A stretch of DNA of 64,000 nucleotides from Halobacteriales archaeon YIM A00013. GTDB taxonomy: Archaea; Halobacteriota; Halobacteria; Halobacteriales; Haloarculaceae. Of this stretch, positions 1 through 64,000 are shown one piece after another (the stretch's first letter is position 1; every line of letters starts with the position of its first letter). The position numbers were made by a program, and so were the translations under genes. The notes below the pieces were generated by a model, which was not told the origin of the DNA, searched no databases, and saw only the letters and a program-made list of their open reading frames with translations. Where the stretch lies: assembly GCA_025041195.1 (NCBI GenBank), contig JAKCFM010000001.1:1860001-1924000 (forward strand). Direction: 5' to 3'.

Positions 1-335
1 AGTCCACAGAGATGCACCCGCCCATCGTGCTCGCGTGCGAACTTGATCGCATCCTGAATCGCCCCATTGGTAGCGAGCGAACCGTCATCGATCGCCCGAT
101 CGATCCGCGTCGAGCTCTGCAGAATCACTCGTCCAGCCCCGATCGTGAGATGGCCGACCTCGCTGTTGCCCATTTGTCCCTCGGGCAGCCCTACCGAATG
201 GCCATCCGTCCGCAGCGTTGTCGAACGAAAGCGTTGCGTGAGCCGATCCATCGTGGGCGTCTGAGCGCCCGCAACCGCATCCCGATCGCTACTCCCGATT
301 CCCCAGCCATCGAGTACGACCAGCGCAGCGTCCAT
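1..335 (-). CDS. gpmI: 2,3-bisphosphoglycerate-independent phosphoglycerate mutase, N-terminal part (window edge)
   Basis: Reading leftward from an ATG at 335, the frame stays open to base 1, so the gene continues outside the window (about 111 residues visible). The translation starts MDAALVVLDGWGIG and contains GLPEGQMGNSEVGHL and then IGAGRVILQSSTRID. These are hallmark blocks of the metal-dependent, cofactor-independent phosphoglycerate mutase (alkaline phosphatase superfamily). The first Asp of VLDGWG is a metal ligand and the Ser of MGNSEVGH is the phosphoserine nucleophile in this family. The enzyme interconverts 3- and 2-phosphoglycerate in glycolysis and gluconeogenesis. It is divergent from nurA, sharing a 97-base promoter region; a possible TATA on this strand lies near 369-380. 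Only the 5' part can be judged. Confidence 0.93.
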   Translation of the reverse strand, partial: MDAALVVLDGWGIGSSDRDAVAGAQTPTMDRLTQRFRSTTLRTDGHSVGLPEGQMGNSEVGHLTIGAGRVILQSSTRIDRAIDDGSLATNGAIQDAIKFAREHDGRVHLCG

Positions 336-432
336 ACCGAACGCTGGCGAGCGATCAGTAACTAGCCTTCGTTTATGACATAGCCGCTCGACACTCGGGG
401 GCTTTTTACCAGCGGCCGGCGATGCCACCACC

Positions 433-1659
433 GTGACACTCGATCCGGTCCATTTCAAGGGAATTACGCAGCTCGCCGATCGGATCCAGCGGGACGCAAG
501 CCTGATGGACTACCGCGATCTCGCCGAAGCGATCTGGACCGAACAGCTCGACCCGCTGGAATGGCAGGGAAACACGCTGCTTGAACCGATTGGCGAGCTG
601 TCGCGTCGCAAGGTGTCGATCGAAGGGATTGCGCTGGCCGACGATCCGTTCGAAACCCGCCATGGACTGGATTCGGGAACGATCAACCCAACGACGTTCA
701 AAAACGGCCTCGTGCTCGACGTTGCCCAGGCCGTGATGAGCGCCATCCCCTCGGATCTCGATCTCCACCGCCGTCGAACCGTGGTGATGACCGTCCACTC
801 GAACGACGCGACGATCGATTTCCATGGTGGCTGGCGACGGCGCGACGACGGATTCATGCGAAAACGCGTGCTCCACACCCCCCGAGTGAGCCGTGGAGAA
901 TCCGCCGTCGTCCACGATCTCGCGCTGTATCTCGCAGAAAGCGAGCACGTCCTCGAACAGGCCGACCGCGTCGAAGAGTTGCTGGTGCTCGACGGACCAA
1001 TCTATCCGCGCGGACTGCTGAACTGGCAGCGCAGCGAAGAGCTACGTCGACTGCTCGACGACAACGAACGGCCACACGACGTGATCGAGAACTACATCCG
1101 GATCGTCGAGCGGTTCGCAGAACGCGACGTTCCACTGGTTGGGTTCGTGAAAACGCCGCTCTCGCGAACGATAACCAGAACCGTGGAAAAACGCCGAGGT
1201 AACGCACCGTGGGTCAACGATGCCGCCTTCTTCTCGCAGCTGTTAGAGCGCGATGACGACGAAGCGCTGACGTTCACCAACTGGTTCCGATCACGCGGCG
1301 GCCAGGATGAGCTGCTATCGGCCGACGGTGACGCCTGTGGCGTCGAACGGCGACGCGACCCGGCGGAGTACGAGGTGACCTACTGCGTGATCTACGATCC
1401 CCGCGACGGGATCGTCTACCGACTCGAAGCGCCGGCCGTCTTTACCCGTGATGAAAGCCGCCGTGAACAGCTCACTCGACAGATTCTCAAAGGCGTGGCC
1501 GTCGAACAGGGGCCGCCACTGGCTGTGGAGAAAGCAGACAGCCTGGCGAAAATCAGCAAAGACGAAACCCGAGCCCTCCAGTCCGCACTCGAACAGACGC
1601 TCGAAGCCGAACGCGACATCAGCTACGACGCCAAACGAACGGAGCGCTGGGGCCTCTGA
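433..1659 (+). CDS. nurA: NurA domain 5'-3' nuclease (HerA partner)
   Basis: The 408-residue protein starts at a GTG, with a T-rich TATA-like element about 27 bases upstream (402-410), so the message is probably leaderless. The segment GLDSGTINPTTFKNGLVLD fits the NurA motif with a metal-binding Asp, and later blocks (DGPIYPRGLL, GFVKTPLSR) fit the NurA RNase H-like fold. NurA with the HerA translocase resects double-strand DNA ends to make 3' overhangs for RadA-dependent recombination. The herA gene follows on the same strand after 60 bases, supporting the pairing. The assignment rests on motifs plus context; haloarchaeal NurA proteins are divergent. Confidence 0.85.
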   Translation: MTLDPVHFKGITQLADRIQRDASLMDYRDLAEAIWTEQLDPLEWQGNTLLEPIGELSRRKVSIEGIALADDPFETRHGLDSGTINPTTFKNGLVLDVAQAVMSAIPSDLDLHRRRTVVMTVHSNDATIDFHGGWRRRDDGFMRKRVLHTPRVSRGESAVVHDLALYLAESEHVLEQADRVEELLVLDGPIYPRGLLNWQRSEELRRLLDDNERPHDVIENYIRIVERFAERDVPLVGFVKTPLSRTITRTVEKRRGNAPWVNDAAFFSQLLERDDDEALTFTNWFRSRGGQDELLSADGDACGVERRRDPAEYEVTYCVIYDPRDGIVYRLEAPAVFTRDESRREQLTRQILKGVAVEQGPPLAVEKADSLAKISKDETRALQSALEQTLEAERDISYDAKRTERWGL

Positions 1660-1719
1660 GAACCCATCAGTTCGGACGAACTGAAAAAGCTGTTAGTAGC
1701 TCCTCCTCCCATACGGCGT

Positions 1720-3477
1720 ATGGAGGAGTTCGAGGACGTCACGGAGGTGACCTTCGACGACGAGTCCCTGAATGAAACGTTCGATGAGCTTTCTGTTTCA
1801 CAGCAGGGACAGGACCACGGTATCGGCATGTTGTCCGCGTCCGAAGGGCTAAAAATCGACGAGGAGCCCGACGACACCTGTTTGCGGGCGTACATCACCG
1901 TCGAGAACCGACAGGACGTTCGTATTGGCACGTATCTGCTCGTTCCGTATCCTGACGAAGAGCGGCTGTTTGCCCGGATCACGGGTTTGGAGTACGCACA
2001 GGAGTTTCGCTCGGACGACGCCAACGAGATTCACGCCAGGCGAGCAATGCGCTCCGAAGAAGTCGACGAGCACGATTACAAGTTCATCGCTACGCTCGAA
2101 CCGGTTGCCGTGTTGTACGAACAGCGCGAGGAGCTCACCCGACGGATGACCGATCGGGTGCCGATGCCCGAAACGATCGTCGAGCGCGCAACGGACACCG
2201 AGGAGATCAAAACGGGGCTGAAAATCCCGGACACTGGCGTGTTTCTCGGCCATCTCGCGGTCGGTGGCCAGAAAGTCAAAACCGCGGCGGAACCGCCAAC
2301 GATCGATTATCGGCTTGATGACTCCGATACGGGTGGCGATCCCCTCGTTTTCCGGCATTCACTGATCGCCGGTGGCACCGGATCGGGGAAAACCCACGCC
2401 GCAAAGAACATTCTCAGGCAGTATTTCGAACGGCGCTATGAGATGCCAGACGGTCGATCGCCACAGCTGGCGCTGGTGCAGTTCGATCCACAGGATGAGT
2501 ACGCACAGCTCCACGACGATAACGACACTCTGCCGGCAGAGGTTGCCCGACAGTACGACCAGGAGAACATCGCTCACGGCGGCCACGACGACACGAAAGC
2601 GTTCATCCCCGTCGTTGGATCGGCCAGCTACGGCGGTGGCCACCACCGCGCCGAACAGGTTCCGTTCACGATCTCGTTCTCGATGGTGCAGTCCAACCCG
2701 TGGCTCATCGCCCGCGGTGGACTCAACGAAAACCAGTATCCCGCACTCATCGATCTGATCAAGCGATTTTTCACCGAGCAACCGGACGGCAGCTACCGGG
2801 CGTTTCGCGAGTTTCTATCCGACGATCTCCGCGAGCGTCTGAGCGACAGCGGGCGGATCCACGAGGCGACGTTCAATGCCGTCCGCAGACGAACCGGCGG
2901 CTTCGGGCCGATCTTCGACCAGGACGCACCACCAATCACCGACCTCGTCGAACAGTTCGTCAGACCCGGTGGCGTCAGCGTTGTCCCAACGTATCACCTC
3001 AACAGCGCACGCGCGAAAGAGACCGTCGTGCTCGCGCTGTCAAATCTTCTCATCAGCCAGAAGCTCTCGAACGACGCCGACTACGAGCGGATCGCACAGA
3101 CGCCGCTTGTTATCGGCATGGACGAGGCACATAACTTCCTCACCGACGCGGACACGCCACAAGCACGAAAGGTGATTCAGTCGTTCACCGAAGCCGCAAA
3201 ACAGGGCCGAAAAGAGCGCCTCGGACTGTTTCTCATCACGCAGGATCCACAGGATATCGCCGATCCGGTGTTCAAACAGATCAACACCACGATCGTCCTC
3301 AATCTCGGCGACGAGGACGCCATCAAGGCCGTCAACATCCCGCGCAGCCTCGAATCGAAAGTTCCGTACATGGAGAAGGGACAGATGGTCGTCTACTCGC
3401 CCGACAACTCAGAGCCAGTCGAAATTATCGGATTGTCTAACTGTGTTACCAGACACGGCCGCGAAAGCACTGAATAG
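1720..3477 (+). CDS. herA: HerA-type bipolar DNA translocase/helicase ATPase
   Basis: A 585-residue FtsK/HerA-superfamily ATPase. The Walker A motif GGTGSGKT is at residues 218-225 and the Walker B (VIGMDEAH) has its acidic pair at about 468-469. A sensor-like segment FLITQDPQDIADP follows. The N-terminal part (to about residue 200) corresponds to the HAS barrel region. The hexamer pumps duplex DNA into the NurA nuclease during end resection. It lies 60 bases after nurA and probably shares its transcript. Residues 1-50 are strongly acidic, as expected for a haloarchaeal protein. No unusual loss of motifs is seen. Confidence 0.93.
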   Translation: MEEFEDVTEVTFDDESLNETFDELSVSQQGQDHGIGMLSASEGLKIDEEPDDTCLRAYITVENRQDVRIGTYLLVPYPDEERLFARITGLEYAQEFRSDDANEIHARRAMRSEEVDEHDYKFIATLEPVAVLYEQREELTRRMTDRVPMPETIVERATDTEEIKTGLKIPDTGVFLGHLAVGGQKVKTAAEPPTIDYRLDDSDTGGDPLVFRHSLIAGGTGSGKTHAAKNILRQYFERRYEMPDGRSPQLALVQFDPQDEYAQLHDDNDTLPAEVARQYDQENIAHGGHDDTKAFIPVVGSASYGGGHHRAEQVPFTISFSMVQSNPWLIARGGLNENQYPALIDLIKRFFTEQPDGSYRAFREFLSDDLRERLSDSGRIHEATFNAVRRRTGGFGPIFDQDAPPITDLVEQFVRPGGVSVVPTYHLNSARAKETVVLALSNLLISQKLSNDADYERIAQTPLVIGMDEAHNFLTDADTPQARKVIQSFTEAAKQGRKERLGLFLITQDPQDIADPVFKQINTTIVLNLGDEDAIKAVNIPRSLESKVPYMEKGQMVVYSPDNSEPVEIIGLSNCVTRHGRESTE

Positions 3478-3557
3478 GCGCGAAATCAGCCACAGTGAAA
3501 CGATCAGCAGTCCGAGCTACCGGTGAATTCTTATCCGGATGCAGACTATCTGTAGAT

Positions 3558-3983
3558 ATGGTGCGGCATGTGCTCATTCCACACGATGGATCCGAACCGG
3601 CAGAGCGTGCACTCACACACGTGACCGAGGCGATGGCTGACGCCAGGGTGACGCTATTATGCGTAATTGATCCGTCTGCGGGCTTTGGTGCTGGTGCCGG
3701 CGCACCCGGCGCAGCAGAGGTGTGGTATCGATCCGAAAAAGAACGCATCGAAGATCGACTGACCGACGCACAGTCGGTGATCGAAGATCGAGGAATGAAC
3801 GCGCGGACAGAGGTGAAGATGGGCCAGCCCGCCCGGACAATCGTTGATCACGTCCACGACACTGACGTCGATCGGGTGGTGATGGGGAGTCACGGCCGAC
3901 GCGGCGTCTCTCGGCTCTTGCTCGGGAGCGTTGCTGAAACGGTCGTTCGTAACTCCCCGGTCCCGGTGACGGTGGTTCCGTGA
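3558..3983 (+). CDS. Universal stress protein UspA family
   Basis: A 141-residue single-domain UspA protein. The internal ATG at 3558 is chosen because MVRHVLIPHDGSEPAERAL is the canonical N-terminus; an upstream in-frame start at 3495 would add 21 residues with no family match. The ATP-binding signature is intact (GSHGRRGVSRLLLGSVAETV, the G-2x-G-9x-G pattern near the C-terminus). Members bind ATP and are induced by stress; the client process here is unknown. It is convergent with the DMT transporter, ending directly next to it. Confidence 0.93.
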   Translation: MVRHVLIPHDGSEPAERALTHVTEAMADARVTLLCVIDPSAGFGAGAGAPGAAEVWYRSEKERIEDRLTDAQSVIEDRGMNARTEVKMGQPARTIVDHVHDTDVDRVVMGSHGRRGVSRLLLGSVAETVVRNSPVPVTVVP

Positions 3984-4922
3984 TCAGTCATCAGCCGGTG
4001 GCTGTGACGTCGACCGGACGTCGGAAATCGCATTCCGGAGTGCCGCTCGCTTGAGAAGAATGAAGCCAATGAGCACGATCGTAAAGCCGAGCACGCCCTG
4101 GAGCGTGATTCGTTCACCGAGCACGAGAAAGCCCGAGATCGCCGCAACAGGCGGTGCAGTGTACGAAACAAGATTGATCTCGATTGGGCCAAGCCGTTCT
4201 AGCAACTCGAAGTAGATCAGAAAGCCGAGCGCTGAGGAGAAAATCGAGAGATAGCCGAGCGCTAGCAGTGCCTCACCCGGGTGAACGATCGAGCGCATTG
4301 ATTCACCGAGCAGGAAACTCAGTCCGTGCATCAACAGCGCACCCCCAACCATCGAGTAGGCCTCCATCGATTCGATCGGCAGCCCGGTATCGGACCGCTG
4401 GGTGAGCACGCTCCCGAGCGAAAACGAGAGCGTTGCGACAAAGATCAAACCGGTAGCGATCACGTCGCTGGCAAGGAGATTCGACGGATCTGGGTTCGTC
4501 AGAACGACCACGCCAATGAGCCCTAACAGCATGCCGAGCCAGCCAATCGGCGAGAGCCGCTCATCCGGGAGGAGGACGCGCGCACAACCGGTGGTCAACA
4601 CCGGATTGAGCGAGACGACGATGGCCGCAGTCGCGCTAGTCACCGCCGGGTCCTGTTCGCCGATGAACAACAGCGCGTGATAGATCGCGATCAGAAACAC
4701 CGACCCAATGGCAATTTGCCCCCACTGCGCTCGTCCTCGTGGAATCGGATCGTCGAGCACGTACCAGGCGTATCCGAGCATAAAGACGCCGGCAATGTCG
4801 TAGCGAAACGCGGCGAACAACACCGGTGGAAACCCAAGTTCGAGCCCAGCTTTGATCGCCATGAACGCAGAGCCCCACACCACTGCGAGAACGCCAAACA
4901 ATCCAAGGGTACGATAGGACAC
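3984..4922 (-). CDS. EamA/DMT-superfamily membrane transporter
   Basis: A 312-residue, highly hydrophobic protein with about ten predicted helices arranged as two EamA repeats. Typical features are VWGSAFMAIKAGL in helix 1, SLNPVLTTGCARVLL closing the first repeat, and YTAPPVAAISGFLVLGERI near the end of the second. The start is a GTG at 4922. This superfamily exports amino acids, purines or other metabolites; the substrate cannot be predicted. It lies between uspA (convergent) and the ABC transporter operon (same strand, 21 bases after that operon's stop) and could be read through from the operon. Confidence 0.88.
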   Translation of the reverse strand: MSYRTLGLFGVLAVVWGSAFMAIKAGLELGFPPVLFAAFRYDIAGVFMLGYAWYVLDDPIPRGRAQWGQIAIGSVFLIAIYHALLFIGEQDPAVTSATAAIVVSLNPVLTTGCARVLLPDERLSPIGWLGMLLGLIGVVVLTNPDPSNLLASDVIATGLIFVATLSFSLGSVLTQRSDTGLPIESMEAYSMVGGALLMHGLSFLLGESMRSIVHPGEALLALGYLSIFSSALGFLIYFELLERLGPIEINLVSYTAPPVAAISGFLVLGERITLQGVLGFTIVLIGFILLKRAALRNAISDVRSTSQPPADD

Positions 4923-4943
4923 GTGGACGCTCAGTGTGCTAAC

Positions 4944-6164
4944 TCACTCACAGTTGTGATCCCGGCAATGGGCGTCAGCGTGCAGATGACAGGACACGTG
5001 GTGTGGTGTCGTGTGCTCGTCTGGAGGAGTGGTTTCACAGACGCTCTCGAACGTCGTATCGAGCCGGTCGAGAGCCGTCGCTCGATCGCCGGCGTTGAGG
5101 GCCTCCGTCGCCGCCTCGATTGCTTGCGTGACCGTCGCTGAACAGCCTGTGCAATCGAATTCGTCCAGGGCAACCGATTCACCGCGTGCGATCTGGCTGC
5201 GGAGTCGAAAGATGGCTCGGTAGGTGGACTGATCGATATCGATATCGGCCGGTGGAATGAGTTTCGGACAGCGGGTGTGGAATCGACAGCCCGACGGTGG
5301 ATCGCTGGGTGATGGGAGCGCTCCCTCAAGATGATCGATCGACCGGTCGCGTTCGTTCGCGCGCGCACGTGGGACGCTCTCAAGCAACGCGCTCGTGTAG
5401 GGGTGCGCCGGCGCGTCGAACACCCGTTCGAGCGGCCCAACTTCGATGAGTTCGCCCAGATACATCACGGCGACACGATCACAGAGCGAGCTGACGACCG
5501 AAAGATCGTGGGTGATGCACAGATACGTCAGTTCCAGTTCGGCCTGGAGCTCGTCGAGCAGCGACAGGATCTGTGCCTGGACGGAGACATCAAGCGCACT
5601 CACTGGCTCATCGAGGACGATAAACGACGGTTCGAGCGCCAAAGCGCGAGCGATCGCCACGCGCTGGCACTGGCCGCCGGAGAGTTCATGGGGATAGCGG
5701 GTGGCCATCGCAGCCGACAGCTCGACCCGATCAAGCAGGTCACGAGCGCGGCTGTGGCGCTCACTCTCAGTTTCAATGTCGTTGACTACGAGCGGTTCGC
5801 AGATGATTTCCTCGACAGTCATTCTCGGATCGAGGCTCGAAAACGGCTCCTGAAAGACGATCGCTGTTTCCTGGCGAAAGCGGCGTCGCTCGGCTGCGCT
5901 CTGAGCAGCGATCGGTTGGCCATCGAACGCCACCGATCCGGCGGTGGGCTCCTGGAGTCCGAGCAGGAGCTGTCCGGTCGTCGATTTTCCACAGCCGGAT
6001 TCGCCCACCAACCCGACGGTCTCTCCGCGCTCAATCGAGAGCGAACAATCATCGACCGCAGTAATCGACGACCCTTCTCGGCCACGAAGCCGATCGAGAA
6101 CGGAGACGCCATCGGTGAATCGCTTTGTGAGCCCTGCTGCCCTGATGAGTGGCTGATCGGTCAC
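4944..6164 (-). CDS. Oligopeptide/nickel-type ABC transporter ATP-binding protein (DppF/OppF-like) with His/Cys-rich tail
   Basis: A 406-residue ABC ATPase. Walker A is GLVGESGCGKSTTG, the signature is ELSGGQCQRVAIARALA and Walker B is FIVLDEPVSALD. The oligopeptide C-terminal domain carries GCRFHTRCPKLI. The GTG start overlaps the preceding ATPase by 4 bases, indicating translational coupling. Unusually, the protein continues past the normal end with a DCTGC motif and then a 25-residue tail (382-406) holding seven His and three Cys. Such tails bind transition metals, so the cargo could be nickel, zinc or a metal chelate rather than peptides; this is inference. It is the last gene of the five-gene operon. 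Confidence 0.9.
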   Translation of the reverse strand: MTDQPLIRAAGLTKRFTDGVSVLDRLRGREGSSITAVDDCSLSIERGETVGLVGESGCGKSTTGQLLLGLQEPTAGSVAFDGQPIAAQSAAERRRFRQETAIVFQEPFSSLDPRMTVEEIICEPLVVNDIETESERHSRARDLLDRVELSAAMATRYPHELSGGQCQRVAIARALALEPSFIVLDEPVSALDVSVQAQILSLLDELQAELELTYLCITHDLSVVSSLCDRVAVMYLGELIEVGPLERVFDAPAHPYTSALLESVPRARANERDRSIDHLEGALPSPSDPPSGCRFHTRCPKLIPPADIDIDQSTYRAIFRLRSQIARGESVALDEFDCTGCSATVTQAIEAATEALNAGDRATALDRLDTTFESVCETTPPDEHTTPHHVSCHLHADAHCRDHNCE

Positions 6165-7336
6165 TGGTGATCACGCTCCATCTCGTGGGCGGCGCCAGGT
6201 TCGAGCGCCCTGTCCGGGTCGAACGCCCGGTCGGTGAGCACACAGCGGGCGCTGTGGCGATCAGTCTCGGCCACCGGGCGTTCTTCGGGATGCGCTCGAC
6301 AGTCGGTCATCGCTTGTGGACAGCGATCCGCGAAATAACAGCCCTCGGGGAGTTCATGGGCATGTAAGCCGGTCATTCGCCCAGAAAGCGACGGGGACGG
6401 TGTCGCAGTGGTGTCGAGATCCGGCACTGCACTGAGCAACCCCTGGGTGTAGGGATGCACCGGCGCGTCGAACAGCCGGTCGATCGGGGCACGTTCGACG
6501 AGTTCACCGGCATACATCACGCCTACGCGGTCGCTGTGATGGGCAACCACGCCGAGATCGTGCGTGATCAGCACGACCGACAGTCCAGTATCGTCCTGAA
6601 TCTCGTTCAGTAACGAGAGAATCTGTGCCTGTATCGTCACGTCGAGTGCTGTTGTCGGCTCATCCGCGAGCAACAGCCGCGGTTTGCCGGCAATTGCCTG
6701 GGCGATCATCGCTCGCTGGAGCATGCCACCGGAGAATTCGGTGGGATGCTGTTCGGCTCGCCTCGCCGGATCGGGAATGCCCACGCGTTCTAGGAGTTCG
6801 ATTGCCCGCTCGCGACTCGATTCGCTCACGAAGCTTCGGGTCGGCAGCAACGAATCACGAATGAGCGAGCCGAGGCCGTACGTCTCCGTTTTTGACCGCG
6901 TCGAACGGGGGCGGGCAGACGCCCGCTGTTGGACTTCGACGGCTTTGGCGATCTGTGAACCGACCGTTGCCGACGGATCGAACGACGACATCGGATCCTG
7001 AAACACCATGGCGATTTCGGTGCCACGGAGCGACCGACGGGCGTTCGCAGGGAGTGTTGTCAGATCGACAAACTCCCCGTCAACGTCGTGTTCGCCCGGC
7101 GTTGCCGCGAGCTCGGGAGTACGGAACCAGAGCGACCCGCCAGTTATCGTGCCGGCCGCTGGGAGCAATCCAGCGATCGAAAGCGCCGTCGCCGACTTTC
7201 CGGAGCCAGATTCCCCAACGAGACCGAACGACTCGCCAGCTTCGACGGTGAACGACACCGACTCGACGGCGTGAACGCGTCCGTCCTCGGTATCAAATCT
7301 GGCGGTGAGATCGCGAGCACGGAGGAGATCGGTCAC
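6161..7336 (-). CDS. Oligopeptide/nickel-type ABC transporter ATP-binding protein (DppD/OppD-like)
   Basis: A 391-residue ABC ATPase with Walker A GLVGESGSGKSATAL, signature EFSGGMLQRAMIAQAIAG, Walker B LLLADEPTTALD, and the C-terminal oligopeptide-type segment CYFADRCPQAMTDCRAHP. A stretch at about residues 130-165 (LRRSTRSKTETYGLGSLIRD-like) is an insertion between Walker A and signature, common in the DppD branch. The GTG start overlaps the permease stop by 4 bases. It pairs with the following ATPase to power the importer. Confidence 0.92.
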   Translation of the reverse strand: MTDLLRARDLTARFDTEDGRVHAVESVSFTVEAGESFGLVGESGSGKSATALSIAGLLPAAGTITGGSLWFRTPELAATPGEHDVDGEFVDLTTLPANARRSLRGTEIAMVFQDPMSSFDPSATVGSQIAKAVEVQQRASARPRSTRSKTETYGLGSLIRDSLLPTRSFVSESSRERAIELLERVGIPDPARRAEQHPTEFSGGMLQRAMIAQAIAGKPRLLLADEPTTALDVTIQAQILSLLNEIQDDTGLSVVLITHDLGVVAHHSDRVGVMYAGELVERAPIDRLFDAPVHPYTQGLLSAVPDLDTTATPSPSLSGRMTGLHAHELPEGCYFADRCPQAMTDCRAHPEERPVAETDRHSARCVLTDRAFDPDRALEPGAAHEMERDHQ

Positions 7337-8355
7337 GGGCCACCACCCCCATCAGCATCGATACCGGGATCAAGCGCATCTCGAAACCAGTCGCCGATGA
7401 GATTGACGGCGAACACGGCGAACACGATCGCAAACCCGGGAATCGTCGTCACCCACCAGGCGGTCGAGAGCAGATCACGGCCTTGACTCACATCGAAGCC
7501 CCACGAGAGCGTCGTCCCGGTAAAGCCCAGAAACGCCAGCGCGCTCTCTAGCAAGATGATGGTTGCGACCTGGATCGTGGCTAGCACGAGAATCGGGGTA
7601 AGCGCGTTGGGGAGCACGTGACGGCGGAGTATGAACCGGTCGCTCGCGCCGACGCTCCGGGCTGCGAGAACGTATGGGGCGTTCGCCAGCCCCATCGCCT
7701 CGCCGCGGGCAATACGAGCCAGCCAGACCCAGTTGACGAGACCAACCACCAGCACGACCGTCCCCGGAAGAACGACGTGTGCGGGCATTGCTGGCGTGAT
7801 CCCGAGGACAACCCACGGATCCGGAATGCGAACTGTGGCGGTGCCAAACAGTCCGACCAGTGCAACCGCCAGCACAAGCGACGGAAACGCAAGCATGACA
7901 TCACCGCTGCGCATCAACGCATCGTCAATCCGGCCGCCGTAGTAGCCAGCGATCAGTCCAGTGGGAACGCCAATGATCGCGGCGACTGTCGTTCCGAGGA
8001 GCCCGACGAGCAACGACGTGCGAGCGCCGTACAGAACGCGAGAGAGCATATCCCGACCGAGTGCATCCGTTCCGAGCGGGTGGGTCCACGTGGCGCTGAT
8101 TGTCGTCGTTTCAGTCACCGTTTTGACCTCACCATCCACAAGCTGTGAGCTGGTCTGTTCGGTTTGCCCGCTGAACCCGATCGGTGGACGAAGCTTCTCG
8201 TCCAGCTGTTGGGTGGTGGGATCATGCGGTGCAAGCAGTGGCGCACAGAGTGCGCCCACGACGAGGAGCCCGAACAGCACGACGCCAAGCTTCGGGAGCA
8301 ACTGTCGACGGAGTGTGCGTCGAAGGGCGCGACGCGTCCGAGGCGTGAACATCAT
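7333..8355 (-). CDS. ABC transporter permease, DppC/OppC-like
   Basis: A 340-residue inner-membrane permease with an N-terminal helix, an extracytoplasmic loop (about residues 60-100) and a five-helix transmembrane domain of the binding-protein-dependent type. LGTDALGRDMLSRVLYGART is the standard DppC opening motif, and ARGEAMGLANAPYVLAARSVGASD matches the EAA loop that contacts the ATPases. The start ATG overlaps the previous gene by 4 bases. It forms a heterodimer with the DppB-like protein. Confidence 0.92.
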   Translation of the reverse strand: MMFTPRTRRALRRTLRRQLLPKLGVVLFGLLVVGALCAPLLAPHDPTTQQLDEKLRPPIGFSGQTEQTSSQLVDGEVKTVTETTTISATWTHPLGTDALGRDMLSRVLYGARTSLLVGLLGTTVAAIIGVPTGLIAGYYGGRIDDALMRSGDVMLAFPSLVLAVALVGLFGTATVRIPDPWVVLGITPAMPAHVVLPGTVVLVVGLVNWVWLARIARGEAMGLANAPYVLAARSVGASDRFILRRHVLPNALTPILVLATIQVATIILLESALAFLGFTGTTLSWGFDVSQGRDLLSTAWWVTTIPGFAIVFAVFAVNLIGDWFRDALDPGIDADGGGGP

Positions 8356-9341
8356 TCCATCGACACCTCCGGATCAAGCCGTGTGTAAATGCCATCGACA
8401 ACGGCGTTGATCACCACGAAGCCGACGCCGATCACGATGAGACAGCCCTGCACGACCATCCAGTCGCGGTCATTGATCGCGTCTATCAGTAACGATCCCA
8501 GTCCGTGCCAGGCGAACACCCGCTCGGTAATCACCGCACCGCCGATCAGCGTGCCGAGCTGGAGCCCAAGCACCGTCACCACTGGGACGAGCGCGTTTCG
8601 GAGCACGTGCTGATAGCGGATCACGACCGGTGGGAGCCCCGAGGAACGAAGCGTCCGCACGTACGATTGGTCGAGCTCCTCGACAACACCACTGCGTGTG
8701 AGCCGCGTGAGGAGTGCGGTGAAATACGTCCCAAGCGTCACCGCCGGCAGTGCCAGATGAGTGAGCCAGCGCCCAGCCAACTGTGGCGCATACAGCACGT
8801 CGATCGCTGAGATCACCTCGCCATTCGCACGCGCCGGTCCACTCACCGGAAACCACCCCATTCCGACGGAAAACACCAGGACCAGCACGAGCCCGAGCCA
8901 GAAGTTCGGCGTGCTGATGCCGACGAGCGAGAAGCTCGTGGCGGCGTAATCGGTTGGCGTGTGTCTGCGTGTCGCGCTCACGACGCCGAGTGGAATCGCG
9001 ATCACAATTGCGACGATCGTTGCTGCAATCGCCAGATCGAGCGTCTGTGGCAACCGACTGGCAAGGAGCTGTCGAACTGACGTGTTGTTCACATAGGAAT
9101 GGCCCAGATCGAGACGGAGCAGATCGCCAAGATAGGTTGCGTACTGCACGTGCAGGGGCTCGTGCAACGACAGTTCTCTGGCGATCTGGGCTTTGAGCTG
9201 TGGACTTGCATCCAGGGGGGCGATCGTCGTCACTACCGAGCCGGGCGTGCTGTATCGCAATAGAAAGACGACGGTAACGATCGCCCAGACGACGACCACC
9301 CCGTGGCCGAACCGCCGGGCGAGAAAGCGACCTGAAACCAT
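8352..9341 (-). CDS. ABC transporter permease, DppB/OppB-like
   Basis: A 329-residue permease with about six helices. The N-terminal FLARRFGHGVVVVWAIVTVVF and the following PGS-containing loop are typical of DppB. The second half shows YVRTLRSSGLPPVVIRYQHV, the EAA-type ATPase-contact loop, and ITERVFAWHGLGSLLIDAI. It starts 3 bases after the solute-binding-protein stop and overlaps the next permease by 4 bases, so the operon is tightly coupled. Confidence 0.92.
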   Translation of the reverse strand: MVSGRFLARRFGHGVVVVWAIVTVVFLLRYSTPGSVVTTIAPLDASPQLKAQIARELSLHEPLHVQYATYLGDLLRLDLGHSYVNNTSVRQLLASRLPQTLDLAIAATIVAIVIAIPLGVVSATRRHTPTDYAATSFSLVGISTPNFWLGLVLVLVFSVGMGWFPVSGPARANGEVISAIDVLYAPQLAGRWLTHLALPAVTLGTYFTALLTRLTRSGVVEELDQSYVRTLRSSGLPPVVIRYQHVLRNALVPVVTVLGLQLGTLIGGAVITERVFAWHGLGSLLIDAINDRDWMVVQGCLIVIGVGFVVINAVVDGIYTRLDPEVSME

Positions 9342-9344
9342 CGA

Positions 9345-10934
9345 TCAGTTCGACCGAGCGATGGTGGCCGCCTCGATCCGTTCGTCGCGCCGGGCCGTCC
9401 ACTCAAGGCGCTGGTCAACGCCGTAAACGCTGAACTGCTGATGGAGAAAGATCCACGGTGCCAGATCGTGATACTCGCTGTTTACCGCCGACAGCAGCTC
9501 CTGACGTTTGGACTGATCGGTCGTTTCTAATGACGTTTGGACCTCCTCGTCTAGCGATTCGGCACAGAACGAGCTCAGCACCTCGCCACAGCCGAGCGTT
9601 GGTATGAGCGTTTTCGTCGCGTCAAACGTCGCATTCCCCCAGCCGATGAGATACATGTGTGGCATCGTCGACCGATCGCCGTCGGTGAGCTCGCCGATGA
9701 GCGCGTTCGTTTCGCGCTGTTGCAGGTCGGCGGAGACGTTCGAAAGCGAATCGATCATGCCAACGACTGCCTGGGCGATCTCAACGTCTTTGAGATATCG
9801 ACCCTGTGGACTGTGGAGCGTCACCGACGTTCCGGCATGGCCACTTTCTTCGATGAGTTGTTCAGCGCGGTCGGGATCGTGCGGATACGGCTCGATCGAG
9901 TCGTCAAAACCGACGAACTCCTCGAGCGTTGGTTGGCCGGTCCCCTTGCCAAATCCGTTCAGAATGTCCTCGACGATGCTTTCGAGATCGACGGCGTAGT
10001 TCATCGCCTGTCGGAACTGTTGGCTATCGAACGGTTCGACGTCGGATCGCATCGCCACGTAGAGAATGCGGGTGCTCGGTGCGGTCGCAAGTGCTGAAGC
10101 GTCGTTGGATTCAATCCGCTGCACCTCTTGTGGCGGGACGTTGACGACGAGATCCGATTCACCCTCAAGCAGTGAGTTCACACGCACGCTGGCCTCTGTT
10201 GCGGCATCGATCGTCAGTGCCGTTGGCCCAGGTGAGGGCCCCCAGTACGACGAAAACGGCTCGAACGCCACGCGAGTGTTCGCCTCGTACGTCGTCTGTT
10301 TGAACGGCCCCGTGCCGTTCATCTCCTGTGTCACCGTCCCCTCTCCCGATTCTGTCACCCACTGTTTTTCGACGATATCGCAGTAGGTCGCTAGCTGATT
10401 GACGACAAGCGGATTTGGTCCTTCAGTTATCACGTCGACGGCATGCTTGCCGTCGACCACTTCTGCATCCGTGATCCCGGAGAGCTGATCGCGCTGGGCG
10501 CTTTCAATGCCAACGGATGGATCGACGATCCGACGAATCGAAAACACGACATCAGCTGGCTGCAGCGTCGAGCCGCTGTGAAAGGAGACGTCCTCGCGCA
10601 GCGTGAATCTGACCCGGCCGGCCTCCTTGCGGTCATATCCAGTCGCCAGCCGCTCAGTCACTGCACCAGATGCATCGCGAGCAAGCAGTCCCTCGTAGGC
10701 CTGTCGAACGACGTTCTCCGTCGGGGTCGAGCGGTGATTGTGTGGATCGAGCGTGTCCGGTGGTGTCCCCTGCGTGACCGTGACGGACAGCTCGTCACCC
10801 GCTGTCGTCGTGTCGGTCGATTGCTCGGGGGTGTCGGACGAACAGCCCGCCACCGACACCGTTGCCATGACCGTCCCGAGTGAACGGAGCACCGTTCGAC
10901 GATCGACCGTCCGCCCACCATCCATATCAGACAT
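9345..10934 (-). CDS. ABC transporter solute-binding lipoprotein, family 5 (peptide/nickel type), Tat-exported
   Basis: 529 residues from the ATG at 10934, chosen because a TATA box (10956-10964) puts the transcript start almost on this codon; an ATG at 10925 is also possible. The N-terminus has a twin-arginine motif (DRRTVLRSLG) and a lipobox ending VAGC, so it is a Tat-exported lipoprotein, the usual haloarchaeal arrangement. The body matches SBP family 5: LDPHNHRSTPTENVVRQAYE near the start, NGTGPFK in the middle, FRQAMNYAVD later. It captures the substrate for the four downstream transport genes. The promoter holds a palindrome shared with the gene at 15437-16393. Confidence 0.92.
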   Translation of the reverse strand: MSDMDGGRTVDRRTVLRSLGTVMATVSVAGCSSDTPEQSTDTTTAGDELSVTVTQGTPPDTLDPHNHRSTPTENVVRQAYEGLLARDASGAVTERLATGYDRKEAGRVRFTLREDVSFHSGSTLQPADVVFSIRRIVDPSVGIESAQRDQLSGITDAEVVDGKHAVDVITEGPNPLVVNQLATYCDIVEKQWVTESGEGTVTQEMNGTGPFKQTTYEANTRVAFEPFSSYWGPSPGPTALTIDAATEASVRVNSLLEGESDLVVNVPPQEVQRIESNDASALATAPSTRILYVAMRSDVEPFDSQQFRQAMNYAVDLESIVEDILNGFGKGTGQPTLEEFVGFDDSIEPYPHDPDRAEQLIEESGHAGTSVTLHSPQGRYLKDVEIAQAVVGMIDSLSNVSADLQQRETNALIGELTDGDRSTMPHMYLIGWGNATFDATKTLIPTLGCGEVLSSFCAESLDEEVQTSLETTDQSKRQELLSAVNSEYHDLAPWIFLHQQFSVYGVDQRLEWTARRDERIEAATIARSN

Positions 10935-10964
10935 ACTACATCCCATGTATCTTAGTTTTATATA
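10934..10964 (-). promoter_or_regulatory. Promoter of the ABC operon with palindromic operator
   Basis: On the minus strand a TATA element (complement of TTTTATATA, 10956-10964) is followed by the palindrome TACATGGGATGTA (10937-10949), ending just before the ATG at 10934. The surrounding 17 bases, TACTACATCCCATGTAT on the plus strand at 10934-10950, recur with one change at 16405-16421. A site between the TATA box and the transcript start suggests a repressor. The regulator is not identified. Confidence 0.7.
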
Positions 10965-11171
10965 TTTCATGGTCATTATTTACTTCGGGATAGTAGCAAT
11001 TACCCCATTTAGCCCAGAAAACAGGTCATCGAGCCGAATGAGATACTACTAGCATCGATACAGTTCCGCAATCTATTCCACCCACATCCAGCACTAGTTT
11101 ATTGGTTTTGGCTGGCTAAATCTTCTACCAGGCAACAGCAGATTTAAGGTTACCGAGAAGTATTCTCCGAT
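10965..11171. other. Divergent intergenic region
   Basis: AT-rich 0.2 kb between the ABC operon (leftward) and the RNase HI-like gene (rightward). A TATA-like TTTAAGG at about 11142-11148 is correctly spaced for a leaderless start at 11172. No small gene or RNA was recognised. Confidence 0.5.
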
Positions 11172-11807
11172 ATGGCCGCATATGGCCGGCCGACCTTGCG
11201 AGATCTGTTTGATGAATCGCCGACTCCCCACATCGCACATCCGCCACGAACCCACCATCGTGATTTTTATGTCGCAACGGACGGGTCGTTCAGCGATTCA
11301 GGAGGCGGACTCGGTGTTATCATCGAAACCCGTGATGGAGAGTGTGTCGCACGACGGTCGCTCCCAGACGACGTTCCGAACAACAACGTCGCGGAGTATC
11401 GTGCGTTGCATCTCGGTCTCGACATTCTCGACGCCCGGGTTCCGGGCGACACACGGGTTGGAGTACTCATCGATCATGACAACCTGGCAGCCAACGTCAA
11501 CAGAGCGACGATCGCCACCAAACAGCCACAGATTGGGCCGCCACACCCGTTTCAGATTCCCACCCAGTCGCATCACCACTGGCGAGGGATTCGAGCCCGG
11601 ATCGCAAGCCTGGGCGAGTTACGGGCGGCCCGCCTTGACAGCGGCGTGAATCCAGCACACCCGCTGGCGAACGCCCCCGAGCAGTACGCCCACGTCAACG
11701 ACGAGCCCGACCGGTGTTTGTTACCACCAACACCGATCGACAGACAGCCCGGAGAAGGCGTGCCGCCACCGTCGCGTGCGAATCGCCCGCGACACGCGAG
11801 CGACTGA
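11172..11807 (+). CDS. Ribonuclease HI-like protein
   Basis: A 211-residue protein whose residues 31-110 match the RNase H fold: FYVATDGSFSDSGGGLGVII supplies the first catalytic Asp (D37), NNNVAEYRALHLGLDIL supplies E75, and VGVLIDHDNLAANVN supplies D101. The usual late His and fourth acidic residue are less clear (VNPAHPLANAPEQYAH). The family would cleave RNA in RNA-DNA hybrids, but a degenerate C-terminal part leaves activity uncertain. The start ATG is about 25 bases past a TATA-like element. It is convergent with the PitA-like gene, with one base between them. Confidence 0.72.
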   Translation: MAAYGRPTLRDLFDESPTPHIAHPPRTHHRDFYVATDGSFSDSGGGLGVIIETRDGECVARRSLPDDVPNNNVAEYRALHLGLDILDARVPGDTRVGVLIDHDNLAANVNRATIATKQPQIGPPHPFQIPTQSHHHWRGIRARIASLGELRAARLDSGVNPAHPLANAPEQYAHVNDEPDRCLLPPTPIDRQPGEGVPPPSRANRPRHASD

Positions 11808-11808
11808 C

Positions 11809-13530
11809 TCAGGCCAAAAAGACGTGGCGTGGTCGGTCGGCGAGCACGTCTCGTCCCCACTGGACGGTTTCGGAAAACGCATCGGAGCGGAAAAACGACA
11901 TCGCGTCTTCTTTCGAATCCCACTCGCTTGCGATGAACATATCGTTTTCATCAGCCGTGTTGATCAACACGTCAGTGTTGCGGTGGCCGTCCATCTCCGC
12001 GAGCAGTCCTTCCACCTCGTCGAACGTCTCTACAAACGCCGATCGATGGTCGGGTTTGACGGTGTAGAACATCCCCATCGTTCCAAATCCGTCGTCGGGG
12101 GCTCCGGCACGGCCGACCACCTGCGGGAGTTCGGCGAGATACTCGCCGGCGGTGTCTGCTGCGCTTTTCGTTTTCCAGAGGCTCACCACGGCCGAGCGGT
12201 CGCCGTGACGGGCGTGATAGCAGTTCGTCCCCTGGTGGGTGTCGTATCGATCGAAGCCATCGCTGAGATCGGCCACTGCAGGGGTGAGATCGCCGATCGG
12301 TGCGGTCGAATAGACCACGAGCGCGAACACGTCTTCGCCGTGTGGCTGTCCGGCGTAGATGTCGAGCGAGTCGAGTGACTCACGAACGTCTTCGGCGGGC
12401 GCAGCGGTTTCTGGTGTCGTATCCGCCGTCGCTCCCGACACGCCACCGATCGTCGGCGCAGCCGCACCGGAACAATCTGCCAGAAAGCCAGCCGCAGTTT
12501 CGGCCGCGCGTTCGGTCGTCCAGAGGCTTACCACGGTTGGCCCCTCGTGAACCTCGGTTTCGATGTGGCTGTCGTAATGCTCGAAGTTGCCCCGGAGCCC
12601 GTCAATCTCGTTCGCTATCGTGTCGCGATCGGTGTCGGCCTCGACCACGACGGCGTGTGGGTTGGCATCGTCGGGGGCCCCAATGGAGATTCCGAGCGAG
12701 TCAAGCGTCTCTGAGACGTCCGTCGATGGCTCGCTCTCCGATTCGTAGGCCGATAGCTGTTCACCGGCCATGAACGGCTCAAGTGCGCTCGGGGCGAATC
12801 GGCGACCGAAGTAGAACGTGCCGAACTCCCCATAGCGTGAGGTTGACGGATCGAATCGCATCTCATACAGTAGTCGTTTGATCTGCGTTGGATCGTTCGC
12901 AAACAGCGTGATGCCCCATTCGTGGTCATCGAAGCCGATGGAGCTGGTGATGATCTGCGTTACCTTCCCGGCGTAGCGCCGGCCGATATCGCCGTGATTC
13001 GACATCAGATCGGCCCGGTCGTCAAACGGGAGGTCGTACCAGTTGTGCTCTGGACCGCGGCGTTTGTCCATCGGGTAGAAACAGACGTGTTCAGCCACTG
13101 GAATCTGGGGTCGGATCCGCGATTCGATGTAGCGTGCGGTGCCCGAATCGGCGACCTCCTCGCCCTCGAAATACTCCTGTGACATGTATCCAGAAACTTC
13201 CGTCACCGAAACGAACGATGCCGTTTGTTCGGTGAAGCGGGCGAATGGCGTCCGCTCAAACGCGCGTTCTGCGGTCTCAATCGCGGCCGTCGTTTCTCTG
13301 AGATGGAGGATCATGAGATCGGCTTTGTGGCCCATGATCGCAAAGGCCGCTGATCCTCCCTCGTTGCCCGCCACGTCCGCCAGAGATTCGTGGGCTTCGA
13401 GGAAGTCGACGCCCGATTCGAGTGCCCGCTCGCGTTCGTGTTCAGAGGCAGCCTGCCACGCGTCCCAGTCGATTGTCCGAAAGTCGTGCAGGGCGTACCA
13501 CCCCTCCTCGGTCTGTGGTGCAGTGGGCAT
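11809..13530 (-). CDS. PitA/HemQ-like heme protein: chlorite dismutase-family domain, tandem repeat, ABM domain
   Basis: 573 residues from the ATG at 13530 (MPTAPQTEEGWYALHDF, the usual family start). Residues 1-255 are a chlorite dismutase/HemQ-type domain; LMSNHGDIGRRYAGKVTQII supplies the likely proximal heme His (H179) and FDDHEWGITLF follows. Residues 276-353 and 385-468 are two copies of one module, both running from LDSL to a VVSLW segment. Residues 483-573 form an antibiotic-monooxygenase-like (ABM) domain. HemQ makes heme from coproheme; haloarchaeal PitA fuses this domain to ABM. The tandem module between them is noteworthy. Divergent from the PHP gene. Confidence 0.85.
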   Translation of the reverse strand: MPTAPQTEEGWYALHDFRTIDWDAWQAASEHERERALESGVDFLEAHESLADVAGNEGGSAAFAIMGHKADLMILHLRETTAAIETAERAFERTPFARFTEQTASFVSVTEVSGYMSQEYFEGEEVADSGTARYIESRIRPQIPVAEHVCFYPMDKRRGPEHNWYDLPFDDRADLMSNHGDIGRRYAGKVTQIITSSIGFDDHEWGITLFANDPTQIKRLLYEMRFDPSTSRYGEFGTFYFGRRFAPSALEPFMAGEQLSAYESESEPSTDVSETLDSLGISIGAPDDANPHAVVVEADTDRDTIANEIDGLRGNFEHYDSHIETEVHEGPTVVSLWTTERAAETAAGFLADCSGAAAPTIGGVSGATADTTPETAAPAEDVRESLDSLDIYAGQPHGEDVFALVVYSTAPIGDLTPAVADLSDGFDRYDTHQGTNCYHARHGDRSAVVSLWKTKSAADTAGEYLAELPQVVGRAGAPDDGFGTMGMFYTVKPDHRSAFVETFDEVEGLLAEMDGHRNTDVLINTADENDMFIASEWDSKEDAMSFFRSDAFSETVQWGRDVLADRPRHVFLA

Positions 13531-13649
13531 ACAGCAGGTTCGATTCCACCGACCAAGAGCCCTTTGAGACGGGAACGGAATGGGATCGGACAGATGAACA
13601 CTCGCAACCAACAACCAGTTACTCAATCGCTGCGAACCCCGACCCAGCC

Positions 13650-14435
13650 GTGATTGACCACGATTATCACACCCATTCGATCTACTCTGACGGGCGATTT
13701 CTCCGGCAGATGCTCTCGGCGGCCAGCGACGCTGGGCTTTCTGGAGTTGGGTTCGCAGATCACTGTGTTGTTTCCGACCGCGCTCCGATGGTCGAGCACC
13801 GCAACGCCCTGGGCTTTGCCCTCGATACGATCTACGAGCGGCGACGAGCGGCAATCGAGGGATTCCGCGAGGCGTTCGAGATCGAGATTTTCGACGCCGT
13901 CGAGATGGATTACGACCCTCGCGACGAGGCTGTGATCGAGGCGTTTCTTGGGGAGGCAGATTTTCAGTACGCCATCGGGAGCGTTCATCTCCTTGACGGC
14001 GTGCACATCCAGTATGAACCGTATTTTGCCGACAAATCCGAATCCGAGCGGACTGCGCTCATCGAGAACTATTTCGAGAAGCTCATCGCGCTGATCGATT
14101 CGGAGCTGTTCGAGGTGGCCGCTCACATCGATCTGATCGAGCGAAACCCCGCACTCCGTGGCTTCGCAACCGAGTCACAGTATCGACGGGTGGCCAAAGC
14201 GCTCGAACGCTCGCGGACGGTCACCGAACTGAACGCTGGGCGTTTGTTGGCTGAATTTGGTTCGGTCCACCCAGTAGCACCGTTTTTCGAGATTCTCCGT
14301 GAGCACGGAGTGTCGTTCACCGTCGGGACCGATTCGCATACGCCAGCGGAGCTCACTGATCGAGTTCCAGCGGTGGCTGACGAATTCGAAGCGCGTGGTC
14401 TCGAACCCGCTGAACTCTCAGTCGAGAGTAGGTGA
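13650..14435 (+). CDS. PHP-domain phosphoesterase, histidinol-phosphatase-like
   Basis: 261 residues from a GTG at 13650, immediately before the metal-binding motif DYHTHSIYSDG; in-frame starts further upstream would add sequence antisense to the PitA promoter region. PHP metal-site motifs are present in order: HTH, GFADH, an acidic AVEMDYDP block, AIGSVHLLDG, AAHIDLIERN and GTDSHTPAEL. The family hydrolyses phosphate esters; histidinol phosphate is the commonest substrate, but assignment to histidine synthesis is inference because no his genes are adjacent. The next gene starts 28 bases downstream. Confidence 0.87.
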   Translation: MIDHDYHTHSIYSDGRFLRQMLSAASDAGLSGVGFADHCVVSDRAPMVEHRNALGFALDTIYERRRAAIEGFREAFEIEIFDAVEMDYDPRDEAVIEAFLGEADFQYAIGSVHLLDGVHIQYEPYFADKSESERTALIENYFEKLIALIDSELFEVAAHIDLIERNPALRGFATESQYRRVAKALERSRTVTELNAGRLLAEFGSVHPVAPFFEILREHGVSFTVGTDSHTPAELTDRVPAVADEFEARGLEPAELSVESR

Positions 14436-14463
14436 TAAGACACTCCAAAAGCTACACCAGAGA

Positions 14464-14943
14464 ATGTGTGCGTACTTGTCAGGGACGGTGTCGAAATGGG
14501 CCGGCTACGCGGCGAGTCTCTGGATGTTCGTGTTCGCTGCAATGAGTTTCTACTGGGGACTCGGTGGAACGGCGGGGCTTGAAACGGTCGCGATCGGCCA
14601 GGAGTTTGCGGGAAATTCCTGGTTCATCGCCGTTCTCTGGCTCACTGGCGGACTGAAACTGATCGGGGGCGTGCTCGCGCTCGCACTGGTCCAATCGTGG
14701 GGACAACTGCTTTCGCGTCGGCTGGTTCTCGTTTTCGCATGGGCTGTGAGCTGCCTCCTCGTCGTCCACGGCGTTGATTTCGTGGTTCAGGGTGCGCTCA
14801 CAGACGATGGATTCATCACTAGCACCACGACAGGCACCTGGACGGCCACACATTGGCAGACATTCGTCTGGGGACCGTGGTGGCTTCTCGGTGGGCTCTG
14901 TTTCAGCCTGGCGACGTGGAGCTATCAGCGACGAACGTCCTGA
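14464..14943 (+). CDS. DUF3995 family membrane protein
   Basis: A 159-residue protein with four predicted helices. The start ATG at 14464 is chosen over longer in-frame starts because the hydrophobic family region begins soon after (AGYAASLWMFVFAAMSFYWG). FYWGLGG and LKLIGGVLALALV agree with DUF3995; the last helix contains WGPWWLLGGLCFSLA. Function is unknown. It probably shares a transcript with the PHP gene (28-base gap). Confidence 0.75.
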   Translation: MCAYLSGTVSKWAGYAASLWMFVFAAMSFYWGLGGTAGLETVAIGQEFAGNSWFIAVLWLTGGLKLIGGVLALALVQSWGQLLSRRLVLVFAWAVSCLLVVHGVDFVVQGALTDDGFITSTTTGTWTATHWQTFVWGPWWLLGGLCFSLATWSYQRRTS

Positions 14944-15026
14944 AGGCCGCCACTGTGGGGGACACGCAGAGATGGGTGTCATCACCAGATCCGAGTGATT
15001 AATTGTCCAACAGTAAACGGACGACC

Positions 15027-15436
15027 ATGACGAACCCATCGGACAACTGTGTGTTCTGTCGAATCGCCGCAGGGACCGAGCCCGCACAGATCGTCCACCG
15101 GAGTGCCACCAGCTGTGCGTTTCTGGACCACGCCCCAGCAGCGCCCGGTCACGTCCTCGTGATCCCAACCGAGCACGTCGAAACGCTCCCAGCAACGGGG
15201 CCAGAACGCGCTGGAGCGCTGTTCGTAACCGTCCAGCGTGTTTCTGACGCGATCGAGCACCCGACGGGATTTCTATCGTCCAATCGAACGGCCGTGCTGC
15301 GGGCCAGGAGGTATTCCACGCGCACGTTCACGTGATTCCCCGCTCGGCGGACGATCAGATCACGCTCTCGTGGGAGCCAACGCCTGCCGATTTGAAAGAT
15401 GGCATCGCCGAACAACTCAAACGGGAGCTTGACTGA
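15027..15436 (+). pseudogene. HIT family (histidine triad) nucleotide hydrolase gene with a frameshift
   Basis: The first part reads MTNPSDNCVFCRIAAGTEPA and PGHVLVIPTEHVETLPATG, a standard HIT N-terminus, until about base 15262. The family C-terminus then continues in another frame, GISIVQSNGRAAGQEVFHAH followed by VHVIPRSADD, including the HxHxH active site, to a stop at 15434-15436. Adding one C to the run at about 15260-15262 would restore a 136-residue protein. Left as is, the original frame ends at 15335 without the catalytic triad. It is either a recent null allele or a base-calling error; the intact downstream frame favours recent or artefactual loss. Confidence 0.88.
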
Positions 15437-16393
15437 TCAGGCCTCGATCTCATCGAGCGGGAACTCAAGCAGCCGATCGCCGCTTTCAGAACAGGTGACC
15501 GTGAGCACATCGTGAGACTGACAGCACGATTCGACGACCTCCTGACCGTACTCGATCTGGCCGCCGTCCTGGGGACACTCCTCTAGAAAGAGCCGAATCC
15601 CGTTGAGGAGCTGGCCCTTTTGCTGTGGCGAGCGCTCGTCCCACGCGGGATCGTACGCCTCAAGCGCACTCGCCGCGCCAACATCGGCGAGCAACGCCGC
15701 TTGTGATGGCCACTGGCCAACGATGCGTCCTTGTTGGCGAAGCGTCCGTCCGTTTTCGTGCTGTTCGATCGAGAACTCATCACCATCCGTTTCGACGCCA
15801 AACGACTCTCCAACCGCCGCGCCGTCCGGTGGCGTTTCTTCGAGGGCGTCGATGGCGCTACTCCAGCGCTCGGCGAACGAGTCGGTGAGACAGAGATCGT
15901 CTTCGTCAGCACACGGCTCAAGCACGCCCAGCTCCAGAAAGAGTGCGTCCGGATCGATCGCGTTGTTCGTGGACTGCTGCGCACCATCCGACTCGTCGAC
16001 CTGCTCTGTATCGGATTCGGTCGGTGCTGACTCGTCCGTCTGAGCCTCCACGCCGCCGGTGAAACCGCTGGCAACGGGCGCTTCGGGCTCCTTGCCGAAC
16101 AGTGCGAGGACGCTTTCTGGCAGATATCGCTTGGTCAGCGTCGGCGTCCACGGGACGACATAGCCCCGCAAATAGATCACCGCAGCCGCGAGCGTGAACG
16201 CCACCCCTCCCAGGAGTCGTGAGCGCCAGGAAAGCACCAGGCTCACCACCCCGGCAATCAGGAGGTTCACCATCGTACAGGGAAGACACCGGTTATCGCC
16301 GGTGTACTCCGGTTGTCGTAGCGTCTCAACGATGTCAGTTTTCATCACGTACCAACAGTGTTCCAGAAACCCATCTACGTTTCGGTTTTTCAT
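15437..16393 (-). CDS. Membrane-anchored Cys-rich protein of unknown function
   Basis: 318 residues from the ATG at 16393, about 12 bases after the transcript start predicted from the TATA box. The N-terminal part holds NRCLPCTMVN (CxxC) followed by two predicted helices (LLIAGVVSLVLSW and VAFTLAAAVIYLRGY). An acidic, low-complexity linker (about residues 115-155) leads to a soluble domain with further Cys: LEPCADEDDLC, ECPQDG, ESCCQSHD and VTCSESG. I do not recognise a family. Its promoter has the same TATA-palindrome layout as the metal/peptide ABC operon at 10.9 kb, so the two are probably co-regulated. It ends directly next to the HIT pseudogene. Confidence 0.75.
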   Translation of the reverse strand: MKNRNVDGFLEHCWYVMKTDIVETLRQPEYTGDNRCLPCTMVNLLIAGVVSLVLSWRSRLLGGVAFTLAAAVIYLRGYVVPWTPTLTKRYLPESVLALFGKEPEAPVASGFTGGVEAQTDESAPTESDTEQVDESDGAQQSTNNAIDPDALFLELGVLEPCADEDDLCLTDSFAERWSSAIDALEETPPDGAAVGESFGVETDGDEFSIEQHENGRTLRQQGRIVGQWPSQAALLADVGAASALEAYDPAWDERSPQQKGQLLNGIRLFLEECPQDGGQIEYGQEVVESCCQSHDVLTVTCSESGDRLLEFPLDEIEA

Positions 16394-16404
16394 AACAACG
16401 TTTC

Positions 16405-16436
16405 TACTACATCCTATGTATGTAACTATTAAAATA
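16405..16436 (-). promoter_or_regulatory. Promoter with second copy of the palindromic operator
   Basis: The TATA-like element (complement of ATTAAAATA, 16428-16436) is followed at 16408-16420 by TACATAGGATGTA (minus strand), inside a 17-base block (16405-16421) matching 10934-10950 at 16 of 17 positions. Spacing between TATA and palindrome is the same within one base in both copies. Confidence 0.72.
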
Positions 16437-16467
16437 CTCATATAGCTTCAGATATTAAGCAAGTAGA

Positions 16468-16560
16468 TAGCAATCGTCGATGTACAGCCAGAGGAGGGAC
16501 GAAATCCAGATCATCTTGCGATTGACGAGACTGTGATCCGTCTCAGCGATGTTCTTCTCC
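16468..16560 (+). pseudogene. Remnant of an IS6-type (ISH) transposase
   Basis: One frame of this AT-rich gap reads VDVQPEEGRNPDHLAIDETV then IRLSDV, closely resembling the start of the DDE domain of haloarchaeal IS6-family transposases, with the first catalytic Asp in the AIDET motif. A stop precedes it at about 16464, and after about 30 codons the similarity ends. No flanking inverted repeats or remaining transposase were seen. It marks an old insertion, now mostly deleted. Confidence 0.7.
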
Positions 16561-16716
16561 CACACACAGTCTCAGCATTTTAATAATAAAACTTCTAATA
16601 ATTAATTATAATTATTTGACTTTTCGTCTGTAATAACTTTCATAGAATTTTCGCCCTCGAATTTGGCAAGGAAACCATCAATAAGTATGATGCACCCATA
16701 ATGTCTTTACTCAGGT
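16561..16716. other. AT-rich intergenic DNA
   Basis: Very AT-rich sequence (for example TTAATAATAAAACTTCTAA around 16579) between the transposase remnant and a small reading frame. No gene, RNA or clear operator was recognised. Confidence 0.5.
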
Positions 16717-16929
16717 ATGATTGCACTGAACCGTACAAGACTACTTGCGTCACTGAAGATCGGTATACTTACTAGTTGTACTGTTTTCTTGGTTTCCATT
16801 AGTTTAGCCTATATATTCGGAGATATAGACATTCAAATGAGATATATGTATAGCATAATTATGGGGATTGTTTTTGGACTCACCATTGCTACGCTTCAGT
16901 ACATTGATCCAGACGATCTCTATCATTGA
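16717..16929 (+). CDS. Small hypothetical two-helix membrane protein
   Basis: A 70-residue frame with two predicted membrane helices (about residues 15-33 and 43-61) and an acidic end, YIDPDDLYH. Base composition is far richer in AT than the surrounding genes, consistent with acquired DNA or a decaying remnant next to the IS6 fragment. No family is recognised. The residue pattern (two clean helices, charged tail) is more protein-like than chance, but it could be noncoding. Confidence 0.4.
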   Translation: MIALNRTRLLASLKIGILTSCTVFLVSISLAYIFGDIDIQMRYMYSIIMGIVFGLTIATLQYIDPDDLYH

Positions 16930-17077
16930 AGAGCACAGCATCAATTCAAATCTGGATAGTGGCAACGCAGTGCTACAGTCTCGAGCCACACGTCCTGGGC
17001 CACCTACACCACACGAAGCCCATCAAATGCAGATGTTCTGCACCTTGTTTGATTGAGTTATATCTACAGCTGTGAGT

Positions 17078-18859
17078 TTATCCACCAAACAGCTGCGGAC
17101 CAAACACCATCAACACGAGCCCGGCACCCATGGTGAGTCCGATGGTCGTCGTCACCATCCGAGTGAGGCGTCTGCCATCGCCCACGTTCAGCCGTGAGAC
17201 CAGCGCTTCGGTGGATGATCTGAGAATGTGGCCCCCATCGAGCGGATAGGCCGGCACACAGTTGAAAAATCCGAGATTGATGTTGATCCAGCCGGTCCAG
17301 AACAGCAGATTCGCGATGAGGAACAGCCAGCCACCCAAGAATGAGAGCGGGCCTTCAACCGTGTAAAAGTTCGTCACTGGCTCGACGAAGCCGGCAAAGT
17401 TGTAGGACGTCGCTCCGAGCGCGCCGGCGAACGGAAGCGAGAGCGCCTGAATCGAGTGTGAAAGAAAGCCCATTGGTGAGAGCCCGCTCGTTCCACCGAG
17501 GCTCGCGAGGAACTGCTCGGCTGGATAATCAAAGATGCCGAAATCATCGATCGTGTTTCCGCCAATCCCTGGAATGATCGTCACGCCGATGTAGCCATGG
17601 TCTGCGGGGCCATCAGTGAGCGTCGTGGAGAACTGTCGTTGCTCACCGTCAACAACGGCGGTCACCTGTACCGTCTCACCCGGCGACGTCGTTTCGAGTG
17701 CCGCGCTGAGCTCATCAGCACTGACGATCCGTTCGCCATCAAACCGAGTGATGACGAACTGACTGGCGTTGATTATTTCCGAGCGATTCGCCAGGGGGCT
17801 CTCCTCGGTCAATCCCTGGACAGCTGCGCCACCGACGAGTTCGAACTCCGTGCGATTGGTCGTGACGGTAACCCGTGGGGTGGATTCGAGCAAACTCCGG
17901 AGCTCGGCGCGCGTCGAGACGTTCGTGCCGTTTACGGATTGAATATGGACTGGCTGGTCGGCGTCATTGCCCGCTCCTTCGAGCGCTCCAGCCGCAGATC
18001 GCGTCACAAACAGCTCGCGAGTGACACGCTCCGTTCGCTCTCCATCCCCGGTCGCAACGGTCACATCGACCGTTTTATCCTCGATCTCGGTGAGCCGGCG
18101 ATCGAGCGCGTCCGCATCAGCGACCGACTCGCCGTTGATTGCGGTGATTCGATCACCCCGCTCAATTCCCGCCTGATCCGCTGGCGAGCCCGTAACGATG
18201 TCACCGACTGGGGCGCCAGGCGCAACCGAGACCGCACCCATCACCGGCCCGAACAACAACAGAAAGCCGACGATCGTCACCGCGAAATTGTTGGTGACGC
18301 CCGCGGCAAACATGCGCGTCTGACTCCCTCGATCCGCCTTCAGACGGCTCATCTCTTCGGGCTCGACGAACGCCCCGATCGGGATAATCGCCAGCATTGC
18401 AAGCCCCATTGAATCGATCTCGATGTCGCCAACACGACAGAACAGGCCGTGACCGCCCTCGTGAACGACCAGGCCAACGAGCAGGCCAAACACGATCTCC
18501 GGGGCAACAGAAAGCGGGAGAAAGTCGTTGACGCCGGGAATCACCAGCACGTTCTGTGGTTCGTTCACGACGGTTGGCTGTGGATTCACCACGGCCTGAA
18601 TGCCCGCTATGAGCACCATCAAAAAGACACCAGCCATCATGACGATCGCGATGCCAACACCGAAATTGCCGTAGGCACGCCAGAATCTGCGGGGCTGTGA
18701 GAGCCGATCGAGCAACACCTTCCCGTACTGGGTGTGGAGGGTGGTGATCGGCCCCTGTGTTCTGATCTGCTCGGGGAGCCATCCCTGCTGTTGAGCGATC
18801 GTCATCACGAACCAGTAGAACATGAGGCCACCGAGCACCAACCAGAGCGTATCGACCAT
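17078..18859 (-). CDS. M50 site-2 protease family metalloprotease with PDZ-like domains
   Basis: 593 residues from the ATG at 18859 (a TTG at 18871 would add four). The zinc motif HEGGH (residues 133-137) lies in a membrane helix, and the second catalytic motif NLGFFNCVPAYPLDGGHIL is near the C-terminus. Between them are PDZ-like domains (GAPVGDIVTGSPADQAGIER is a clear PDZ segment). About six to seven helices are predicted. Site-2 proteases cut membrane-spanning regulators such as anti-sigma-like factors or signal peptides; the haloarchaeal substrate is unknown. A second, smaller M50 protein lies at 22838-23977. Confidence 0.92.
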   Translation of the reverse strand: MVDTLWLVLGGLMFYWFVMTIAQQQGWLPEQIRTQGPITTLHTQYGKVLLDRLSQPRRFWRAYGNFGVGIAIVMMAGVFLMVLIAGIQAVVNPQPTVVNEPQNVLVIPGVNDFLPLSVAPEIVFGLLVGLVVHEGGHGLFCRVGDIEIDSMGLAMLAIIPIGAFVEPEEMSRLKADRGSQTRMFAAGVTNNFAVTIVGFLLLFGPVMGAVSVAPGAPVGDIVTGSPADQAGIERGDRITAINGESVADADALDRRLTEIEDKTVDVTVATGDGERTERVTRELFVTRSAAGALEGAGNDADQPVHIQSVNGTNVSTRAELRSLLESTPRVTVTTNRTEFELVGGAAVQGLTEESPLANRSEIINASQFVITRFDGERIVSADELSAALETTSPGETVQVTAVVDGEQRQFSTTLTDGPADHGYIGVTIIPGIGGNTIDDFGIFDYPAEQFLASLGGTSGLSPMGFLSHSIQALSLPFAGALGATSYNFAGFVEPVTNFYTVEGPLSFLGGWLFLIANLLFWTGWININLGFFNCVPAYPLDGGHILRSSTEALVSRLNVGDGRRLTRMVTTTIGLTMGAGLVLMVFGPQLFGG

Positions 18860-18965
18860 CGTTCGTCTCAAACAGTGGTACTCGTATGAGCCTTATCTTC
18901 TTTCAGGTCGAGATGTCCCCGTTCGATAGGCGGGTTTTGTCCAGCTTACTGCGTTCACTGGCCGG

Positions 18966-20594
18966 TTACGCTTCGAGCCGGAGCCGGCTGACGACGAACG
19001 ATTCGTCGAGCGCACCGAGGAACGGCCCAAGTCGGGGACCCTGGGGCTGGCCCAAAAAGAGCTGATAGCCCAGCTCGAACAGTTGACCCACCTCGATGTC
19101 GTTCGACCGAGCCGCCTCGTAGATCTGCTCTTGGATCGCGTCGTCGTCGAGTTCCGTGCGCTCAATCGCCGTTGCCAACGAATCGAGTGCGGTCGCTTCC
19201 GCGTCCGTGGGAGTCACATCGGGGAGCGTCTCTGCCAGCCGATAGTTGTACTCGTTATCCGTTTCGACGGCCCAGGTGCGTGCCTTTTCTACCCGGCTGA
19301 GTGCGTCTTCGATGGCCTGGTCGGGCGCTGATTCGGGGAGATGACCGCTGCGACGCGCCATTGTTTTGCGCAACTGTTGGTCGTCGGTCATGCCCAGCAC
19401 GGCGGCAAACGTGTACGGAATGCGAATGCGATCTGCATCGGCGGATTCGACACAGTGTGGATACGCCCGCTCTGCAATGGCGGACTCTCGATCAGTGCCG
19501 TCGATTTGATCGAAGTAGATCGCTTCGAAGCGATCAAACTCATCGACGAGCTGATCAAACCGCGAAACGTCGAAATCACGGGCTCGCTTCGGTGGCTTCG
19601 TAAAGAAATAGCGAAACACCTCGCGTTCGATCATCGAGAGCACCGTCTCCACGGTGATGACGTGACCAGACGACGACGAGAGCGCCTCGCCGTTGTACGT
19701 GAACCACTCATACACCATCGGCACTGGTGGCTCGATCTCGAAGATGGCGTCTGCGATCTCTTTTCCGCTCGGCCAGGAGCCCTCGGCGTGGTCTTTGCCA
19801 AACGGCTCGAAATCAACGTCGAGCACCATCCACTGGGCCGGCCACTCAAAGCGCCACGGAAGCTTCCCTTCCCGGAACGTGGCCGTTCCTTCGTGGCCAC
19901 AGCCCTCGATCGCCTGGTTACCAGCCTCAACGCTTTCACAGACGTAGTCGACGGTACCAGCGTCGAGATCGATGGCAGTGACGCTCTCTGTCAGATGGCC
20001 ACAGTTCGAACACTGCGGCGAGAACGGGACGTAGGAGTCATCAACCTTCTCCTGGTATTCTCCGAGCACCGTCCGTGCTTGCTCGCGCTTTTCGAGCACT
20101 GTCCGAACGGCCGGCTCGAACGCGCCATCAGCGTAGAGCTCCGTGTTTGAGACGATCTCGATCGGCACGCCAAGCTCGTTTGCGCTCCGTTCGAGCAGCG
20201 TCGTCTGATGGGCACCAAACGACGAACAACAGCCAAAGGGGTCGGGAACGTCGGTGAGGGGCTTGCCCAGATTCTCCCCGAGGGCGCTGGCGTTGATATC
20301 GCCCAGCCCGACGATGTCACCATCAAGCGACGCCAACGTCCGGGGCATCTTTCTGAGCCGGTCCTTATCGTCTGCGGTGAACACCTGCCGAACGGCATAG
20401 CCACGATCACGCAACGACTCGGCCACGAAATAACCGCGCATGATCTCATTCGTGTGGCCGATATGTGGCACACCCGAGGGGGAGACGCCCCCCTTGATGA
20501 TAATCGGTTCGTCCGGATCCCGCTCAAGGATCTCATCCGCCACTGAATCGGCCCAGAACGCCCGGCGATCAGCAGGTGACTCGGCTCCGCTCAC
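18966..20594 (-). CDS. lysS: Lysyl-tRNA synthetase, class I
   Basis: A 542-residue class I LysRS, the archaeal form unrelated to class II enzymes. The HIGH-type motif is in SGVPHIGHTNEIMRGYF and the KMSKS-equivalent loop in EALSSSSGHVITVETVLSMI. Cys-containing elements (QCSNCGHL and an upstream FGCCSSFGAHQ) are typical of this family. It charges tRNA-Lys. The start is GTG at 20594, overlapping the pyrH stop by 4 bases, so the two are translationally coupled. Confidence 0.96.
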   Translation of the reverse strand: MSGAESPADRRAFWADSVADEILERDPDEPIIIKGGVSPSGVPHIGHTNEIMRGYFVAESLRDRGYAVRQVFTADDKDRLRKMPRTLASLDGDIVGLGDINASALGENLGKPLTDVPDPFGCCSSFGAHQTTLLERSANELGVPIEIVSNTELYADGAFEPAVRTVLEKREQARTVLGEYQEKVDDSYVPFSPQCSNCGHLTESVTAIDLDAGTVDYVCESVEAGNQAIEGCGHEGTATFREGKLPWRFEWPAQWMVLDVDFEPFGKDHAEGSWPSGKEIADAIFEIEPPVPMVYEWFTYNGEALSSSSGHVITVETVLSMIEREVFRYFFTKPPKRARDFDVSRFDQLVDEFDRFEAIYFDQIDGTDRESAIAERAYPHCVESADADRIRIPYTFAAVLGMTDDQQLRKTMARRSGHLPESAPDQAIEDALSRVEKARTWAVETDNEYNYRLAETLPDVTPTDAEATALDSLATAIERTELDDDAIQEQIYEAARSNDIEVGQLFELGYQLFLGQPQGPRLGPFLGALDESFVVSRLRLEA

Positions 20595-21271
20595 GGCACC
20601 ACCTCGGTCCCGTCGTGACTCCCGTCTTCGATTGCACGACGAACCGCATCGGGTTCGGTGCCGTCCAGAACGATCGTCCGGGTGCCAGACCGCTGAATCA
20701 GCTTCGCGGCCAGCAGATCGACGGGGGCGTTCGACCCGGCGTGCATTTCGATGTCGCCGATGATGTTCACCAGCTCATCGGTCGCAAGCGACTCGAACTT
20801 CTCTGCAGTGCTCGACTGTGAGGGATCCTCGTTGTAGACGCCATCAACGCTGGTGGCAAAGACGAGCAGCTCCGCGTCGACAGTCTCAGCGAGCGCCGCC
20901 GCGACTGCATCGGTCGTCTGTCCGGGAATCATCCCGCCCATCACCGGGATGTCGCCGTCAAACAGCGCGCCAGCCGCCACTTCGTACGCTTTGGGTGGAA
21001 CTTGTCGTGCAGTCTCACCCAGCGCTGCAATCAACAGTCGTGCGTTCAGTCGGGTTACACCAATCCCGAGCTGGTCGAGTGCCATCTCATTCGCACCGAT
21101 CGCACGGGCGGTTTCAATATAATCCCGTGCGATCGATCCCCCGCCGACAACGACGCCAACGTCATGACCCGCAGCCCGAATCACCTCGATACTGTCGGCG
21201 TATGCTTCTACCCGCTCACCGTCGAGGTCCGGAGCGAGAACGCTGCCACCGACAGAAACGATAGCTCTCAT
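20591..21271 (-). CDS. pyrH: Uridylate kinase, archaeal type
   Basis: 226 residues, the usual archaeal UMP kinase length. The amino-acid-kinase fold is recognised from SVGGSVLAPDLDGERV at the N-terminus, VGGGSIARDYIETAR, and VMGGMIPGQTTDAVAAALAE in the nucleotide-binding part. It phosphorylates UMP to UDP in pyrimidine nucleotide synthesis. It precedes and overlaps lysS by 4 bases on the minus strand. Divergent from the MoaE gene with a 96-base gap. Confidence 0.95.
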   Translation of the reverse strand: MRAIVSVGGSVLAPDLDGERVEAYADSIEVIRAAGHDVGVVVGGGSIARDYIETARAIGANEMALDQLGIGVTRLNARLLIAALGETARQVPPKAYEVAAGALFDGDIPVMGGMIPGQTTDAVAAALAETVDAELLVFATSVDGVYNEDPSQSSTAEKFESLATDELVNIIGDIEMHAGSNAPVDLLAAKLIQRSGTRTIVLDGTEPDAVRRAIEDGSHDGTEVVP

Positions 21272-21367
21272 TGGAACGAAATAGCCAGCTGGCCCGCTTA
21301 AGGGTTATCAAGCGCGGAATCCACGCGCGCCACAACCTCTATTGCGATCGCTCTCCCTACGCCAGAT

Positions 21368-22189
21368 ATGCAGATCGTCTCCATTGTTGGTGATGACGCC
21401 AGCGTGCTCCTCGAACGGCTCGTCGGCCGGCTTTCAGCCCGGGGAACCATCGCCACGATCACCGAGCTCCCAGCAGATCCGGCTCCCGGCCACGAAAGCG
21501 CGATTCACTACACCGCCGCCGGTGCTGGTGTTGCAGTTGGCCACGCTGCGGAGGGCTGGAGTGCGTATGGAACGACCAACAGGTCGATCGATGTGCTCAT
21601 CGACGAGCTCGCCGGAACCTACGACTACTGCTTGCTCGAAGGCCACACCGGCCCCAGCGTTGAGACGATCGCTGTTGGCGTGGTGGAGGCCGAATCACCG
21701 ATACTGGCGGTCGACGAGCCCGAAACCTGCGCGCTAGAGCCAATAGTCGAGGAAATCGACGACAGCACACCGCACGTCACGCTCGAATCGCTCGTCAACG
21801 ACGTACAGTCGGTGTCGGCCGAATCACAGGCGGGGGCAATAGCGACGTTCACCGGGCGCGTGCGTGCGAAAGACCATCCGGACGACACCCCAACCGAGCA
21901 TCTAGCGTTCGAGATGTACGAAACCGTGGCCAACGACCGTCTCGATACGATTCGCACCGAGCTTGAGGCGCGCGATGGCGTCCATGCCGTCCGGTTTCAC
22001 CACAAAACCGGCGTCATCGAACGCGGTGAAGAGATCGTTTACGTCGTCGTGCTGGCCGGGCACCGACGCGAGGCGTTTCGAACCGTCGAAGACGGAATCG
22101 ACCGGCTGAAAGCGGAGGTGCCAATCTTCAAAAAGGAAGTCACGACTGATGAAACGTTCTGGGTACACGACCAGGCGGACCAGCCGTGA
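21368..22189 (+). CDS. moaE: Molybdopterin synthase catalytic subunit MoaE fused to a degenerate MobB-like domain
   Basis: A 273-residue fusion. Residues 1-125 resemble the MobB fold but the P-loop is absent (VGDDASVLLER replaces GxxxxGKT), so GTP binding is doubtful. Residues 145-273 are MoaE: GAIATFTGRVRAKD, TEHLAFEMYE, VRFHHKTGVIERGEEIVYV, and the catalytic-lysine region RLKAEVPIFKKEV. MoaE with MoaD inserts the dithiolene sulfurs into precursor Z to form molybdopterin. No other mo-cofactor gene is adjacent; mobA is at 46.2 kb. Confidence 0.88.
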   Translation: MQIVSIVGDDASVLLERLVGRLSARGTIATITELPADPAPGHESAIHYTAAGAGVAVGHAAEGWSAYGTTNRSIDVLIDELAGTYDYCLLEGHTGPSVETIAVGVVEAESPILAVDEPETCALEPIVEEIDDSTPHVTLESLVNDVQSVSAESQAGAIATFTGRVRAKDHPDDTPTEHLAFEMYETVANDRLDTIRTELEARDGVHAVRFHHKTGVIERGEEIVYVVVLAGHRREAFRTVEDGIDRLKAEVPIFKKEVTTDETFWVHDQADQP

Positions 22190-22481
22190 TACAACCCTTG
22201 TCGCAAGAGAAACAATTATACGTATTCCACAATTGAATTAAGTATATCCAACCCACACATCACATTTGTTATGCATTTCCAGGAAATATAGACAGATTTC
22301 ATATATGTTCGACGAGACGGCCTGAGAATCGGTTGTAAAATATCTCCGGCTCTCTCGACCGGTTGTAAAACGTACGTTTCACCCCGATTTATTCGGCTTT
22401 ACTCCCAGCAGTCGTGAAATAGTTTCAATGTTCCTCCAGTTATATGCAGGTATCCACACTACGAGTTACTGTGGTGAAAGC
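22190..22481. other. Intergenic region with direct repeats and a palindrome
   Basis: CGGTTGTAAAA occurs at 22330-22340 and again at 22360-22370, exactly 30 bases apart. The second copy runs into the palindrome GTAAAACGTACGTTTCAC (22365-22382), 16 of 18 bases symmetrical. TATA-like elements lie at 22388-22393 and about 22440-22446, before the small gene at 22482. This looks like a regulated promoter; no regulator is known. Confidence 0.55.
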
Positions 22482-22745
22482 ATGAGCGTAACTCCCTCTC
22501 AACAGACCGCTGATGTCTCCGCTGGCAACAAAGAGACCCGGCTCCGCGAGTATCTCTACACGCAGGCCGTCGAAGGCAACGGCGAGGTCTACTTCAAAAG
22601 CAAGTTCATCGCCGACGATGTCGATCTCTCGCCAAAGGAGATCGGCGCGTTGATGTCCAAACTGACCGACTCAGTCACTGAGATTGAAATCGAAAAATGG
22701 TCGTACACAAGCGCAACGACGTGGCGGGTGAAGACAACAAACTAG
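22482..22745 (+). CDS. Small haloarchaeal conserved protein (DUF7123-like)
   Basis: 87 residues from ATG 22482; an in-frame ATG at 22428 would add 18 residues, but a TATA-like TTATATG near 22440 fits the shorter form. The sequence ETRLREYLYTQAVEGNGEVY and DDVDLSPKEIGALMSKL suggest a small winged-helix-like protein, as in a family conserved in haloarchaea. DNA binding is inferred from fold resemblance only. The promoter region carries a striking palindrome. A T-run at 22793-22798 may terminate the transcript. Confidence 0.72.
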   Translation: MSVTPSQQTADVSAGNKETRLREYLYTQAVEGNGEVYFKSKFIADDVDLSPKEIGALMSKLTDSVTEIEIEKWSYTSATTWRVKTTN

Positions 22746-22792
22746 GCACTCGCTGTTGGCTCATCCACTCTCTGGCAGGTCCCTTCTGGCGC

Positions 22793-22798
22793 TTTTTT
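22793..22798 (+). terminator. T-run terminator candidate
   Basis: Six consecutive T bases follow a GC-rich segment 48 bases after the stop of the small gene at 22482-22745. Archaeal termination often needs only such a T-run. A TATA box for the next gene follows at about 22808. Confidence 0.4.
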
Positions 22799-22837
22799 GC
22801 CCGAGATTTATTTTTGCTCGGGTCATCCACTTCCATA

Positions 22838-23977
22838 ATGGCCGAGTCCGACGACCCTCTCGGTGGCCCGGCGATCGAGACGCTCGATCCAGTGTTTGCT
22901 GTTTCCGAGGTTCGCCGTGAGAACGACCGGCTTGTGTATTTTGGCGAGCCAGCCATCGCGCCGGCTGCTGTCGAACGGAATGTCTGGCCCCTGTTTCGCG
23001 AACACGGCTATGAAGTGCGGCTCACGACGGTCACGGATGGGGCGACAGATCCGATCACCGGCGTCGATATTTCCACGCCTCGACAGGCACTGATCGCAGA
23101 GCCACGGTCGCTCGGCATCGACGGCATTCCATGGAACAACCTCATTTTCGCGATGTTGACGCTGGTGACGACATTGTACGCGGGCGTGCGCTGGTACGGC
23201 ATAGAGAACGCCCATCCGATGGCGGTGTTGCAGACCTGGCCGTTTGCCGTCGCCGTGCTCGGCGTGCTCGGTGTGCACGAGCTTGGTCACTACGTCATGA
23301 GTCGCTATCACCGCGTCCACGCGAGCCTGCCGTATTTCATCCCCGTGCCGACGATCTTCGGGACGATGGGCGCCGTGATCAAGATGAAAGGCCGGATCCC
23401 CTCGCGGAAGGCGCTGTTCGATATTGGCGTTGCAGGACCGCTTGCCGGACTCCTGGCCGCCATCATCGTCACGACAATCGGTCTCCAGCTCGATCCAGTG
23501 GCTGTTGACGGCCCGATCTACCAGATAACGGGGTTGAACTATCCACCGCTGATTCAGCTCATCGCCATGGTGACCGGTAAACAACTCACTTTCACTGACG
23601 GGCTGTGGATCAATCCGGTCGTGGTTGGCGGCTGGGTGGGTATGTTCATCACGTTTTTGAATCTGCTTCCAGTCGGGCAGCTCGATGGGGGCCACCTCAT
23701 GCGGGCGATGATCGGCCAGCGACAGGAGACGGTCGGCGTCCTCGTTCCGGCTGGGCTGTTTTTGCTCGGTGGATATCTGCTCATTGTGCGTGCGTTTGCC
23801 CTTGAGGCAATTTTTCTCTGGTTTTTCTGGGGAATCATCACCACCGTGTTCGCGTACGCCGGCCCCGCCCATCCGATGCGAGAAGAGCCACTTGATGCTC
23901 GACGGATGGCAATCGGCATCGGGACGTTCCTGCTTGGCGTGGGCTGTTTCACGCCCGTGCCGTTCGAACTGGTCTGA
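22838..23977 (+). CDS. M50 site-2 protease homolog
   Basis: 379 residues from ATG 22838, 25-30 bases past a TATA-like TTTATTTTT (leaderless). After a soluble N-terminal domain of about 110 residues come roughly seven helices. The zinc motif is GVLGVHELGHYVMSRYH and the second motif NLLPVGQLDGGHLMRAMIG supplies the ligand Asp. PYFIPVPTIFGTMGAVIKMK is typical of the eukaryote/archaea EGY1-like branch. It would cleave membrane-embedded substrates; the target is unknown. Convergent with the membrane gene at 23981, 3 bases apart. Confidence 0.93.
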   Translation: MAESDDPLGGPAIETLDPVFAVSEVRRENDRLVYFGEPAIAPAAVERNVWPLFREHGYEVRLTTVTDGATDPITGVDISTPRQALIAEPRSLGIDGIPWNNLIFAMLTLVTTLYAGVRWYGIENAHPMAVLQTWPFAVAVLGVLGVHELGHYVMSRYHRVHASLPYFIPVPTIFGTMGAVIKMKGRIPSRKALFDIGVAGPLAGLLAAIIVTTIGLQLDPVAVDGPIYQITGLNYPPLIQLIAMVTGKQLTFTDGLWINPVVVGGWVGMFITFLNLLPVGQLDGGHLMRAMIGQRQETVGVLVPAGLFLLGGYLLIVRAFALEAIFLWFFWGIITTVFAYAGPAHPMREEPLDARRMAIGIGTFLLGVGCFTPVPFELV

Positions 23978-23980
23978 CAC

Positions 23981-24664
23981 TCACTCGGTCTGAGTCAGCA
24001 CGCCAGCAACCAGACTCGCGTGGACAACGCCCACGACTGCGGAAAGGATTGGCCCACTCCGTGTGTCCAGTGTGGTGAGCTGATACGCCCCAAGAACGAG
24101 GATGGTGGCCCCAATAACCGAGAGCCAGCTTCGCCGTGTGACCATGACGCTCATCGGAACGGCCCGGCTGAACGGGATGCCCTCGATCAGTAATCCCGGA
24201 AGCACGAACAGTAGCGCAAACCCACAGATCGTGATGGTCGACCCCAGCGCGGTCCACACTGGCCCGGGCGTGTACGGGAGCACAATCCAGCTCGGCACGG
24301 TGAGCAGTCCGTACCGAACGAGTCCCTTTGGCGAGAGCGTAACGCCACGGAGTCGGGCAAACAGCCAGCCACCACAGCCGATCGTCACCGAATACTCGAG
24401 AAACAGCAGCCAGAGCGCCCACAGTTGCCACGTTGGCTCAAGCCCCATCAGTGCAGATCGAGAAAACGTAACCTGCGAGATGAGCTGCACACTGACGGTC
24501 GGTGGTGTGTCCGGAAACGATCTCGCCGCCATGTGCACAATCGGTGATTCCTGCAGGAGTCGGTCAAGCCCTCGGATGAACAGCCCAGCACCGAGCCCGA
24601 CCACCACTGTTTCCGGAGCGCATCGGACGCAGCTGACGGCGTCGTCGATCAGCGAGGCTCCCAT
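23981..24664 (-). CDS. Polytopic membrane protein, unknown function
   Basis: A 227-residue protein with about five to six predicted helices (for example TVVVGLGAGLFIRGL, LWALWLLFLEYSVTIGCGGW, ALLFVLPGLLIEGIPFSRAV). No enzymatic motif was seen. The first base of its ATG overlaps the preceding PQQ-propeller gene stop by one base (24664), so it is the second gene of a two-gene operon and may work with that exported protein. Confidence 0.72.
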   Translation of the reverse strand: MGASLIDDAVSCVRCAPETVVVGLGAGLFIRGLDRLLQESPIVHMAARSFPDTPPTVSVQLISQVTFSRSALMGLEPTWQLWALWLLFLEYSVTIGCGGWLFARLRGVTLSPKGLVRYGLLTVPSWIVLPYTPGPVWTALGSTITICGFALLFVLPGLLIEGIPFSRAVPMSVMVTRRSWLSVIGATILVLGAYQLTTLDTRSGPILSAVVGVVHASLVAGVLTQTE

Positions 24665-25854
24665 CAGCCGGCCCCCAGCGCATAGATCGATCGGCCATCC
24701 GAACAGTAAATGCCCTCACCAGCCGCGATGAGGGCCGAAATCGGCCGGTCGTCAAACGGATCGGCCGTCTGCCAGAGCGTCTCGCCAGACGCCGCGTCCA
24801 CTGCGCCCACGCCGCCGTCTGCCGTGGGGAAGTAGACGGCCTCATTCGCGACCGCCGGAGCCTGAAACGCTGCTACGTCTGCTGGAACGAGGGCAGATCG
24901 CCATCGTTCGCGCCCGTCAGAGAGCGAATACGCACCGATCGACCGGTCGCCCCCGTCTGGAACAATCGCGAACACTGCCTCGTCGGTGACTGCAGGCGCA
25001 CTCGTCAACGGCAGGTGGCCAGTGGCTGATTGCCGCCAACAAACCGAGCCATCCGCACGCAAACACGCCGTGGTTCCACCATCACGGACGATAAACCCGT
25101 CCGGAATCGCCACCACGCTGTCGGGCAACAGCCCAGAGGGCTGCACAGCAGTCGTCTGCTCACCCGTCTCCACGTCGAAACCACGGAGTTGCTCACCATC
25201 GACGGTGTACACCGTCCCATGAGCGAGTGAGGGCCGATTTCCAGAGCCGGAGCGTCGCCACCGAACCACGCCCTCTGTGGGGCCAACCACCACGAGTTCG
25301 GCCCCCGTATCGATGATGGCGTCTCGGCCGTCGGTCACGGGTGGAACGAGCACGTCCGTGTCCGTACCACGCACTGAGTGCTTCCAGCGAACGGTGCCAG
25401 AGCCCGGATCGTCCGGCAGTGTCAGCGCTCGAACGGACGCGTCGGAAGCCAGAATCAATGACTCGTTGCGATAGACGGAAGACGGAACGAGCGCACCCCG
25501 AGAGACGCCGGAGCTGCGGTGTGTCAGCGACAGTTCGCCGGTGACAGTATCCACACCAACGATATCGACACCAGCGCCGTACACCGTTCCCTCTCCAACC
25601 AGCATCGGAGAGGACGGTTCAAGCGCTCGGTCTCGCACGACCCAGCGCAGTCGCACGCCCGATCTGGGCGCAGCCGCGTACGGATTATGCCACGTCCCGG
25701 CGGGATCGTAGCCGTGTAATGGCCACGATCCCGGCGGCGGCGTCGAGTACCGCGTTGGTGGTTGATACCGCTTGTAGACAGACCAGAGCGGAATAATCGA
25801 TCCCACCCCACCCAAGAGACCGAGCACTGCACGCCGAGACGGTGACCAGTTCAT
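24664..25854 (-). CDS. Tat-exported PQQ-type beta-propeller protein
   Basis: 396 residues from ATG 25854 (a TTG at 25860 would add two). The N-terminus has a twin-arginine signal (SPSRRAVLGLLGGVGS) without a clear lipobox. The rest is repeated blade sequence of the PQQ/BamB type, such as GVDTVTGELSLTHRS, GFDVETGEQTTAV and AVDAASGETLWQTADPF, each with the D-x-x-T/S-G-E core. Such haloarchaeal propellers are usually non-catalytic binding scaffolds at the cell surface. Coupled by a one-base overlap to a downstream membrane protein. Confidence 0.87.
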   Translation of the reverse strand: MNWSPSRRAVLGLLGGVGSIIPLWSVYKRYQPPTRYSTPPPGSWPLHGYDPAGTWHNPYAAAPRSGVRLRWVVRDRALEPSSPMLVGEGTVYGAGVDIVGVDTVTGELSLTHRSSGVSRGALVPSSVYRNESLILASDASVRALTLPDDPGSGTVRWKHSVRGTDTDVLVPPVTDGRDAIIDTGAELVVVGPTEGVVRWRRSGSGNRPSLAHGTVYTVDGEQLRGFDVETGEQTTAVQPSGLLPDSVVAIPDGFIVRDGGTTACLRADGSVCWRQSATGHLPLTSAPAVTDEAVFAIVPDGGDRSIGAYSLSDGRERWRSALVPADVAAFQAPAVANEAVYFPTADGGVGAVDAASGETLWQTADPFDDRPISALIAAGEGIYCSDGRSIYALGAG

Positions 25855-26003
25855 TGACAATGAATATCATCGTATGGTCAAAAATCAACTGGAACGAAAC
25901 CATACAACGTAGTAACACGTTCTCTATCTCATTCAGAACTGACAGTCTAGAAACCTTATTTGTCAACTAACTACTTGTCTGTCAGTTTCAACGAGATCCA
26001 CGC

Positions 26004-26867
26004 TCAGTGCGTAAAGCCTCGATTCTTGAGTGCAACGCCATCGATCGTCACGGTATCGTCGTCCGTCACGCGGCCGATCGGCGTCACTGGAACGTCACAC
26101 GTCGCCTGAACAACCTCGACGGAGTCGGTAGTAAACACTAGCTCGAAATCCTCGCCAAAATGAAGTCCGTACTCGGTCACCACCTCTGGGCCAGTCGCAA
26201 CTGCCTGGACCCGGTCGTCTATCGGAATATGCTCGCGTTGGACGGCGATGCCACAGTTGCTCGCCGCTGCGAGCTGGTGGAGTGACCGTGCCAGGCCGTC
26301 GCTCGAATCCATCATTGCGCCCGCGTGGGGAGCGATTGCCCCACCGGCACTGGTTCGTGGATCGAACTGAAACAGTTCGTTTGCGAGCTCTGGGTCCGCA
26401 TCGAACAGTTCCAGAGCCGCTGCGCTGCGCCCGAACGTTCCGGTGACACAGACGGTTTCGCCAACCGACGCACCGGACCGATAAATCGGCTGTCTGCTCG
26501 TTCCGATTGCCGTCGTTGCGACGGTGAACTCGTCGTGTCCGTCGAGGTCGCCACCGACATACTCCGCGCCAACGAGCGTGCAAACGTCACTCGCTCCTTT
26601 GAGAAACGCCGTCAGCGACGATTCCTCGAACGAGGGCGCGCCGTACACCGCAACGGCAGCTGTTGGGGTTGCTCCCATCGCAGCAATGTCCGAAAGCGAC
26701 GCCCCAACCGACCGCCACCCGGCCGTATAGCGTGTGGTTCCGTCGGGAAAATCCGTCGTCTCATGCAGCATATCCGTTGAGATCACCGTCTCGCCAACCA
26801 CCGCTGCGTCATCACCGGCAGCGCCGACCAACTCCTCGATCACCCCGAGCGCGTTCTGCTCATTCAT
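26004..26867 (-). CDS. thiL: Thiamine-monophosphate kinase
   Basis: 287 residues from ATG 26867, chosen because MNEQNALGVIEELV is the usual ThiL start; an upstream start at 26912 would add 15 residues. Family motifs: GDDAAVV, the metal/ATP segment VISTDMLHETTDF, GWRSVGASLSDIAAMGA, and PHAGAMMDSSDGLARSL with GEDFELVFT in the second half. It phosphorylates thiamine monophosphate to the diphosphate coenzyme. The thiamine-sensing ThiR regulator is at 50.4 kb. Divergent from the flippase-like gene. Confidence 0.94.
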   Translation of the reverse strand: MNEQNALGVIEELVGAAGDDAAVVGETVISTDMLHETTDFPDGTTRYTAGWRSVGASLSDIAAMGATPTAAVAVYGAPSFEESSLTAFLKGASDVCTLVGAEYVGGDLDGHDEFTVATTAIGTSRQPIYRSGASVGETVCVTGTFGRSAAALELFDADPELANELFQFDPRTSAGGAIAPHAGAMMDSSDGLARSLHQLAAASNCGIAVQREHIPIDDRVQAVATGPEVVTEYGLHFGEDFELVFTTDSVEVVQATCDVPVTPIGRVTDDDTVTIDGVALKNRGFTH

Positions 26868-26960
26868 GTCACCGCCAACGGGTTGGACACCATAACACCC
26901 TCCGATCGTCACGGTCTCGAAGACCGGTGGATTGAAGCAGCTAATCGCCGGTTACACGGT

Positions 26961-27986
26961 ATGGCCGTCCGGAATCGAACGACGCTACTTGGATTTGGTG
27001 GCGGGTTGTTGCTGCTCGGGCTGTTGCTCTCCATTCTCGGCGTCGATCGGACGCTCGACGCACTCGGACGAGCGGATCCCACAATCCTCGTGGTGCTCCC
27101 GCTCGTGTTCTGCGTCTGGCTCACCGCCTGGGGACTGTTGCTACGGGTGGTGATCGGTGCGGTTGACGGCGGGATCCCCGTTCGAACCGCGGTGCTGGTG
27201 TATGCGGGAGCGCTGTTTGCGAACAATGTCACGCCGTTCGGCCAGGCCGGTGGCGAGCCCGTGAGCGCATTTCTCGTCGCCGAAGCCGTCGATGCGGAGT
27301 ATGAAACGGGACTGGCGGCGATCGCCAGTGCTGATGCCATCCACTTCGTACCCTCGCTATCGTTTGCCACGATCGGGCTGGGATGGCTGGCGGTGACGGC
27401 CGCGCTGACTACACAGCTCAGGGCCGCTGCTGTTGTTGTTGGCGGCCTCGCCGTCATCATCGTCGCCGGGATCGGAATCGGACTGCGCTATCAAACTCAC
27501 GTTGAGCGGGTGATCGTTCGCCTGCTGTGGCCGATCGGTCGCACGATCTGTCAGCTCATTCCCCAGCGGTCGGTGCCAACCAGGTCGGCGATCGAAAACC
27601 GGGTTGGGGGGTTTTTCAGCGCCGTGAGTCGGGTTGGAAGCGATCGGGACCGGCTGTTGCTCGCGCTGGGCTGGTCTGCACTGGGCTGGATTGCGCTTGC
27701 CGCGAGCCTCTGGCTATCACTGTTATCGCTGGGTACAGCCGTGGCGTTTACGATCCCGCTGCTCGTCGTGCCGCTTGGTTCGATCGCATCAGTCACGCCA
27801 CTGCCAGGTGGCATTGGTGGTATCGAATCAGTGTTGGCGGCGTTGCTCGTCTCACTGGGTGTCGCTCCACCGGTGGCTGGCGCGGCCGTTATCATTCATC
27901 GAACGGTCACCTATCTGCTTCCGACGCTGCTGGGTGGCGGTGTGGCGTGGCTGCTGGGCGTTCGATCGACGACAGAGCCCAGCTGA
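26961..27986 (+). CDS. Flippase-like membrane protein (UPF0104/LPG synthase TM family)
   Basis: 341 residues from ATG 26961, just before the first helix (TTLLGFGGGLLLLGLLL). About eight helices are predicted. ALFANNVTPFGQAGGEPVSAF is the conserved motif of the lysylphosphatidylglycerol-synthase-type membrane domain, and SVTPLPGGIGGIESVLAAL is the second. In archaea these proteins are often linked to lipid or glycan-lipid translocation, but no partner glycosyltransferase is nearby, so the role is open. Confidence 0.87.
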   Translation: MAVRNRTTLLGFGGGLLLLGLLLSILGVDRTLDALGRADPTILVVLPLVFCVWLTAWGLLLRVVIGAVDGGIPVRTAVLVYAGALFANNVTPFGQAGGEPVSAFLVAEAVDAEYETGLAAIASADAIHFVPSLSFATIGLGWLAVTAALTTQLRAAAVVVGGLAVIIVAGIGIGLRYQTHVERVIVRLLWPIGRTICQLIPQRSVPTRSAIENRVGGFFSAVSRVGSDRDRLLLALGWSALGWIALAASLWLSLLSLGTAVAFTIPLLVVPLGSIASVTPLPGGIGGIESVLAALLVSLGVAPPVAGAAVIIHRTVTYLLPTLLGGGVAWLLGVRSTTEPS

Positions 27987-28032
27987 GTCGGCATCGATGT
28001 GTTTAAACAGCGCGCGAGTGGATAGATCCGTA

Positions 28033-28482
28033 ATGACGACGTTCTACGACGTGCCGGCGGACGCACTCATCGAGGCGGTCGCCCAGAAGCTCGACATCGA
28101 AGCACCCGAGTGGAATGAGTACACCAAATCCGGCGTTTCACGCGAACTGCCACCCGAACAGGACGACTTCTGGCAGGTCAGAGCGGCCAGCCTCCTGCGC
28201 ACCGTCGCCAAAGATGGACCAGTGGGTGTCAAGCGACTGCGAACGGCCTACGGCGGCTCAAAGCAGGGATCGACCCGATACCGGGTTCGCCCGGACCAGA
28301 AAACCAGTGCCAGCGGCAATATCATCCGGACGATTCTCCAGCAGCTCGAAGCTGCGGGCTACATCGAAACGGGCGAGGGTGAGGGTCGCCGAATTTCTGG
28401 CGACGGTCGCGCCCTGCTCGATGAGACTGCTTCTGACGTGCTCGAAGACCTCGATCGCCCAGAGCTCGAGCGCTACGCCTGA
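28033..28482 (+). CDS. rps19e: 30S ribosomal protein S19e
   Basis: 149 residues from ATG 28033. MTTFYDVPADALIEAVAQKL, the WQVRAASLLRTVAKDGPVGV segment, LRTAYGGSKQGSTR, and GNIIRTILQQLEAAGYIE are standard S19e features. This archaeal/eukaryotic protein of the small subunit helps 40S/30S maturation. It is followed by the PDCD5 homolog, a gene order commonly kept in archaea. Confidence 0.96.
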   Translation: MTTFYDVPADALIEAVAQKLDIEAPEWNEYTKSGVSRELPPEQDDFWQVRAASLLRTVAKDGPVGVKRLRTAYGGSKQGSTRYRVRPDQKTSASGNIIRTILQQLEAAGYIETGEGEGRRISGDGRALLDETASDVLEDLDRPELERYA

Positions 28483-28582
28483 ATTTCGTTTCACGGAATT
28501 GATTCGAGCCACGGCCGAAGCGACTGCTATTGGCGAGCGCTGGCCCGTCACGGTTTTGTGTCGCGCTCGCTAACGGTTTGGC

Positions 28583-28927
28583 ATGCCGAGTGAGGACGAG
28601 CTTGACGAGCTTCGTCAGAAGAAGATGGAACAGCTCAAAGAACAGCAGGAATCGCAGGATGTCGACGAGGAGGCGATGCAGGCCCAGCAAGAACAGGCCG
28701 AAGCCCAGAAAAAAGCCATCCTGCGCCAGAGCCTGACCGATGGCGCGCGAAAGCGACTCAACACCGTGAAAATGTCGAAACCTGAACACGGTGAGCAGAT
28801 AGAGCGCCAGATCGTCGCGCTTGCCCAGAGCGGTCGCGTGCAGGGAAAAATCGACGAAGAGCAGATGAAACAACTCCTCAGTGAGCTGACGCCGGATTCG
28901 AAGAGCTTCAACATCCGCCACCGGTAG
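28583..28927 (+). CDS. PDCD5-family DNA-binding protein
   Basis: A 114-residue protein with a charged N-terminal helix ([19 protein letters not shown]) and a compact three-helix core ([53 protein letters not shown]). This matches the archaeal homologs of eukaryotic PDCD5, which bind DNA or chaperonin components. It lies 100 bases after rps19e, probably in one transcript with hisS-truA downstream. Confidence 0.95.
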
Positions 28928-28975
28928 GCAATCCGCGACCGCCGAGTTGAAGTGTATCTGCTGAGAGGTGTGGGT

Positions 28976-30271
28976 ATGGACGACCCTATCAAAGGCTTTC
29001 GTGATTTCTATCCCGACGAGATGGGTCCCCGTCGGGCAGTCATCGACACGATCGAATCGGTGAGTCGTCGGTATGGCTATCGTGAGATTGGAACGCCGGC
29101 GCTTGAGCCAACGCAACTTTATATTGATAAAAGCGGCGAGGAGATCGTCGAGGAACTCTACTCGTTCACTGACCAGGGCGGTCGCGAGCTAGCGCTCACA
29201 CCAGAGCTTACTCCAACAGTCGCCCGGATGGTGGTAGCAAAACAGCAGGCGCTTTCGAAGCCGATCAAGTGGCGATCAACACGGCCGTTCTGGCGGTATG
29301 AAGAGCCCCAGCAGGGCCGCTTTCGGGAGTTTTACCAGACGAACGTTGACTGCTTCGGGTCGGCCGAGCCGATGGCCGATGCCGAAATCCTCGCGCTGAC
29401 GGCCAACTCGTTGACGGCGCTTGGGCTGGACCGCGAGTCGTTTGAGTTTCGCATCAGCCATCGAGATATCCTTGGCGGGCTTCTGGAGTCGTTTGACGCC
29501 GACATTACCGTTGGCGGGGCGATTCGCGCGGTGGATAAGCGCGAGAAGATCGATCTCGCGACGTACTACGAACTGCTTGAGAACAGCGGGCTGACGACAG
29601 AGCAGGCGAGCACGTTCGATGAGCTGCTGGCCGTCGAGTCGCTCGATGAGCTTCTCGACTACGCAGAGGGCGATCGACTCACGTCGGCAATCACCAACCT
29701 GCAGGACGTGCTCGCCAACGCCGAGGAGCTCGGCGTGCGCCAGTACTGTACGCTCTCGCTCGATACCGCGCGTGGACTGGACTACTACACCGGGACGGTG
29801 TTCGAGTGTTTCGACTCGACGGGCAGCGTCTCCCGGGCCGTATTCGGCGGTGGACGCTACGACGAGCTGATCGAGGGGTATGGTGGGCAGCCGACGCCAG
29901 CCGTGGGCGTGGCGTTCGGACACGCAACGCTCTCGCTGTTGCTCGATAACGCGGGCGTGTTGCCCGACGAGTCGCTCCAGACGGACTACTATGTGCTGAC
30001 CGTCGGCGAGACACGTGCTGTCGCCACCGAAATCGTCCAGTCGCTGCGCAACAGCGGACACGTCGTCGAGACGGATATTGCCGACCGGAGCTTTGGCTCG
30101 CAGATGGGCTACGCCGACAGCATTGGCGCCGAGACGGTCATCATCGTTGGCGAGCGCGATCTCGAAAACGACGAAGTGACGATCAAAGCGATGGACTCTG
30201 GGGAGCAGACGACCGTCCCGCTTGCTGCCATTCGCGAGGACACCTCGCCAACAGTCGACGACTACGCCTGA
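28976..30271 (+). CDS. hisS: Histidyl-tRNA synthetase
   Basis: 431 residues from ATG 28976 (MDDPIKGFRDFYPDEM, the usual opening). Class II motifs: PRRAVIDTIESVSRRYGYREI, motif 2 RSTRPFWRYEEPQQGRFREF, histidine-A block ARGLDYYTGTVFE, motif 3 region AVGVAFGHATLSLL, and the C-terminal anticodon domain (about 335-431). It charges tRNA-His. Its stop codon overlaps the truA start (TGATG). Confidence 0.96.
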   Translation: MDDPIKGFRDFYPDEMGPRRAVIDTIESVSRRYGYREIGTPALEPTQLYIDKSGEEIVEELYSFTDQGGRELALTPELTPTVARMVVAKQQALSKPIKWRSTRPFWRYEEPQQGRFREFYQTNVDCFGSAEPMADAEILALTANSLTALGLDRESFEFRISHRDILGGLLESFDADITVGGAIRAVDKREKIDLATYYELLENSGLTTEQASTFDELLAVESLDELLDYAEGDRLTSAITNLQDVLANAEELGVRQYCTLSLDTARGLDYYTGTVFECFDSTGSVSRAVFGGGRYDELIEGYGGQPTPAVGVAFGHATLSLLLDNAGVLPDESLQTDYYVLTVGETRAVATEIVQSLRNSGHVVETDIADRSFGSQMGYADSIGAETVIIVGERDLENDEVTIKAMDSGEQTTVPLAAIREDTSPTVDDYA

Positions 30272-31077
30272 TGGTCCATCGGGCGTTTCGGCTCGCGTAT
30301 GATGGCACGAACTATCACGGGTTTCAGCGCCAGCCAACCGTGACGACCGTCGAAGGGGAGCTGTTCGCCGCGCTCGGTCGACTCGGCGTGTTCGATGGCG
30401 ACCATCGTCCATCGGGCTACGCCGCTGCCGGACGAACGGATCGTGGCGTGTCGGCACTCGCACAGACCGTCGGTCTCAAGGCGCCGGACTGGCTCACACC
30501 ACGCGCACTCAACAGCGAGCTTCCTGCAACGATCCGCGCGTGGGCAATGGCGACCACAGAGCCATCGTTTCACGCGACCCACGACGCGAAACGCCGGGTG
30601 TACACGTATTATCTGCTCGAAAATTCCATCGAGACTCATCGAATACGAGAAGCACTGCCCGCTCTCTCTGGCACGCACGACTTTCGTGCGCTGACGCCCG
30701 ACGACGACAACACGACACGAACCCTGCAGACAGCACTCCGCGTCGAACCACCGTTCATTGTGCTGACGCTCGAAGCGGGTGGGTTCCCACGACAGCTCGT
30801 TCGTCGAATCGTGGGATTGCTCACTGCAATCGGCCGGGGCGAACGCGACGATCTTGCGGCGGTGCTGCAGGCTGATACGCTTAGCGGACCCGATGGTGTC
30901 CGGGTCGCGCCGCCAGAACCGCTCCTTTTGCGTGATGTGGTGTATCCCGGCCTCTCGTTCGACCGGGATACGGAGGCAGCCACGTCCGCAGTCGATGTGT
31001 TCGAGCAAACCCACCAGCAGCTCGCGACACGGGCTCGCGTCGCAGGGGCGATCCATCGCGGCATCGATACCGAGTGA
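30271..31077 (+). CDS. truA: tRNA pseudouridine synthase A
   Basis: 268 residues. The catalytic Asp is in GYAAAGRTDRGVSALAQTV, and FRLAYDGTNYHGFQRQP and GGFPRQLVRRIVG are the other TruA signatures. It makes pseudouridine at positions 38-40 of the anticodon stem-loop. The start overlaps the hisS stop by one base, so both are translated from one message. Confidence 0.95.
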   Translation: MVHRAFRLAYDGTNYHGFQRQPTVTTVEGELFAALGRLGVFDGDHRPSGYAAAGRTDRGVSALAQTVGLKAPDWLTPRALNSELPATIRAWAMATTEPSFHATHDAKRRVYTYYLLENSIETHRIREALPALSGTHDFRALTPDDDNTTRTLQTALRVEPPFIVLTLEAGGFPRQLVRRIVGLLTAIGRGERDDLAAVLQADTLSGPDGVRVAPPEPLLLRDVVYPGLSFDRDTEAATSAVDVFEQTHQQLATRARVAGAIHRGIDTE

Positions 31078-31167
31078 ATCCGTCGAATTCTGGCGGTAAG
31101 CTCCGGTTTACGGTCAGAAGTGCGAGTATACTTAGGTGGCTACGTGTGCCCGACTGTACTGGCAACA

Positions 31168-32100
31168 ATGAACCGACCGAACAGCGACGAACGGCGTACA
31201 ACTGCCAGCGGGCGGTACGACTGGCTTCGTCGCTACGGCGCGACAGCGAGTGTACTCCTCATGGTGGCGGTGGTCGTTGGTGCCCCAATTGTGGGGTTGA
31301 CCGGAATCGTCACGGCACAGGACAACGGCGACGGCGGATCGGATTCGTTCGGCGTCAAGCAGGGCGAGACCTGTTATACGGTCTCTCCCATGAGTGATGG
31401 CTCGGACAACGTGGTCTCGTGGTACGACTATCGGACGCACGGCCACGGTTACAGCTCACGCGGGACCGACGATCTGCAGGTCCAGGACACGAGCCAGTTC
31501 TTCTTTTATAAGGGGAACGGTGGATTGAGCCTCGTGTTCCTTCACGATAAGTTCACCGGGAACAGAACTGAAGGCGGCGGCGCAATCACGTTTGTGATGA
31601 AGGGCCTGCCGGTCACTGGCGGCTGGACGGTCAAAGACGATGGCTACGGCGGTGCTGACGATCGGTTTACCTACAACAAGTCGATGGCCACGGCCACGTG
31701 GGGCTGGGCCGGTGGGCGGAGCGATGGCGGTGTCTATCGCGCAAATCCATCGTCGTGGGATCGAACCGTGACGATCACGCCGAAGTTCAACAAGGAGGCC
31801 AACTCCTACCCCTACCCCGGCTGGGAGGGTGAGGGGACCATGAATCAGGTCCAGCGGTGGATCGTTCGGTCAGGTGATGGGAAAGCGCACGCACTGAACC
31901 TCTATGAAGACGTGCAGATCTTCCCAGGAACGTGTGATGAGCCAAAATCCGGCTCCGATGGCGGTGGTGGTGGGTCGAGTGCAAACGATGACGCCGGTGG
32001 TGTGAAAACGATTGCGTCCGGGCCAGGCTTTAACGTGGTACTGACGACAGTTGCGCTGGCAGTTGCGTTGATCGGCATCCTGGCACGCAACCGACTGTAG
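31168..32100 (+). CDS. Secreted/cell-surface protein with PGF-type C-terminal sorting signal
   Basis: 310 residues from ATG 31168, about 40 bases past a TATA-like AGTATACTTA. The N-terminus is a long signal peptide (WLRRYGATASVLLMVAVVVG) with likely cleavage after TAQ. The ectodomain is Gly/Ser/Asp rich with two Cys (ETCYTV and FPGTCDEP), NRT and NKS sequons, and no recognised fold. A Gly/Ser linker leads to SGPGFNVVLTTVALAVALIG and then RNRL: the PGF-CTERM pattern processed by archaeosortase A and linked to lipid. It is followed by a T-rich terminator (32116-32124). Confidence 0.8.
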   Translation: MNRPNSDERRTTASGRYDWLRRYGATASVLLMVAVVVGAPIVGLTGIVTAQDNGDGGSDSFGVKQGETCYTVSPMSDGSDNVVSWYDYRTHGHGYSSRGTDDLQVQDTSQFFFYKGNGGLSLVFLHDKFTGNRTEGGGAITFVMKGLPVTGGWTVKDDGYGGADDRFTYNKSMATATWGWAGGRSDGGVYRANPSSWDRTVTITPKFNKEANSYPYPGWEGEGTMNQVQRWIVRSGDGKAHALNLYEDVQIFPGTCDEPKSGSDGGGGGSSANDDAGGVKTIASGPGFNVVLTTVALAVALIGILARNRL

Positions 32101-32115
32101 GCCACCGTTACGCTG

Positions 32116-32124
32116 TTCTTTTTT
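32116..32124 (+). terminator. T-rich terminator candidate
   Basis: TTCTTTTTT lies 16 bases after the surface-protein stop and before the pepF promoter. Archaeal polymerase terminates at such runs. Confidence 0.45.
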
Positions 32125-32167
32125 GAAGGGACGATGCCCTTAACCGAACGGGGGCGTACGCACAGAT

Positions 32168-33961
32168 ATGAGCTCGGTGCCCGAACGCGACGATATCGAT
32201 GAGCGGTATAAATGGGATCTCTCGGATCTGTTTGCTGATGAAACGGCGTTCGAAGAAAGCGTCGCTGAGTCCGAGGAGCTGATCGATGCGCTTGCGGCCT
32301 ACGAAGGCCGCGTCACAGAGGACCCTGAGACGCTCGCCGACGTACTGGAGTGCTCCGAGCAGTTGATGCGGACCGTTTCGAATGTTGCGACCTACACGCG
32401 ATTGAAAACCAGCGAAGACACCCGGAATCAGGAGTATCAGGCACTCGCTGCGCGGGCGGAGTCGCTCGCCGCCACCGCGCGATCGACGGCGGGTTTCATC
32501 GATCCGGAGCTCCAGGAATGCTCTGAAACGGAGATTGAGGAGATGATCGAAGCGAATCCAGCACTTGAGGAGTACGACCAGTATTTCGATGACGTGCTCC
32601 GGATGAAACCACACACGCGCTCAACCGCAATCGAGCAGTTGCTTGGAGAGCTCAGCGAAGTCACCAGCGCGCCCAGTGAGATCTACAAACTACTGACGAA
32701 CGCCGACATGCGATTTCCAACGGTTGAGGATCCGTCCGGTGACCCCGTCGAAATCACGCAGGCAAACTTTACCACGCTGCAGAAAACGCCGGATCGGGCC
32801 TTCCGAAAGGAGGTATACACGTCGTTCTACGACGAGTGGGAAACCGTCCGCAACGCCGTCGGTGCAGCGCTCAAAAACAGCGTGACAAACGACGTGAAAC
32901 AGGCACAGGCGCACAACTACGACACCGCCAGAGAGGCCGCGCTCCATCCGAAAAAGATCCCGCCCGCTGTGTATGACACGCTCGTCGGAACGGTCAACGA
33001 CAATCTCGACACGCTCCACCAGCATCTTGAGCTCAAACGCGACGTGCTCGACGGTGATGCGCTCCGGATGTGGGATGTGTATATGTCTCTAACAGGGAAC
33101 GAGAGTCCGGAGATTCCCTACGAGCAGGCCACAGAGTACGTCACGGCGGCTGTCTCACCACTGGGCGAGGCGTATCAGAACCAGCTCGCAGACGGACTTG
33201 AAAGCCGCTGGGTGGACGTGTATGAGAACGCTGGCAAGCAATCAGGCGCCTACAGCAGCGGAACGTACGACACCCAGCCGTACATCATGATGAACTACCA
33301 GGACGACATCTCCTCTCTGTTCACGCTTGCTCACGAGCTGGGCCACTCGATGCACAGCCACTACTCGAACGAGCACCAGCCGTTTGTGTACGCGAACTAC
33401 GAGATTTTCGTCGCAGAAGTCGCAAGCACAGTCAACGAGACGTTGCTCACGCACCATCTGCTTGACACCGTCGAGGATGAAACCCTTCGCCGGCACGTCC
33501 TCGATGAGTATCTTGAGCGGTTCCGATCGACGTTGTTGCGCCAGACGATGTTTGCGGAGTTCGAACACCGTGTTCACGAGATTGTCGAAGAGGGTGGCGC
33601 ACTGACGCCCGACAGATTCGACGAGTGCTATGGTGAGCTCAAGGGGCGCTATCTCGATCCGGTCGTGATGGACGATCGCATTGCTCGCGAGTGGATGCGG
33701 ATTCCGCATTTCTACATGGGCTACTACGTCTATCAGTACGCCACGGGGATCAGCGCGGCCGTCGCGATCGTCGAGCAGCTGCTCGATCCGGACCAGCCAG
33801 ACGCGGCCGATCGCTATCTGGACTTTCTCAGCTCGGGATCGAGCGACTATCCGCTCGAACTGCTCCGTGAGGCGGGCGTCGACATGGCCTCACCAGAGCC
33901 AATCGAAACAGCGTTCGAAACGTACGAGTCGTATCTCGATCGGTACGAGTCGCTGGTCTGA
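32168..33961 (+). CDS. pepF: Oligoendopeptidase F, M3 family
   Basis: 597 residues, the standard PepF length. The zinc motif is LAHELGHSMHSHYS with the third ligand Glu in the following EIFVAEVASTVNETLL helix. The N-terminal segment RYKWDLSDLFAD is the classic PepF opening, and SGAYSSGTYDTQPYIMMNYQ precedes the active site. It is a cytoplasmic metallopeptidase cleaving short peptides, probably downstream of the proteasome. An ATG at 32168 with TATA-like elements about 30 bases upstream supports the start. Confidence 0.96.
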   Translation: MSSVPERDDIDERYKWDLSDLFADETAFEESVAESEELIDALAAYEGRVTEDPETLADVLECSEQLMRTVSNVATYTRLKTSEDTRNQEYQALAARAESLAATARSTAGFIDPELQECSETEIEEMIEANPALEEYDQYFDDVLRMKPHTRSTAIEQLLGELSEVTSAPSEIYKLLTNADMRFPTVEDPSGDPVEITQANFTTLQKTPDRAFRKEVYTSFYDEWETVRNAVGAALKNSVTNDVKQAQAHNYDTAREAALHPKKIPPAVYDTLVGTVNDNLDTLHQHLELKRDVLDGDALRMWDVYMSLTGNESPEIPYEQATEYVTAAVSPLGEAYQNQLADGLESRWVDVYENAGKQSGAYSSGTYDTQPYIMMNYQDDISSLFTLAHELGHSMHSHYSNEHQPFVYANYEIFVAEVASTVNETLLTHHLLDTVEDETLRRHVLDEYLERFRSTLLRQTMFAEFEHRVHEIVEEGGALTPDRFDECYGELKGRYLDPVVMDDRIAREWMRIPHFYMGYYVYQYATGISAAVAIVEQLLDPDQPDAADRYLDFLSSGSSDYPLELLREAGVDMASPEPIETAFETYESYLDRYESLV

Positions 33962-34334
33962 ACGGGACGCTAGTCTACGTCGGTGCGCTCTTTTAGGACG
34001 GAAGCACATCGCGTATCGTCACCCACGGGCCATCCCCCTTGGTGTCTGTGAAGTTCACCTAGACAAGATGGTCGATGAGTCGCGAAATAGAATACAGCAA
34101 GCAGTCGAATACGAAGTGTAATAATCGGAGTACGAAGTCAGATGTCCTGGCCTATATGCGTGTAATGGTGGTAGACTGTGGACCCGAGTTCGTTCGTGCT
34201 GTTGAGAAATTTATCAAATGAAGGCTGCAAATATATGTCTGTGAGACCACTGTTCTAGTGCGCTGGTTGGTCTATATACTACGGAAATGGTTCACAGACA
34301 TCTGTCCGTGTTTTTTGCAGTTGGAACAGAGCTA
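33962..34334. other. AT-richer intergenic stretch, no confident gene
   Basis: This 373-base stretch contains short open segments whose translations include VDESRNRIQQAVEYEV (to about 34120) and VMVVDCGPEFVRAVEKF (about 34162-34215). They look protein-like but match no family I can name; they may be gene remnants. ACAGACATCTGT near 34292-34303 is a short inverted repeat. The stretch borders an AT-rich orphan gene and a truncated acetyltransferase, so it is probably accessory DNA. Confidence 0.4.
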
Positions 34335-34763
34335 TTATATAATAAGCCTCTCTAGCACTGTCCGGTACCCGCCTCTATATACCAAGAAATACATGATAGG
34401 TAGTAATACCACAAGAAGAATATATGTGTAAACTATCGGGGCGAGAGGGTCAATTGGCGATAAGAACTGACCTCCTAAGTAGGCGATAGTACCTGTACTT
34501 ATCCACATAGAGAGAAACCGATCATACTCAGTTGGTGCCTCCGCCCGAGTACCCAGATTTACTTTTCGATATCGTTTGTAAAGATAGTAAAGAGGACCGA
34601 TAGGTGGAAATAGGATCACCGATATGATCGCCCATTGGAAGGGATGGTCATTCCCTCGTGCGCGAGCATCTCGGAACACACATAATCCGATTGAAAGAAG
34701 TATTGATAAACCAAATACTGCATATGAGAGGACCAATAAAGGGACGAGAATACTTGTATCCAT
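34335..34763 (-). CDS. Hypothetical membrane protein
   Basis: 142 residues from ATG 34763. About four helices are predicted: LVLSYAVFGLSILLSIGLCV, FQWAIISVILFPPIGPLYYL, and two in the C-terminal half. The pairing of RDARARGNDHPFQW with PPIGPLYYLYKRYR resembles haloarchaeal membrane proteins with a phospholipase-D-nuclease-N-like hairpin. The gene is clearly AT-richer than its neighbours, which suggests acquisition. Confidence 0.62.
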   Translation of the reverse strand: MDTSILVPLLVLSYAVFGLSILLSIGLCVFRDARARGNDHPFQWAIISVILFPPIGPLYYLYKRYRKVNLGTRAEAPTEYDRFLSMWISTGTIAYLGGQFLSPIDPLAPIVYTYILLVVLLPIMYFLVYRGGYRTVLERLII

Positions 34764-34879
34764 CAACTATGATTTATGTCCTATAGAATATAATCTTCTG
34801 GATTTTCTCTAGTAAATCGCAAGGCAGTATCGCATACGATATATAATCTAGAATCCGATTCACTTATTCTGTATTTTCG

Positions 34880-35077
34880 AGCGTGTTCAGTCGGTATGCC
34901 GCCCCGACCGTCGGTGCACAGGCGTTCGCCTCCAACGACGCCTCCCGTTCATTGCTCGAATCGCTCGGCTTCGAAAAAGAGGGACAGCGCAGAAACTTCG
35001 CGTTCGTCGGCGGCGAGTACCGCGATCTGGTCTGTTACGGGCTTGATCGCTCGGTCTGGCTAGCATCAACACCGTGA
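34880..35077 (+). pseudogene. Truncated GNAT acetyltransferase remnant
   Basis: The frame reads FASNDASRSLLESLGFEKEG then GGEYRDLVCYGLDRS, the C-terminal quarter of a RimJ/RimL-type GNAT N-acetyltransferase (acetyl-CoA-adjacent NxxS-LLESLGF and final beta strand). The N-terminal acyl-CoA binding part is missing; upstream is AT-rich unrelated DNA with a stop at 34844-34846. It overlaps the 3' end of the convergent response regulator by about 43 bases. It is most likely a leftover after an insertion or deletion. Confidence 0.75.
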
Positions 35078-35616
35078 CGAAGCAGACTGATGAACGCGCC
35101 ATCGTCCATGGCAGCCGTTCGTTCATCAAGATCGCGTTGGAGCGCCTCGATATCGGCATCAATCGCTTCGATCGCTTCGATGTCACGTCCATCTGAGCTG
35201 TACAGCGACGCTCGCCGCTCAAGGAGCTCAAACAGCTGTTGTTCTTTCTCAAGATACGACTCCTGATCGAGCATCTGATCGACGGCACACAGCAGTTCGT
35301 CTTTGGTGATTGGCTTCGTAATCGCCGCATCCGCGCCAGCCTCGATCAGATCGAAGTTCGACTCAACCGCTGTGGCCATCACGATCTTACACTCGAACTC
35401 GCGCTCGCGAACGTGTTCGATCACTTCGCGGCCGGTCATCGATGGCAACAGCCGATCGAGCACAATAACGTCGACGTCCGCATCAACCTGCTCAAGGGCC
35501 CCATCGCCGGTCTGTGCCGTCCGGATCGTGTGTGAATCGGACAGCCAGTGGCGGTAAATCTCGATCAGCGACGGCTCGTCTTCGACGAGCAAAACAACGG
35601 GCGAGGAATCACTCAT
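35035..35616 (-). CDS. Response regulator with HalX domain
   Basis: 193 residues from ATG 35616. Residues 1-115 form a receiver domain: PVVLLVEDEPSLIEIYRHWL, phosphoacceptor Asp in DVIVLDRLLPSMTGREVIEH, and the conserved Lys in AAITKPITKDEL. The C-terminal part (about 120-193) is the haloarchaeal HalX domain, an alpha-helical output module with coiled-coil character and no DNA-binding motif. No cognate kinase is adjacent. The longer in-frame start at 35667 would add a non-conserved hydrophobic stretch. Confidence 0.9.
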   Translation of the reverse strand: MSDSSPVVLLVEDEPSLIEIYRHWLSDSHTIRTAQTGDGALEQVDADVDVIVLDRLLPSMTGREVIEHVREREFECKIVMATAVESNFDLIEAGADAAITKPITKDELLCAVDQMLDQESYLEKEQQLFELLERRASLYSSDGRDIEAIEAIDADIEALQRDLDERTAAMDDGAFISLLRHGVDASQTERSSP

Positions 35617-35725
35617 TGCTCCGCAATTACACGCCAAAATGATTAAGATTCCGATTATCCAATCCAATCAGCATCGTTGTATTAGTAGTTAACAGCTAGT
35701 GGAATTTTCAGATCGCCTGGAGGAA

Positions 35726-36340
35726 TCATGGACCCGACGTCCGATCGAGCGCACGAAGCGCCGTTGCAGCGTCTTCAACGGCCAGCAGATACGACCGGGC
35801 TCGTTCGGGATCGTCGATCGTTGCAGCCTGGGTAGCAAACCGGGTAATCGTCTGCTCAAGGGCTGTTCTGGCTTCCGTGAGTGAACTTGCGCCTGTGGGT
35901 GGTGATTCGCTGGGCGGCTGTGGTGTGACGGGTTCGTTTGCGGCGGGGCTCGATCGATCGACTGACCGATCCGTGGGAGTTTCCTGCGCCCCAGATGCCG
36001 CCGTCGAATCGGATGGTGGCTGGTGTGTACCATCGCCGGGCGCCGTCGGTTCGGTGGGTGTGGCCTCTGTGGGTGGCGGCGACGCGGCGGGCTCGGCGTT
36101 CGATCCATCGGCTCCCTGCGCGTCGGCCCCAGAGTGATCTTCAGTGTGACACGTGGGGCAAAACTCCGTCCCATCGTGGCGGAACAGCGGATCGCCACAG
36201 GTGTCACAGTGCGTGTCAGTCATCGTCGCCCCCTGTAAGAGGAGTTCACTCATGCGGGCCGTCGCCTCCCGTTTTTTCTGATCGCGTTCGAACTGGCGTT
36301 TCAGCTTTTCGCGCTCGGCCTGCTCGTCGAACTCGCTCAT
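35726..36340 (-). CDS. Sjogren/scleroderma autoantigen 1-like zinc-ribbon protein
   Basis: 204 residues. The N-terminal charged helix (EREKLKRQFERDQKKREATA) is followed by MSELLLQGATMTDTHCDTCG and a zinc ribbon CxxC-x15-CxxC (CDTCG to CPTCH). This is the archaeal SSSCA1 family signature. The C-terminal half is Pro/Thr/Glu rich low complexity with a final helix (about 155-200). Biological role is unknown; zinc binding is inferred from the cysteines. Confidence 0.87.
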   Translation of the reverse strand: MSEFDEQAEREKLKRQFERDQKKREATARMSELLLQGATMTDTHCDTCGDPLFRHDGTEFCPTCHTEDHSGADAQGADGSNAEPAASPPPTEATPTEPTAPGDGTHQPPSDSTAASGAQETPTDRSVDRSSPAANEPVTPQPPSESPPTGASSLTEARTALEQTITRFATQAATIDDPERARSYLLAVEDAATALRALDRTSGP

Positions 36341-36557
36341 ACACCATCAAATGTGATCGATCTCAAAAAGGACTCCGACCACTGCCGCTCAGCCGCCAAA
36401 CCGAACGATGGTAACGAACCACACGATAATTGGAAGCCACTGGTAGCTTGTTCTGTTCGTTCAAAAAGAGATGGTAACACTGAACAGTTTACGTGCTACC
36501 AGTGGTGAAATGGCGCTTTTCGACACGTTTAACCAGCCCGTGAGACGATTTTGTGAT

Positions 36558-37472
36558 ATGGTAAAAGTAAGCGTTGTCGGTGCAGCGGGGACGGTCGGTG
36601 CGGCGGCTGGATACAACATCGCACTTCGAGATGTGGCCGACGAACTGGTGTTTGTCGACATTCCGGACATGGAAGACACGACGATCGGCCAGGCAGCCGA
36701 CGTGAACCACGGTGGGGCCTACGATTCGAACACCACGATTCGACAGGGCGAGTACGAAGACACCGCTGGCTCCGATGTCGTGGTGATTACCGCTGGCATT
36801 CCACGCAAGCCCGGACAGACTCGACTTGATCTGGCTGAGGACAACGCTCCGATCATGGAGGATATCGGCGCGTCGCTGGCCGAGCACAACGACGACTTCG
36901 TGACGATCACCACCTCCAACCCGGTCGATCTGCTCAACCGTCACCTCTATGAGGCCGGTGATCGGGCACGCCAGAAGGTGATCGGCTTCGGTGGGCGACT
37001 CGACAGCGCTCGGTTCCGGTACGTGCTGGCCGAAGAGTTCGATGCGCCCGTCCAGAACGTCGAAGCGACGATTCTCGGCGAACACGGCGACGCACAGGTG
37101 CCTGTCTTCTCGAAAGTCCGCGTCGATGGCACCGATCCGTCGTTCACCGACGACCAAAAAGAGCGGCTGCTGGAGGACCTCCAGGAGAGCGCAATGAACG
37201 TGATCGAACGGAAAGGCGCCACCGAGTGGGGACCAGCCACCGGCGTCGGTCATATGGTCGAAGCCGTGCTCCGTGACACCGGCACCGTTCTCCCCGGCTC
37301 GATCGTGCTCGACGGCGAGTTCGGCCACGACGGTGTTGGACTTGGCGTGCCGGTCAAGCTCGGCAACAACGGCGTCGAAGAAATCGTCGAATGGGACCTT
37401 TCGGAGCACGAACAGCAACTGCTCGATGCGGCCGCAGAGAAACTCACCGAGCAGTATCAGTCGATCGCCTGA
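36558..37472 (+). CDS. mdh: Malate dehydrogenase
   Basis: 304 residues from ATG 36558, with a TATA-like GTTTAACC about 30 bases upstream. The NAD-binding motif [20 protein letters not shown], the [14 protein letters not shown] active-site loop (the Arg after the Gln selects dicarboxylates), the [10 protein letters not shown] motif, and the catalytic His in [13 protein letters not shown] are all present. It is the haloarchaeal LDH-like tetrameric MDH, oxidising malate to oxaloacetate in the TCA cycle. The rhodopsin follows after 127 bases with its own promoter. Confidence 0.95.
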
Positions 37473-37487
37473 TGCGACCCTAACGTA

Positions 37488-37576
37488 TTATAATTTTTAC
37501 CATACCTTGAGCGATCGGGCGAGCCGCCGGAGTAACACCGGTGTCGTCCGTCAGATCGAAAGGTCAATTATAAGTC
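37488..37576 (+). promoter_or_regulatory. mdh terminator and leaderless rhodopsin promoter
   Basis: TTATAATTTTTACC after the mdh stop looks like a terminator T-run. A TATA box ATTATAAG at about 37568-37575 is 25-30 bases before ATG 37600, so the opsin message is predicted leaderless, and the start is well supported. No bacterio-opsin-type upstream activator site was recognised. Confidence 0.6.
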
Positions 37577-37599
37577 AGACAGTCTCGATAGCTGGTTCG

Positions 37600-38355
37600 A
37601 TGGCAGTGTTGCTACAGACTAGTGCGATCGAAAGCGGCCAGCTCTGGTTTCTCATCGGGACGGTCGCGTTTCTCGCTGGGATGGGTGCCTTCGTGCGTGT
37701 CGGCGCACGGACCTCGACTGGACGGCGCCTCTCAGTGTGCTCGATCGGCCTGGCGTTCGCCGGAACCGTGACGTATCTACTGTTGAGTCTGGGCTATGGT
37801 TCGCTACCGGTCACGTTCGGGGACGTGTCACGGCGAGTCTACTGGCTCCACTATCTGGACTGGCTGGTGACGTTCCCGCTGGTGTTGCTCGCGCTGGGGA
37901 TCATCGCGGGCGCAAGCCGCCGGACGGTCGGGGCGTCTATCGGGTTTTCCATCTCGCTTGTCGTGTTCGGGTTGACGAGCGCGCTCACCACACAGACGCT
38001 GGCCGGATACGACGCGCGTACCGTCCGCTATGGGCTGTTCGGACTGAGCGTCGTTGCGCTCCTTGCGGTCATCATCATCCTTGTACGGCCGATTTCGCGG
38101 TCAGCCGCCCAACAGGCGACAGAGGTTGCGCTGGTGTACAGCATGCTCAGAAACGTCGTCATCGTGTTGCTCGTGTTCTATCCGCTCATCTGGCTGGGGA
38201 CCCAGCTGCTCGGTGTCGTGCCAGCAGTCATCGCGCTCGCGGGCTATCTGCTGTTGGATCTGTTGCTCAAACTGGGCGTTGGCTGGCTGGTGCTCAGCAA
38301 TCGAACCACACTGGACGATGCGTCCGATAGCAAGCCCAGAACGCTCGGCTCTTAA
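37600..38355 (+). CDS. Divergent microbial rhodopsin (bacteriorhodopsin family)
   Basis: 251 residues, seven predicted helices. Helix C is YWLHYLDWLVTFPLVLLALG, aligning with bacteriorhodopsin (BR) residues 79-98, and helix G is LLLDLLLKLGVGWLVLSNR, with the retinal-binding Lys (K224 = BR K216) and D220 (= D212). D87 equals the proton acceptor D85; Y59, W88, P93, Y194 and W198 are kept. Changed: H84 (R82), F92 (T90), A98 (proton donor D96), S117 (D115), L191 (retinal-contact W182), A212 (release-group E204). It is probably a retinal protein, but not a standard proton pump. Start is set by the TATA box. Overlaps the ferredoxin gene tail-to-tail by 4 bases. Confidence 0.85.
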   Translation: MAVLLQTSAIESGQLWFLIGTVAFLAGMGAFVRVGARTSTGRRLSVCSIGLAFAGTVTYLLLSLGYGSLPVTFGDVSRRVYWLHYLDWLVTFPLVLLALGIIAGASRRTVGASIGFSISLVVFGLTSALTTQTLAGYDARTVRYGLFGLSVVALLAVIIILVRPISRSAAQQATEVALVYSMLRNVVIVLLVFYPLIWLGTQLLGVVPAVIALAGYLLLDLLLKLGVGWLVLSNRTTLDDASDSKPRTLGS

Positions 38356-38597
38356 GGAATCAGCTGTTTGCCGTCGTCGTCATACACAGTGATCGCATCA
38401 ACCGGACAGACGCGGGCGGAGAATTTGGCGTCGAGTTCGGCATCCGCTGGTATGTCGCGAACGAACAGGTCCTCGTCGGTCTCGGTTCCGTCGAGCAAAA
38501 CCGCCTTGCCGGCAGTCTCGTCGGCCTCGAATCCGTCCCATTCTGCAACACACTGAAACATCCCGATACAGGTGTCACGGTCGTACTCGATCTTCAT
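38352..38597 (-). CDS. Ferredoxin, single-cluster (3Fe-4S/4Fe-4S type)
   Basis: 81 residues from ATG 38597 (an upstream start would add nine). DRDTCIGMFQCVAEWDGFE supplies two Cys with CX5C spacing, and ARVCPVDAITVYDDDG supplies CP. Three Cys near one cluster fit a 3Fe-4S-type ferredoxin, or a 4Fe-4S cluster with a non-Cys ligand (the site between the first two Cys is Met/Phe). It is an electron carrier; the partner is unknown. Convergent with the rhodopsin gene. Confidence 0.88.
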   Translation of the reverse strand: MKIEYDRDTCIGMFQCVAEWDGFEADETAGKAVLLDGTETDEDLFVRDIPADAELDAKFSARVCPVDAITVYDDDGKQLIP

Positions 38598-38757
38598 GCC
38601 CTCAGATTGGTAAACCCCACCCAAAGGCCTGTCGTTGGTCGCACCTTCGACAACCCGGGAACTACCCTACTCACTCGCCGCTGACACAGTTCGCTCCTTG
38701 AGGAAGGAGACTTAGCGCCTGAAAACCCTTAAACCCGATACCGAACTACCACCGATA

Positions 38758-40995
38758 ATGGAAGTTGCATCGGTTCCCGAGATTCCGTCCTGGCTCCCCG
38801 AGCTGCTCGCAGACGACGGCGTGACGGAGCTGTATCCGCCCCAAGCTGCAGCCGTGGATGCAGGTGTCACCGCTGGCGAAAGCGTGGTGGCAAGCGTGCC
38901 AACGGCCAGTGGAAAAACCCTCGTTGCAACGCTCGCGATGCTCTCAAGCATCGAACGGGGTGGAAAAGCGCTGTATATCGTTCCGTTGCGTGCGCTCGCG
39001 AGCGAAAAACACGAAGAGTTCGAACAATTCGAAGCGTACGGCCTCTCCATCGGCGTTTCAACCGGCAATTACGAATCCAGCGGCGCGGGGCTCGCCGATG
39101 CTGATGTGATCGTTGCCACCAGCGAGAAGGTGGATTCGTTGCTCCGAAACGACGCCCCGTGGATGGACGAGCTGTCATGTGTCGTCACCGATGAGGTCCA
39201 CCTGGTCGATGATGACCACCGTGGACCAACGCTTGAGGTGACGCTTGCCCGACTGAAAGGGCTCGCCGCCGATCCCCAGATCGTGGCGCTTTCGGCGACG
39301 GTTGGGAACGCTGGGGAGGTTGCAACCTGGTTGGACGCAGCCCTCGTCGAGTCGGACTGGCGACCGATCGAGCTGCGGGCTGGCGTCCACTACGGACAGG
39401 CCGCACATTTTGACGACGGCTCCACCGAAGAGCTGCCGGTGACCAGCGGCGAGAAACCGACCGAAGCGATCGTCCGTGACACCCTCGATGACGGCGGCTC
39501 GACGCTCGTGTTCGTCAACTCCCGCCGCAACGCGAAAGGCGCGGGAAAACGGCTCGCCGGCGTCGTTGGCGAACAGTTATCTCCGGACGAGCGAAACGAG
39601 CTTGCAGCAATCGCCGCCGAAATTCGTAGCGTGAGCGACACGCAAACGAACGAGGAGCTGGCGAACGCCGTCGAACACGGTGGTGCATTCCACCACGCCG
39701 GCCTGTCGCGTCGCACGCGATCACTCATCGAAGATGCGTTCCGAGACCGGCTGTTGAAAGTGGTTGTGGCCACGCCAACGCTTGCGGCCGGCGTGAACAC
39801 GCCGTCGCGTCGTGTTGTCGTTCGTGACTGGCGCCGCTACGATGGCTCCGTCGGTGGCATGGCACCGCTATCCGTGCTTGAGGTCCACCAGATGTTCGGA
39901 CGAGCGGGACGACCCGGGAGGGATCCGTATGGAGAGGCGCTGTTGCTCGCAAACAGCCACGACGAGCTCGATGAGCTGTTCGAGCAGTACGTGTGGGCGT
40001 CCCCAGAGCCGGTCGAATCGAAGCTGGCTGCAGAACCCGCGCTGCGGACACACGTGTTGTCAACGGTCGCCTCCGGGGTCGCACGAACGCGTGATGGACT
40101 GCTGGCGTTTCTCAAAGAGACGCTGTATGCGACACAGACCGAGAACGCAGCGCATCTCGAATCGGTCATGGACGACTGTGTCGCGTATCTGGATGCGAAC
40201 GAGTTTCTGACGTTCGACCGATCGGACGGCTCGCTGGCTGCGACGAGTCTTGGACACACCGTTTCGCGGCTCTATCTCGATCCGATGAGTGCCGCCGAAA
40301 TCGTCGACGGCCTGCGTGGAGCGAGCGAGCCGACGCCGCTCGGACTGTATCATCTCGTCGCTCGGACGCCCGATATGTACGAGCTGTATCTCAGATCGGG
40401 AGATCGTGAAGCATACACGATGACGGCCTACGAGCGGGAAACGGAGTTTCTCGGCGCGATGCCCTCCGAGTTCGAAGACGCCAGATTCGAGGAGTGGCTC
40501 TCGGCACTCAAAACCGCCAGACTGCTCGAAGACTGGGCGAGCGAACGCGACGAAGACCGGATCACCGACGACTACGGCGTTGGTCCCGGAGATATTCGCG
40601 GAAAGGTCGATACCGCCGAGTGGCTGCTCCGGGGGGCAGAACAGCTCGCAGTTGAGCTTGATCTCTCCGTCGGGCCGGCGATCCGCCGGGCGAGAAAGCG
40701 GGTTGAGTACGGCGTCAGCGAGGAGCTGATCGATCTCGCCGGCGTGCACAACGTCGGCCGAAAGCGGGCGCGTCGCCTGTATGACGCCGGTATCACCACG
40801 CGAGCGGATCTCAGATCGGCTGCAAAAGCGACCGTCCTCGGCGCAGTTCGTGGCCGGACGAAAACCGCCGAGGGTATTCTTGAGGCTGTCGGTCATCCCG
40901 ATCCCTCGATGGATGGCATAACTGCACCCGACGCCACCACGTCGGAGAGCTCACCAACAGCTGATGGCCAATCGACGCTAGGTGATTTCCCGTGA
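38758..40995 (+). CDS. hel308: Hel308 (Hjm) DNA helicase
   Basis: 745 residues. Helicase superfamily 2 motifs: [13 protein letters not shown] (Q motif), [15 protein letters not shown] (Walker A), [18 protein letters not shown] (DExH), LSATVGN (motif III), and [17 protein letters not shown] (motif VI). The C-terminal helix-hairpin-helix ([20 protein letters not shown], about residue 660) and the ratchet domain are present. It is the archaeal Hel308 3'-5' helicase acting at stalled replication forks. Its stop overlaps the start of the Cgi121 gene by 4 bases. Confidence 0.96.
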
Positions 40996-41480
40996 GACTC
41001 CTCGAAGGAACTGTGACGGTCGGCGATCTCGATGGCTTTATCGCGACACTTGGAGCGATCGGGGATGCCCACGACGCCACAGTACAGGCGTTCGATGCAC
41101 GGTATGTCACCGGGCGATCGCATCTCCAGCGCGCGCTCACACTCGCAGACAGGGCGTTTGATCGTGGCGAGAATATTGCCGACGATCGGGCCGTCGAGCT
41201 GCTGTGTTACGCCGCCGGTCGTCGCCAGATCGATCAGGCGCTCACCATGGGACTAACGACGGGCGAAACGCCCGCCGTGTTCCTCGTCGATGGTGGCGAT
41301 GAAGCGGGCGCGATCGACGAACTCGAAACCCTGCTCGAACGAACACCCACGCTCGGCGAGTACGACCGGGCGCAAGTGTGCTCATTTTTCGACATCACGG
41401 GCGCAGAGATCGACGCCACGGACCAGGACCTCCCAGCGCTCGTCGGAGAACGGGTTGCCCTGTTGACGATCGACCGCTAA
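40992..41480 (+). CDS. cgi121: KEOPS complex subunit Cgi121
   Basis: 162 residues from a GTG at 40992, overlapping hel308 by 4 bases. The family core is visible: [41 protein letters not shown] and [16 protein letters not shown]. Cgi121 binds tRNA in the KEOPS complex that makes t6A at position 37. Coupling to hel308 is seen in many haloarchaea, but no functional link is established. Confidence 0.9.
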
Positions 41481-41486
41481 GACCAG

Positions 41487-42065
41487 TTACTCGGGGGGAC
41501 TGTCCACAAGCACGATTGCTTCGCCGTCGATTGCGAGCTCGTCTGGAGCCGTGTGCAACTGCGTCCTGAGACGGTAGCGATCGTTGCCAAGCGACTCTGC
41601 GATCGATACCGTCGCCGTCGCTTGCGCGCCAATCTCGACAGGCCGAAGGAACTCAACGTCCTGTGATAGATACACGATATCTCCGGGCAGCTGTGCGAGT
41701 CCAGCACTGATCAGTCCAGTTGCGAGAATACCGTGCACAATCCGCCCACCAAATCGCGTCGCCCCTGCGTGTTCGTCGTCGAGATGAATCGGATTGGTGT
41801 CGCCACTCGCGAGCGCAAATCGTTCAACATCAGCAGCTGATAGTTCTTTGGAAAACTCCACGCTGTCACCGACTGACACGGTGGAATCACGTTCGATATC
41901 TCGTTCAACTGACCAATCCTCGAGAACGCCACCTGGTGAGACGGTTGTTGAGCAACTCGGTGCTGTTTCCGCAGAGTGGTGATTGAACGTTGCTACTGCC
42001 GCCCGGTTGGCCTCGAGAAGACCACTGAACAGCAACGACGACGAACGCGTCCACGCACGAACCAT
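41487..42065 (-). CDS. phaJ: MaoC-family (R)-enoyl-CoA hydratase
   Basis: 192 residues from ATG 42065. The MaoC hot-dog fold is shown by FALASGDTNPIHLDDEHAG with catalytic Asp and His, and FGGRIVHGILATGLISAGLA. It hydrates enoyl-CoA to (R)-3-hydroxyacyl-CoA, the PHA monomer. It is divergent from the phaRPEC operon and lies in the same arrangement as the maoC gene of haloarchaeal PHA clusters. The shared promoter region includes a TATA-like TTTAA stretch near 42111-42118. Confidence 0.86.
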   Translation of the reverse strand: MVRAWTRSSSLLFSGLLEANRAAVATFNHHSAETAPSCSTTVSPGGVLEDWSVERDIERDSTVSVGDSVEFSKELSAADVERFALASGDTNPIHLDDEHAGATRFGGRIVHGILATGLISAGLAQLPGDIVYLSQDVEFLRPVEIGAQATATVSIAESLGNDRYRLRTQLHTAPDELAIDGEAIVLVDSPPE

Positions 42066-42155
42066 GGACGGGTATGTCCCAGAACTCATAGCCGATCAAT
42101 ATACCCGGTCGAACCTTAAAAGCCATCGGTTCATACCTGAAAGTTGACAGTCCTA

Positions 42156-42230
42156 ATGGTAGAGAATGGTAAGAGATGGTAGCAAATGGTTCCTAGCGAA
42201 GTTCTTATGGTTTTGGGGGTAATGGATGGT
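42156..42230 (+). promoter_or_regulatory. ATGGT repeats phased at 10 bp in the phaR promoter
   Basis: ATGGT begins at 42156, 42166, 42176 and 42186, with exactly 10 bases between copies, and recurs at 42207 and 42226 (about 20 bases apart). The probable TATA (TTCTTATGG, 42202-42210) overlaps the 42207 copy, and ATG 42239 is 30 bases on. A face-phased repeat like this is what a multimeric regulator such as AbrB-type PhaR could bind; this is inference. Confidence 0.65.
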
Positions 42231-42238
42231 AGTAGGCG

Positions 42239-42559
42239 ATGACCGAGGACAACGATGCACCCATGTGGCCACCCGCGCTGTTCACTCGGGGAATGCAACA
42301 GGCGAGCGAGCGGGCAATGGACAGCCAACAGAAGATGCTTCAGCAGCTGTTCGAGCTGTCGGACCCATCGAACGGATCGATTGGGACACAGCTCGGCGCG
42401 CTGAGTCAGACGGCGACCTTCAAAACCCGAGTGCAAAGCGGTGGCCGAATCAGTATTCCCGATGCCGAACGAGAAGCGCTCGACATCGAGGAGGGTGACA
42501 TCGTCCAAACTGTGGTCATCCCCGTCAAACGAAACCGACCCGGTGAGACCAATGAGTGA
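42239..42559 (+). CDS. phaR: AbrB-family PHA regulator PhaR
   Basis: 106 residues. The C-terminal half (about residues 60-106) is a swapped-hairpin AbrB/SpoVT domain: FKTRVQSGGRISIPDAEREA and LDIEEGDIVQTVVIPVKRN. The N-terminal part is helical with Met/Gln-rich sequence (QQASERAMDSQQKMLQQLFE) that may bind the granule or phasin. In Haloferax mediterranei, the homologous protein represses the phaRP promoter and links repression to granule amount; here the operon order is the same. The phaP ATG overlaps its stop by 8 bases. Confidence 0.87.
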   Translation: MTEDNDAPMWPPALFTRGMQQASERAMDSQQKMLQQLFELSDPSNGSIGTQLGALSQTATFKTRVQSGGRISIPDAEREALDIEEGDIVQTVVIPVKRNRPGETNE

Positions 42560-43193
42560 ATTCACAACCCCAATCGAAACGACGTTTGAGCTCCAGCGAG
42601 CGACGATCGAACAGACCCAGCAGCTGTTTGAGCGGTCGATCGAACTACAGCAGACGATCAATCGAACGATGTTCGAGACGATCGACGGACAGGAGAGCCC
42701 ACATCAGCAGGGGCTCGAACTGTCACGGGCCGCACTTGAGTCGTATCTCGACACCGTTGAGGCGACGGTGCCAGGCGCAGCCGGTGCGGTGACGGAGCTG
42801 CGTGAGACGCTCGACGAACAGTTTGCGGCGGTGGCCCAGGCAACTGATGATTCGTTCAGTACGACCACCTCCGAGCTCGAAAACGGATTCGACACGTATG
42901 AGGAGTTCCTCGATGAGTATAGCCAGATGGTCACAACGCAGACCGACCAGCTGCTTGAGGCGCACGAGGCCGTCGAAACGCAGACGACCGAGAGCGTCGA
43001 CGGATTTGAACAGCAGCTAACGACCCTCCAGGAGGAGATGGAGTCCCAATCCGAAGCGTTCCAGGACCGGTTCCAGGAGCAGGCCGAGCTGTTCCAGGAT
43101 GAGTTCGAATCCCAGACCGAACGACTGCTTGAGCAGTTCGAAACCCAGGCTGCACAGCTCGACTCGAAGAGCGACAGCTCCAGCACAGCGTAG
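42552..43193 (+). CDS. phaP: Phasin PhaP, coiled coil
   Basis: 213 residues from ATG 42552, eight bases inside phaR. It is almost all alpha-helical heptads (FELQRATIEQTQQLFERSIE, then FQDRFQEQAELFQDEFESQT) with no enzymatic motif. Phasins coat PHA granules and limit their size. The position between phaR and phaE and the heptad-rich composition are the basis of the call. Confidence 0.85.
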   Translation: MSEFTTPIETTFELQRATIEQTQQLFERSIELQQTINRTMFETIDGQESPHQQGLELSRAALESYLDTVEATVPGAAGAVTELRETLDEQFAAVAQATDDSFSTTTSELENGFDTYEEFLDEYSQMVTTQTDQLLEAHEAVETQTTESVDGFEQQLTTLQEEMESQSEAFQDRFQEQAELFQDEFESQTERLLEQFETQAAQLDSKSDSSSTA

Positions 43194-43203
43194 GTGTCCA
43201 GCG

Positions 43204-43755
43204 ATGGCCACTACCGACGCAGGTGATGACGTGCTAGAGCAGTGGAATCGAATGGTCGATCAGATGAACGACACGGTGGCCAAATCCGTCGAACAGAACA
43301 TCAAAGCGCAGGCCTCGTTCGTCGAATCGTGGGCTGACGCGATGGAGGGATCGATGCCCGAAGAACAGGCCCTCTCCGAGGGTTTTGAGGCGTACAGTAA
43401 CGCCTATGAGATCTGGATGGAGTCGGCAGACGAGCTGTTCGAACGCTCGCGTCAGGCAAGCGACGGCGAAGCGGTCCCGATCGAAGCATTTCGCGACATC
43501 TGGCTACAAACGGCAAACGAAGCGTTCAAAGAGGTGATGAGCACGTCGGCGTTTGCGGCCGCGACCGGCGACGTGGTCGAATCGATGCTGGAGCTACAGC
43601 GCGAATCCCAGACTGTCAGCCAGGATGCACTGGCACAGATGGGGATCGCGACGCAGTCTGAGCTCGCAGAGGTTGCGACGCGACTCGTCGAAATCGAGCG
43701 TCGACAACACAGCATCGAGCAGAAACTGGATACGATCATCCAGCAGCGTGAGTGA
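43204..43755 (+). CDS. phaE: PHA synthase subunit PhaE
   Basis: 183 residues from ATG 43204. It has the family's helical composition: [20 protein letters not shown], a Trp-rich [16 protein letters not shown] segment, [20 protein letters not shown], and [19 protein letters not shown]. PhaE forms the class III synthase with PhaC and activates it. The phaC ATG follows 4 bases after the stop. Confidence 0.88.
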
Positions 43756-43759
43756 GACG

Positions 43760-45100
43760 ATGGCTTCAGACAGCACACCGACGCCGGCGGATCCGTTCAC
43801 GCTCGCGCTCGACACACAGCGCGCACTGCTCGACGCTACCACAGAATCACTCTCTTCGCTTGCAGTCGCCGATGAGCGCGTATCAACGGTGGCCAACGTG
43901 GACGTTGGACAGACCCCACACGAGGTCGTCCATTCCGAGAACAAACTCGAACTGCTCCACTACCGATCACGCACGGACGAGCAAGCGGACGTTCCGATTT
44001 TGATCATCTACGCGCTGATCAACAAACCGTTCATTCTCGACCTCCAGCCCGATCGGAGCGTCATCAGGCGGCTGCTCGATGCTGGCCACGACGTTTATCT
44101 CATCGACTGGAACGAACCCTCACGGCTGGATTCAGTGCTGACGCTCGAAGATTACGTCACCCGATACATCGAAAACTGCGTCGATGTCGTCTGTGAGCGC
44201 TCAGGGGAGCCCGCAATCAACGTGCTAGGCTACTGTATGGGCGGGACGATGGCGGCGATGTACACGGCACTCGAACCCGACACCGTCAATGCCCTGGGAC
44301 TGATGGCCGCAGGGCTCCGTTTCGATGACACTGGTGGCACCTTAGAGGAGTGGGGCCACGAGGAGTATTACGATCCGAGCGACGTCACCGATGTCTACGG
44401 CAACGTCCCGGCAGAAATGCTCGACGTTGGCTTTGCGCTGATGGATCCGGTCGCAAACTTCTGTAGCAAGTACGTCCGCCTCTACGACAATCTCGACGAT
44501 CAGGCGTTCGTGGAGAACTTCGCCAGAATGGAACGCTGGCTCTCGGACGGGATTGATGTCGCCGGTGAGACGTACGTGCAGTTTCTCGAAGAGATCTACC
44601 AGCAGAACAACCTCTACGAGAATGAGCTCACCATTGGGGACAGAGACGTCGATATCTCGGAGATTGACATGCCAGTGGTGCAGATTGTCGGCGAACATGA
44701 CCATCTGATACCGAAAGCGGCCTCAGTTCCGTTCAATGACGTGATCGGAAGCGATGACGTGTCGGTGATCGAAGCACCGACCGGTCACATCGGGCTGTCG
44801 GTCTCAACTACCGCTCATGCAGAGGTCTGGCCGGCCGTTGCTGACTGGTTCCACGAGCAGATCGACGACGATGACACGGACCCCTCACCCGATGGCTCGA
44901 CTGAGAGCACATCCACCACCGACAACGGTGCAAACGGAATCCAATCCGTCGACGGGATCGGGCTCACGTATGCCTCACGGCTCCGCGAAGCCGGGATCGA
45001 GACGGTCGGTGATCTGCTGGAGTTGAATCCAGAAACCGTCGCGGATGCTGCTGAGGTCAGCACGACACGGGTCGAGCGCTGGATCGAAGCCGCAAGGTAA
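43760..45100 (+). CDS. phaC: Class III PHA synthase PhaC with C-terminal helix-hairpin-helix module
   Basis: 446 residues from ATG 43760. The alpha/beta-hydrolase core has the nucleophile in [18 protein letters not shown] (C159), Asp in VGEHDHLIP (about D314) and His in PTGHIGLSV (H343). It polymerises (R)-3-hydroxyacyl-CoA onto PHA granules. After an acidic Thr/Ser linker (370-392), residues 393-446 are a helix-hairpin-helix of the nucleic-acid-binding kind ([20 protein letters not shown]). This addition is unusual for a synthase and could connect granules to DNA, or be a protein-interaction module. Confidence 0.93.
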
Positions 45101-45206
45101 ACCGACGAGGAGCCACGCGATGTATCTATTTATCTATTGTGACAATTAATGTAATATATTAAAATTATAGCATAACGTTATAAAGACGTATGGACAATAT
45201 GCGGAT
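45101..45206 (+). promoter_or_regulatory. phaB promoter region
   Basis: AT-rich gap after phaC. GTTATAAAG at 45178-45186 is spaced about 25 bases before ATG 45207, giving a leaderless phaB message. ATAACGTTAT (45172-45181) is a palindrome overlapping the TATA box. Confidence 0.6.
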
Positions 45207-45947
45207 ATGTGTACGAAACAGACCTGTGTGATAACCGGTGGATCTCGCGGGATTGGCCGTGGGATTGCAATTGAGCTCGGCAACCGTGGTGCGAACGTCG
45301 TTGTGAACTATCGCTCTTCAGATGGGGCGGCACAGGAGGTGGTCGAAACAGTCGAAACGGCTGGCGGGAGCGCGATTGCTTTGCAGGCAGATGTGGCGGA
45401 CTATGATGCGGTCGAATCGATGTGTGAGGAGATTAACAGCGCATTCGGGAGCGTTGATGTGCTGGTGAACAACGCGGGGATCACGCTCGATCGAAAGTTT
45501 AGCAACATGTCTCGCTCGGAGTGGGAGGCGGTCATTGACGTGAATCTGACTGGTGTATTCAACTGCACTCACTGTTTGTTCGACGATCTCCGGGCTGCAA
45601 ACCACGGGCGACTGATCAACATCTCTTCGGTGGTTGGTCAACAGGGGAACTACGGGCAGGCAAACTACGCCACGACGAAAAGCGGACTGTTCGGATTCAC
45701 ACGGACGCTCGCACTCGAAATGGCCGAGTCGGGCTCGACGGCCAACTGCATTGCGCCGGGGTTTGTGGAGACCGATATGCTTGAGACCGTCCCAGAACGG
45801 GTGAGAGATCACATTCTCGAACGAATTCCACTCGATCGGTTCGCGACGGTCGATGATGTGACGGGGATCGTCCGGTTTCTGGCCAGTCCGGAGTCGAGTT
45901 ATATGACGGGACAGGTGCTCGCGGTGAACGGTGGCATGGAGTGGTGA
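45207..45947 (+). CDS. phaB: Acetoacetyl-CoA reductase / 3-oxoacyl reductase (SDR family)
   Basis: 246 residues of the short-chain dehydrogenase family. NADP-binding GGSRGIGRGIAIELG, the NNAG motif, active-site Ser (ISSVVGQQGNYG), Tyr and Lys (QANYATTKSGLFG) are present. It reduces acetoacetyl-CoA to (R)-3-hydroxybutyryl-CoA, supplying PhaC. FabG function cannot be excluded, but haloarchaea lack a normal fatty-acid synthase, and the gene sits next to phaRPEC. Confidence 0.88.
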   Translation: MCTKQTCVITGGSRGIGRGIAIELGNRGANVVVNYRSSDGAAQEVVETVETAGGSAIALQADVADYDAVESMCEEINSAFGSVDVLVNNAGITLDRKFSNMSRSEWEAVIDVNLTGVFNCTHCLFDDLRAANHGRLINISSVVGQQGNYGQANYATTKSGLFGFTRTLALEMAESGSTANCIAPGFVETDMLETVPERVRDHILERIPLDRFATVDDVTGIVRFLASPESSYMTGQVLAVNGGMEW

Positions 45948-45983
45948 GCCTCCTTGCGAGACTCAGTCGGCTTGTGCAGCCGC

Positions 45984-46172
45984 TCAACTGGCAAGCCATC
46001 GTCGGAGCAGTGTGCTACAGGCGACGGTGAGCAGTCCGACACCGATTGCGACGGTGAACAGGACGGTGAGATCGATCGATTCGCCGGTTATAAGAACGAA
46101 TCCTTGTGCGAGCACGAGAAACGAGAGCCCACCGATCACTCCCCAGAGCACGGTCGATTGCGACCCTGTCAT
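45984..46172 (-). CDS. Small two-helix membrane protein
   Basis: 62 residues from ATG 46172, with two predicted helices (VLWGVIGGLSFLVLAQGFVL and LFTVAIGVGLLTVACSTLL) and a basic end. It looks like the small haloarchaeal membrane proteins that sit alone between housekeeping genes. Function unknown. Longer in-frame starts would add arginine-rich, non-hydrophobic sequence, so they were rejected. Confidence 0.62.
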   Translation of the reverse strand: MTGSQSTVLWGVIGGLSFLVLAQGFVLITGESIDLTVLFTVAIGVGLLTVACSTLLRRWLAS

Positions 46173-46201
46173 ACGTCCTAGCAGCCGATACGGGCACAAA
46201 A

Positions 46202-46840
46202 TCACTCGGATTGGAACTGGAGTCGCTCGAGTGCGTCGAGATCCCGAGGCGTGTTGACGTTGATACACGTTCGGCAGTTACCGGTCGTTTGGATCGTTTC
46301 TGGGTCGATTATGGTCAGGTCGAGCGCATCGACCAGGGCGCTAACCGCCTGACGATCACGCCGGTTACAGCGTTCGAGTGCCCGGTTGAGCGGAGTCAGT
46401 CGGTAGACGCCGTGAAGCGGCTGTAGCCGGCCGGTTCTATCACAGGCGATGGCGCCATCGCCACTGCCTGACCGATCGAACAACCGCGCAATCACCGACG
46501 GATCGAGACACGGCATGTCACATCCCGTTACGAACGCGCGATCGGCCCCAACAGATTCCGCGGTCCGAACGGCACGCGCAATCCCAGAGAGCGGTCCCTG
46601 ATCCGGTCGTGCATCGTGGGCGAACGTCACCGAGACCGATGGCGTCCCGAGCGCAGTCGCAATTGGTGGCGCCTGTGAGTGTCGGCAGTTGATCACCACC
46701 CGTGAAACGACGCGTGCGAGCCGCTGGACGATACGACGGATCATCGGCACGCCCGCCACTGGGACGGTCGCTTTCTCAGTGGAACCGAACCGACGCGATC
46801 GCCCGCCAGCGATTACGAGTGCGCATCGCGTTTTGGGCAT
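46202..46840 (-). CDS. mobA: Molybdenum cofactor guanylyltransferase-like protein
   Basis: 212 residues. LVIAGGRSRRFGSTEKATVPVAGVPMI is the nucleotidyltransferase signature (with R..FG..K), and TGCDMPCLDPSVIARLF carries the metal-binding Asp. MobA attaches GMP to molybdopterin. The MoaE fusion at 21.4 kb belongs to the same pathway. The same family includes other NTP transferases, so the substrate assignment is not certain. Confidence 0.85.
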   Translation of the reverse strand: MPKTRCALVIAGGRSRRFGSTEKATVPVAGVPMIRRIVQRLARVVSRVVINCRHSQAPPIATALGTPSVSVTFAHDARPDQGPLSGIARAVRTAESVGADRAFVTGCDMPCLDPSVIARLFDRSGSGDGAIACDRTGRLQPLHGVYRLTPLNRALERCNRRDRQAVSALVDALDLTIIDPETIQTTGNCRTCINVNTPRDLDALERLQFQSE

Positions 46841-46878
46841 ACTCGACAGTTTGGCTCCACCCCAAAAGCGAGCCGGGC

Positions 46879-48216
46879 TCAGGCCAGATCCGCCGCAGGA
46901 ACCTTCATATATTCTCTGAGCAGCACCGTCGCGTAGGATCCGTTGGGCAACGAGAACTCGAACGATACCGCCGACGGATCGTCATCGACCGCATCGATCG
47001 ACACCGTACTTTGTAGCAGTAGTGGCCGCCGGGTGCCGGTAGAGCCGAACTGACCCGTGCCATCGAACGATTCGGGCGTTAGCCCTTCGCCTTCGAGGAC
47101 GGCTCGTTCGATCTCTCCCGGCGTTTTCTCACCGAGTTCCGTCTCGGTGCCGACGAGGGGCGCGGTGACGAACGCACGGCCGCGCTCACAATGGCGTCTA
47201 ATGGTTGGAACGCGGGCCTCTGTGACGCGCTGTGTATGATCTGGGTCCGGACGGCCGTGGTCGTCGGTGAAACAGACAACGTCACCGGCAACCGGCCGGT
47301 CGAACGGCAAGCCGGCCGCCAGTCGCTTCGAGCACATTTGATTGAACAGATACGACTGCGCAGCGTGGACGAACAGCGCCTGAATATTCGACGGAACGGC
47401 CGTGAGTGCCGTCTTAAATCGTGTTTGCCCCGTCGCGTCGGTTTCGAGAAGCCGCTGTGCGATCGCCCGTTCGTAGCCGAGATGCGACGGGAATTGATCG
47501 AGCGCTCCCGCCCAGTCGTGTGTTTCGGCGACGTACTCGCGTGCGCGACGGGTGGCGGGTGGCTCCTTTGGCGATGGATTACCCAGATACGCGAGGACGG
47601 CCCCTTCGAAATCGCCACGGACGATCGCCAGTCCTACCTCGTGGGTCACCGGCCGGATTGTGCCGAACCGCTGGGGACCGAAGACGTTTGGGACGCCGAT
47701 TGTGGGCGGTTGCTGTTCGGCAAACGACGCCAGCTCCGTGGTGGTCTCCTCACAGCGCTCGCGTGCATCGGCTATGGCCTCGCGAACGACGATCGAAAAG
47801 TCGTTGCCGTTGTGGTCACCAAACAGCACTGGTCGACCAGCCCGGCCAAGAAGGTCGATCTCGGCGCCGGTCACCGACGGCAGTGACTCGCGGTCGCAAT
47901 TTTTGATGGAAAATCGCTGGGTGGTGACTGCGCGCTTGTCTTTCGTTCCGGCCCAGGTGATGCGCTCTCGGCTGATCCCAAGCCGATTGGCCAGCTCACT
48001 CGCAAAGCCGTTGGTGTCGCGGTTGGTCAGCGTCGCCCGAAACACGAGTGCCGAATAATCGCCCGGATCCGCATCGAGTGGTTCAAGCTCGCGAACCGAC
48101 CGCTCTCGAACGGCAAAATCCGCGGGTGCATCGCGGAGCACGCCGCCGATTCCCGGCGTCTCCGAGACGTATCGGTCGATGCCGATCGCCCGCTCAAACG
48201 GCGGTGACGCCGTCAT
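46879..48216 (-). CDS. truD: tRNA pseudouridine synthase D
   Basis: 445 residues, as expected for archaeal TruD. The catalytic Asp is in AGTKDKRAVTTQRFSI; other blocks are GNDFSIVVRE, NVFGPQRFGTIRPVTHEVG and FVHAAQSYLFNQMCSKRL. It forms pseudouridine 13 in tRNA. Pth2 follows downstream on the same strand order beyond an intervening plus-strand gene, a grouping known in archaea. Confidence 0.95.
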   Translation of the reverse strand: MTASPPFERAIGIDRYVSETPGIGGVLRDAPADFAVRERSVRELEPLDADPGDYSALVFRATLTNRDTNGFASELANRLGISRERITWAGTKDKRAVTTQRFSIKNCDRESLPSVTGAEIDLLGRAGRPVLFGDHNGNDFSIVVREAIADARERCEETTTELASFAEQQPPTIGVPNVFGPQRFGTIRPVTHEVGLAIVRGDFEGAVLAYLGNPSPKEPPATRRAREYVAETHDWAGALDQFPSHLGYERAIAQRLLETDATGQTRFKTALTAVPSNIQALFVHAAQSYLFNQMCSKRLAAGLPFDRPVAGDVVCFTDDHGRPDPDHTQRVTEARVPTIRRHCERGRAFVTAPLVGTETELGEKTPGEIERAVLEGEGLTPESFDGTGQFGSTGTRRPLLLQSTVSIDAVDDDPSAVSFEFSLPNGSYATVLLREYMKVPAADLA

Positions 48217-48499
48217 CTGTGTTCACTCCGTCGTTGCATGCGCTGGGCTACGATGGTCGTGCCCAATAATGACTGGATCGAGAGTGAGGCTCTCAGCAGC
48301 CAATCATGACAGTCAAGCGGCCGTAAATCAGTATGACTGGATTTTTTTACTGTGGACACCGTCCTAGCAGGACGGGCGCCCAGCGACGACACACGCGGAA
48401 TCCAACCGGATAAATAATACCGTTGCGGTCCGAACATCCCCCAACTCCGCACCGACCCGGAACGATTCGTCCCCTGGGCATCCTCTGGACTACCTGGAA
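48217..48499. other. Divergent intergenic region with hairpins and a T-run
   Basis: The sequence between truD and the DUF7282 gene holds two copies of ATGACTGGAT (48269-48278 and 48333-48342), a short hairpin GAGAG/CTCTC (48280-48294), a run of seven T (48342-48348), and the perfect hairpin CCGTCCT-AGC-AGGACGG (48359-48375). A plus-strand TATA-like ATAAATAAT lies at about 48411-48419. These could belong to a small untranslated RNA ending at the T-run; no RNA family was recognised. Confidence 0.45.
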
Positions 48500-49393
48500 A
48501 TGAGATACAATCTAACTGAAACCCACATCGCAGGTATCGCAGCTGCCGTGCTTGCAATCATCATTATCGTCGTCGCCGTGGTGTTGATGAGCGTGGCCAA
48601 GCCACCGGACAATTCGTCTGGAACGTACTCACCAACGAGTGCCGGCGTCGAAACGACTGAGCACAACTCGATACCAGTGCATACGGCGCCATCGGACACG
48701 GCCACGCCAACCGAGACGCCCACGACACATCCATCACCGGACGTAAACGGGGGGATAAATCCACAACACGTTGAAATAACGCAACTGAATGAGTGTACGG
48801 CTGATATCTCCACAGCCAACTACACCATCAAAAACTCGAACCCCGATCCGGTGACGATCACCTACAGTCTCCACTCCAGTGGGGCAGATCCGACGGAAGT
48901 GACCGTTGCAGGCTCCAGTTCGAAGACGATCACGGTTGCGCCGGCCGGACACGGCGATGAGCTGATGGTCGTCATTCCGGGCACTGACGCCGATCCACGG
49001 ACGTTCGCAATGCCAACGGCCTGTGATAACGAGGCACAGGCGTCGGTCAGCTTCGCCGACCAGCAAAGCGACGGTTCGGTGATCGAGTTCGAGAACGTTG
49101 CCATGCCACAGGGTGGCTTTTTCGTCCTCGAAGGCGGCGAAAAACGGATCCAATCAGATTACGTCGATCCACGGGAGGGCGGCCCGATGACGCTCACAAT
49201 GTCCTCAAATCCGTTGACGAAGACGACGGAACTCACCGTGACCTTATATCAGGACACCAATGAGAACGGCGAGTACGATCCGACTGTTGATCTTCCGTAC
49301 AAAACGAACGGCGAGGTCGTCAGTAGTTCGGCAACGATTACGGTCAAAGGATCCGCCTCGCCAACACCAACGACAACGGTCGCCGGTTCCTGA
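48500..49393 (+). CDS. Membrane-anchored protein with DUF7282-like domain
   Basis: 297 residues. The N-terminal helix GIAAAVLAIIIIVVAVVLM anchors the protein, followed by a Thr/Ser/Pro linker (about 35-80) that is probably glycosylated outside. A beta-rich region follows (about 85-180), then VSFADQQSDGSVIEFENVAM and GGFFVLEGGEK, the conserved part of the haloarchaeal DUF7282 domain, and a second Thr/Ser-rich C-terminus. There is no sorting signal. Function is unknown. It lies between truD and pth2. Confidence 0.75.
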   Translation: MRYNLTETHIAGIAAAVLAIIIIVVAVVLMSVAKPPDNSSGTYSPTSAGVETTEHNSIPVHTAPSDTATPTETPTTHPSPDVNGGINPQHVEITQLNECTADISTANYTIKNSNPDPVTITYSLHSSGADPTEVTVAGSSSKTITVAPAGHGDELMVVIPGTDADPRTFAMPTACDNEAQASVSFADQQSDGSVIEFENVAMPQGGFFVLEGGEKRIQSDYVDPREGGPMTLTMSSNPLTKTTELTVTLYQDTNENGEYDPTVDLPYKTNGEVVSSSATITVKGSASPTPTTTVAGS

Positions 49394-49732
49394 TCAGTAG
49401 AGCGAAAGGCCGCCAGTTACGCGGTCTACTTGCTCGTCACGGCCAGGGCCGACGGCGAGTGTGGTAACGGTGTTCGGTTCAAGCTGCGTGTGGCCGGCGT
49501 CACGGACGATTGCGTGGGTGATCCCGTGCTGTCGTGCCACATCTGCCAGCTCGAACAGCGTACGCTTGCTGTCTGCTTTGAGAACAACTTTCTTTTGTCC
49601 GTTTCCTTTCCAGGCCGTTCGAGTCTTTCTGTCGGCGTCCTCGTACGCAGACAGCGAAGCGTGTGCCACCTGTGCGGCAAGCTTTCCCCGGCTCATGCCG
49701 AGATCCGTCCGTGCAACGATTGCCTGTTTCAT
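49394..49732 (-). CDS. pth2: Peptidyl-tRNA hydrolase, Pth2 type
   Basis: 112 residues from ATG 49732; longer starts were rejected because [20 protein letters not shown] is the family N-terminus. Motifs include [37 protein letters not shown] and a C-terminal [16 protein letters not shown]. It releases tRNA from stalled peptidyl-tRNA. Its start is 83 bases from the dcd start, in a divergent arrangement. Confidence 0.96.
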
Positions 49733-49814
49733 GCTCAATTGGAGACACCGCTGTGATAAGGGGTTGACGCCACGATTCGTGGCCTTTTTAGGGAATTGCG
49801 ACCCCCGAACTAGT

Positions 49815-50402
49815 ATGATTCTCTCCGACCGAGACATCCTCGATCGCCTCGAAGCCGGCGATCTGGTGATTGAGCCGATCGACGATCCGGAGCTGCAGAT
49901 TCAGCCCGCAAGCGTCGATCTCCGGCTTGGCCGCGAGTTCCTCGAGTTCCAGCGAACGAACATTCCGTGTATTCATCCGACGAGCGAGAGCGAAGTCGCC
50001 GAATACGTCGAGGAGACAACCGTCAATGACGACGAAGAGTTCATTCTCCATCCGGGCGATTTCGTTCTCGGCACGACTCGCGAACGGGTTGCGATCCCGG
50101 ACGATCTCATCGCTCATGTCGAGGGTCGCTCCTCGCTTGGGCGACTCGCCATCGTCGTCCACGCGACGGCAGGGCTCTGTGATCCAGGGTTTGAGGGGCG
50201 AATTACGTTGGAACTTTCAAATCTCGGTGCCGCACCGGTCTCACTGACGCCGGGAATGCGGATCTCACAGCTGACGTTCACGGCACTCAGCTCGCCAGCC
50301 GACAGACCGTACGGGACGGAGCGCGGCTCGAAATATCAGCACCAGGACGGCCCGCAAGCCTCTCGCATCCAGGGTGACCGCGAGTTCGGAGGTGAGCAAT
50401 GA
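49815..50402 (+). CDS. dcd: dCTP deaminase
   Basis: 195 residues. [35 protein letters not shown], the active-site [18 protein letters not shown] and [16 protein letters not shown], and the C-terminal [16 protein letters not shown] are typical Dcd features. It deaminates dCTP to dUTP for dTTP synthesis. The thiR gene begins 1 base after the stop, on the same strand. Confidence 0.95.
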
Positions 50403-50403
50403 G

Positions 50404-51303
50404 ATGCGGTTCATCGAGGAGATCGTTGTCGAGGAGTTTTTGCCCACCGTCCGCTCAATGCTGGCCGCAGAGCTCAGAGCACAGGGACTGACCCAGACGG
50501 ACGTTGCAGAAGTGCTCGGAATTAGCCAGTCGGCCGTCTCGAAATACGCACACGGCGACGTCGAGCGGAATGACGCGGTGTTGGGCCATCCCCGCGTCGA
50601 ATCGCTCGTGAGCGACCTCGGCGCGGGACTGGCAAACGAGGAGATCAGTCAGGTACAGGCACTCATCGAGATCGAGGTGTGTATCCGACAGCTCGAACGG
50701 GGCGGCGTCCTCGCCCAACTCCACGAAGCTGCCGTTCCGGAGCTGGCCTCCCACGAGGGCCCGTTCGACGTTCACGACGCAGAAAGCCGGCTGCGAGCGA
50801 GCGAACGAACGCTTGGCTCAGTGCGACGGGGTCTACGGCTGTTAGAACAGACCAGTGGGATTGCGACGCTTATCCCCGCCGTCGGATCGAATCTGGTCGA
50901 ATGTCTTCCTGACGCCGATGGAATTGAAGATGTAGCAGGGGTCCCCGGTCGAATTCTCGACGTGAAAGGCCGCGTGACGGTGCCGGCCGACCCCGAGTAC
51001 GGTGCCAGCGGCCACGTTGCATCCGTGTTACTCGCCTGTCGACAGGAGAATCCAGCCGTTCGCGCAACGCTCAACGTCGCGTACTCGCCCGAAACGATTG
51101 CCCAGCTTGAGGATGATGGCCTCGAATGCGTCGAATTTGATCCCGAGCGAGCGCTCGCAGCTGCGATCGAGCCCGTGTTGTCCGACAGCACCGACGTCCT
51201 CTATCAGACCGGAGCGATGGGAATCGAGCCCGTCGTCTATCTCCTCGGTCCAGACGCCCCAACCGTCAGTTCGCGAGCGAAAGCAATCCTCGAAAACGGG
51301 TGA
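50404..51303 (+). CDS. thiR: ThiR-type regulator: HTH fused to ThiN domain
   Basis: 299 residues from ATG 50404. Residues 20-65 hold an HTH (LTQTDVAEVLGISQSAVSKY). The C-terminal half (about 125-299) is ThiN, seen in GIATLIPAVGSNLVECLPDA, VKGRVTVPADPEYGASGHVA and VLYQTGAMGIEPVVYLLGPD. In archaea, ThiN alone is a thiamine-phosphate synthase, and the HTH-ThiN fusion is the ThiR repressor that senses thiamine pathway compounds. It probably controls thi genes such as thiL at 26.0 kb, which is inference. Confidence 0.87.
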   Translation: MRFIEEIVVEEFLPTVRSMLAAELRAQGLTQTDVAEVLGISQSAVSKYAHGDVERNDAVLGHPRVESLVSDLGAGLANEEISQVQALIEIEVCIRQLERGGVLAQLHEAAVPELASHEGPFDVHDAESRLRASERTLGSVRRGLRLLEQTSGIATLIPAVGSNLVECLPDADGIEDVAGVPGRILDVKGRVTVPADPEYGASGHVASVLLACRQENPAVRATLNVAYSPETIAQLEDDGLECVEFDPERALAAAIEPVLSDSTDVLYQTGAMGIEPVVYLLGPDAPTVSSRAKAILENG

Positions 51304-51412
51304 GCAATTTAAACGTGGGATAAACGCCGTCCGAATGGTGGAATTTCGATCGAACAGCCGGGGTTCTGCACGAAAGATAATCCTTTTGAGCATAGCTATG
51401 AAATCCACGAGT

Positions 51413-52546
51413 ATGCCTGAGGAACTGAAAAAGGGGCTAGAGGGTGTGCTCGTCGCTGAATCTGAACTGAGTTTCATCGACGGCAATGCGGGACAACTCA
51501 TCTATCGGGGCTACTCGATCGACGATCTCGCCCGAGACGCCAGCTACGAAGAGGTGTTGTATCTCCTCTGGCACGGCGCGCTCCCCACACGAGCGGAGCT
51601 TGATTCGTTTTCTGATGCGATGGCCACAGAGCGTGCCATCGATGATGGACTGCTGGAGACGATCGAGACGCTCGCAGCCGCGGACGAAGAGCCAATGGCT
51701 GCGCTCCGGACGATCGTCTCGGCACTGTCTGCAAGCGACGTGAACGACGTGAATCCAACCGACCATGATGCGAATCTCGAAAAAGGGATCCGTATTACGG
51801 CGAAGATGCCAACTGCGTTTGCGGCGTTCGTTCGGCTCCGAGACGGGAACGAGCCCGTTGAACCGCGGACGGATCTCTCACACGCGGCGAATTTCCTCTA
51901 CATGCTCAACGGCGACGCTCCCGACGACGTGCTCGCCGAAACGTTCGATATGGCGCTCGTCTTGCACGCTGATCACGGACTCAACGCCTCGACGTTCGGC
52001 GCTACGGTCACCGCATCAACGCTCGCCGATCTCCACAGCGCGATCACGACCGCTGTTGGCACGTTGAGCGGCTCGCTCCACGGCGGCGCGAATCAGGACG
52101 TCATGGCAATGTTGAAAGAGGTCGATGCCAGCGAGAAAGACCCGACGACGTGGGTCGAAGACGCACTCGACGCGGGCCGGCGGATCCCTGGATTCGGCCA
52201 CCGAGTCTATCAGGTCAAAGATCCACGTGCACGAATCCTCAGCGAGCGCTCTGAGGAGCTCGGTGAGGCCGCTGGCGACACGCGCTGGTATGAGTACAGT
52301 GAGGCGATCGAATCGTACGTCAACGACGAAAAAGGGCTCGCGCCAAACGTCGATTTCTACTCCGCCTCAACCTACTACCAGATGGGAATTCCAATCGATA
52401 CGTACACGCCGATCTTCGCGCTCTCTCGCGTCGGTGGATGGATCGCGCACGTTCTGGAGCAGTATGACGACAATCGTCTCATCCGCCCACGGGCGCGCTA
52501 TGTTGGAAACGAGCCGCGGGAGTTCCCCCAGATCGACGACCGATAA
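51413..52546 (+). CDS. gltA: Citrate synthase
   Basis: 377 residues from ATG 51413 (MPEELKKGLEGVLVAESELS, the usual start; an ATG 15 bases upstream is also possible). Catalytic residues sit in VLHADHGLNASTFGATVTAS, GSLHGGANQDVMAML, and PGFGHRVYQVKDPRA; the C-terminal Arg lies in LIRPRARYVG. It condenses acetyl-CoA with oxaloacetate. Together with mdh at 36.6 kb it covers two TCA steps. Confidence 0.96.
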   Translation: MPEELKKGLEGVLVAESELSFIDGNAGQLIYRGYSIDDLARDASYEEVLYLLWHGALPTRAELDSFSDAMATERAIDDGLLETIETLAAADEEPMAALRTIVSALSASDVNDVNPTDHDANLEKGIRITAKMPTAFAAFVRLRDGNEPVEPRTDLSHAANFLYMLNGDAPDDVLAETFDMALVLHADHGLNASTFGATVTASTLADLHSAITTAVGTLSGSLHGGANQDVMAMLKEVDASEKDPTTWVEDALDAGRRIPGFGHRVYQVKDPRARILSERSEELGEAAGDTRWYEYSEAIESYVNDEKGLAPNVDFYSASTYYQMGIPIDTYTPIFALSRVGGWIAHVLEQYDDNRLIRPRARYVGNEPREFPQIDDR

Positions 52547-52825
52547 CACCACACACCATCTTAGTTACGTGTTGTTCTGTGGAAAACCAGGCCAAGCAGG
52601 AGCCGTGCGTGCTGCTCACGGTAGGTCTATCATAAAATAAATGTAAATGAGAAATGTAAAATTTCAATATTTGAATATCGGCGAGCCAGCACCCGACAGG
52701 ATCACTTTCACTTTCACCACGGAAGAGGGGTATTTATGGTCAATCAGACAGATGGGTAACTGTCACACGCTCCATCTCCCCTTTTGGAGCGTTACCCCTA
52801 ACCCCGAGCCTGGGCTATCCGGCGT
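52547..52825. other. Intergenic region, AT-rich
   Basis: AAATGTAAA-type repeats around 52639-52660, a small inverted repeat TCAA-TAT-TTGA (52664-52674), and a plus-strand TATA-like TATTTATGG at about 52731-52739. No gene was identified. It contains the promoter of the threonine ammonia-lyase gene. Confidence 0.45.
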
Positions 52826-54037
52826 ATGCTTACGTACGACGACGTGGTTGTGGCGCGCGAGCGGATCGAGGGGGAGATTCGACGGACACCGATCGAGCAT
52901 TCGAGAACGTTTTCGGAGCGTTCGGGCGCGGACGTTCGGTGCAAACTCGAACTGTTCCAGCGCACTGGCGCGTTCAAGCTTCGGGGGGCGACCAATCGTA
53001 TCGCCACGATGGACGATGACGAGCGAGCCGCAGGCGTTGTGACAGCCAGTGCTGGCAACCACGCACAGGGGGTGGCGCTTGCTGCCAGCCGGGCTGGCGT
53101 CGACGCGACGGTCGTCATGCCAGAACACGCACCGATCTCGAAGATCGAAGCGACGGAGGGCTACGGCGCAGACGTTGTGCTCCACGGAGCGGATTATGAC
53201 GCGGCTGCAGAACACGCCCACGCGATCGAGCGCGACCAACAGCGGACGTATCTTCACGCGTTTGACGATCCAGCGGTGATGGCCGGACAGGGAACCGTCG
53301 GCCTTGAGATCGTTGAGGACTGTCCAGAAGTCGAGACTGTTGTGGTGCCAATCGGTGGTGGTGGGCTGATCGCAGGGATCGCGACGGCCGTCCAGGGACT
53401 TGATCCGGACGTCCGGGTCGTTGGCGTCCAGGCTGCCGGCGCGCCAAGCGCCGTTGAGGCGATCCAACAGGATCGCGTTGTCGAGCTTGAAGCAGTCGAT
53501 ACAATTGCTGACGGCATTGCAACGCGTGCAATCGGATCGACACCGTACGAGGTCATTCGCGAGCGCGTGGATACTGTGGTTCCCGTCTCCGATTCTGCGA
53601 TCGCACAGGCGATCTCACTGCTCGTTGAGCGCTCGAAGGTGGTGGTCGAAGGAGCGGGTGCGACGCCGATCGCTGCGTTGCTTACCGAGGCGTTTGATTT
53701 CGAGGAGGACGAGACGATCGTCCCCGTGCTCAGCGGTGGCAATATCGATCCGAACGTCCTGACGACGGTTTTGATGCGAGGACTCGTCCACAGCGGGCGC
53801 TACGTCAAACTCCGGACCGTGCTGAAAGACCGACCGGGAGCGCTCACCGAACTCACCACGATCATTGCCGAGAACCGTGCGAACGTATATGCCATTCAAC
53901 ACGACCGCACGGCGCGAAACATTGGGATGGAATCTGCCGAAGTGGTGTTAGATCTTGAAACCCGCGGACAAGAGCACGTCGCGGAGCTGATCGACGAACT
54001 CGAGGCCTCGGGCTACCCGATCGAGTTGCTCTTGTGA
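52826..54037 (+). CDS. ilvA: Threonine ammonia-lyase
   Basis: 403 residues. The PLP Lys is in RTGAFKLRGATNRI, the Gly-rich phosphate loop in VPIGGGGLIAGIAT, and VTASAGNHAQGVALAASRAG is the substrate loop. The last 70 residues (VKLRTVLKDRPGALTELTTI) form an ACT regulatory domain, so isoleucine or valine may modulate it. It deaminates threonine to 2-oxobutanoate for isoleucine synthesis. A serine/threonine dehydratase with catabolic role is an alternative. Confidence 0.93.
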   Translation: MLTYDDVVVARERIEGEIRRTPIEHSRTFSERSGADVRCKLELFQRTGAFKLRGATNRIATMDDDERAAGVVTASAGNHAQGVALAASRAGVDATVVMPEHAPISKIEATEGYGADVVLHGADYDAAAEHAHAIERDQQRTYLHAFDDPAVMAGQGTVGLEIVEDCPEVETVVVPIGGGGLIAGIATAVQGLDPDVRVVGVQAAGAPSAVEAIQQDRVVELEAVDTIADGIATRAIGSTPYEVIRERVDTVVPVSDSAIAQAISLLVERSKVVVEGAGATPIAALLTEAFDFEEDETIVPVLSGGNIDPNVLTTVLMRGLVHSGRYVKLRTVLKDRPGALTELTTIIAENRANVYAIQHDRTARNIGMESAEVVLDLETRGQEHVAELIDELEASGYPIELLL

Positions 54038-54085
54038 GCCGGTCGGGATCACGATCGTTAACACGATGCGCCCGGAGAGGGTGAC

Positions 54086-54766
54086 ATGGAATTCGATTCG
54101 TTCGTCCTAGTGGCCGCTACCGACTCGTTACGCTCGGTCGAGCGGGCACGCGAGCACGCCGATGCCATCGAGTTTCGGATGGATCTGTGCGAGAATCCGC
54201 GCGAGCAGCTCGAATCGTACGACGGCGAGCTCTCCGTTCTCGCAACGAACCGATGGAACGCAGAAGGGGGGAACGCAACAGACGATGCTGCCAGACTGGC
54301 GTTGCTGGAGTGGGCAGTCGAACAGCCAGCCGTCGCGGCGATCGATGTGGAGTTCGACGCGCTAGACGATCCTGAGTGGCGCTCGCTCGTGGCAGACGCC
54401 AGGGCTGCAGGCGTGCGCGTCGTCGTTTCAGCACACGATTTCGAGCGGACGCCATCACGGGCCGTGATGAACGAGCAACTGCACGAAGCAGGTAAACACG
54501 GCGACTGTGCGAAACTCGCCGTCACTGCCACTGACCGTCGGGATGTGCTCGATCTGCTCTCGGTCACCGAAACACGAACGGCCGCGGGTGAAACGGTCGC
54601 CACAATGGCAATGGGCGCTGTTGGACAGCACTCTCGCGCCGTTGCACCGCTGTATGGCTCACGGATTGGATACGCGCCGGTCGCTCCGGATGCTGCGACC
54701 GCGCCGGGCCAGTACACGCTCAAGACGCTTTCACAACTGGTTCGAACCCTCTCGGCCGATCACTGA
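54086..54766 (+). CDS. aroD: 3-dehydroquinate dehydratase, type I
   Basis: 226 residues. Type I motifs: VSAHDFERTPSRAVM with the catalytic His, CAKLAVTATDRRDVLDLL with the Schiff-base Lys, and VATMAMGAVGQHSRAVAPLY with SRIGYAPVAPDAA closing the barrel. It dehydrates 3-dehydroquinate in the shikimate pathway. The 3' end overlaps that of the convergent PAC2 gene by 7 bases. Confidence 0.94.
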   Translation: MEFDSFVLVAATDSLRSVERAREHADAIEFRMDLCENPREQLESYDGELSVLATNRWNAEGGNATDDAARLALLEWAVEQPAVAAIDVEFDALDDPEWRSLVADARAAGVRVVVSAHDFERTPSRAVMNEQLHEAGKHGDCAKLAVTATDRRDVLDLLSVTETRTAAGETVATMAMGAVGQHSRAVAPLYGSRIGYAPVAPDAATAPGQYTLKTLSQLVRTLSADH

Positions 54767-55506
54767 AAGCCCGGCAGCGGTTGCGCTTGCGAGCTCTCTT
54801 CGGTCGGTGACTGTTGCATACGCTTGGCCAGGCGCTGTCGTGCCGACCGGATCTCTTCGGCCTGGTCGTCGAGCGCACTGGTGTCAATCTCTACGCCCGC
54901 AATCGGCCCGATAGCCTCCTCAAGCAGTGCGCGTGCGGCGCGTGGATCCGGAAACTGTGGATTTGCCTCGACGACCAGCCCGATGGCGTCCAGCTCGTGA
55001 GCCATCGCCTCGTGCAACAGCGCGCCAGTCGGACCGCTGACGACACCCGTTTGATTCGGCGTCGCGATTCCGTGATTCTCAAGGGTGTTCGTTGCCCCAC
55101 CAGTGGCAACGCCAAACGTCTCGGGTTTCGCCGACTCCTCGCCCTCCGAATGGGGAAGCCCACTCAGGAACACCCCACGCATCCCGTTGTGTTCAAGCCA
55201 ACCAACCAGACAGGACGCAAACTCCTCACGGGTCTCGGCTGCAATCGGCACGTCGCTGTGTAAAACCACCAGCTCCTGTTCTGGATCGCCGTAGAGACGA
55301 ACTGGCGGTTTTACCGTCGACTCGTCCTCATGATACACCGCGACCGGCGCGAGTCCCTCACAGCGAACTGCGCCGAAATACGTCATCTCGAACGTATCGA
55401 TCAGGTGATCTGCGGCGATCTTCCCCACCAGTCCGACCCCCGGAAGCCCCTCGATGAGCGTCGGATCTTCGAACGAGAGATCAGTGATCGTGGTTATTCC
55501 TGCCAT
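54760..55506 (-). CDS. PAC2-family proteasome assembly chaperone
   Basis: 248 residues. ITDLSFEDPTLIEGLPGVGL followed by VGKIAADHLIDTFEM is the PAC2 signature; VVLHSDVPI, LPHSEGEESAKPETFGVATG and ATPNQTGVVSGPTGALLHE complete the family core. Archaeal PbaA/PbaB-like chaperones of this family assist 20S proteasome assembly. The C-terminal 40 residues form an acidic/Gln-rich helix. Confidence 0.92.
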   Translation of the reverse strand: MAGITTITDLSFEDPTLIEGLPGVGLVGKIAADHLIDTFEMTYFGAVRCEGLAPVAVYHEDESTVKPPVRLYGDPEQELVVLHSDVPIAAETREEFASCLVGWLEHNGMRGVFLSGLPHSEGEESAKPETFGVATGGATNTLENHGIATPNQTGVVSGPTGALLHEAMAHELDAIGLVVEANPQFPDPRAARALLEEAIGPIAGVEIDTSALDDQAEEIRSARQRLAKRMQQSPTEESSQAQPLPGFQ

Positions 55507-55594
55507 GGTGTGTACCGAGGGGAGCGATCACCTAAAACGTCCCTCCGATCACGCCGTTGAGTTCGTCGTCACACGTCCCGATATCGTAAATTAA

Positions 55595-55649
55595 TTTAAT
55601 ATATTAAATCTTTTAACAGAAATGATATAACGGATGCGTTCTAGCATCC
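55595..55649 (+). promoter_or_regulatory. Promoter with palindromes
   Basis: TTTAATATATTAAA (55595-55608) is a 14-base AT palindrome that may be the TATA region. GGATGC-GTTCTA-GCATCC (55632-55649) is a perfect 6-base inverted repeat ending 4 bases before ATG 55654. The second repeat may be an operator. Confidence 0.5.
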
Positions 55650-55653
55650 TCGC

Positions 55654-56130
55654 ATGAACGACCGGATAAAATTTAGTTCGATGACCGTAAAGTCTACTGT
55701 GCATGCCATGGTTCTCGGGACGGGTGTGTACGCGTCAATTCACGGTGTGTCGGGGATTCTCGCCTGGTGTCTGATCCTGGCATTGATTGGTGTCGTCTGG
55801 GTGGTGCTTTCGGGGCTCGGGGCCCTGGTTCGTTCATCGATGGTCAGATCGCTGTCCAAAACGGCGATGCGGGCCCCTGCGGAGGCGTCAGTGACGACGA
55901 TCATCGCGCTATCGATGCGTGATGAGCTGGTGAGAGCGGTTCGGCCGTTGAGTTCAGAGGAGCTGGCCGACCGGCTTGACGTCTCCGAATCCCGGATTCG
56001 CTGGATGCTGTCGGCAATGACTGACCGCGGAATCGTGCATGGGACCGACGGACGGTACTGGCTCCACCGAAATCGCCTCGGCGTCCGTTCGCTGGTGATG
56101 CTGTTGGCGGCACGACTTGGGCGCACGTAG
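55654..56130 (+). CDS. Membrane-anchored winged-helix protein
   Basis: 158 residues. Two predicted helices in the first 65 residues (for example GVSGILAWCLILALIGVVWV) are followed by a winged-helix domain (about 80-155): VRPLSSEELADRLDVSESRI and RWMLSAMTDRGIVHGTDGRY. This combines a membrane tether with a potential DNA-binding domain. It resembles haloarchaeal proteins with wHTH domains of unknown target. Its promoter carries a palindrome that the protein could bind; this is speculation. The next gene begins 55 bases downstream. Confidence 0.72.
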   Translation: MNDRIKFSSMTVKSTVHAMVLGTGVYASIHGVSGILAWCLILALIGVVWVVLSGLGALVRSSMVRSLSKTAMRAPAEASVTTIIALSMRDELVRAVRPLSSEELADRLDVSESRIRWMLSAMTDRGIVHGTDGRYWLHRNRLGVRSLVMLLAARLGRT

Positions 56131-56185
56131 TGGGTTCGCGGTCGGCGACCGAACGAGAGAAAAGCCCCGGCTGGATACTCCTCGT

Positions 56186-57094
56186 ATGATACTCGAGCGA
56201 TATCGGGGGCTCATCGATTCGTTCGACGCCTTTCGTGATGCCTGTGATCGCCCGCTACCTTCGGTGGTGCGAGTGAACACGCTGAAGGCGTCAATCGAGC
56301 GTGTCGAACGAGCGTTGGCAGACGGGGGCTATGCATACGAGCAGTGTTCATGGTATCCCGAGCTACTGCGGCTATCAACCGACACACCGGGGAACAGCTG
56401 GCCATACGTGCACGGGTGGATCTACGGCCAAGAGGAGGTGTCGGCGCTACCAGCACGCGTGCTCTCGCCGTCGGCTGGCGATCGCGTACTCGATGCCTGT
56501 GCCGCACCGGGATCGAAGACGACACAGCTTGGGGCACTGATGGACGACCGAGGGACGCTCATCGCAAACGATGCCAATCTCGGCCGACTGTCGGCACTCC
56601 GAACGAACGCCCAGCGATGTGGGGTGACGAATCTGATCGTCAACTCGGCTGACGCCCAGACGCTGTCGTTGGCGCCGTTCGGGGGCGAGCCGTTCGATCA
56701 CGCGCTGGTCGACGTTCCCTGTTCGTGCGAGGGGACGATTCGGAAGAATCCAACGGCGCTCGAAGACTGGGATATCGATCACGTTCGCGGGTTGTCGGGG
56801 ATACAGCGTGGCATTCTTCGGCGGGCAATACAGGCCACACGAGCCGGTGGGACCGTCGTCTACTCGACGTGCACGTTCGCACCCGAAGAGAACGAGGCGG
56901 TGCTCGATGCGGTGCTCGAAACCGAACGTTGTCGGATCGTACCGTTCGAGACCCAACTCGACACCCGGCCGGGCGTGACCGAATGGGAAGACAAGACGTA
57001 TGATCAATCAGTCGAGAATGCCAGGCGAATCTATCCACATCTGAACGACACTGGTGGCTTTTTCTGTGCGAAACTCGAGGTGACTGGCGAATGA
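56186..57094 (+). CDS. RsmB/NSUN-family RNA m5C methyltransferase
   Basis: 302 residues from ATG 56186. The SAM-binding LDACAAPGSKTTQLGAL, motif IV Cys in DVPCSCEGTIRKNP, and the catalytic motif VI STCTFAPEENEAVLD (two Cys) are all present. The enzyme adds methyl groups at C5 of cytosine in tRNA or rRNA. Its C-terminus overlaps the next gene by 4 bases, and that gene seems to supply a PUA-type domain which is fused in related proteins. Confidence 0.92.
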   Translation: MILERYRGLIDSFDAFRDACDRPLPSVVRVNTLKASIERVERALADGGYAYEQCSWYPELLRLSTDTPGNSWPYVHGWIYGQEEVSALPARVLSPSAGDRVLDACAAPGSKTTQLGALMDDRGTLIANDANLGRLSALRTNAQRCGVTNLIVNSADAQTLSLAPFGGEPFDHALVDVPCSCEGTIRKNPTALEDWDIDHVRGLSGIQRGILRRAIQATRAGGTVVYSTCTFAPEENEAVLDAVLETERCRIVPFETQLDTRPGVTEWEDKTYDQSVENARRIYPHLNDTGGFFCAKLEVTGE

Positions 57095-57594
57095 GATCGA
57101 ACGTCGGCGAGCAGTTCAGTCGAGTGCCAGCGACGGACGCGGATCGGGCTGTCGAAGGGCGACCGACTCGGAATGAGGTGCTCTCGTTCTGGGAAGATCG
57201 ATACGGCATTCCACCCGGCGTGTTCGAAGCGCACCGTTTCTGGGAGAAAGGCAGCGGCAAGCTCTGGGCATTTTCCGGCGACGCACCGGAAGGAACGGAG
57301 GTTGAGGCGCTCGGCATCACGTTTTTGCGGGTTCGCCAGGAGCACTGGAAGCCCACAACCGACGCCGTCCAGCGGTTTGGACGCCACGCCACCCAGAACG
57401 TCATCACCGTTGACGCTGAGACGGCCCGCAGATTCATCGCTGGAGAGGACCAGCCCGTCGACTGGGATGGTGAGTGGGGCTATCTGATCGTTGCACACGA
57501 ACTCGCCGACGTGCGCGAACCGATTGGCGTCGGGCTCTATCTCCACGGCGAACTGCGATCACAGATTCCAAAGGGTCGACAGCGCTCGGTCTGA
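57091..57594 (+). CDS. PUA-like partner of the m5C methyltransferase (DUF7122-like)
   Basis: 167 residues. SFWEDRYGIPPGVFEAHRFW and KGSGKLWAFSGDAPEGTEVE, with FGRHATQNVITVDAETARRF and VGLYLHGELRSQIPKGRQ, match haloarchaeal proteins resembling the C-terminal PUA domain of RsmF/NSUN enzymes. It overlaps the methyltransferase by 4 bases, suggesting a two-subunit enzyme. The RNA contacted is unknown. Confidence 0.78.
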   Translation: MRSNVGEQFSRVPATDADRAVEGRPTRNEVLSFWEDRYGIPPGVFEAHRFWEKGSGKLWAFSGDAPEGTEVEALGITFLRVRQEHWKPTTDAVQRFGRHATQNVITVDAETARRFIAGEDQPVDWDGEWGYLIVAHELADVREPIGVGLYLHGELRSQIPKGRQRSV

Positions 57595-57595
57595 C

Positions 57596-58390
57596 TCACC
57601 GGCGGACGGTGAGCATCCAGTCGTTCAGCGCATCGTGGTAGTCGGCCTTGTCAGGTCGCTCCGATGGCGATGTGGTTTCGAACAGCTCGGTAATCGCCGT
57701 CCGGGCCCGTGCTTCGAGGGCGTCGTCAACGGTCGCAACTTCATTCTCGCGTTTCGTTTCGATCAGGGCATCGATGAGATCACCATACCCAGCCCACGTC
57801 CCCAGCTCCCGAACGTTGGGCTCAAGGGAGTTCCGTTTGGTAACGTATCTGGCACCAAGCAGTCCCCGTAGCACGTAGAGGAACTTCTTCGCAGTCGGAC
57901 GCGGATCGCGCCCGTCCGGATTCAGATAGCGGTTGTAGTTCGATCTGGCCATTCCGAGATACGAATGCGCCACATCGAGTGGCAACGACGTTTCGATCAG
58001 GGTTCGCAGCCGTTCGAACTCGTCCGGTCGTGTGTTCACCACTGGATCAGCACAACAGACCAGCTCAAGGACGTTGTAGTTCGCCTGAAAGAGCAGCTCG
58101 CCGAACTTCCGGAGCTCGTAGCTCACCAGATCAACCGCAGCATGCGCCTCGAACCCGTCGGTGGTTGTGCCCTGGTTGATCACGTACTGCTGTGTCGGTT
58201 CATCGAGCAACCAGTACGCATGGCCATCAGTGATATGGAAGCCCCGCACGTCGATGTCCCCGCCAGCCTCGCTCGGAAAGCCATAGAGGTGCGATCCTGA
58301 AACCGCATAAAACCCGGGGCGTGCCGGATCAGACGCGGAATCAATCGCCTGGTCGATCACGGATCGAAGCGATTGGTCATCGTAGTCCAT
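57596..58390 (-). CDS. RlaP-type nucleotidyltransferase
   Basis: 264 residues of the DNA polymerase beta-type nucleotidyltransferase fold. The motif VSGSHLYGFPSEAGGDIDVR gives GSxxxG and the DxD metal pair. FQANYNVLELVCCADPVV and AHSYLGMARSNYNRYL agree with the RlaP/YcgL branch. The substrate is unknown; relatives occur with RNA ligase systems and in phage-linked contexts, but no such partner is near this gene. It is convergent with the PUA-like gene, with one base between them. Confidence 0.8.
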   Translation of the reverse strand: MDYDDQSLRSVIDQAIDSASDPARPGFYAVSGSHLYGFPSEAGGDIDVRGFHITDGHAYWLLDEPTQQYVINQGTTTDGFEAHAAVDLVSYELRKFGELLFQANYNVLELVCCADPVVNTRPDEFERLRTLIETSLPLDVAHSYLGMARSNYNRYLNPDGRDPRPTAKKFLYVLRGLLGARYVTKRNSLEPNVRELGTWAGYGDLIDALIETKRENEVATVDDALEARARTAITELFETTSPSERPDKADYHDALNDWMLTVRR

Positions 58391-58432
58391 TGCCGATACA
58401 TCAGTAATACTACAACATAAAACCCACCCCAG

Positions 58433-59440
58433 CTATGAGTCGGCCGTGCGCAGCACGAGCGGGCCGATGGCGAGCGTTCGTCTCGTCATGGTGACGATCC
58501 GGAGAATGTAGGCGATAAGCAGGGCGAATGGGCTCACACCGACAGTAAAGACGGCCGCAGTCACCAACAGGACGGTCTCAATTCCCGCAATGGTTCCGGT
58601 GATGGTGTCAGTGCCAACAAAAAGCAATGAGCCACCGACGACACAGAGCGCCACGAGTGCAACGTAGAGTATCAGCCGCGAGAGCGTCATCAGCTCCCAC
58701 TGGAAATAGAGCGTTTTGATGTGCTCACGAAACGCTCCGTAGCGGGTGAGACCCGTGATGAGCCGTTCAACGGACGCCGTTGCGGTTTCGTCGAGCTCCG
58801 CAGCGTGATCGTACTCAAGTTGTTCGAGCGCCTGAAGCTTCATCGCGTAGTTGAAGTTCAACAGCGATGCAACGACGTCGAACGTGCCAAACTCAGCGGT
58901 TTCGAGATCATCTTGAATTATTGCTGCGTGCTCTGTGACCTCGTTCGTATAGTCGTTCACCGCCGCCGCAAGCGATGGGGTCGCGGTTTCAGACACCGCT
59001 GCGTCGAGCGCTCGGGCATCGGATTCGATTCCATCGAGAAGGAGACGGCAATTTGCGGCGACGGTCGTCGGCATTGCGGTACCGAGTCGTTGAGCCGACT
59101 GTTTTCGAAATTCCATTGCGTTGTTCATCCGTGACAGTTGATCGCCGAGCGCACCGAGCTCCTGTGAAATCACGAGCTGGCTGATCGTCACGACCAGTGT
59201 CGTTCCGGTGATGATTCCCCCAATCAGCGTCGAAAGCAGCGTTTCGATCGTATCGCCAGAGCCAATGGCCGCAGTTAGCCCACCGCCGAAGAGTACACTG
59301 ACGAGAAGAACACCCAGATAAATGATCACCAGCAACGCGAGCGTCACCAGCAGTCGATTTCCAGACAGCGTCAGCCAGAGTCGGCCGCGTCCCTGTTCTG
59401 ATCGCGATGCCATCGTATTGGCCGGTGAGTCGAACTCCAT
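58433..59440 (-). CDS. Four-helix membrane protein of unknown function
   Basis: 335 residues from ATG 59440. Two helices (LLVTLALLVIIYLGVLLVSV and LLSTLIGGIITGTTLVVTIS) precede a soluble helical region of about 140 residues, and two helices follow (LILYVALVALCVVGGSLLFV and IETVLLVTAAVFTVGVSPFA). I do not recognise a named family, though the layout resembles DUF2254-like or bestrophin-like channel folds. It is divergent from the gene at 59538. Confidence 0.72.
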   Translation of the reverse strand: MEFDSPANTMASRSEQGRGRLWLTLSGNRLLVTLALLVIIYLGVLLVSVLFGGGLTAAIGSGDTIETLLSTLIGGIITGTTLVVTISQLVISQELGALGDQLSRMNNAMEFRKQSAQRLGTAMPTTVAANCRLLLDGIESDARALDAAVSETATPSLAAAVNDYTNEVTEHAAIIQDDLETAEFGTFDVVASLLNFNYAMKLQALEQLEYDHAAELDETATASVERLITGLTRYGAFREHIKTLYFQWELMTLSRLILYVALVALCVVGGSLLFVGTDTITGTIAGIETVLLVTAAVFTVGVSPFALLIAYILRIVTMTRRTLAIGPLVLRTADS

Positions 59441-59537
59441 ATCGCATCGGTCGGGAGGCGGCCAGGAAAGTGTGATTCTCATCAGTATGAACCGTTCGAC
59501 CCACGTGGCTTTTATCGACGGAGGATCTACAGGTGGT

Positions 59538-59990
59538 GTGGCTATCACGGACAAAATCTATCTGAAGAACCATCGCCAGATCGTCTCACAGCTGGACACA
59601 CAGCTGCCAAAGAGTGCCTTTGCTGGCGCGACGATCGACGTTCTCTACAGCGGTGACGGACTGTCGAATCTTGACAGCGCCACCCGTGATCGGTTGTTGG
59701 ATTTTGCCAGCGACTTTCTGGACTGTAAAGACGAGGCCCAGCTCTATTCGGGCTATCCAGAGCGACAGTTCATGCAGTATCTGCTCGAACTGCGAGCGCA
59801 AGGTCTCGGCCCGGACGCGATCGTCGACGTGATGGGGGCCGACTATCAGGTGTATGCGTACTCTGGGGATGTGCTCACGTTTCTTGATGACGCCGTCCGG
59901 ACGCTTGAAGCGGCCGAGGATCTCGCACGGGTCGATGGTAACGGCTCGCAAGCCGATACGCTCGCTGCCCGGATCGATCAGCTGACCTGA
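59538..59990 (+). CDS. Conserved haloarchaeal protein of unknown function
   Basis: 150 residues from GTG 59538, placed there because a TATA-like CTTTTATC is about 25 bases upstream; an in-frame ATG at 59487 would add 17 residues. ITDKIYLKNHRQIVSQLDTQ and FAGATIDVLYSGDGLSNLDS are strongly patterned soluble segments, and the protein has no membrane helix. I know similar haloarchaeal proteins only as uncharacterised. Confidence 0.7.
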   Translation: MAITDKIYLKNHRQIVSQLDTQLPKSAFAGATIDVLYSGDGLSNLDSATRDRLLDFASDFLDCKDEAQLYSGYPERQFMQYLLELRAQGLGPDAIVDVMGADYQVYAYSGDVLTFLDDAVRTLEAAEDLARVDGNGSQADTLAARIDQLT

Positions 59991-60025
59991 GAAGAAACGA
60001 GACACCCGAATGGACCCGACAGTTA

Positions 60026-60433
60026 TCAGCCCAATCGGTACGTGTCGTCGCCGTCCGAATCGTCGAGATCGTCAAGCACGATGATGTCTTCGTCGTTGTA
60101 CTCATCGAGTTCCTGCGTGAGCTCTGTGACGTAGCGTTTGTACTCGTCCAGTTGCTCGCGGAGGTGGTCAGCCTCAAGTTCGAGGCGTTCGTGCTCTCGA
60201 ACGAAGCTTTTTGGCACCTCAATTTTTGGTGGAAAGCCTTCTGCTTCCGTCGGATTGTTGTCGATCTCGTGTTCGGGGACCACCCGTACCTGTCCATCGT
60301 GGGCAACGAGCTGGTCCACGTAATCACGGAACACAGCTGAAAGCGAAATGTCTCGTTCCTCGGCGATGTCGCGTAACACCTCGAATACGTCCTCATTAAC
60401 ACGGAACGAGATTGTCTTGTTCTTATTGCCCAT
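60026..60433 (-). CDS. Ribbon-helix-helix protein with coiled-coil tail
   Basis: 135 residues. KTISFRVNEDVFEVLRDIAE and ISLSAVFRDYVDQLVAHD form a CopG/ribbon-helix-helix DNA-binding domain (residues 5-45). Residues 80-115 are a coiled coil (EHERLELEADHLREQLDEYK) followed by an acidic end (DDLDDSDGDD). It could be a transcription factor or chromosome protein. No obvious target site is in the adjacent gap. Confidence 0.85.
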   Translation of the reverse strand: MGNKNKTISFRVNEDVFEVLRDIAEERDISLSAVFRDYVDQLVAHDGQVRVVPEHEIDNNPTEAEGFPPKIEVPKSFVREHERLELEADHLREQLDEYKRYVTELTQELDEYNDEDIIVLDDLDDSDGDDTYRLG

Positions 60434-60592
60434 CGGTGGAGAGATACTCGTTCAACCTACTTAATCGTTTGTGAGAGAACTGATTGATGTCAATATAAAT
60501 AGTTGAGTGCGTGCGCTGACGGCCAGGATGGTTTGCGGAGGGGGTGGTAACTGACGACTCGATGTCTCACCACCAATCCCTTCCCTTCAGCG

Positions 60593-61219
60593 TTACGACA
60601 CTGGCATCTCGTTTTCGGCCGGCTCATCCGCACCGTCGAGTTCCTCAAGGACCGCCAGTGCCTCCTCGCGGTAGAGCGCTGGGTCGGTCTCGTACTGCTC
60701 GTCGGCCATCGTCGCATACTCGGATGGCTGTGTTGCCGCCTCGCTGGCGCGTTCGATCGTTTTGAGCGCCGTCTCGACGACCCACCGATCGCGCGTGTCA
60801 TCGTCGATGATCGAGATCGATTCCGGCCGTATCGAGACGTTCATCTCGCCGTCATCCGTCTCATACGTTCTGGGCTTACCGACGATCGAAACGTAGATCG
60901 GCGGTTGTGCCTCGCGCAACATCGTTGCCGCCTCGGGCTGATACTGCCCGGCGTAGACGAAAAACGTTCCAGAGGGATCGACTACGCGACCCTGCCAGTA
61001 CTCGCTGTCGGAGCCCACATCCTGGGTCTCGGTGAGCGTTCCCGCAATGAACACTCGATTGGCCCGCTCGCCGGTGGGCAACAGCCCGTACACAGGCGCG
61101 CGCTCTTCGTCGGACTCTTTGAACGTGTAGGTGATGTCGTTGAACTCCGTTGCGAACACCCGGCGAGCAACCGCACGCGATGGCTGGCCGTCTGACGGCG
61201 TGGATTCTGATTCTGACAT
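60593..61219 (-). CDS. rpap: RPA-associated protein
   Basis: 208 residues. VFATEFNDITYTFKESDEER, VFIAGTLTETQDVG, YWQGRVVDPSGTFFVYAGQY and VSIVGKPRTYETDDGEMNVS define the OB-fold of the archaeal RPA-associated family. It follows the RPA gene directly (stop and start adjacent). In Haloferax volcanii, RPA and its associated protein are co-transcribed and act together, so this pair is the matching arrangement. Confidence 0.92.
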   Translation of the reverse strand: MSESESTPSDGQPSRAVARRVFATEFNDITYTFKESDEERAPVYGLLPTGERANRVFIAGTLTETQDVGSDSEYWQGRVVDPSGTFFVYAGQYQPEAATMLREAQPPIYVSIVGKPRTYETDDGEMNVSIRPESISIIDDDTRDRWVVETALKTIERASEAATQPSEYATMADEQYETDPALYREEALAVLEELDGADEPAENEMPVS

Positions 61220-62146
61220 TTATATCGACCTCGCGCGAACGAGTGCATCGTTCGTGTCCATCGCCCCGAGTCGCTCAAACTCGTTAACGAGGAGATACCG
61301 ACCAAACTGCGGGCCCGTCACCTGATAATACCGACCGAGTGTCGAGGCTTTCATCTCTTCGATCACCACGCTCGTATCGAGAGCGTCCTTGGCCATCTCC
61401 TTTGCGCGATCAAGCGTGATATCGGTCAGCGTCTCGGTCTGCTCACAGTCGAAGATCACCTCCTGAACGGCCGTGCCGTCGTCGAGCACGCCCTTGATCC
61501 GAAGATCAAACTCGCCGTCAACCTCGCCGTGTTCCGTACAGCGCCCGTTCTGCAGCACGCGCGTACAATCGTCCGTGGGACAGCGCTTGATCAGTCCACT
61601 GCCGCGCTGGATGTCCACCAGCGCACCGATCTGCTCGACAGTGTCATCGCCAACCTCGATGTCGTCATCGAGCTCGGTGATCGAAGTGGTGCGGTTGAGC
61701 TTGATCGAATATTGGCCCTCATACTCATCAGTGACGACGTTCGAGAGCTCGTAAACGCACTCTTCTTCGAGTGCTTCGAGCTCGCTCGTGGCGAACGAAA
61801 CGAATTTGATCCGGCCGGATTCGTCGCCGAGAAGGCCAACCTGCGCGATGGCGTCGCTTCGTGGCTCCCAGAGCTCGACAACTTTCACGCGCACGTCGAC
61901 CCACTGCTCGTCCTCGTCGATCGACCCGACGGAGACGCGCTCGGTCTGCCCACCGGCGAGCTCGTCGCGCTCAAGACCGGCTTCGGAGAGATAGCTGCTC
62001 ACGAGACTGCGCCGTGCTTCCTCAGGGGGCACCTTATACTCCGACACCAGCGTCTCAAGGCGCTCTTCGATCTCTTCGAGATCGACCTCAAGATGGTCGT
62101 CGAACTGGGCGTGGACCGACTCCGCGTGTTGGCGTAATTCCGACAT
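61220..62146 (-). CDS. rpa: Replication protein A (single-strand DNA binding)
   Basis: 308 residues with OB folds; WVDVRVKVVELWEPRSDAI and GLLGDESGRIKFVSFATSEL mark the first, followed by a zinc finger CPTDDC and CTEH (about residues 190-208). The last part shows FDCEQTETLTDITLDRAKEM. It coats single-stranded DNA in replication and repair. The downstream gene, adjacent without a gap, is the RPA-associated protein. Divergent from the gene at 62303. Confidence 0.93.
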   Translation of the reverse strand: MSELRQHAESVHAQFDDHLEVDLEEIEERLETLVSEYKVPPEEARRSLVSSYLSEAGLERDELAGGQTERVSVGSIDEDEQWVDVRVKVVELWEPRSDAIAQVGLLGDESGRIKFVSFATSELEALEEECVYELSNVVTDEYEGQYSIKLNRTTSITELDDDIEVGDDTVEQIGALVDIQRGSGLIKRCPTDDCTRVLQNGRCTEHGEVDGEFDLRIKGVLDDGTAVQEVIFDCEQTETLTDITLDRAKEMAKDALDTSVVIEEMKASTLGRYYQVTGPQFGRYLLVNEFERLGAMDTNDALVRARSI

Positions 62147-62302
62147 TGTGGCTCTGTCTCCTCGTATTTTCGGTGAGAGACAATGTGCGGTTCGACCTTA
62201 TCCTTCTTAAATTCTCCATATTCGATTTCCGAAATGATAGCTGTCCAGAGAGTGCACACGACGAGCACCATCGTTTTCTCCGATGAGACCATAGCCCAGC
62301 GC

Positions 62303-62602
62303 ATGTCCTCGCGTCGGCGACTAGAGCGGCTGTTACAGGCGAAGTTTCGCGCAGCTGGAATGCAGATTGAGCAGGCAAAACAGACGTATGCCACGACAAA
62401 ACGCGCGGCCGAAGCCGACATTCCGACCGACGAAAACGGAAACGCGCGAATCGTCTGTCGACGGTACGCAGAACGACGCGCTGTGGGACTCGATGCGTCG
62501 GGTCGACCACCGTGTTTCGATCCCAACAGCCAGGACTGTCAGGGCTGTGTCGAAGACATTCAAGAAGGGACGATCGAAACCTGGGATCCCCGCCGGTGGT
62601 GA
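62303..62602 (+). CDS. Small conserved haloarchaeal protein (DUF7091-like)
   Basis: 99 residues from ATG 62303. RRRLERLLQAKFRAAGMQIE, EADIPTDENGNARIVCRRYA and a Cys-containing tail (PPCFDPNSQDCQGCVEDIQE) are family features. The four Cys (one early, three late) may bind a metal. Function unknown. The mannose-1-phosphate guanylyltransferase follows 27 bases downstream. Confidence 0.78.
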   Translation: MSSRRRLERLLQAKFRAAGMQIEQAKQTYATTKRAAEADIPTDENGNARIVCRRYAERRAVGLDASGRPPCFDPNSQDCQGCVEDIQEGTIETWDPRRW

Positions 62603-62629
62603 TTTGTAGCACCGATAGTAACCGACGGT

Positions 62630-63634
62630 ATGCAGATCGCAGTGGTGCTTGCCGGTGGCATCGGCACACGGATGTATCCAGCGAGCGCGCCCGAGCGCCC
62701 CAAACAGTTTCTCTCTTTTGCGGACGATGACGACTCGTTGTTGGGTCAAACCGTCGACCGCGTCAGCCCGATCGTCGATCAGGTGTGTGTTCTGACCCGC
62801 CCCGCGTACGCAGACGATGTTCGATCGCACGCCCCCGACGCGACGGTGCTCACCGAACCGATGGGAAAAGACACCGGCCCAGCGCTCGTGTACGGGACCC
62901 ACGAGCTCAAAAGCGCCGGTGAGAACCCCGTCCTGTTCTGTTTGCCGAGCGACCAGCACGTCGGCGAGGGGTTTCAGGCAGTGGCACAACAGGCGATGGC
63001 TGTCGCCGAACGGACCGACCAGCTCGTCACCCTTGGGATCGAACCGACGCGCGCTGCGATCGAATACGGCTACATCAAACCGGGAGCCGATCACGGCGAC
63101 CACCTCGCAGTCGAGGGGTTTTACGAAAAACCCGATCCCGGCGCGGCTGCGCGATATGTGTACAACGATTTCTACTGGAACGCGGGGATGTTCGCCTGGA
63201 CACCCGAGACGCTGCTCTCTGCAGTGAGATCGACGCCGCTCTCGTCGCTCGTTGAGGCGCTCGAAGCAAACGATCCACTCGCCGGCTTCGATAGTGTCGA
63301 TCCGGTCAGCATCGACCACGCCGTCCTGGAACAAACCGAGGAGATTGCCGTCATTCCGGCGGCTATCGAGTGGGATGATCTTGGGTCGTGGGACTCGCTC
63401 GGGCGCATTCTCGACACGGACGCGGATGGTACCGTCAGTAGTGGTGACGTGCTCTCAATCGAGACGGAAAACTGTGTGCTCGCCTGTGATTCTTCGATGG
63501 AAATCAATGCGGTCGGCGTCTCCGATCTCGTCGTCGCAGCGTTCGATGACCGCGTGCTGGTCGTCCCAACGAACGACACACAACGGGTCAGAGAAGTCGT
63601 CGAAAAACGGACGGCGTCCACTCGCGAGACCTGA
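62630..63634 (+). CDS. Mannose-1-phosphate guanylyltransferase
   Basis: 334 residues. The GDP-mannose pyrophosphorylase signature VVLAGGIGTRMYPASAPERP-KQFL is at the N-terminus, and VLTEPMGKDTGPALVYGTHE, YGYIKPGADHGDHLAVEGFY-EKP, and YWNAGMFAWTPETLL follow, ending with EWDDLGSWDSLGRIL. It makes GDP-mannose for surface glycans and other mannose-containing polymers. The type is GMP without a C-terminal isomerase domain. Convergent with the last gene. Confidence 0.93.
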   Translation: MQIAVVLAGGIGTRMYPASAPERPKQFLSFADDDDSLLGQTVDRVSPIVDQVCVLTRPAYADDVRSHAPDATVLTEPMGKDTGPALVYGTHELKSAGENPVLFCLPSDQHVGEGFQAVAQQAMAVAERTDQLVTLGIEPTRAAIEYGYIKPGADHGDHLAVEGFYEKPDPGAAARYVYNDFYWNAGMFAWTPETLLSAVRSTPLSSLVEALEANDPLAGFDSVDPVSIDHAVLEQTEEIAVIPAAIEWDDLGSWDSLGRILDTDADGTVSSGDVLSIETENCVLACDSSMEINAVGVSDLVVAAFDDRVLVVPTNDTQRVREVVEKRTASTRET

Positions 63635-64000
63635 TCAGGAGCCCCAGAAATTGTCGCGGCTGCCCAGGCGTTTTCGCCCCATGGGCTCGTCGTCATCGTC
63701 GTCGTCTGGAATCTCCGTCTGATCGACATCGTCCATTTGTAACCGTTCGAGCTCTTCGGCGCGGGCGTGATTCGACCGGACGGTGGTTACCTTCACCCGG
63801 GCACGGGCATCGGGCAACACGCCATCAACCAGGACGATAAACCCTTCTTCGGTCCGACCAACGCCGGCACCGCTCTCGTGAATGTCCGTGACATCAACGA
63901 CGATCTCCTCGCCAGGGGTGACTGGCTGAGATTTGAGTTCGCGAATTGGCTGGTTGTAGTGATTACACCACTCAGCCCCCCCTCGCTCGCTGAAATGTTG
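63635..64000 (-). CDS. TRAM-domain protein, C-terminal part (window edge)
   Basis: The frame is open from base 64000 to the stop at 63635, about 121 residues with no start in the window. Residues visible begin QHFSERGGAEWCNHYNQPIR; a TRAM domain follows (about 26-85 of the fragment): VTPGEEIVVDVTDIHESGAG, then EEGFIVLVDGVLPDARARVK. The C-terminal end is very acidic (a six-Asp run). TRAM domains bind RNA; haloarchaeal TRAM proteins are small and of unknown exact role. The N-terminus and total length are unknown. Confidence 0.82.
   Translation of the reverse strand, partial: QHFSERGGAEWCNHYNQPIRELKSQPVTPGEEIVVDVTDIHESGAGVGRTEEGFIVLVDGVLPDARARVKVTTVRSNHARAEELERLQMDDVDQTEIPDDDDDDEPMGRKRLGSRDNFWGS

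What the first reader, a model, noticed from the sequence alone, without database searches (positions are those of the whole stretch)
37600..38355. Divergent rhodopsin with retinal Lys and both counterions but no proton donor, no helix C Arg, no retinal Trp
Seen: seven helices, K224, D87 and D220 at the places of BR K216, D85 and D212. BR R82 is His here (H84), D96 is Ala (A98), T90 is Phe (F92), W182 is Leu (L191), D115 is Ser (S117) and the release-group Glu E204 is Ala (A212). Known: R82 and W182 are nearly invariant across archaeal rhodopsins, and D96 is the pump's reprotonation donor. Inference: this may be a new sensory or slow-photocycle rhodopsin, a shunted pump or a non-photoactive opsin. 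No transducer gene is adjacent, its neighbours are mdh and a ferredoxin, and its promoter is its own leaderless TATA.
Basis: partly seen in the sequence, partly recalled or inferred. Interest (0 to 1): 0.85.

Follow-up and report, generated by a model that had tools for sequence, protein, structure and literature searches.

The report
Bacteriorhodopsin descendant orphaned of retinal synthesis
In the hyphae-forming salt-loving archaea around Halocatena and Actinarchaeum, a former light-driven proton pump has lost its pumping residues, and most of these genomes have lost the genes that make its pigment retinal, yet the retinal-holding site and promoter are preserved; how such a light protein works without home-made retinal is now a testable question.

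Summary
Window 37600-38355 encodes a 251-aa type-1 rhodopsin (PF01036, E 2.9e-33) with K224, D87 and D220 kept and R82H, D96A, T90F, W182L, D115S and E204A changed. It is not sequencing error: all seven genomes of the genus carry an intact, purifying-selected orthologue. All have His at position 82; no other complete family opsin examined does. W182 is L or F in five of six distinct sequences. The clade is well supported (100/99), outside HR and SR. Synteny suggests descent from a bacteriorhodopsin: in a sister genus a canonical BR sits at the same locus beside crtY and brp; Halocatena marina keeps only crtY there; the window neither. The window's genome has no detectable Brp/Blh, lycopene cyclase or phytoene/squalene synthase, so no known route to retinal. 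Yet all eight Schiff-base-site residues and the promoter are conserved. Best reading: a non-pumping H-type rhodopsin using imported retinal; a retinal-free opsin is the main rival. A 2023 paper calls the orthologue halorhodopsin; residues and tree contradict that. Arg82-to-His rhodopsins are known as H-type Alt-rhodopsins, so this is a new variant, not a new kind.

The parts
37600..38355 (+). Opsin gene, 251 aa, H-type (Arg82->His), Bac_rhodopsin family
   Evidence: ORF and translation; PF01036 E 2.9e-33; orthologues in all 7 genus genomes
37561..37602 (+). Conserved leaderless-type promoter block: ...GTCAATTATAAGTCAGACAGTCTCGATAGCTGGTTCGATG, TATA element at about 37568-37574
   Evidence: Alignment of 120 nt upstream of six orthologues; the block is conserved while sequence further upstream is not, even where the gene has moved
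37849..37851 (+). H84, place of BR R82; invariant in the clade, absent from the other complete family opsins examined
37858..37860 (+). D87, place of BR D85 (counterion); halorhodopsins have Thr here
37891..37893 (+). A98, place of BR D96 (proton donor lost); Ala in all clade members
38170..38172 (+). L191, place of BR W182; Leu/Phe in five, Trp in Halocatena marina
38257..38271 (+). D220-xxx-K224, places of BR D212 and K216 (second counterion and retinal lysine)
38332..38349 (+). Conserved cytoplasmic C-terminal hexapeptide KPRTLG, identical in five of six orthologues while the preceding ~12 residues vary
36471..37472 (+). Malate dehydrogenase (likely start ATG 36561), upstream neighbour; synteny anchor
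   Evidence: Pfam Ldh_1_N/C; synteny
38352..38624 (-). 4Fe-4S single-cluster ferredoxin, downstream neighbour; synteny anchor
   Evidence: PF13459 E 7e-20; synteny
38758..40995 (+). Hel308-type archaeal helicase; synteny anchor
   Evidence: PF00270, PF21280; synteny
37473..37599 (.). 127-bp gap where the sister genus has crtY and brp and Halocatena marina still has crtY; nothing of either is left here
   Evidence: tblastn with both genes finds nothing significant here; crtY and brp present in L038, crtY alone in L041

Best explanation
The gene encodes an H-type rhodopsin that descends from a bacteriorhodopsin and no longer pumps. SHOWN: the pump's proton donor (D96), release groups (E194, E204) and Arg82 switch are gone across the genus; most of these genomes have lost retinal synthesis (the window's genome, its whole known carotenoid route); the Schiff-base site (Y57, D85, W86, T89, Y185, W189, D212, K216) and the promoter are kept. 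INFERRED: the protein still forms a Schiff base with retinal taken up from neighbouring carotenoid-rich halophiles, as proposed for Saccharibacteria. INFERRED: with His at 82 and Leu/Phe at 182 it has a blue-shifted, slow, weakly coupled photocycle without useful pumping, acting as a light-gated proton leak or as a light sensor that signals through a partner bound at the conserved KPRTLG tail rather than through an Htr transducer.
For: Intact gene in 7/7 genus genomes, dN/dS 0.14-0.36 by NG86. Schiff-base site 8/8 kept while other BR-invariant transmembrane positions are kept 20/46 (Fisher p 0.003), the same figure as SRI and unlike the K-less opsins L076/77/79/80/81 with 1-4 of 8. H84, D87, D220 and K224 are the only charged or titratable residues lying at the Schiff-base positions in mid-membrane. 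Promoter conserved even after relocation. The orthologue in YIM 93972 is reported from proteomic data, as 'halorhodopsin' (PMC10067837; it is the only PF01036 gene in that genome). No PF15461 in five of seven genomes; no PF00494 in three of the six genus genomes tested; no PF18916 in the window's genome. Precedents for rhodopsins without known retinal synthesis: PMC7734400, PMC9296517. Engineered R82Q-type and W182F substitutions make a related pump leaky and alter its photocycle (PMC4657025).
Against: No retinal uptake system is known here and no chromophore has been seen. The polyene/ring side of the pocket is eroded (W138->F/L, W182->L/F, A215->L/V) in exactly the genomes without brp. Retinal-pocket positions as a whole are no better conserved than other invariant positions (10/18 against 18/36 in the window). 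R82H+W182L itself has not been measured; the mutant data are for R82Q and W182F in another protein.
Confidence: 0.5

Rival explanations
1. A retinal-free opsin. After retinal synthesis was lost, the protein took on (or kept) a function of the apoprotein, such as a membrane scaffold or a receptor for another ligand, as proposed for haloarchaeal opsin-related proteins (ORPs). The lysine stays because it forms a buried salt bridge with D87 and D220.
For: Five of seven genomes lack Brp/Blh and three of the six tested lack phytoene synthase, yet the gene is kept. W138 and W182 are lost only in the brp-less genomes; Halocatena marina, which has brp, keeps both. Published survey: haloarchaea with only ORPs also lack crtY and brp (PMC4915679).
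Against: ORPs lose the lysine and most of the Schiff-base site (1-4 of 8 kept in five sequences here); this clade keeps 8/8 over a branch of more than one change per site.
Confidence: 0.27
2. Retinal is still made in the cell by an unrecognised route, and the rhodopsin is an ordinary but unusual photoreceptor or weak pump.
For: Aurantimicrobium minutum lacks known genes yet contains retinal (PMC7734400). Three other genomes of the family hold canonical HR or SR genes without Brp/Blh (G045, G062, G114). The window's genome has a carotenoid-oxygenase-type enzyme (PF03055, E 3e-107; nearest solved structure 6vcf).
Against: The window's genome lacks even a phytoene/squalene synthase homologue, so no carotenoid precursor is made by a known route. 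The oxygenase is absent from three genus genomes that keep the opsin and from G045, G062 and G114.
Confidence: 0.13
3. A decaying relic of bacteriorhodopsin with no present function.
For: Faster evolution and weaker constraint in the window/Actinarchaeum lineage (stem about 1.1 changes per site; dN/dS 0.26).
Against: Intact in seven of seven genomes, promoter conserved, product reported by proteomics in one strain, Schiff-base site selectively kept.
Confidence: 0.07
4. A halorhodopsin, as the Nature Communications 2023 paper labels the orthologue.
For: Published statement for strain YIM 93972; Ala at position 96, as in HR.
Against: Asp, not Thr, at position 85, and Thr, not Ser, at 89; the HR clade, including a true HR in Halocatena marina (L124), is separate with 100/99 support.
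Confidence: 0.03

Closest known systems
H-type Alt-rhodopsins (PMC9601134, 2022)
   Same: His replaces Arg82 in a type-1 rhodopsin that keeps DxxxK in helix G; three Halobacteriota Alt-rhodopsins were counted there, possibly including a Halocatena sequence (their table could not be opened)
   Different: The main H-type group described there is of giant viruses. This clade is BR-derived by synteny, also lacks W182 in most members, and lies mostly in genomes without retinal synthesis
Haloarchaeal bacteriorhodopsin (e.g. deltarhodopsin 4fbz, H. salinarum BR)
   Same: Fold, counterions D85/D212, lysine, and in the sister genus the same chromosomal locus
   Different: R82, D96, E194, E204 and W182 lost; no crtY-brp alongside
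Haloarchaeal opsin-related proteins, ORPs (PMC4915679, 2016)
   Same: Opsin genes kept in genomes that lack crtY and brp
   Different: ORPs have lost the lysine and most of the pocket; this clade keeps the lysine and the Schiff-base site
Halorhodopsin
   Same: Ala at the D96 place
   Different: Asp instead of Thr at the D85 place; separate clade
Sensory rhodopsins I and II
   Same: Lack D96 and the BR release groups; similar overall divergence from BR
   Different: No adjacent htr, R82 kept in SRs, separate clade
Retinal-borrowing rhodopsins of Saccharibacteria (PMC9296517)
   Same: Rhodopsin in genomes without retinal synthesis
   Different: Those are outward proton pumps; this one has lost the pump residues

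Membership tests
Type-1 microbial rhodopsin | Bac_rhodopsin profile over the whole protein, seven helices | tested here: met
   PF01036 E 2.9e-33, residues 14-237; helix pattern consistent, though the AlphaFold model is low-confidence, pLDDT 45
Type-1 microbial rhodopsin | Helix-G lysine for retinal | tested here: met
   K224, invariant in the clade
Type-1 microbial rhodopsin | Binds retinal and absorbs light | not testable with these tools
   Needs expression with retinal
Bacteriorhodopsin (outward proton pump) | D85 acceptor and D212 | tested here: met
   D87, D220
Bacteriorhodopsin (outward proton pump) | D96 proton donor | tested here: not met
   Ala in all clade members
Bacteriorhodopsin (outward proton pump) | R82 and E194/E204 release group | tested here: not met
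   His; Q/H; A/L/T
Halorhodopsin | Thr-Ser-Ala motif at 85/89/96 | tested here: not met
   Asp-Thr-Ala
Halorhodopsin | Falls in the HR clade | tested here: not met
   Tree, HR clade separate at 100/99
Sensory rhodopsin I/II | Adjacent htr transducer gene | tested here: not met
   Neighbours mdh and ferredoxin; sole MCP elsewhere or absent
Sensory rhodopsin I/II | Falls in the SR clade | tested here: not met
Haloarchaeal opsin-related protein (ORP) | Loss of the retinal lysine | tested here: not met
   K224 present
Haloarchaeal opsin-related protein (ORP) | Genome lacks crtY and brp (when no canonical opsin is present) | tested here: met
   No PF15461 or PF18916 match in the window's genome
H-type Alt-rhodopsin | His at the Arg82 place with the helix-G lysine kept | tested here: met
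   H84, K224; definition from PMC9601134
H-type Alt-rhodopsin | Identity with the Halobacteriota sequences counted in 2022 | not testable with these tools

The most novel reading that the evidence does not exclude
An expressed, lysine-bearing opsin that works without home-made retinal in an organism with no known carotenoid synthesis: either as a dark, retinal-free protein that nevertheless keeps the whole Schiff-base site, or with a different imported aldehyde chromophore in its widened pocket. One candidate, in the genomes that hold it, is the product of the apocarotenoid-cleaving-type oxygenase.
Probability: 0.25. Interest if true: 0.82.

Novelty: new variant of a known kind. Interest (0 to 1): 0.6.

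Why it matters
It offers a stepwise natural experiment in which a proton pump appears to have lost its pumping residues and its retinal-making neighbours, and then part of its pocket, without being discarded. It makes two questions testable in culturable archaea: whether opsins have a function without retinal, and whether haloarchaea live on borrowed retinal. It also corrects a published label: the 'halorhodopsin' of the hyphae-forming archaeon YIM 93972 is not one. A natural departure at both R82 and W182 is also of use for understanding pump-to-channel conversion.

Tried and rejected
Sequencing error: rejected, six distinct orthologous sequences share the changes. Halorhodopsin, SRI, SRII: rejected by residues and tree. 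Phototaxis through Htr: the only MCP of the genome belongs to an H-NOX/Che cluster and three opsin-bearing genomes have none. Viral relatives: one scan of viral contigs gave none. Retinal through the PF03055 oxygenase: not excluded, but three genus genomes with the opsin lack it. 'No brp means no retinal' as a rule: weakened, because three other genomes of the family have canonical HR/SR genes without brp. AlphaFold with five rows gave pLDDT 45 and was not used for pocket geometry or a fold search; the further aligned rows came from genome searches, which are not on that tool's list of allowed sources, so no second job was run. Strict sisterhood with the sister-genus BR at the same locus: not shown and not rejected (AU p 0.39), so descent from that BR rests on synteny.

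Full report
What was checked. The ORF at 37600-38355 is intact, 251 aa, and a full-length match to Pfam Bac_rhodopsin (E 2.9e-33).

It is a real, conserved clade. The window's genome has no other rhodopsin. All seven genomes of its genus carry an orthologue; named records identify the group as Actinarchaeum halophilum YIM 93972 (89% identity), YIM A00010, Halocatena pleomorpha and Halocatena marina. Two of the seven (G040, G041) share one contig length and position and were counted as one sequence, giving six distinct ones. All have His at 82 and Ala at 96; W182 is Leu, Leu, Leu, Phe, Phe and, in H. marina, still Trp. A DNA pattern for the His helix C was found only in this genus among 391 genomes of the class; that pattern would miss some codings, but none of the other family opsins aligned with a readable position 82 has His there. 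The clade has 100/99 support and is separate from HR and SR. A smaller tree puts it next to the BRs; union with the sister-genus BR L009 is neither shown nor rejected (AU p 0.39). Pairwise dN/dS is 0.26 between window and YIM 93972 and 0.14-0.18 within the H. pleomorpha group.

Where it came from. The gene sits between malate dehydrogenase and ferredoxin/Hel308 in the window, YIM 93972, YIM A00010 (ferredoxin not detected there) and H. marina. In sister genus g6 (G052) a canonical BR with R82, D96, E194, E204 and W182 sits at the same place. There, between BR and mdh, lie lycopene cyclase (crtY, 49% identical to the H. marina one) and brp (PF15461, E 2.5e-68). In H. marina only crtY remains between mdh and the opsin (TIGR03462 E 3.7e-37); in the window 127 bp remain and neither gene is detectable. 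Inference: a BR locus lost brp, then crtY, while the opsin stayed. In H. pleomorpha and G043 the gene has moved to another locus.

No known route to retinal. Across the family 118 of 146 genomes have Brp/Blh, and comparing the two lists, all of these also have a rhodopsin (129 of 146). In this genus only H. marina and its near twin have it, beside separate BR and HR genes. Two of 7 in the genus against 116 of 122 rhodopsin-bearing genomes elsewhere gives Fisher p 3e-5; genomes are related, so this is descriptive. The window's genome and YIM 93972 also lack lycopene cyclase and, like YIM A00010, any phytoene/squalene synthase. The published description says YIM 93972 lacks bacterioruberin genes, in particular lycopene elongase. 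Assemblies are 94-99% complete and independent genomes agree, so absence is likely real. Counter-evidence: three other family genomes carry canonical HR/SR genes without Brp/Blh (G045, G062, G114), so missing brp alone does not prove missing retinal. The window, YIM 93972 and H. marina hold a carotenoid-oxygenase-type enzyme nearest to 6vcf, absent from the other three distinct genus genomes.

What selection has kept. Of 54 transmembrane positions invariant in BRs, the eight around the Schiff base are all kept in the window protein against 20 of 46 elsewhere (Fisher p 0.003). SRI shows the same pattern; five K-less opsins from the same family keep 1-4 of 8. By contrast the polyene/ring side of the pocket is eroded in the brp-less genomes and almost intact in H. 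marina. The promoter block from about -40 to the ATG is nearly identical in all six sequences, including moved genes. A C-terminal KPRTLG is identical in five of six while the preceding residues vary. The YIM 93972 product is reported from proteomic data under the name halorhodopsin; since that genome has a single PF01036 gene it is most likely this protein, and Asp at 85 plus the tree rule the name out.

How it most likely works. Established knowledge: without D96, R82 and the release pair, efficient outward proton pumping is not expected. In a related pump, R82-place and W182-place substitutions give passive proton conductance and altered photocycles (PMC4657025). The selective retention of K, D, D, W, T, Y, Y, W argues that an aldehyde chromophore is still bound; since the cell cannot make it by a known route, import is the simplest source. 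Rhodopsins in genomes without known retinal synthesis have precedents (PMC7734400, PMC9296517). Whether the output is a proton leak or a signal through a partner at the conserved tail is inference. Htr-type signalling is unlikely: the sole MCP belongs to an H-NOX/Che cluster and three genomes have no MCP.

Novelty. Arg82->His rhodopsins are known as H-type Alt-rhodopsins (214 counted in 2022; three Alt-rhodopsins of any type from Halobacteriota), and opsins in genomes without crtY/brp are known as ORPs. The combination found here, a BR-derived H-type opsin keeping the full Schiff-base site in genomes with no known route to retinal, with intermediate stages at the same locus, was not found described in the papers searched. 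I therefore rate it a new variant of a known kind.

Noticed in passing
L153 (G000:C1:1384000-1395000), 3704-10850: The only MCP gene of the window's genome (two N-terminal membrane spans, no HAMP found) follows an H-NOX haem-NO-binding protein and precedes CheW, CheA, CheC and CheD: a gas-sensing chemotaxis-type cluster, in a lineage whose close relative YIM 93972 is reported to have lost its archaellum. Its output is unclear.
   Followed up: partly
L152 (G000:C1:2500500-2514500), 6251-7684: A carotenoid-oxygenase-type enzyme (PF03055), nearest solved structure 6vcf, in a genome with no detectable phytoene synthase: what does it cleave?
   Followed up: partly
L040 (CP071306.1), 10001-10753: The protein reported as halorhodopsin in YIM 93972 (PMC10067837) is most likely this H-type opsin, not a halorhodopsin. 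It also has Gly at the place of the otherwise conserved BR P186.
   Followed up: yes
L072, L073, L074, L078: Three genomes of the family (G045, G062, G114) hold canonical sensory or halorhodopsin genes but no Brp/Blh and no PF03055 oxygenase.
   Followed up: partly
L076, L077, L079, L080, L081: K-less opsin-related proteins in G080, G111 and G122, with His or Arg (one unaligned) at the place of the retinal lysine.
   Followed up: no
L067, L068, L069, L065: Short (about 120-146 aa) proteins with a lycopene-cyclase-like domain in G041-G044, apart from the opsin locus; function unknown.
   Followed up: no
window 35726-36340 (-): Small protein with an Auto_anti-p27 domain (PF06677) beside a response regulator (35035-35667), syntenic across much of the genus.
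   Followed up: no
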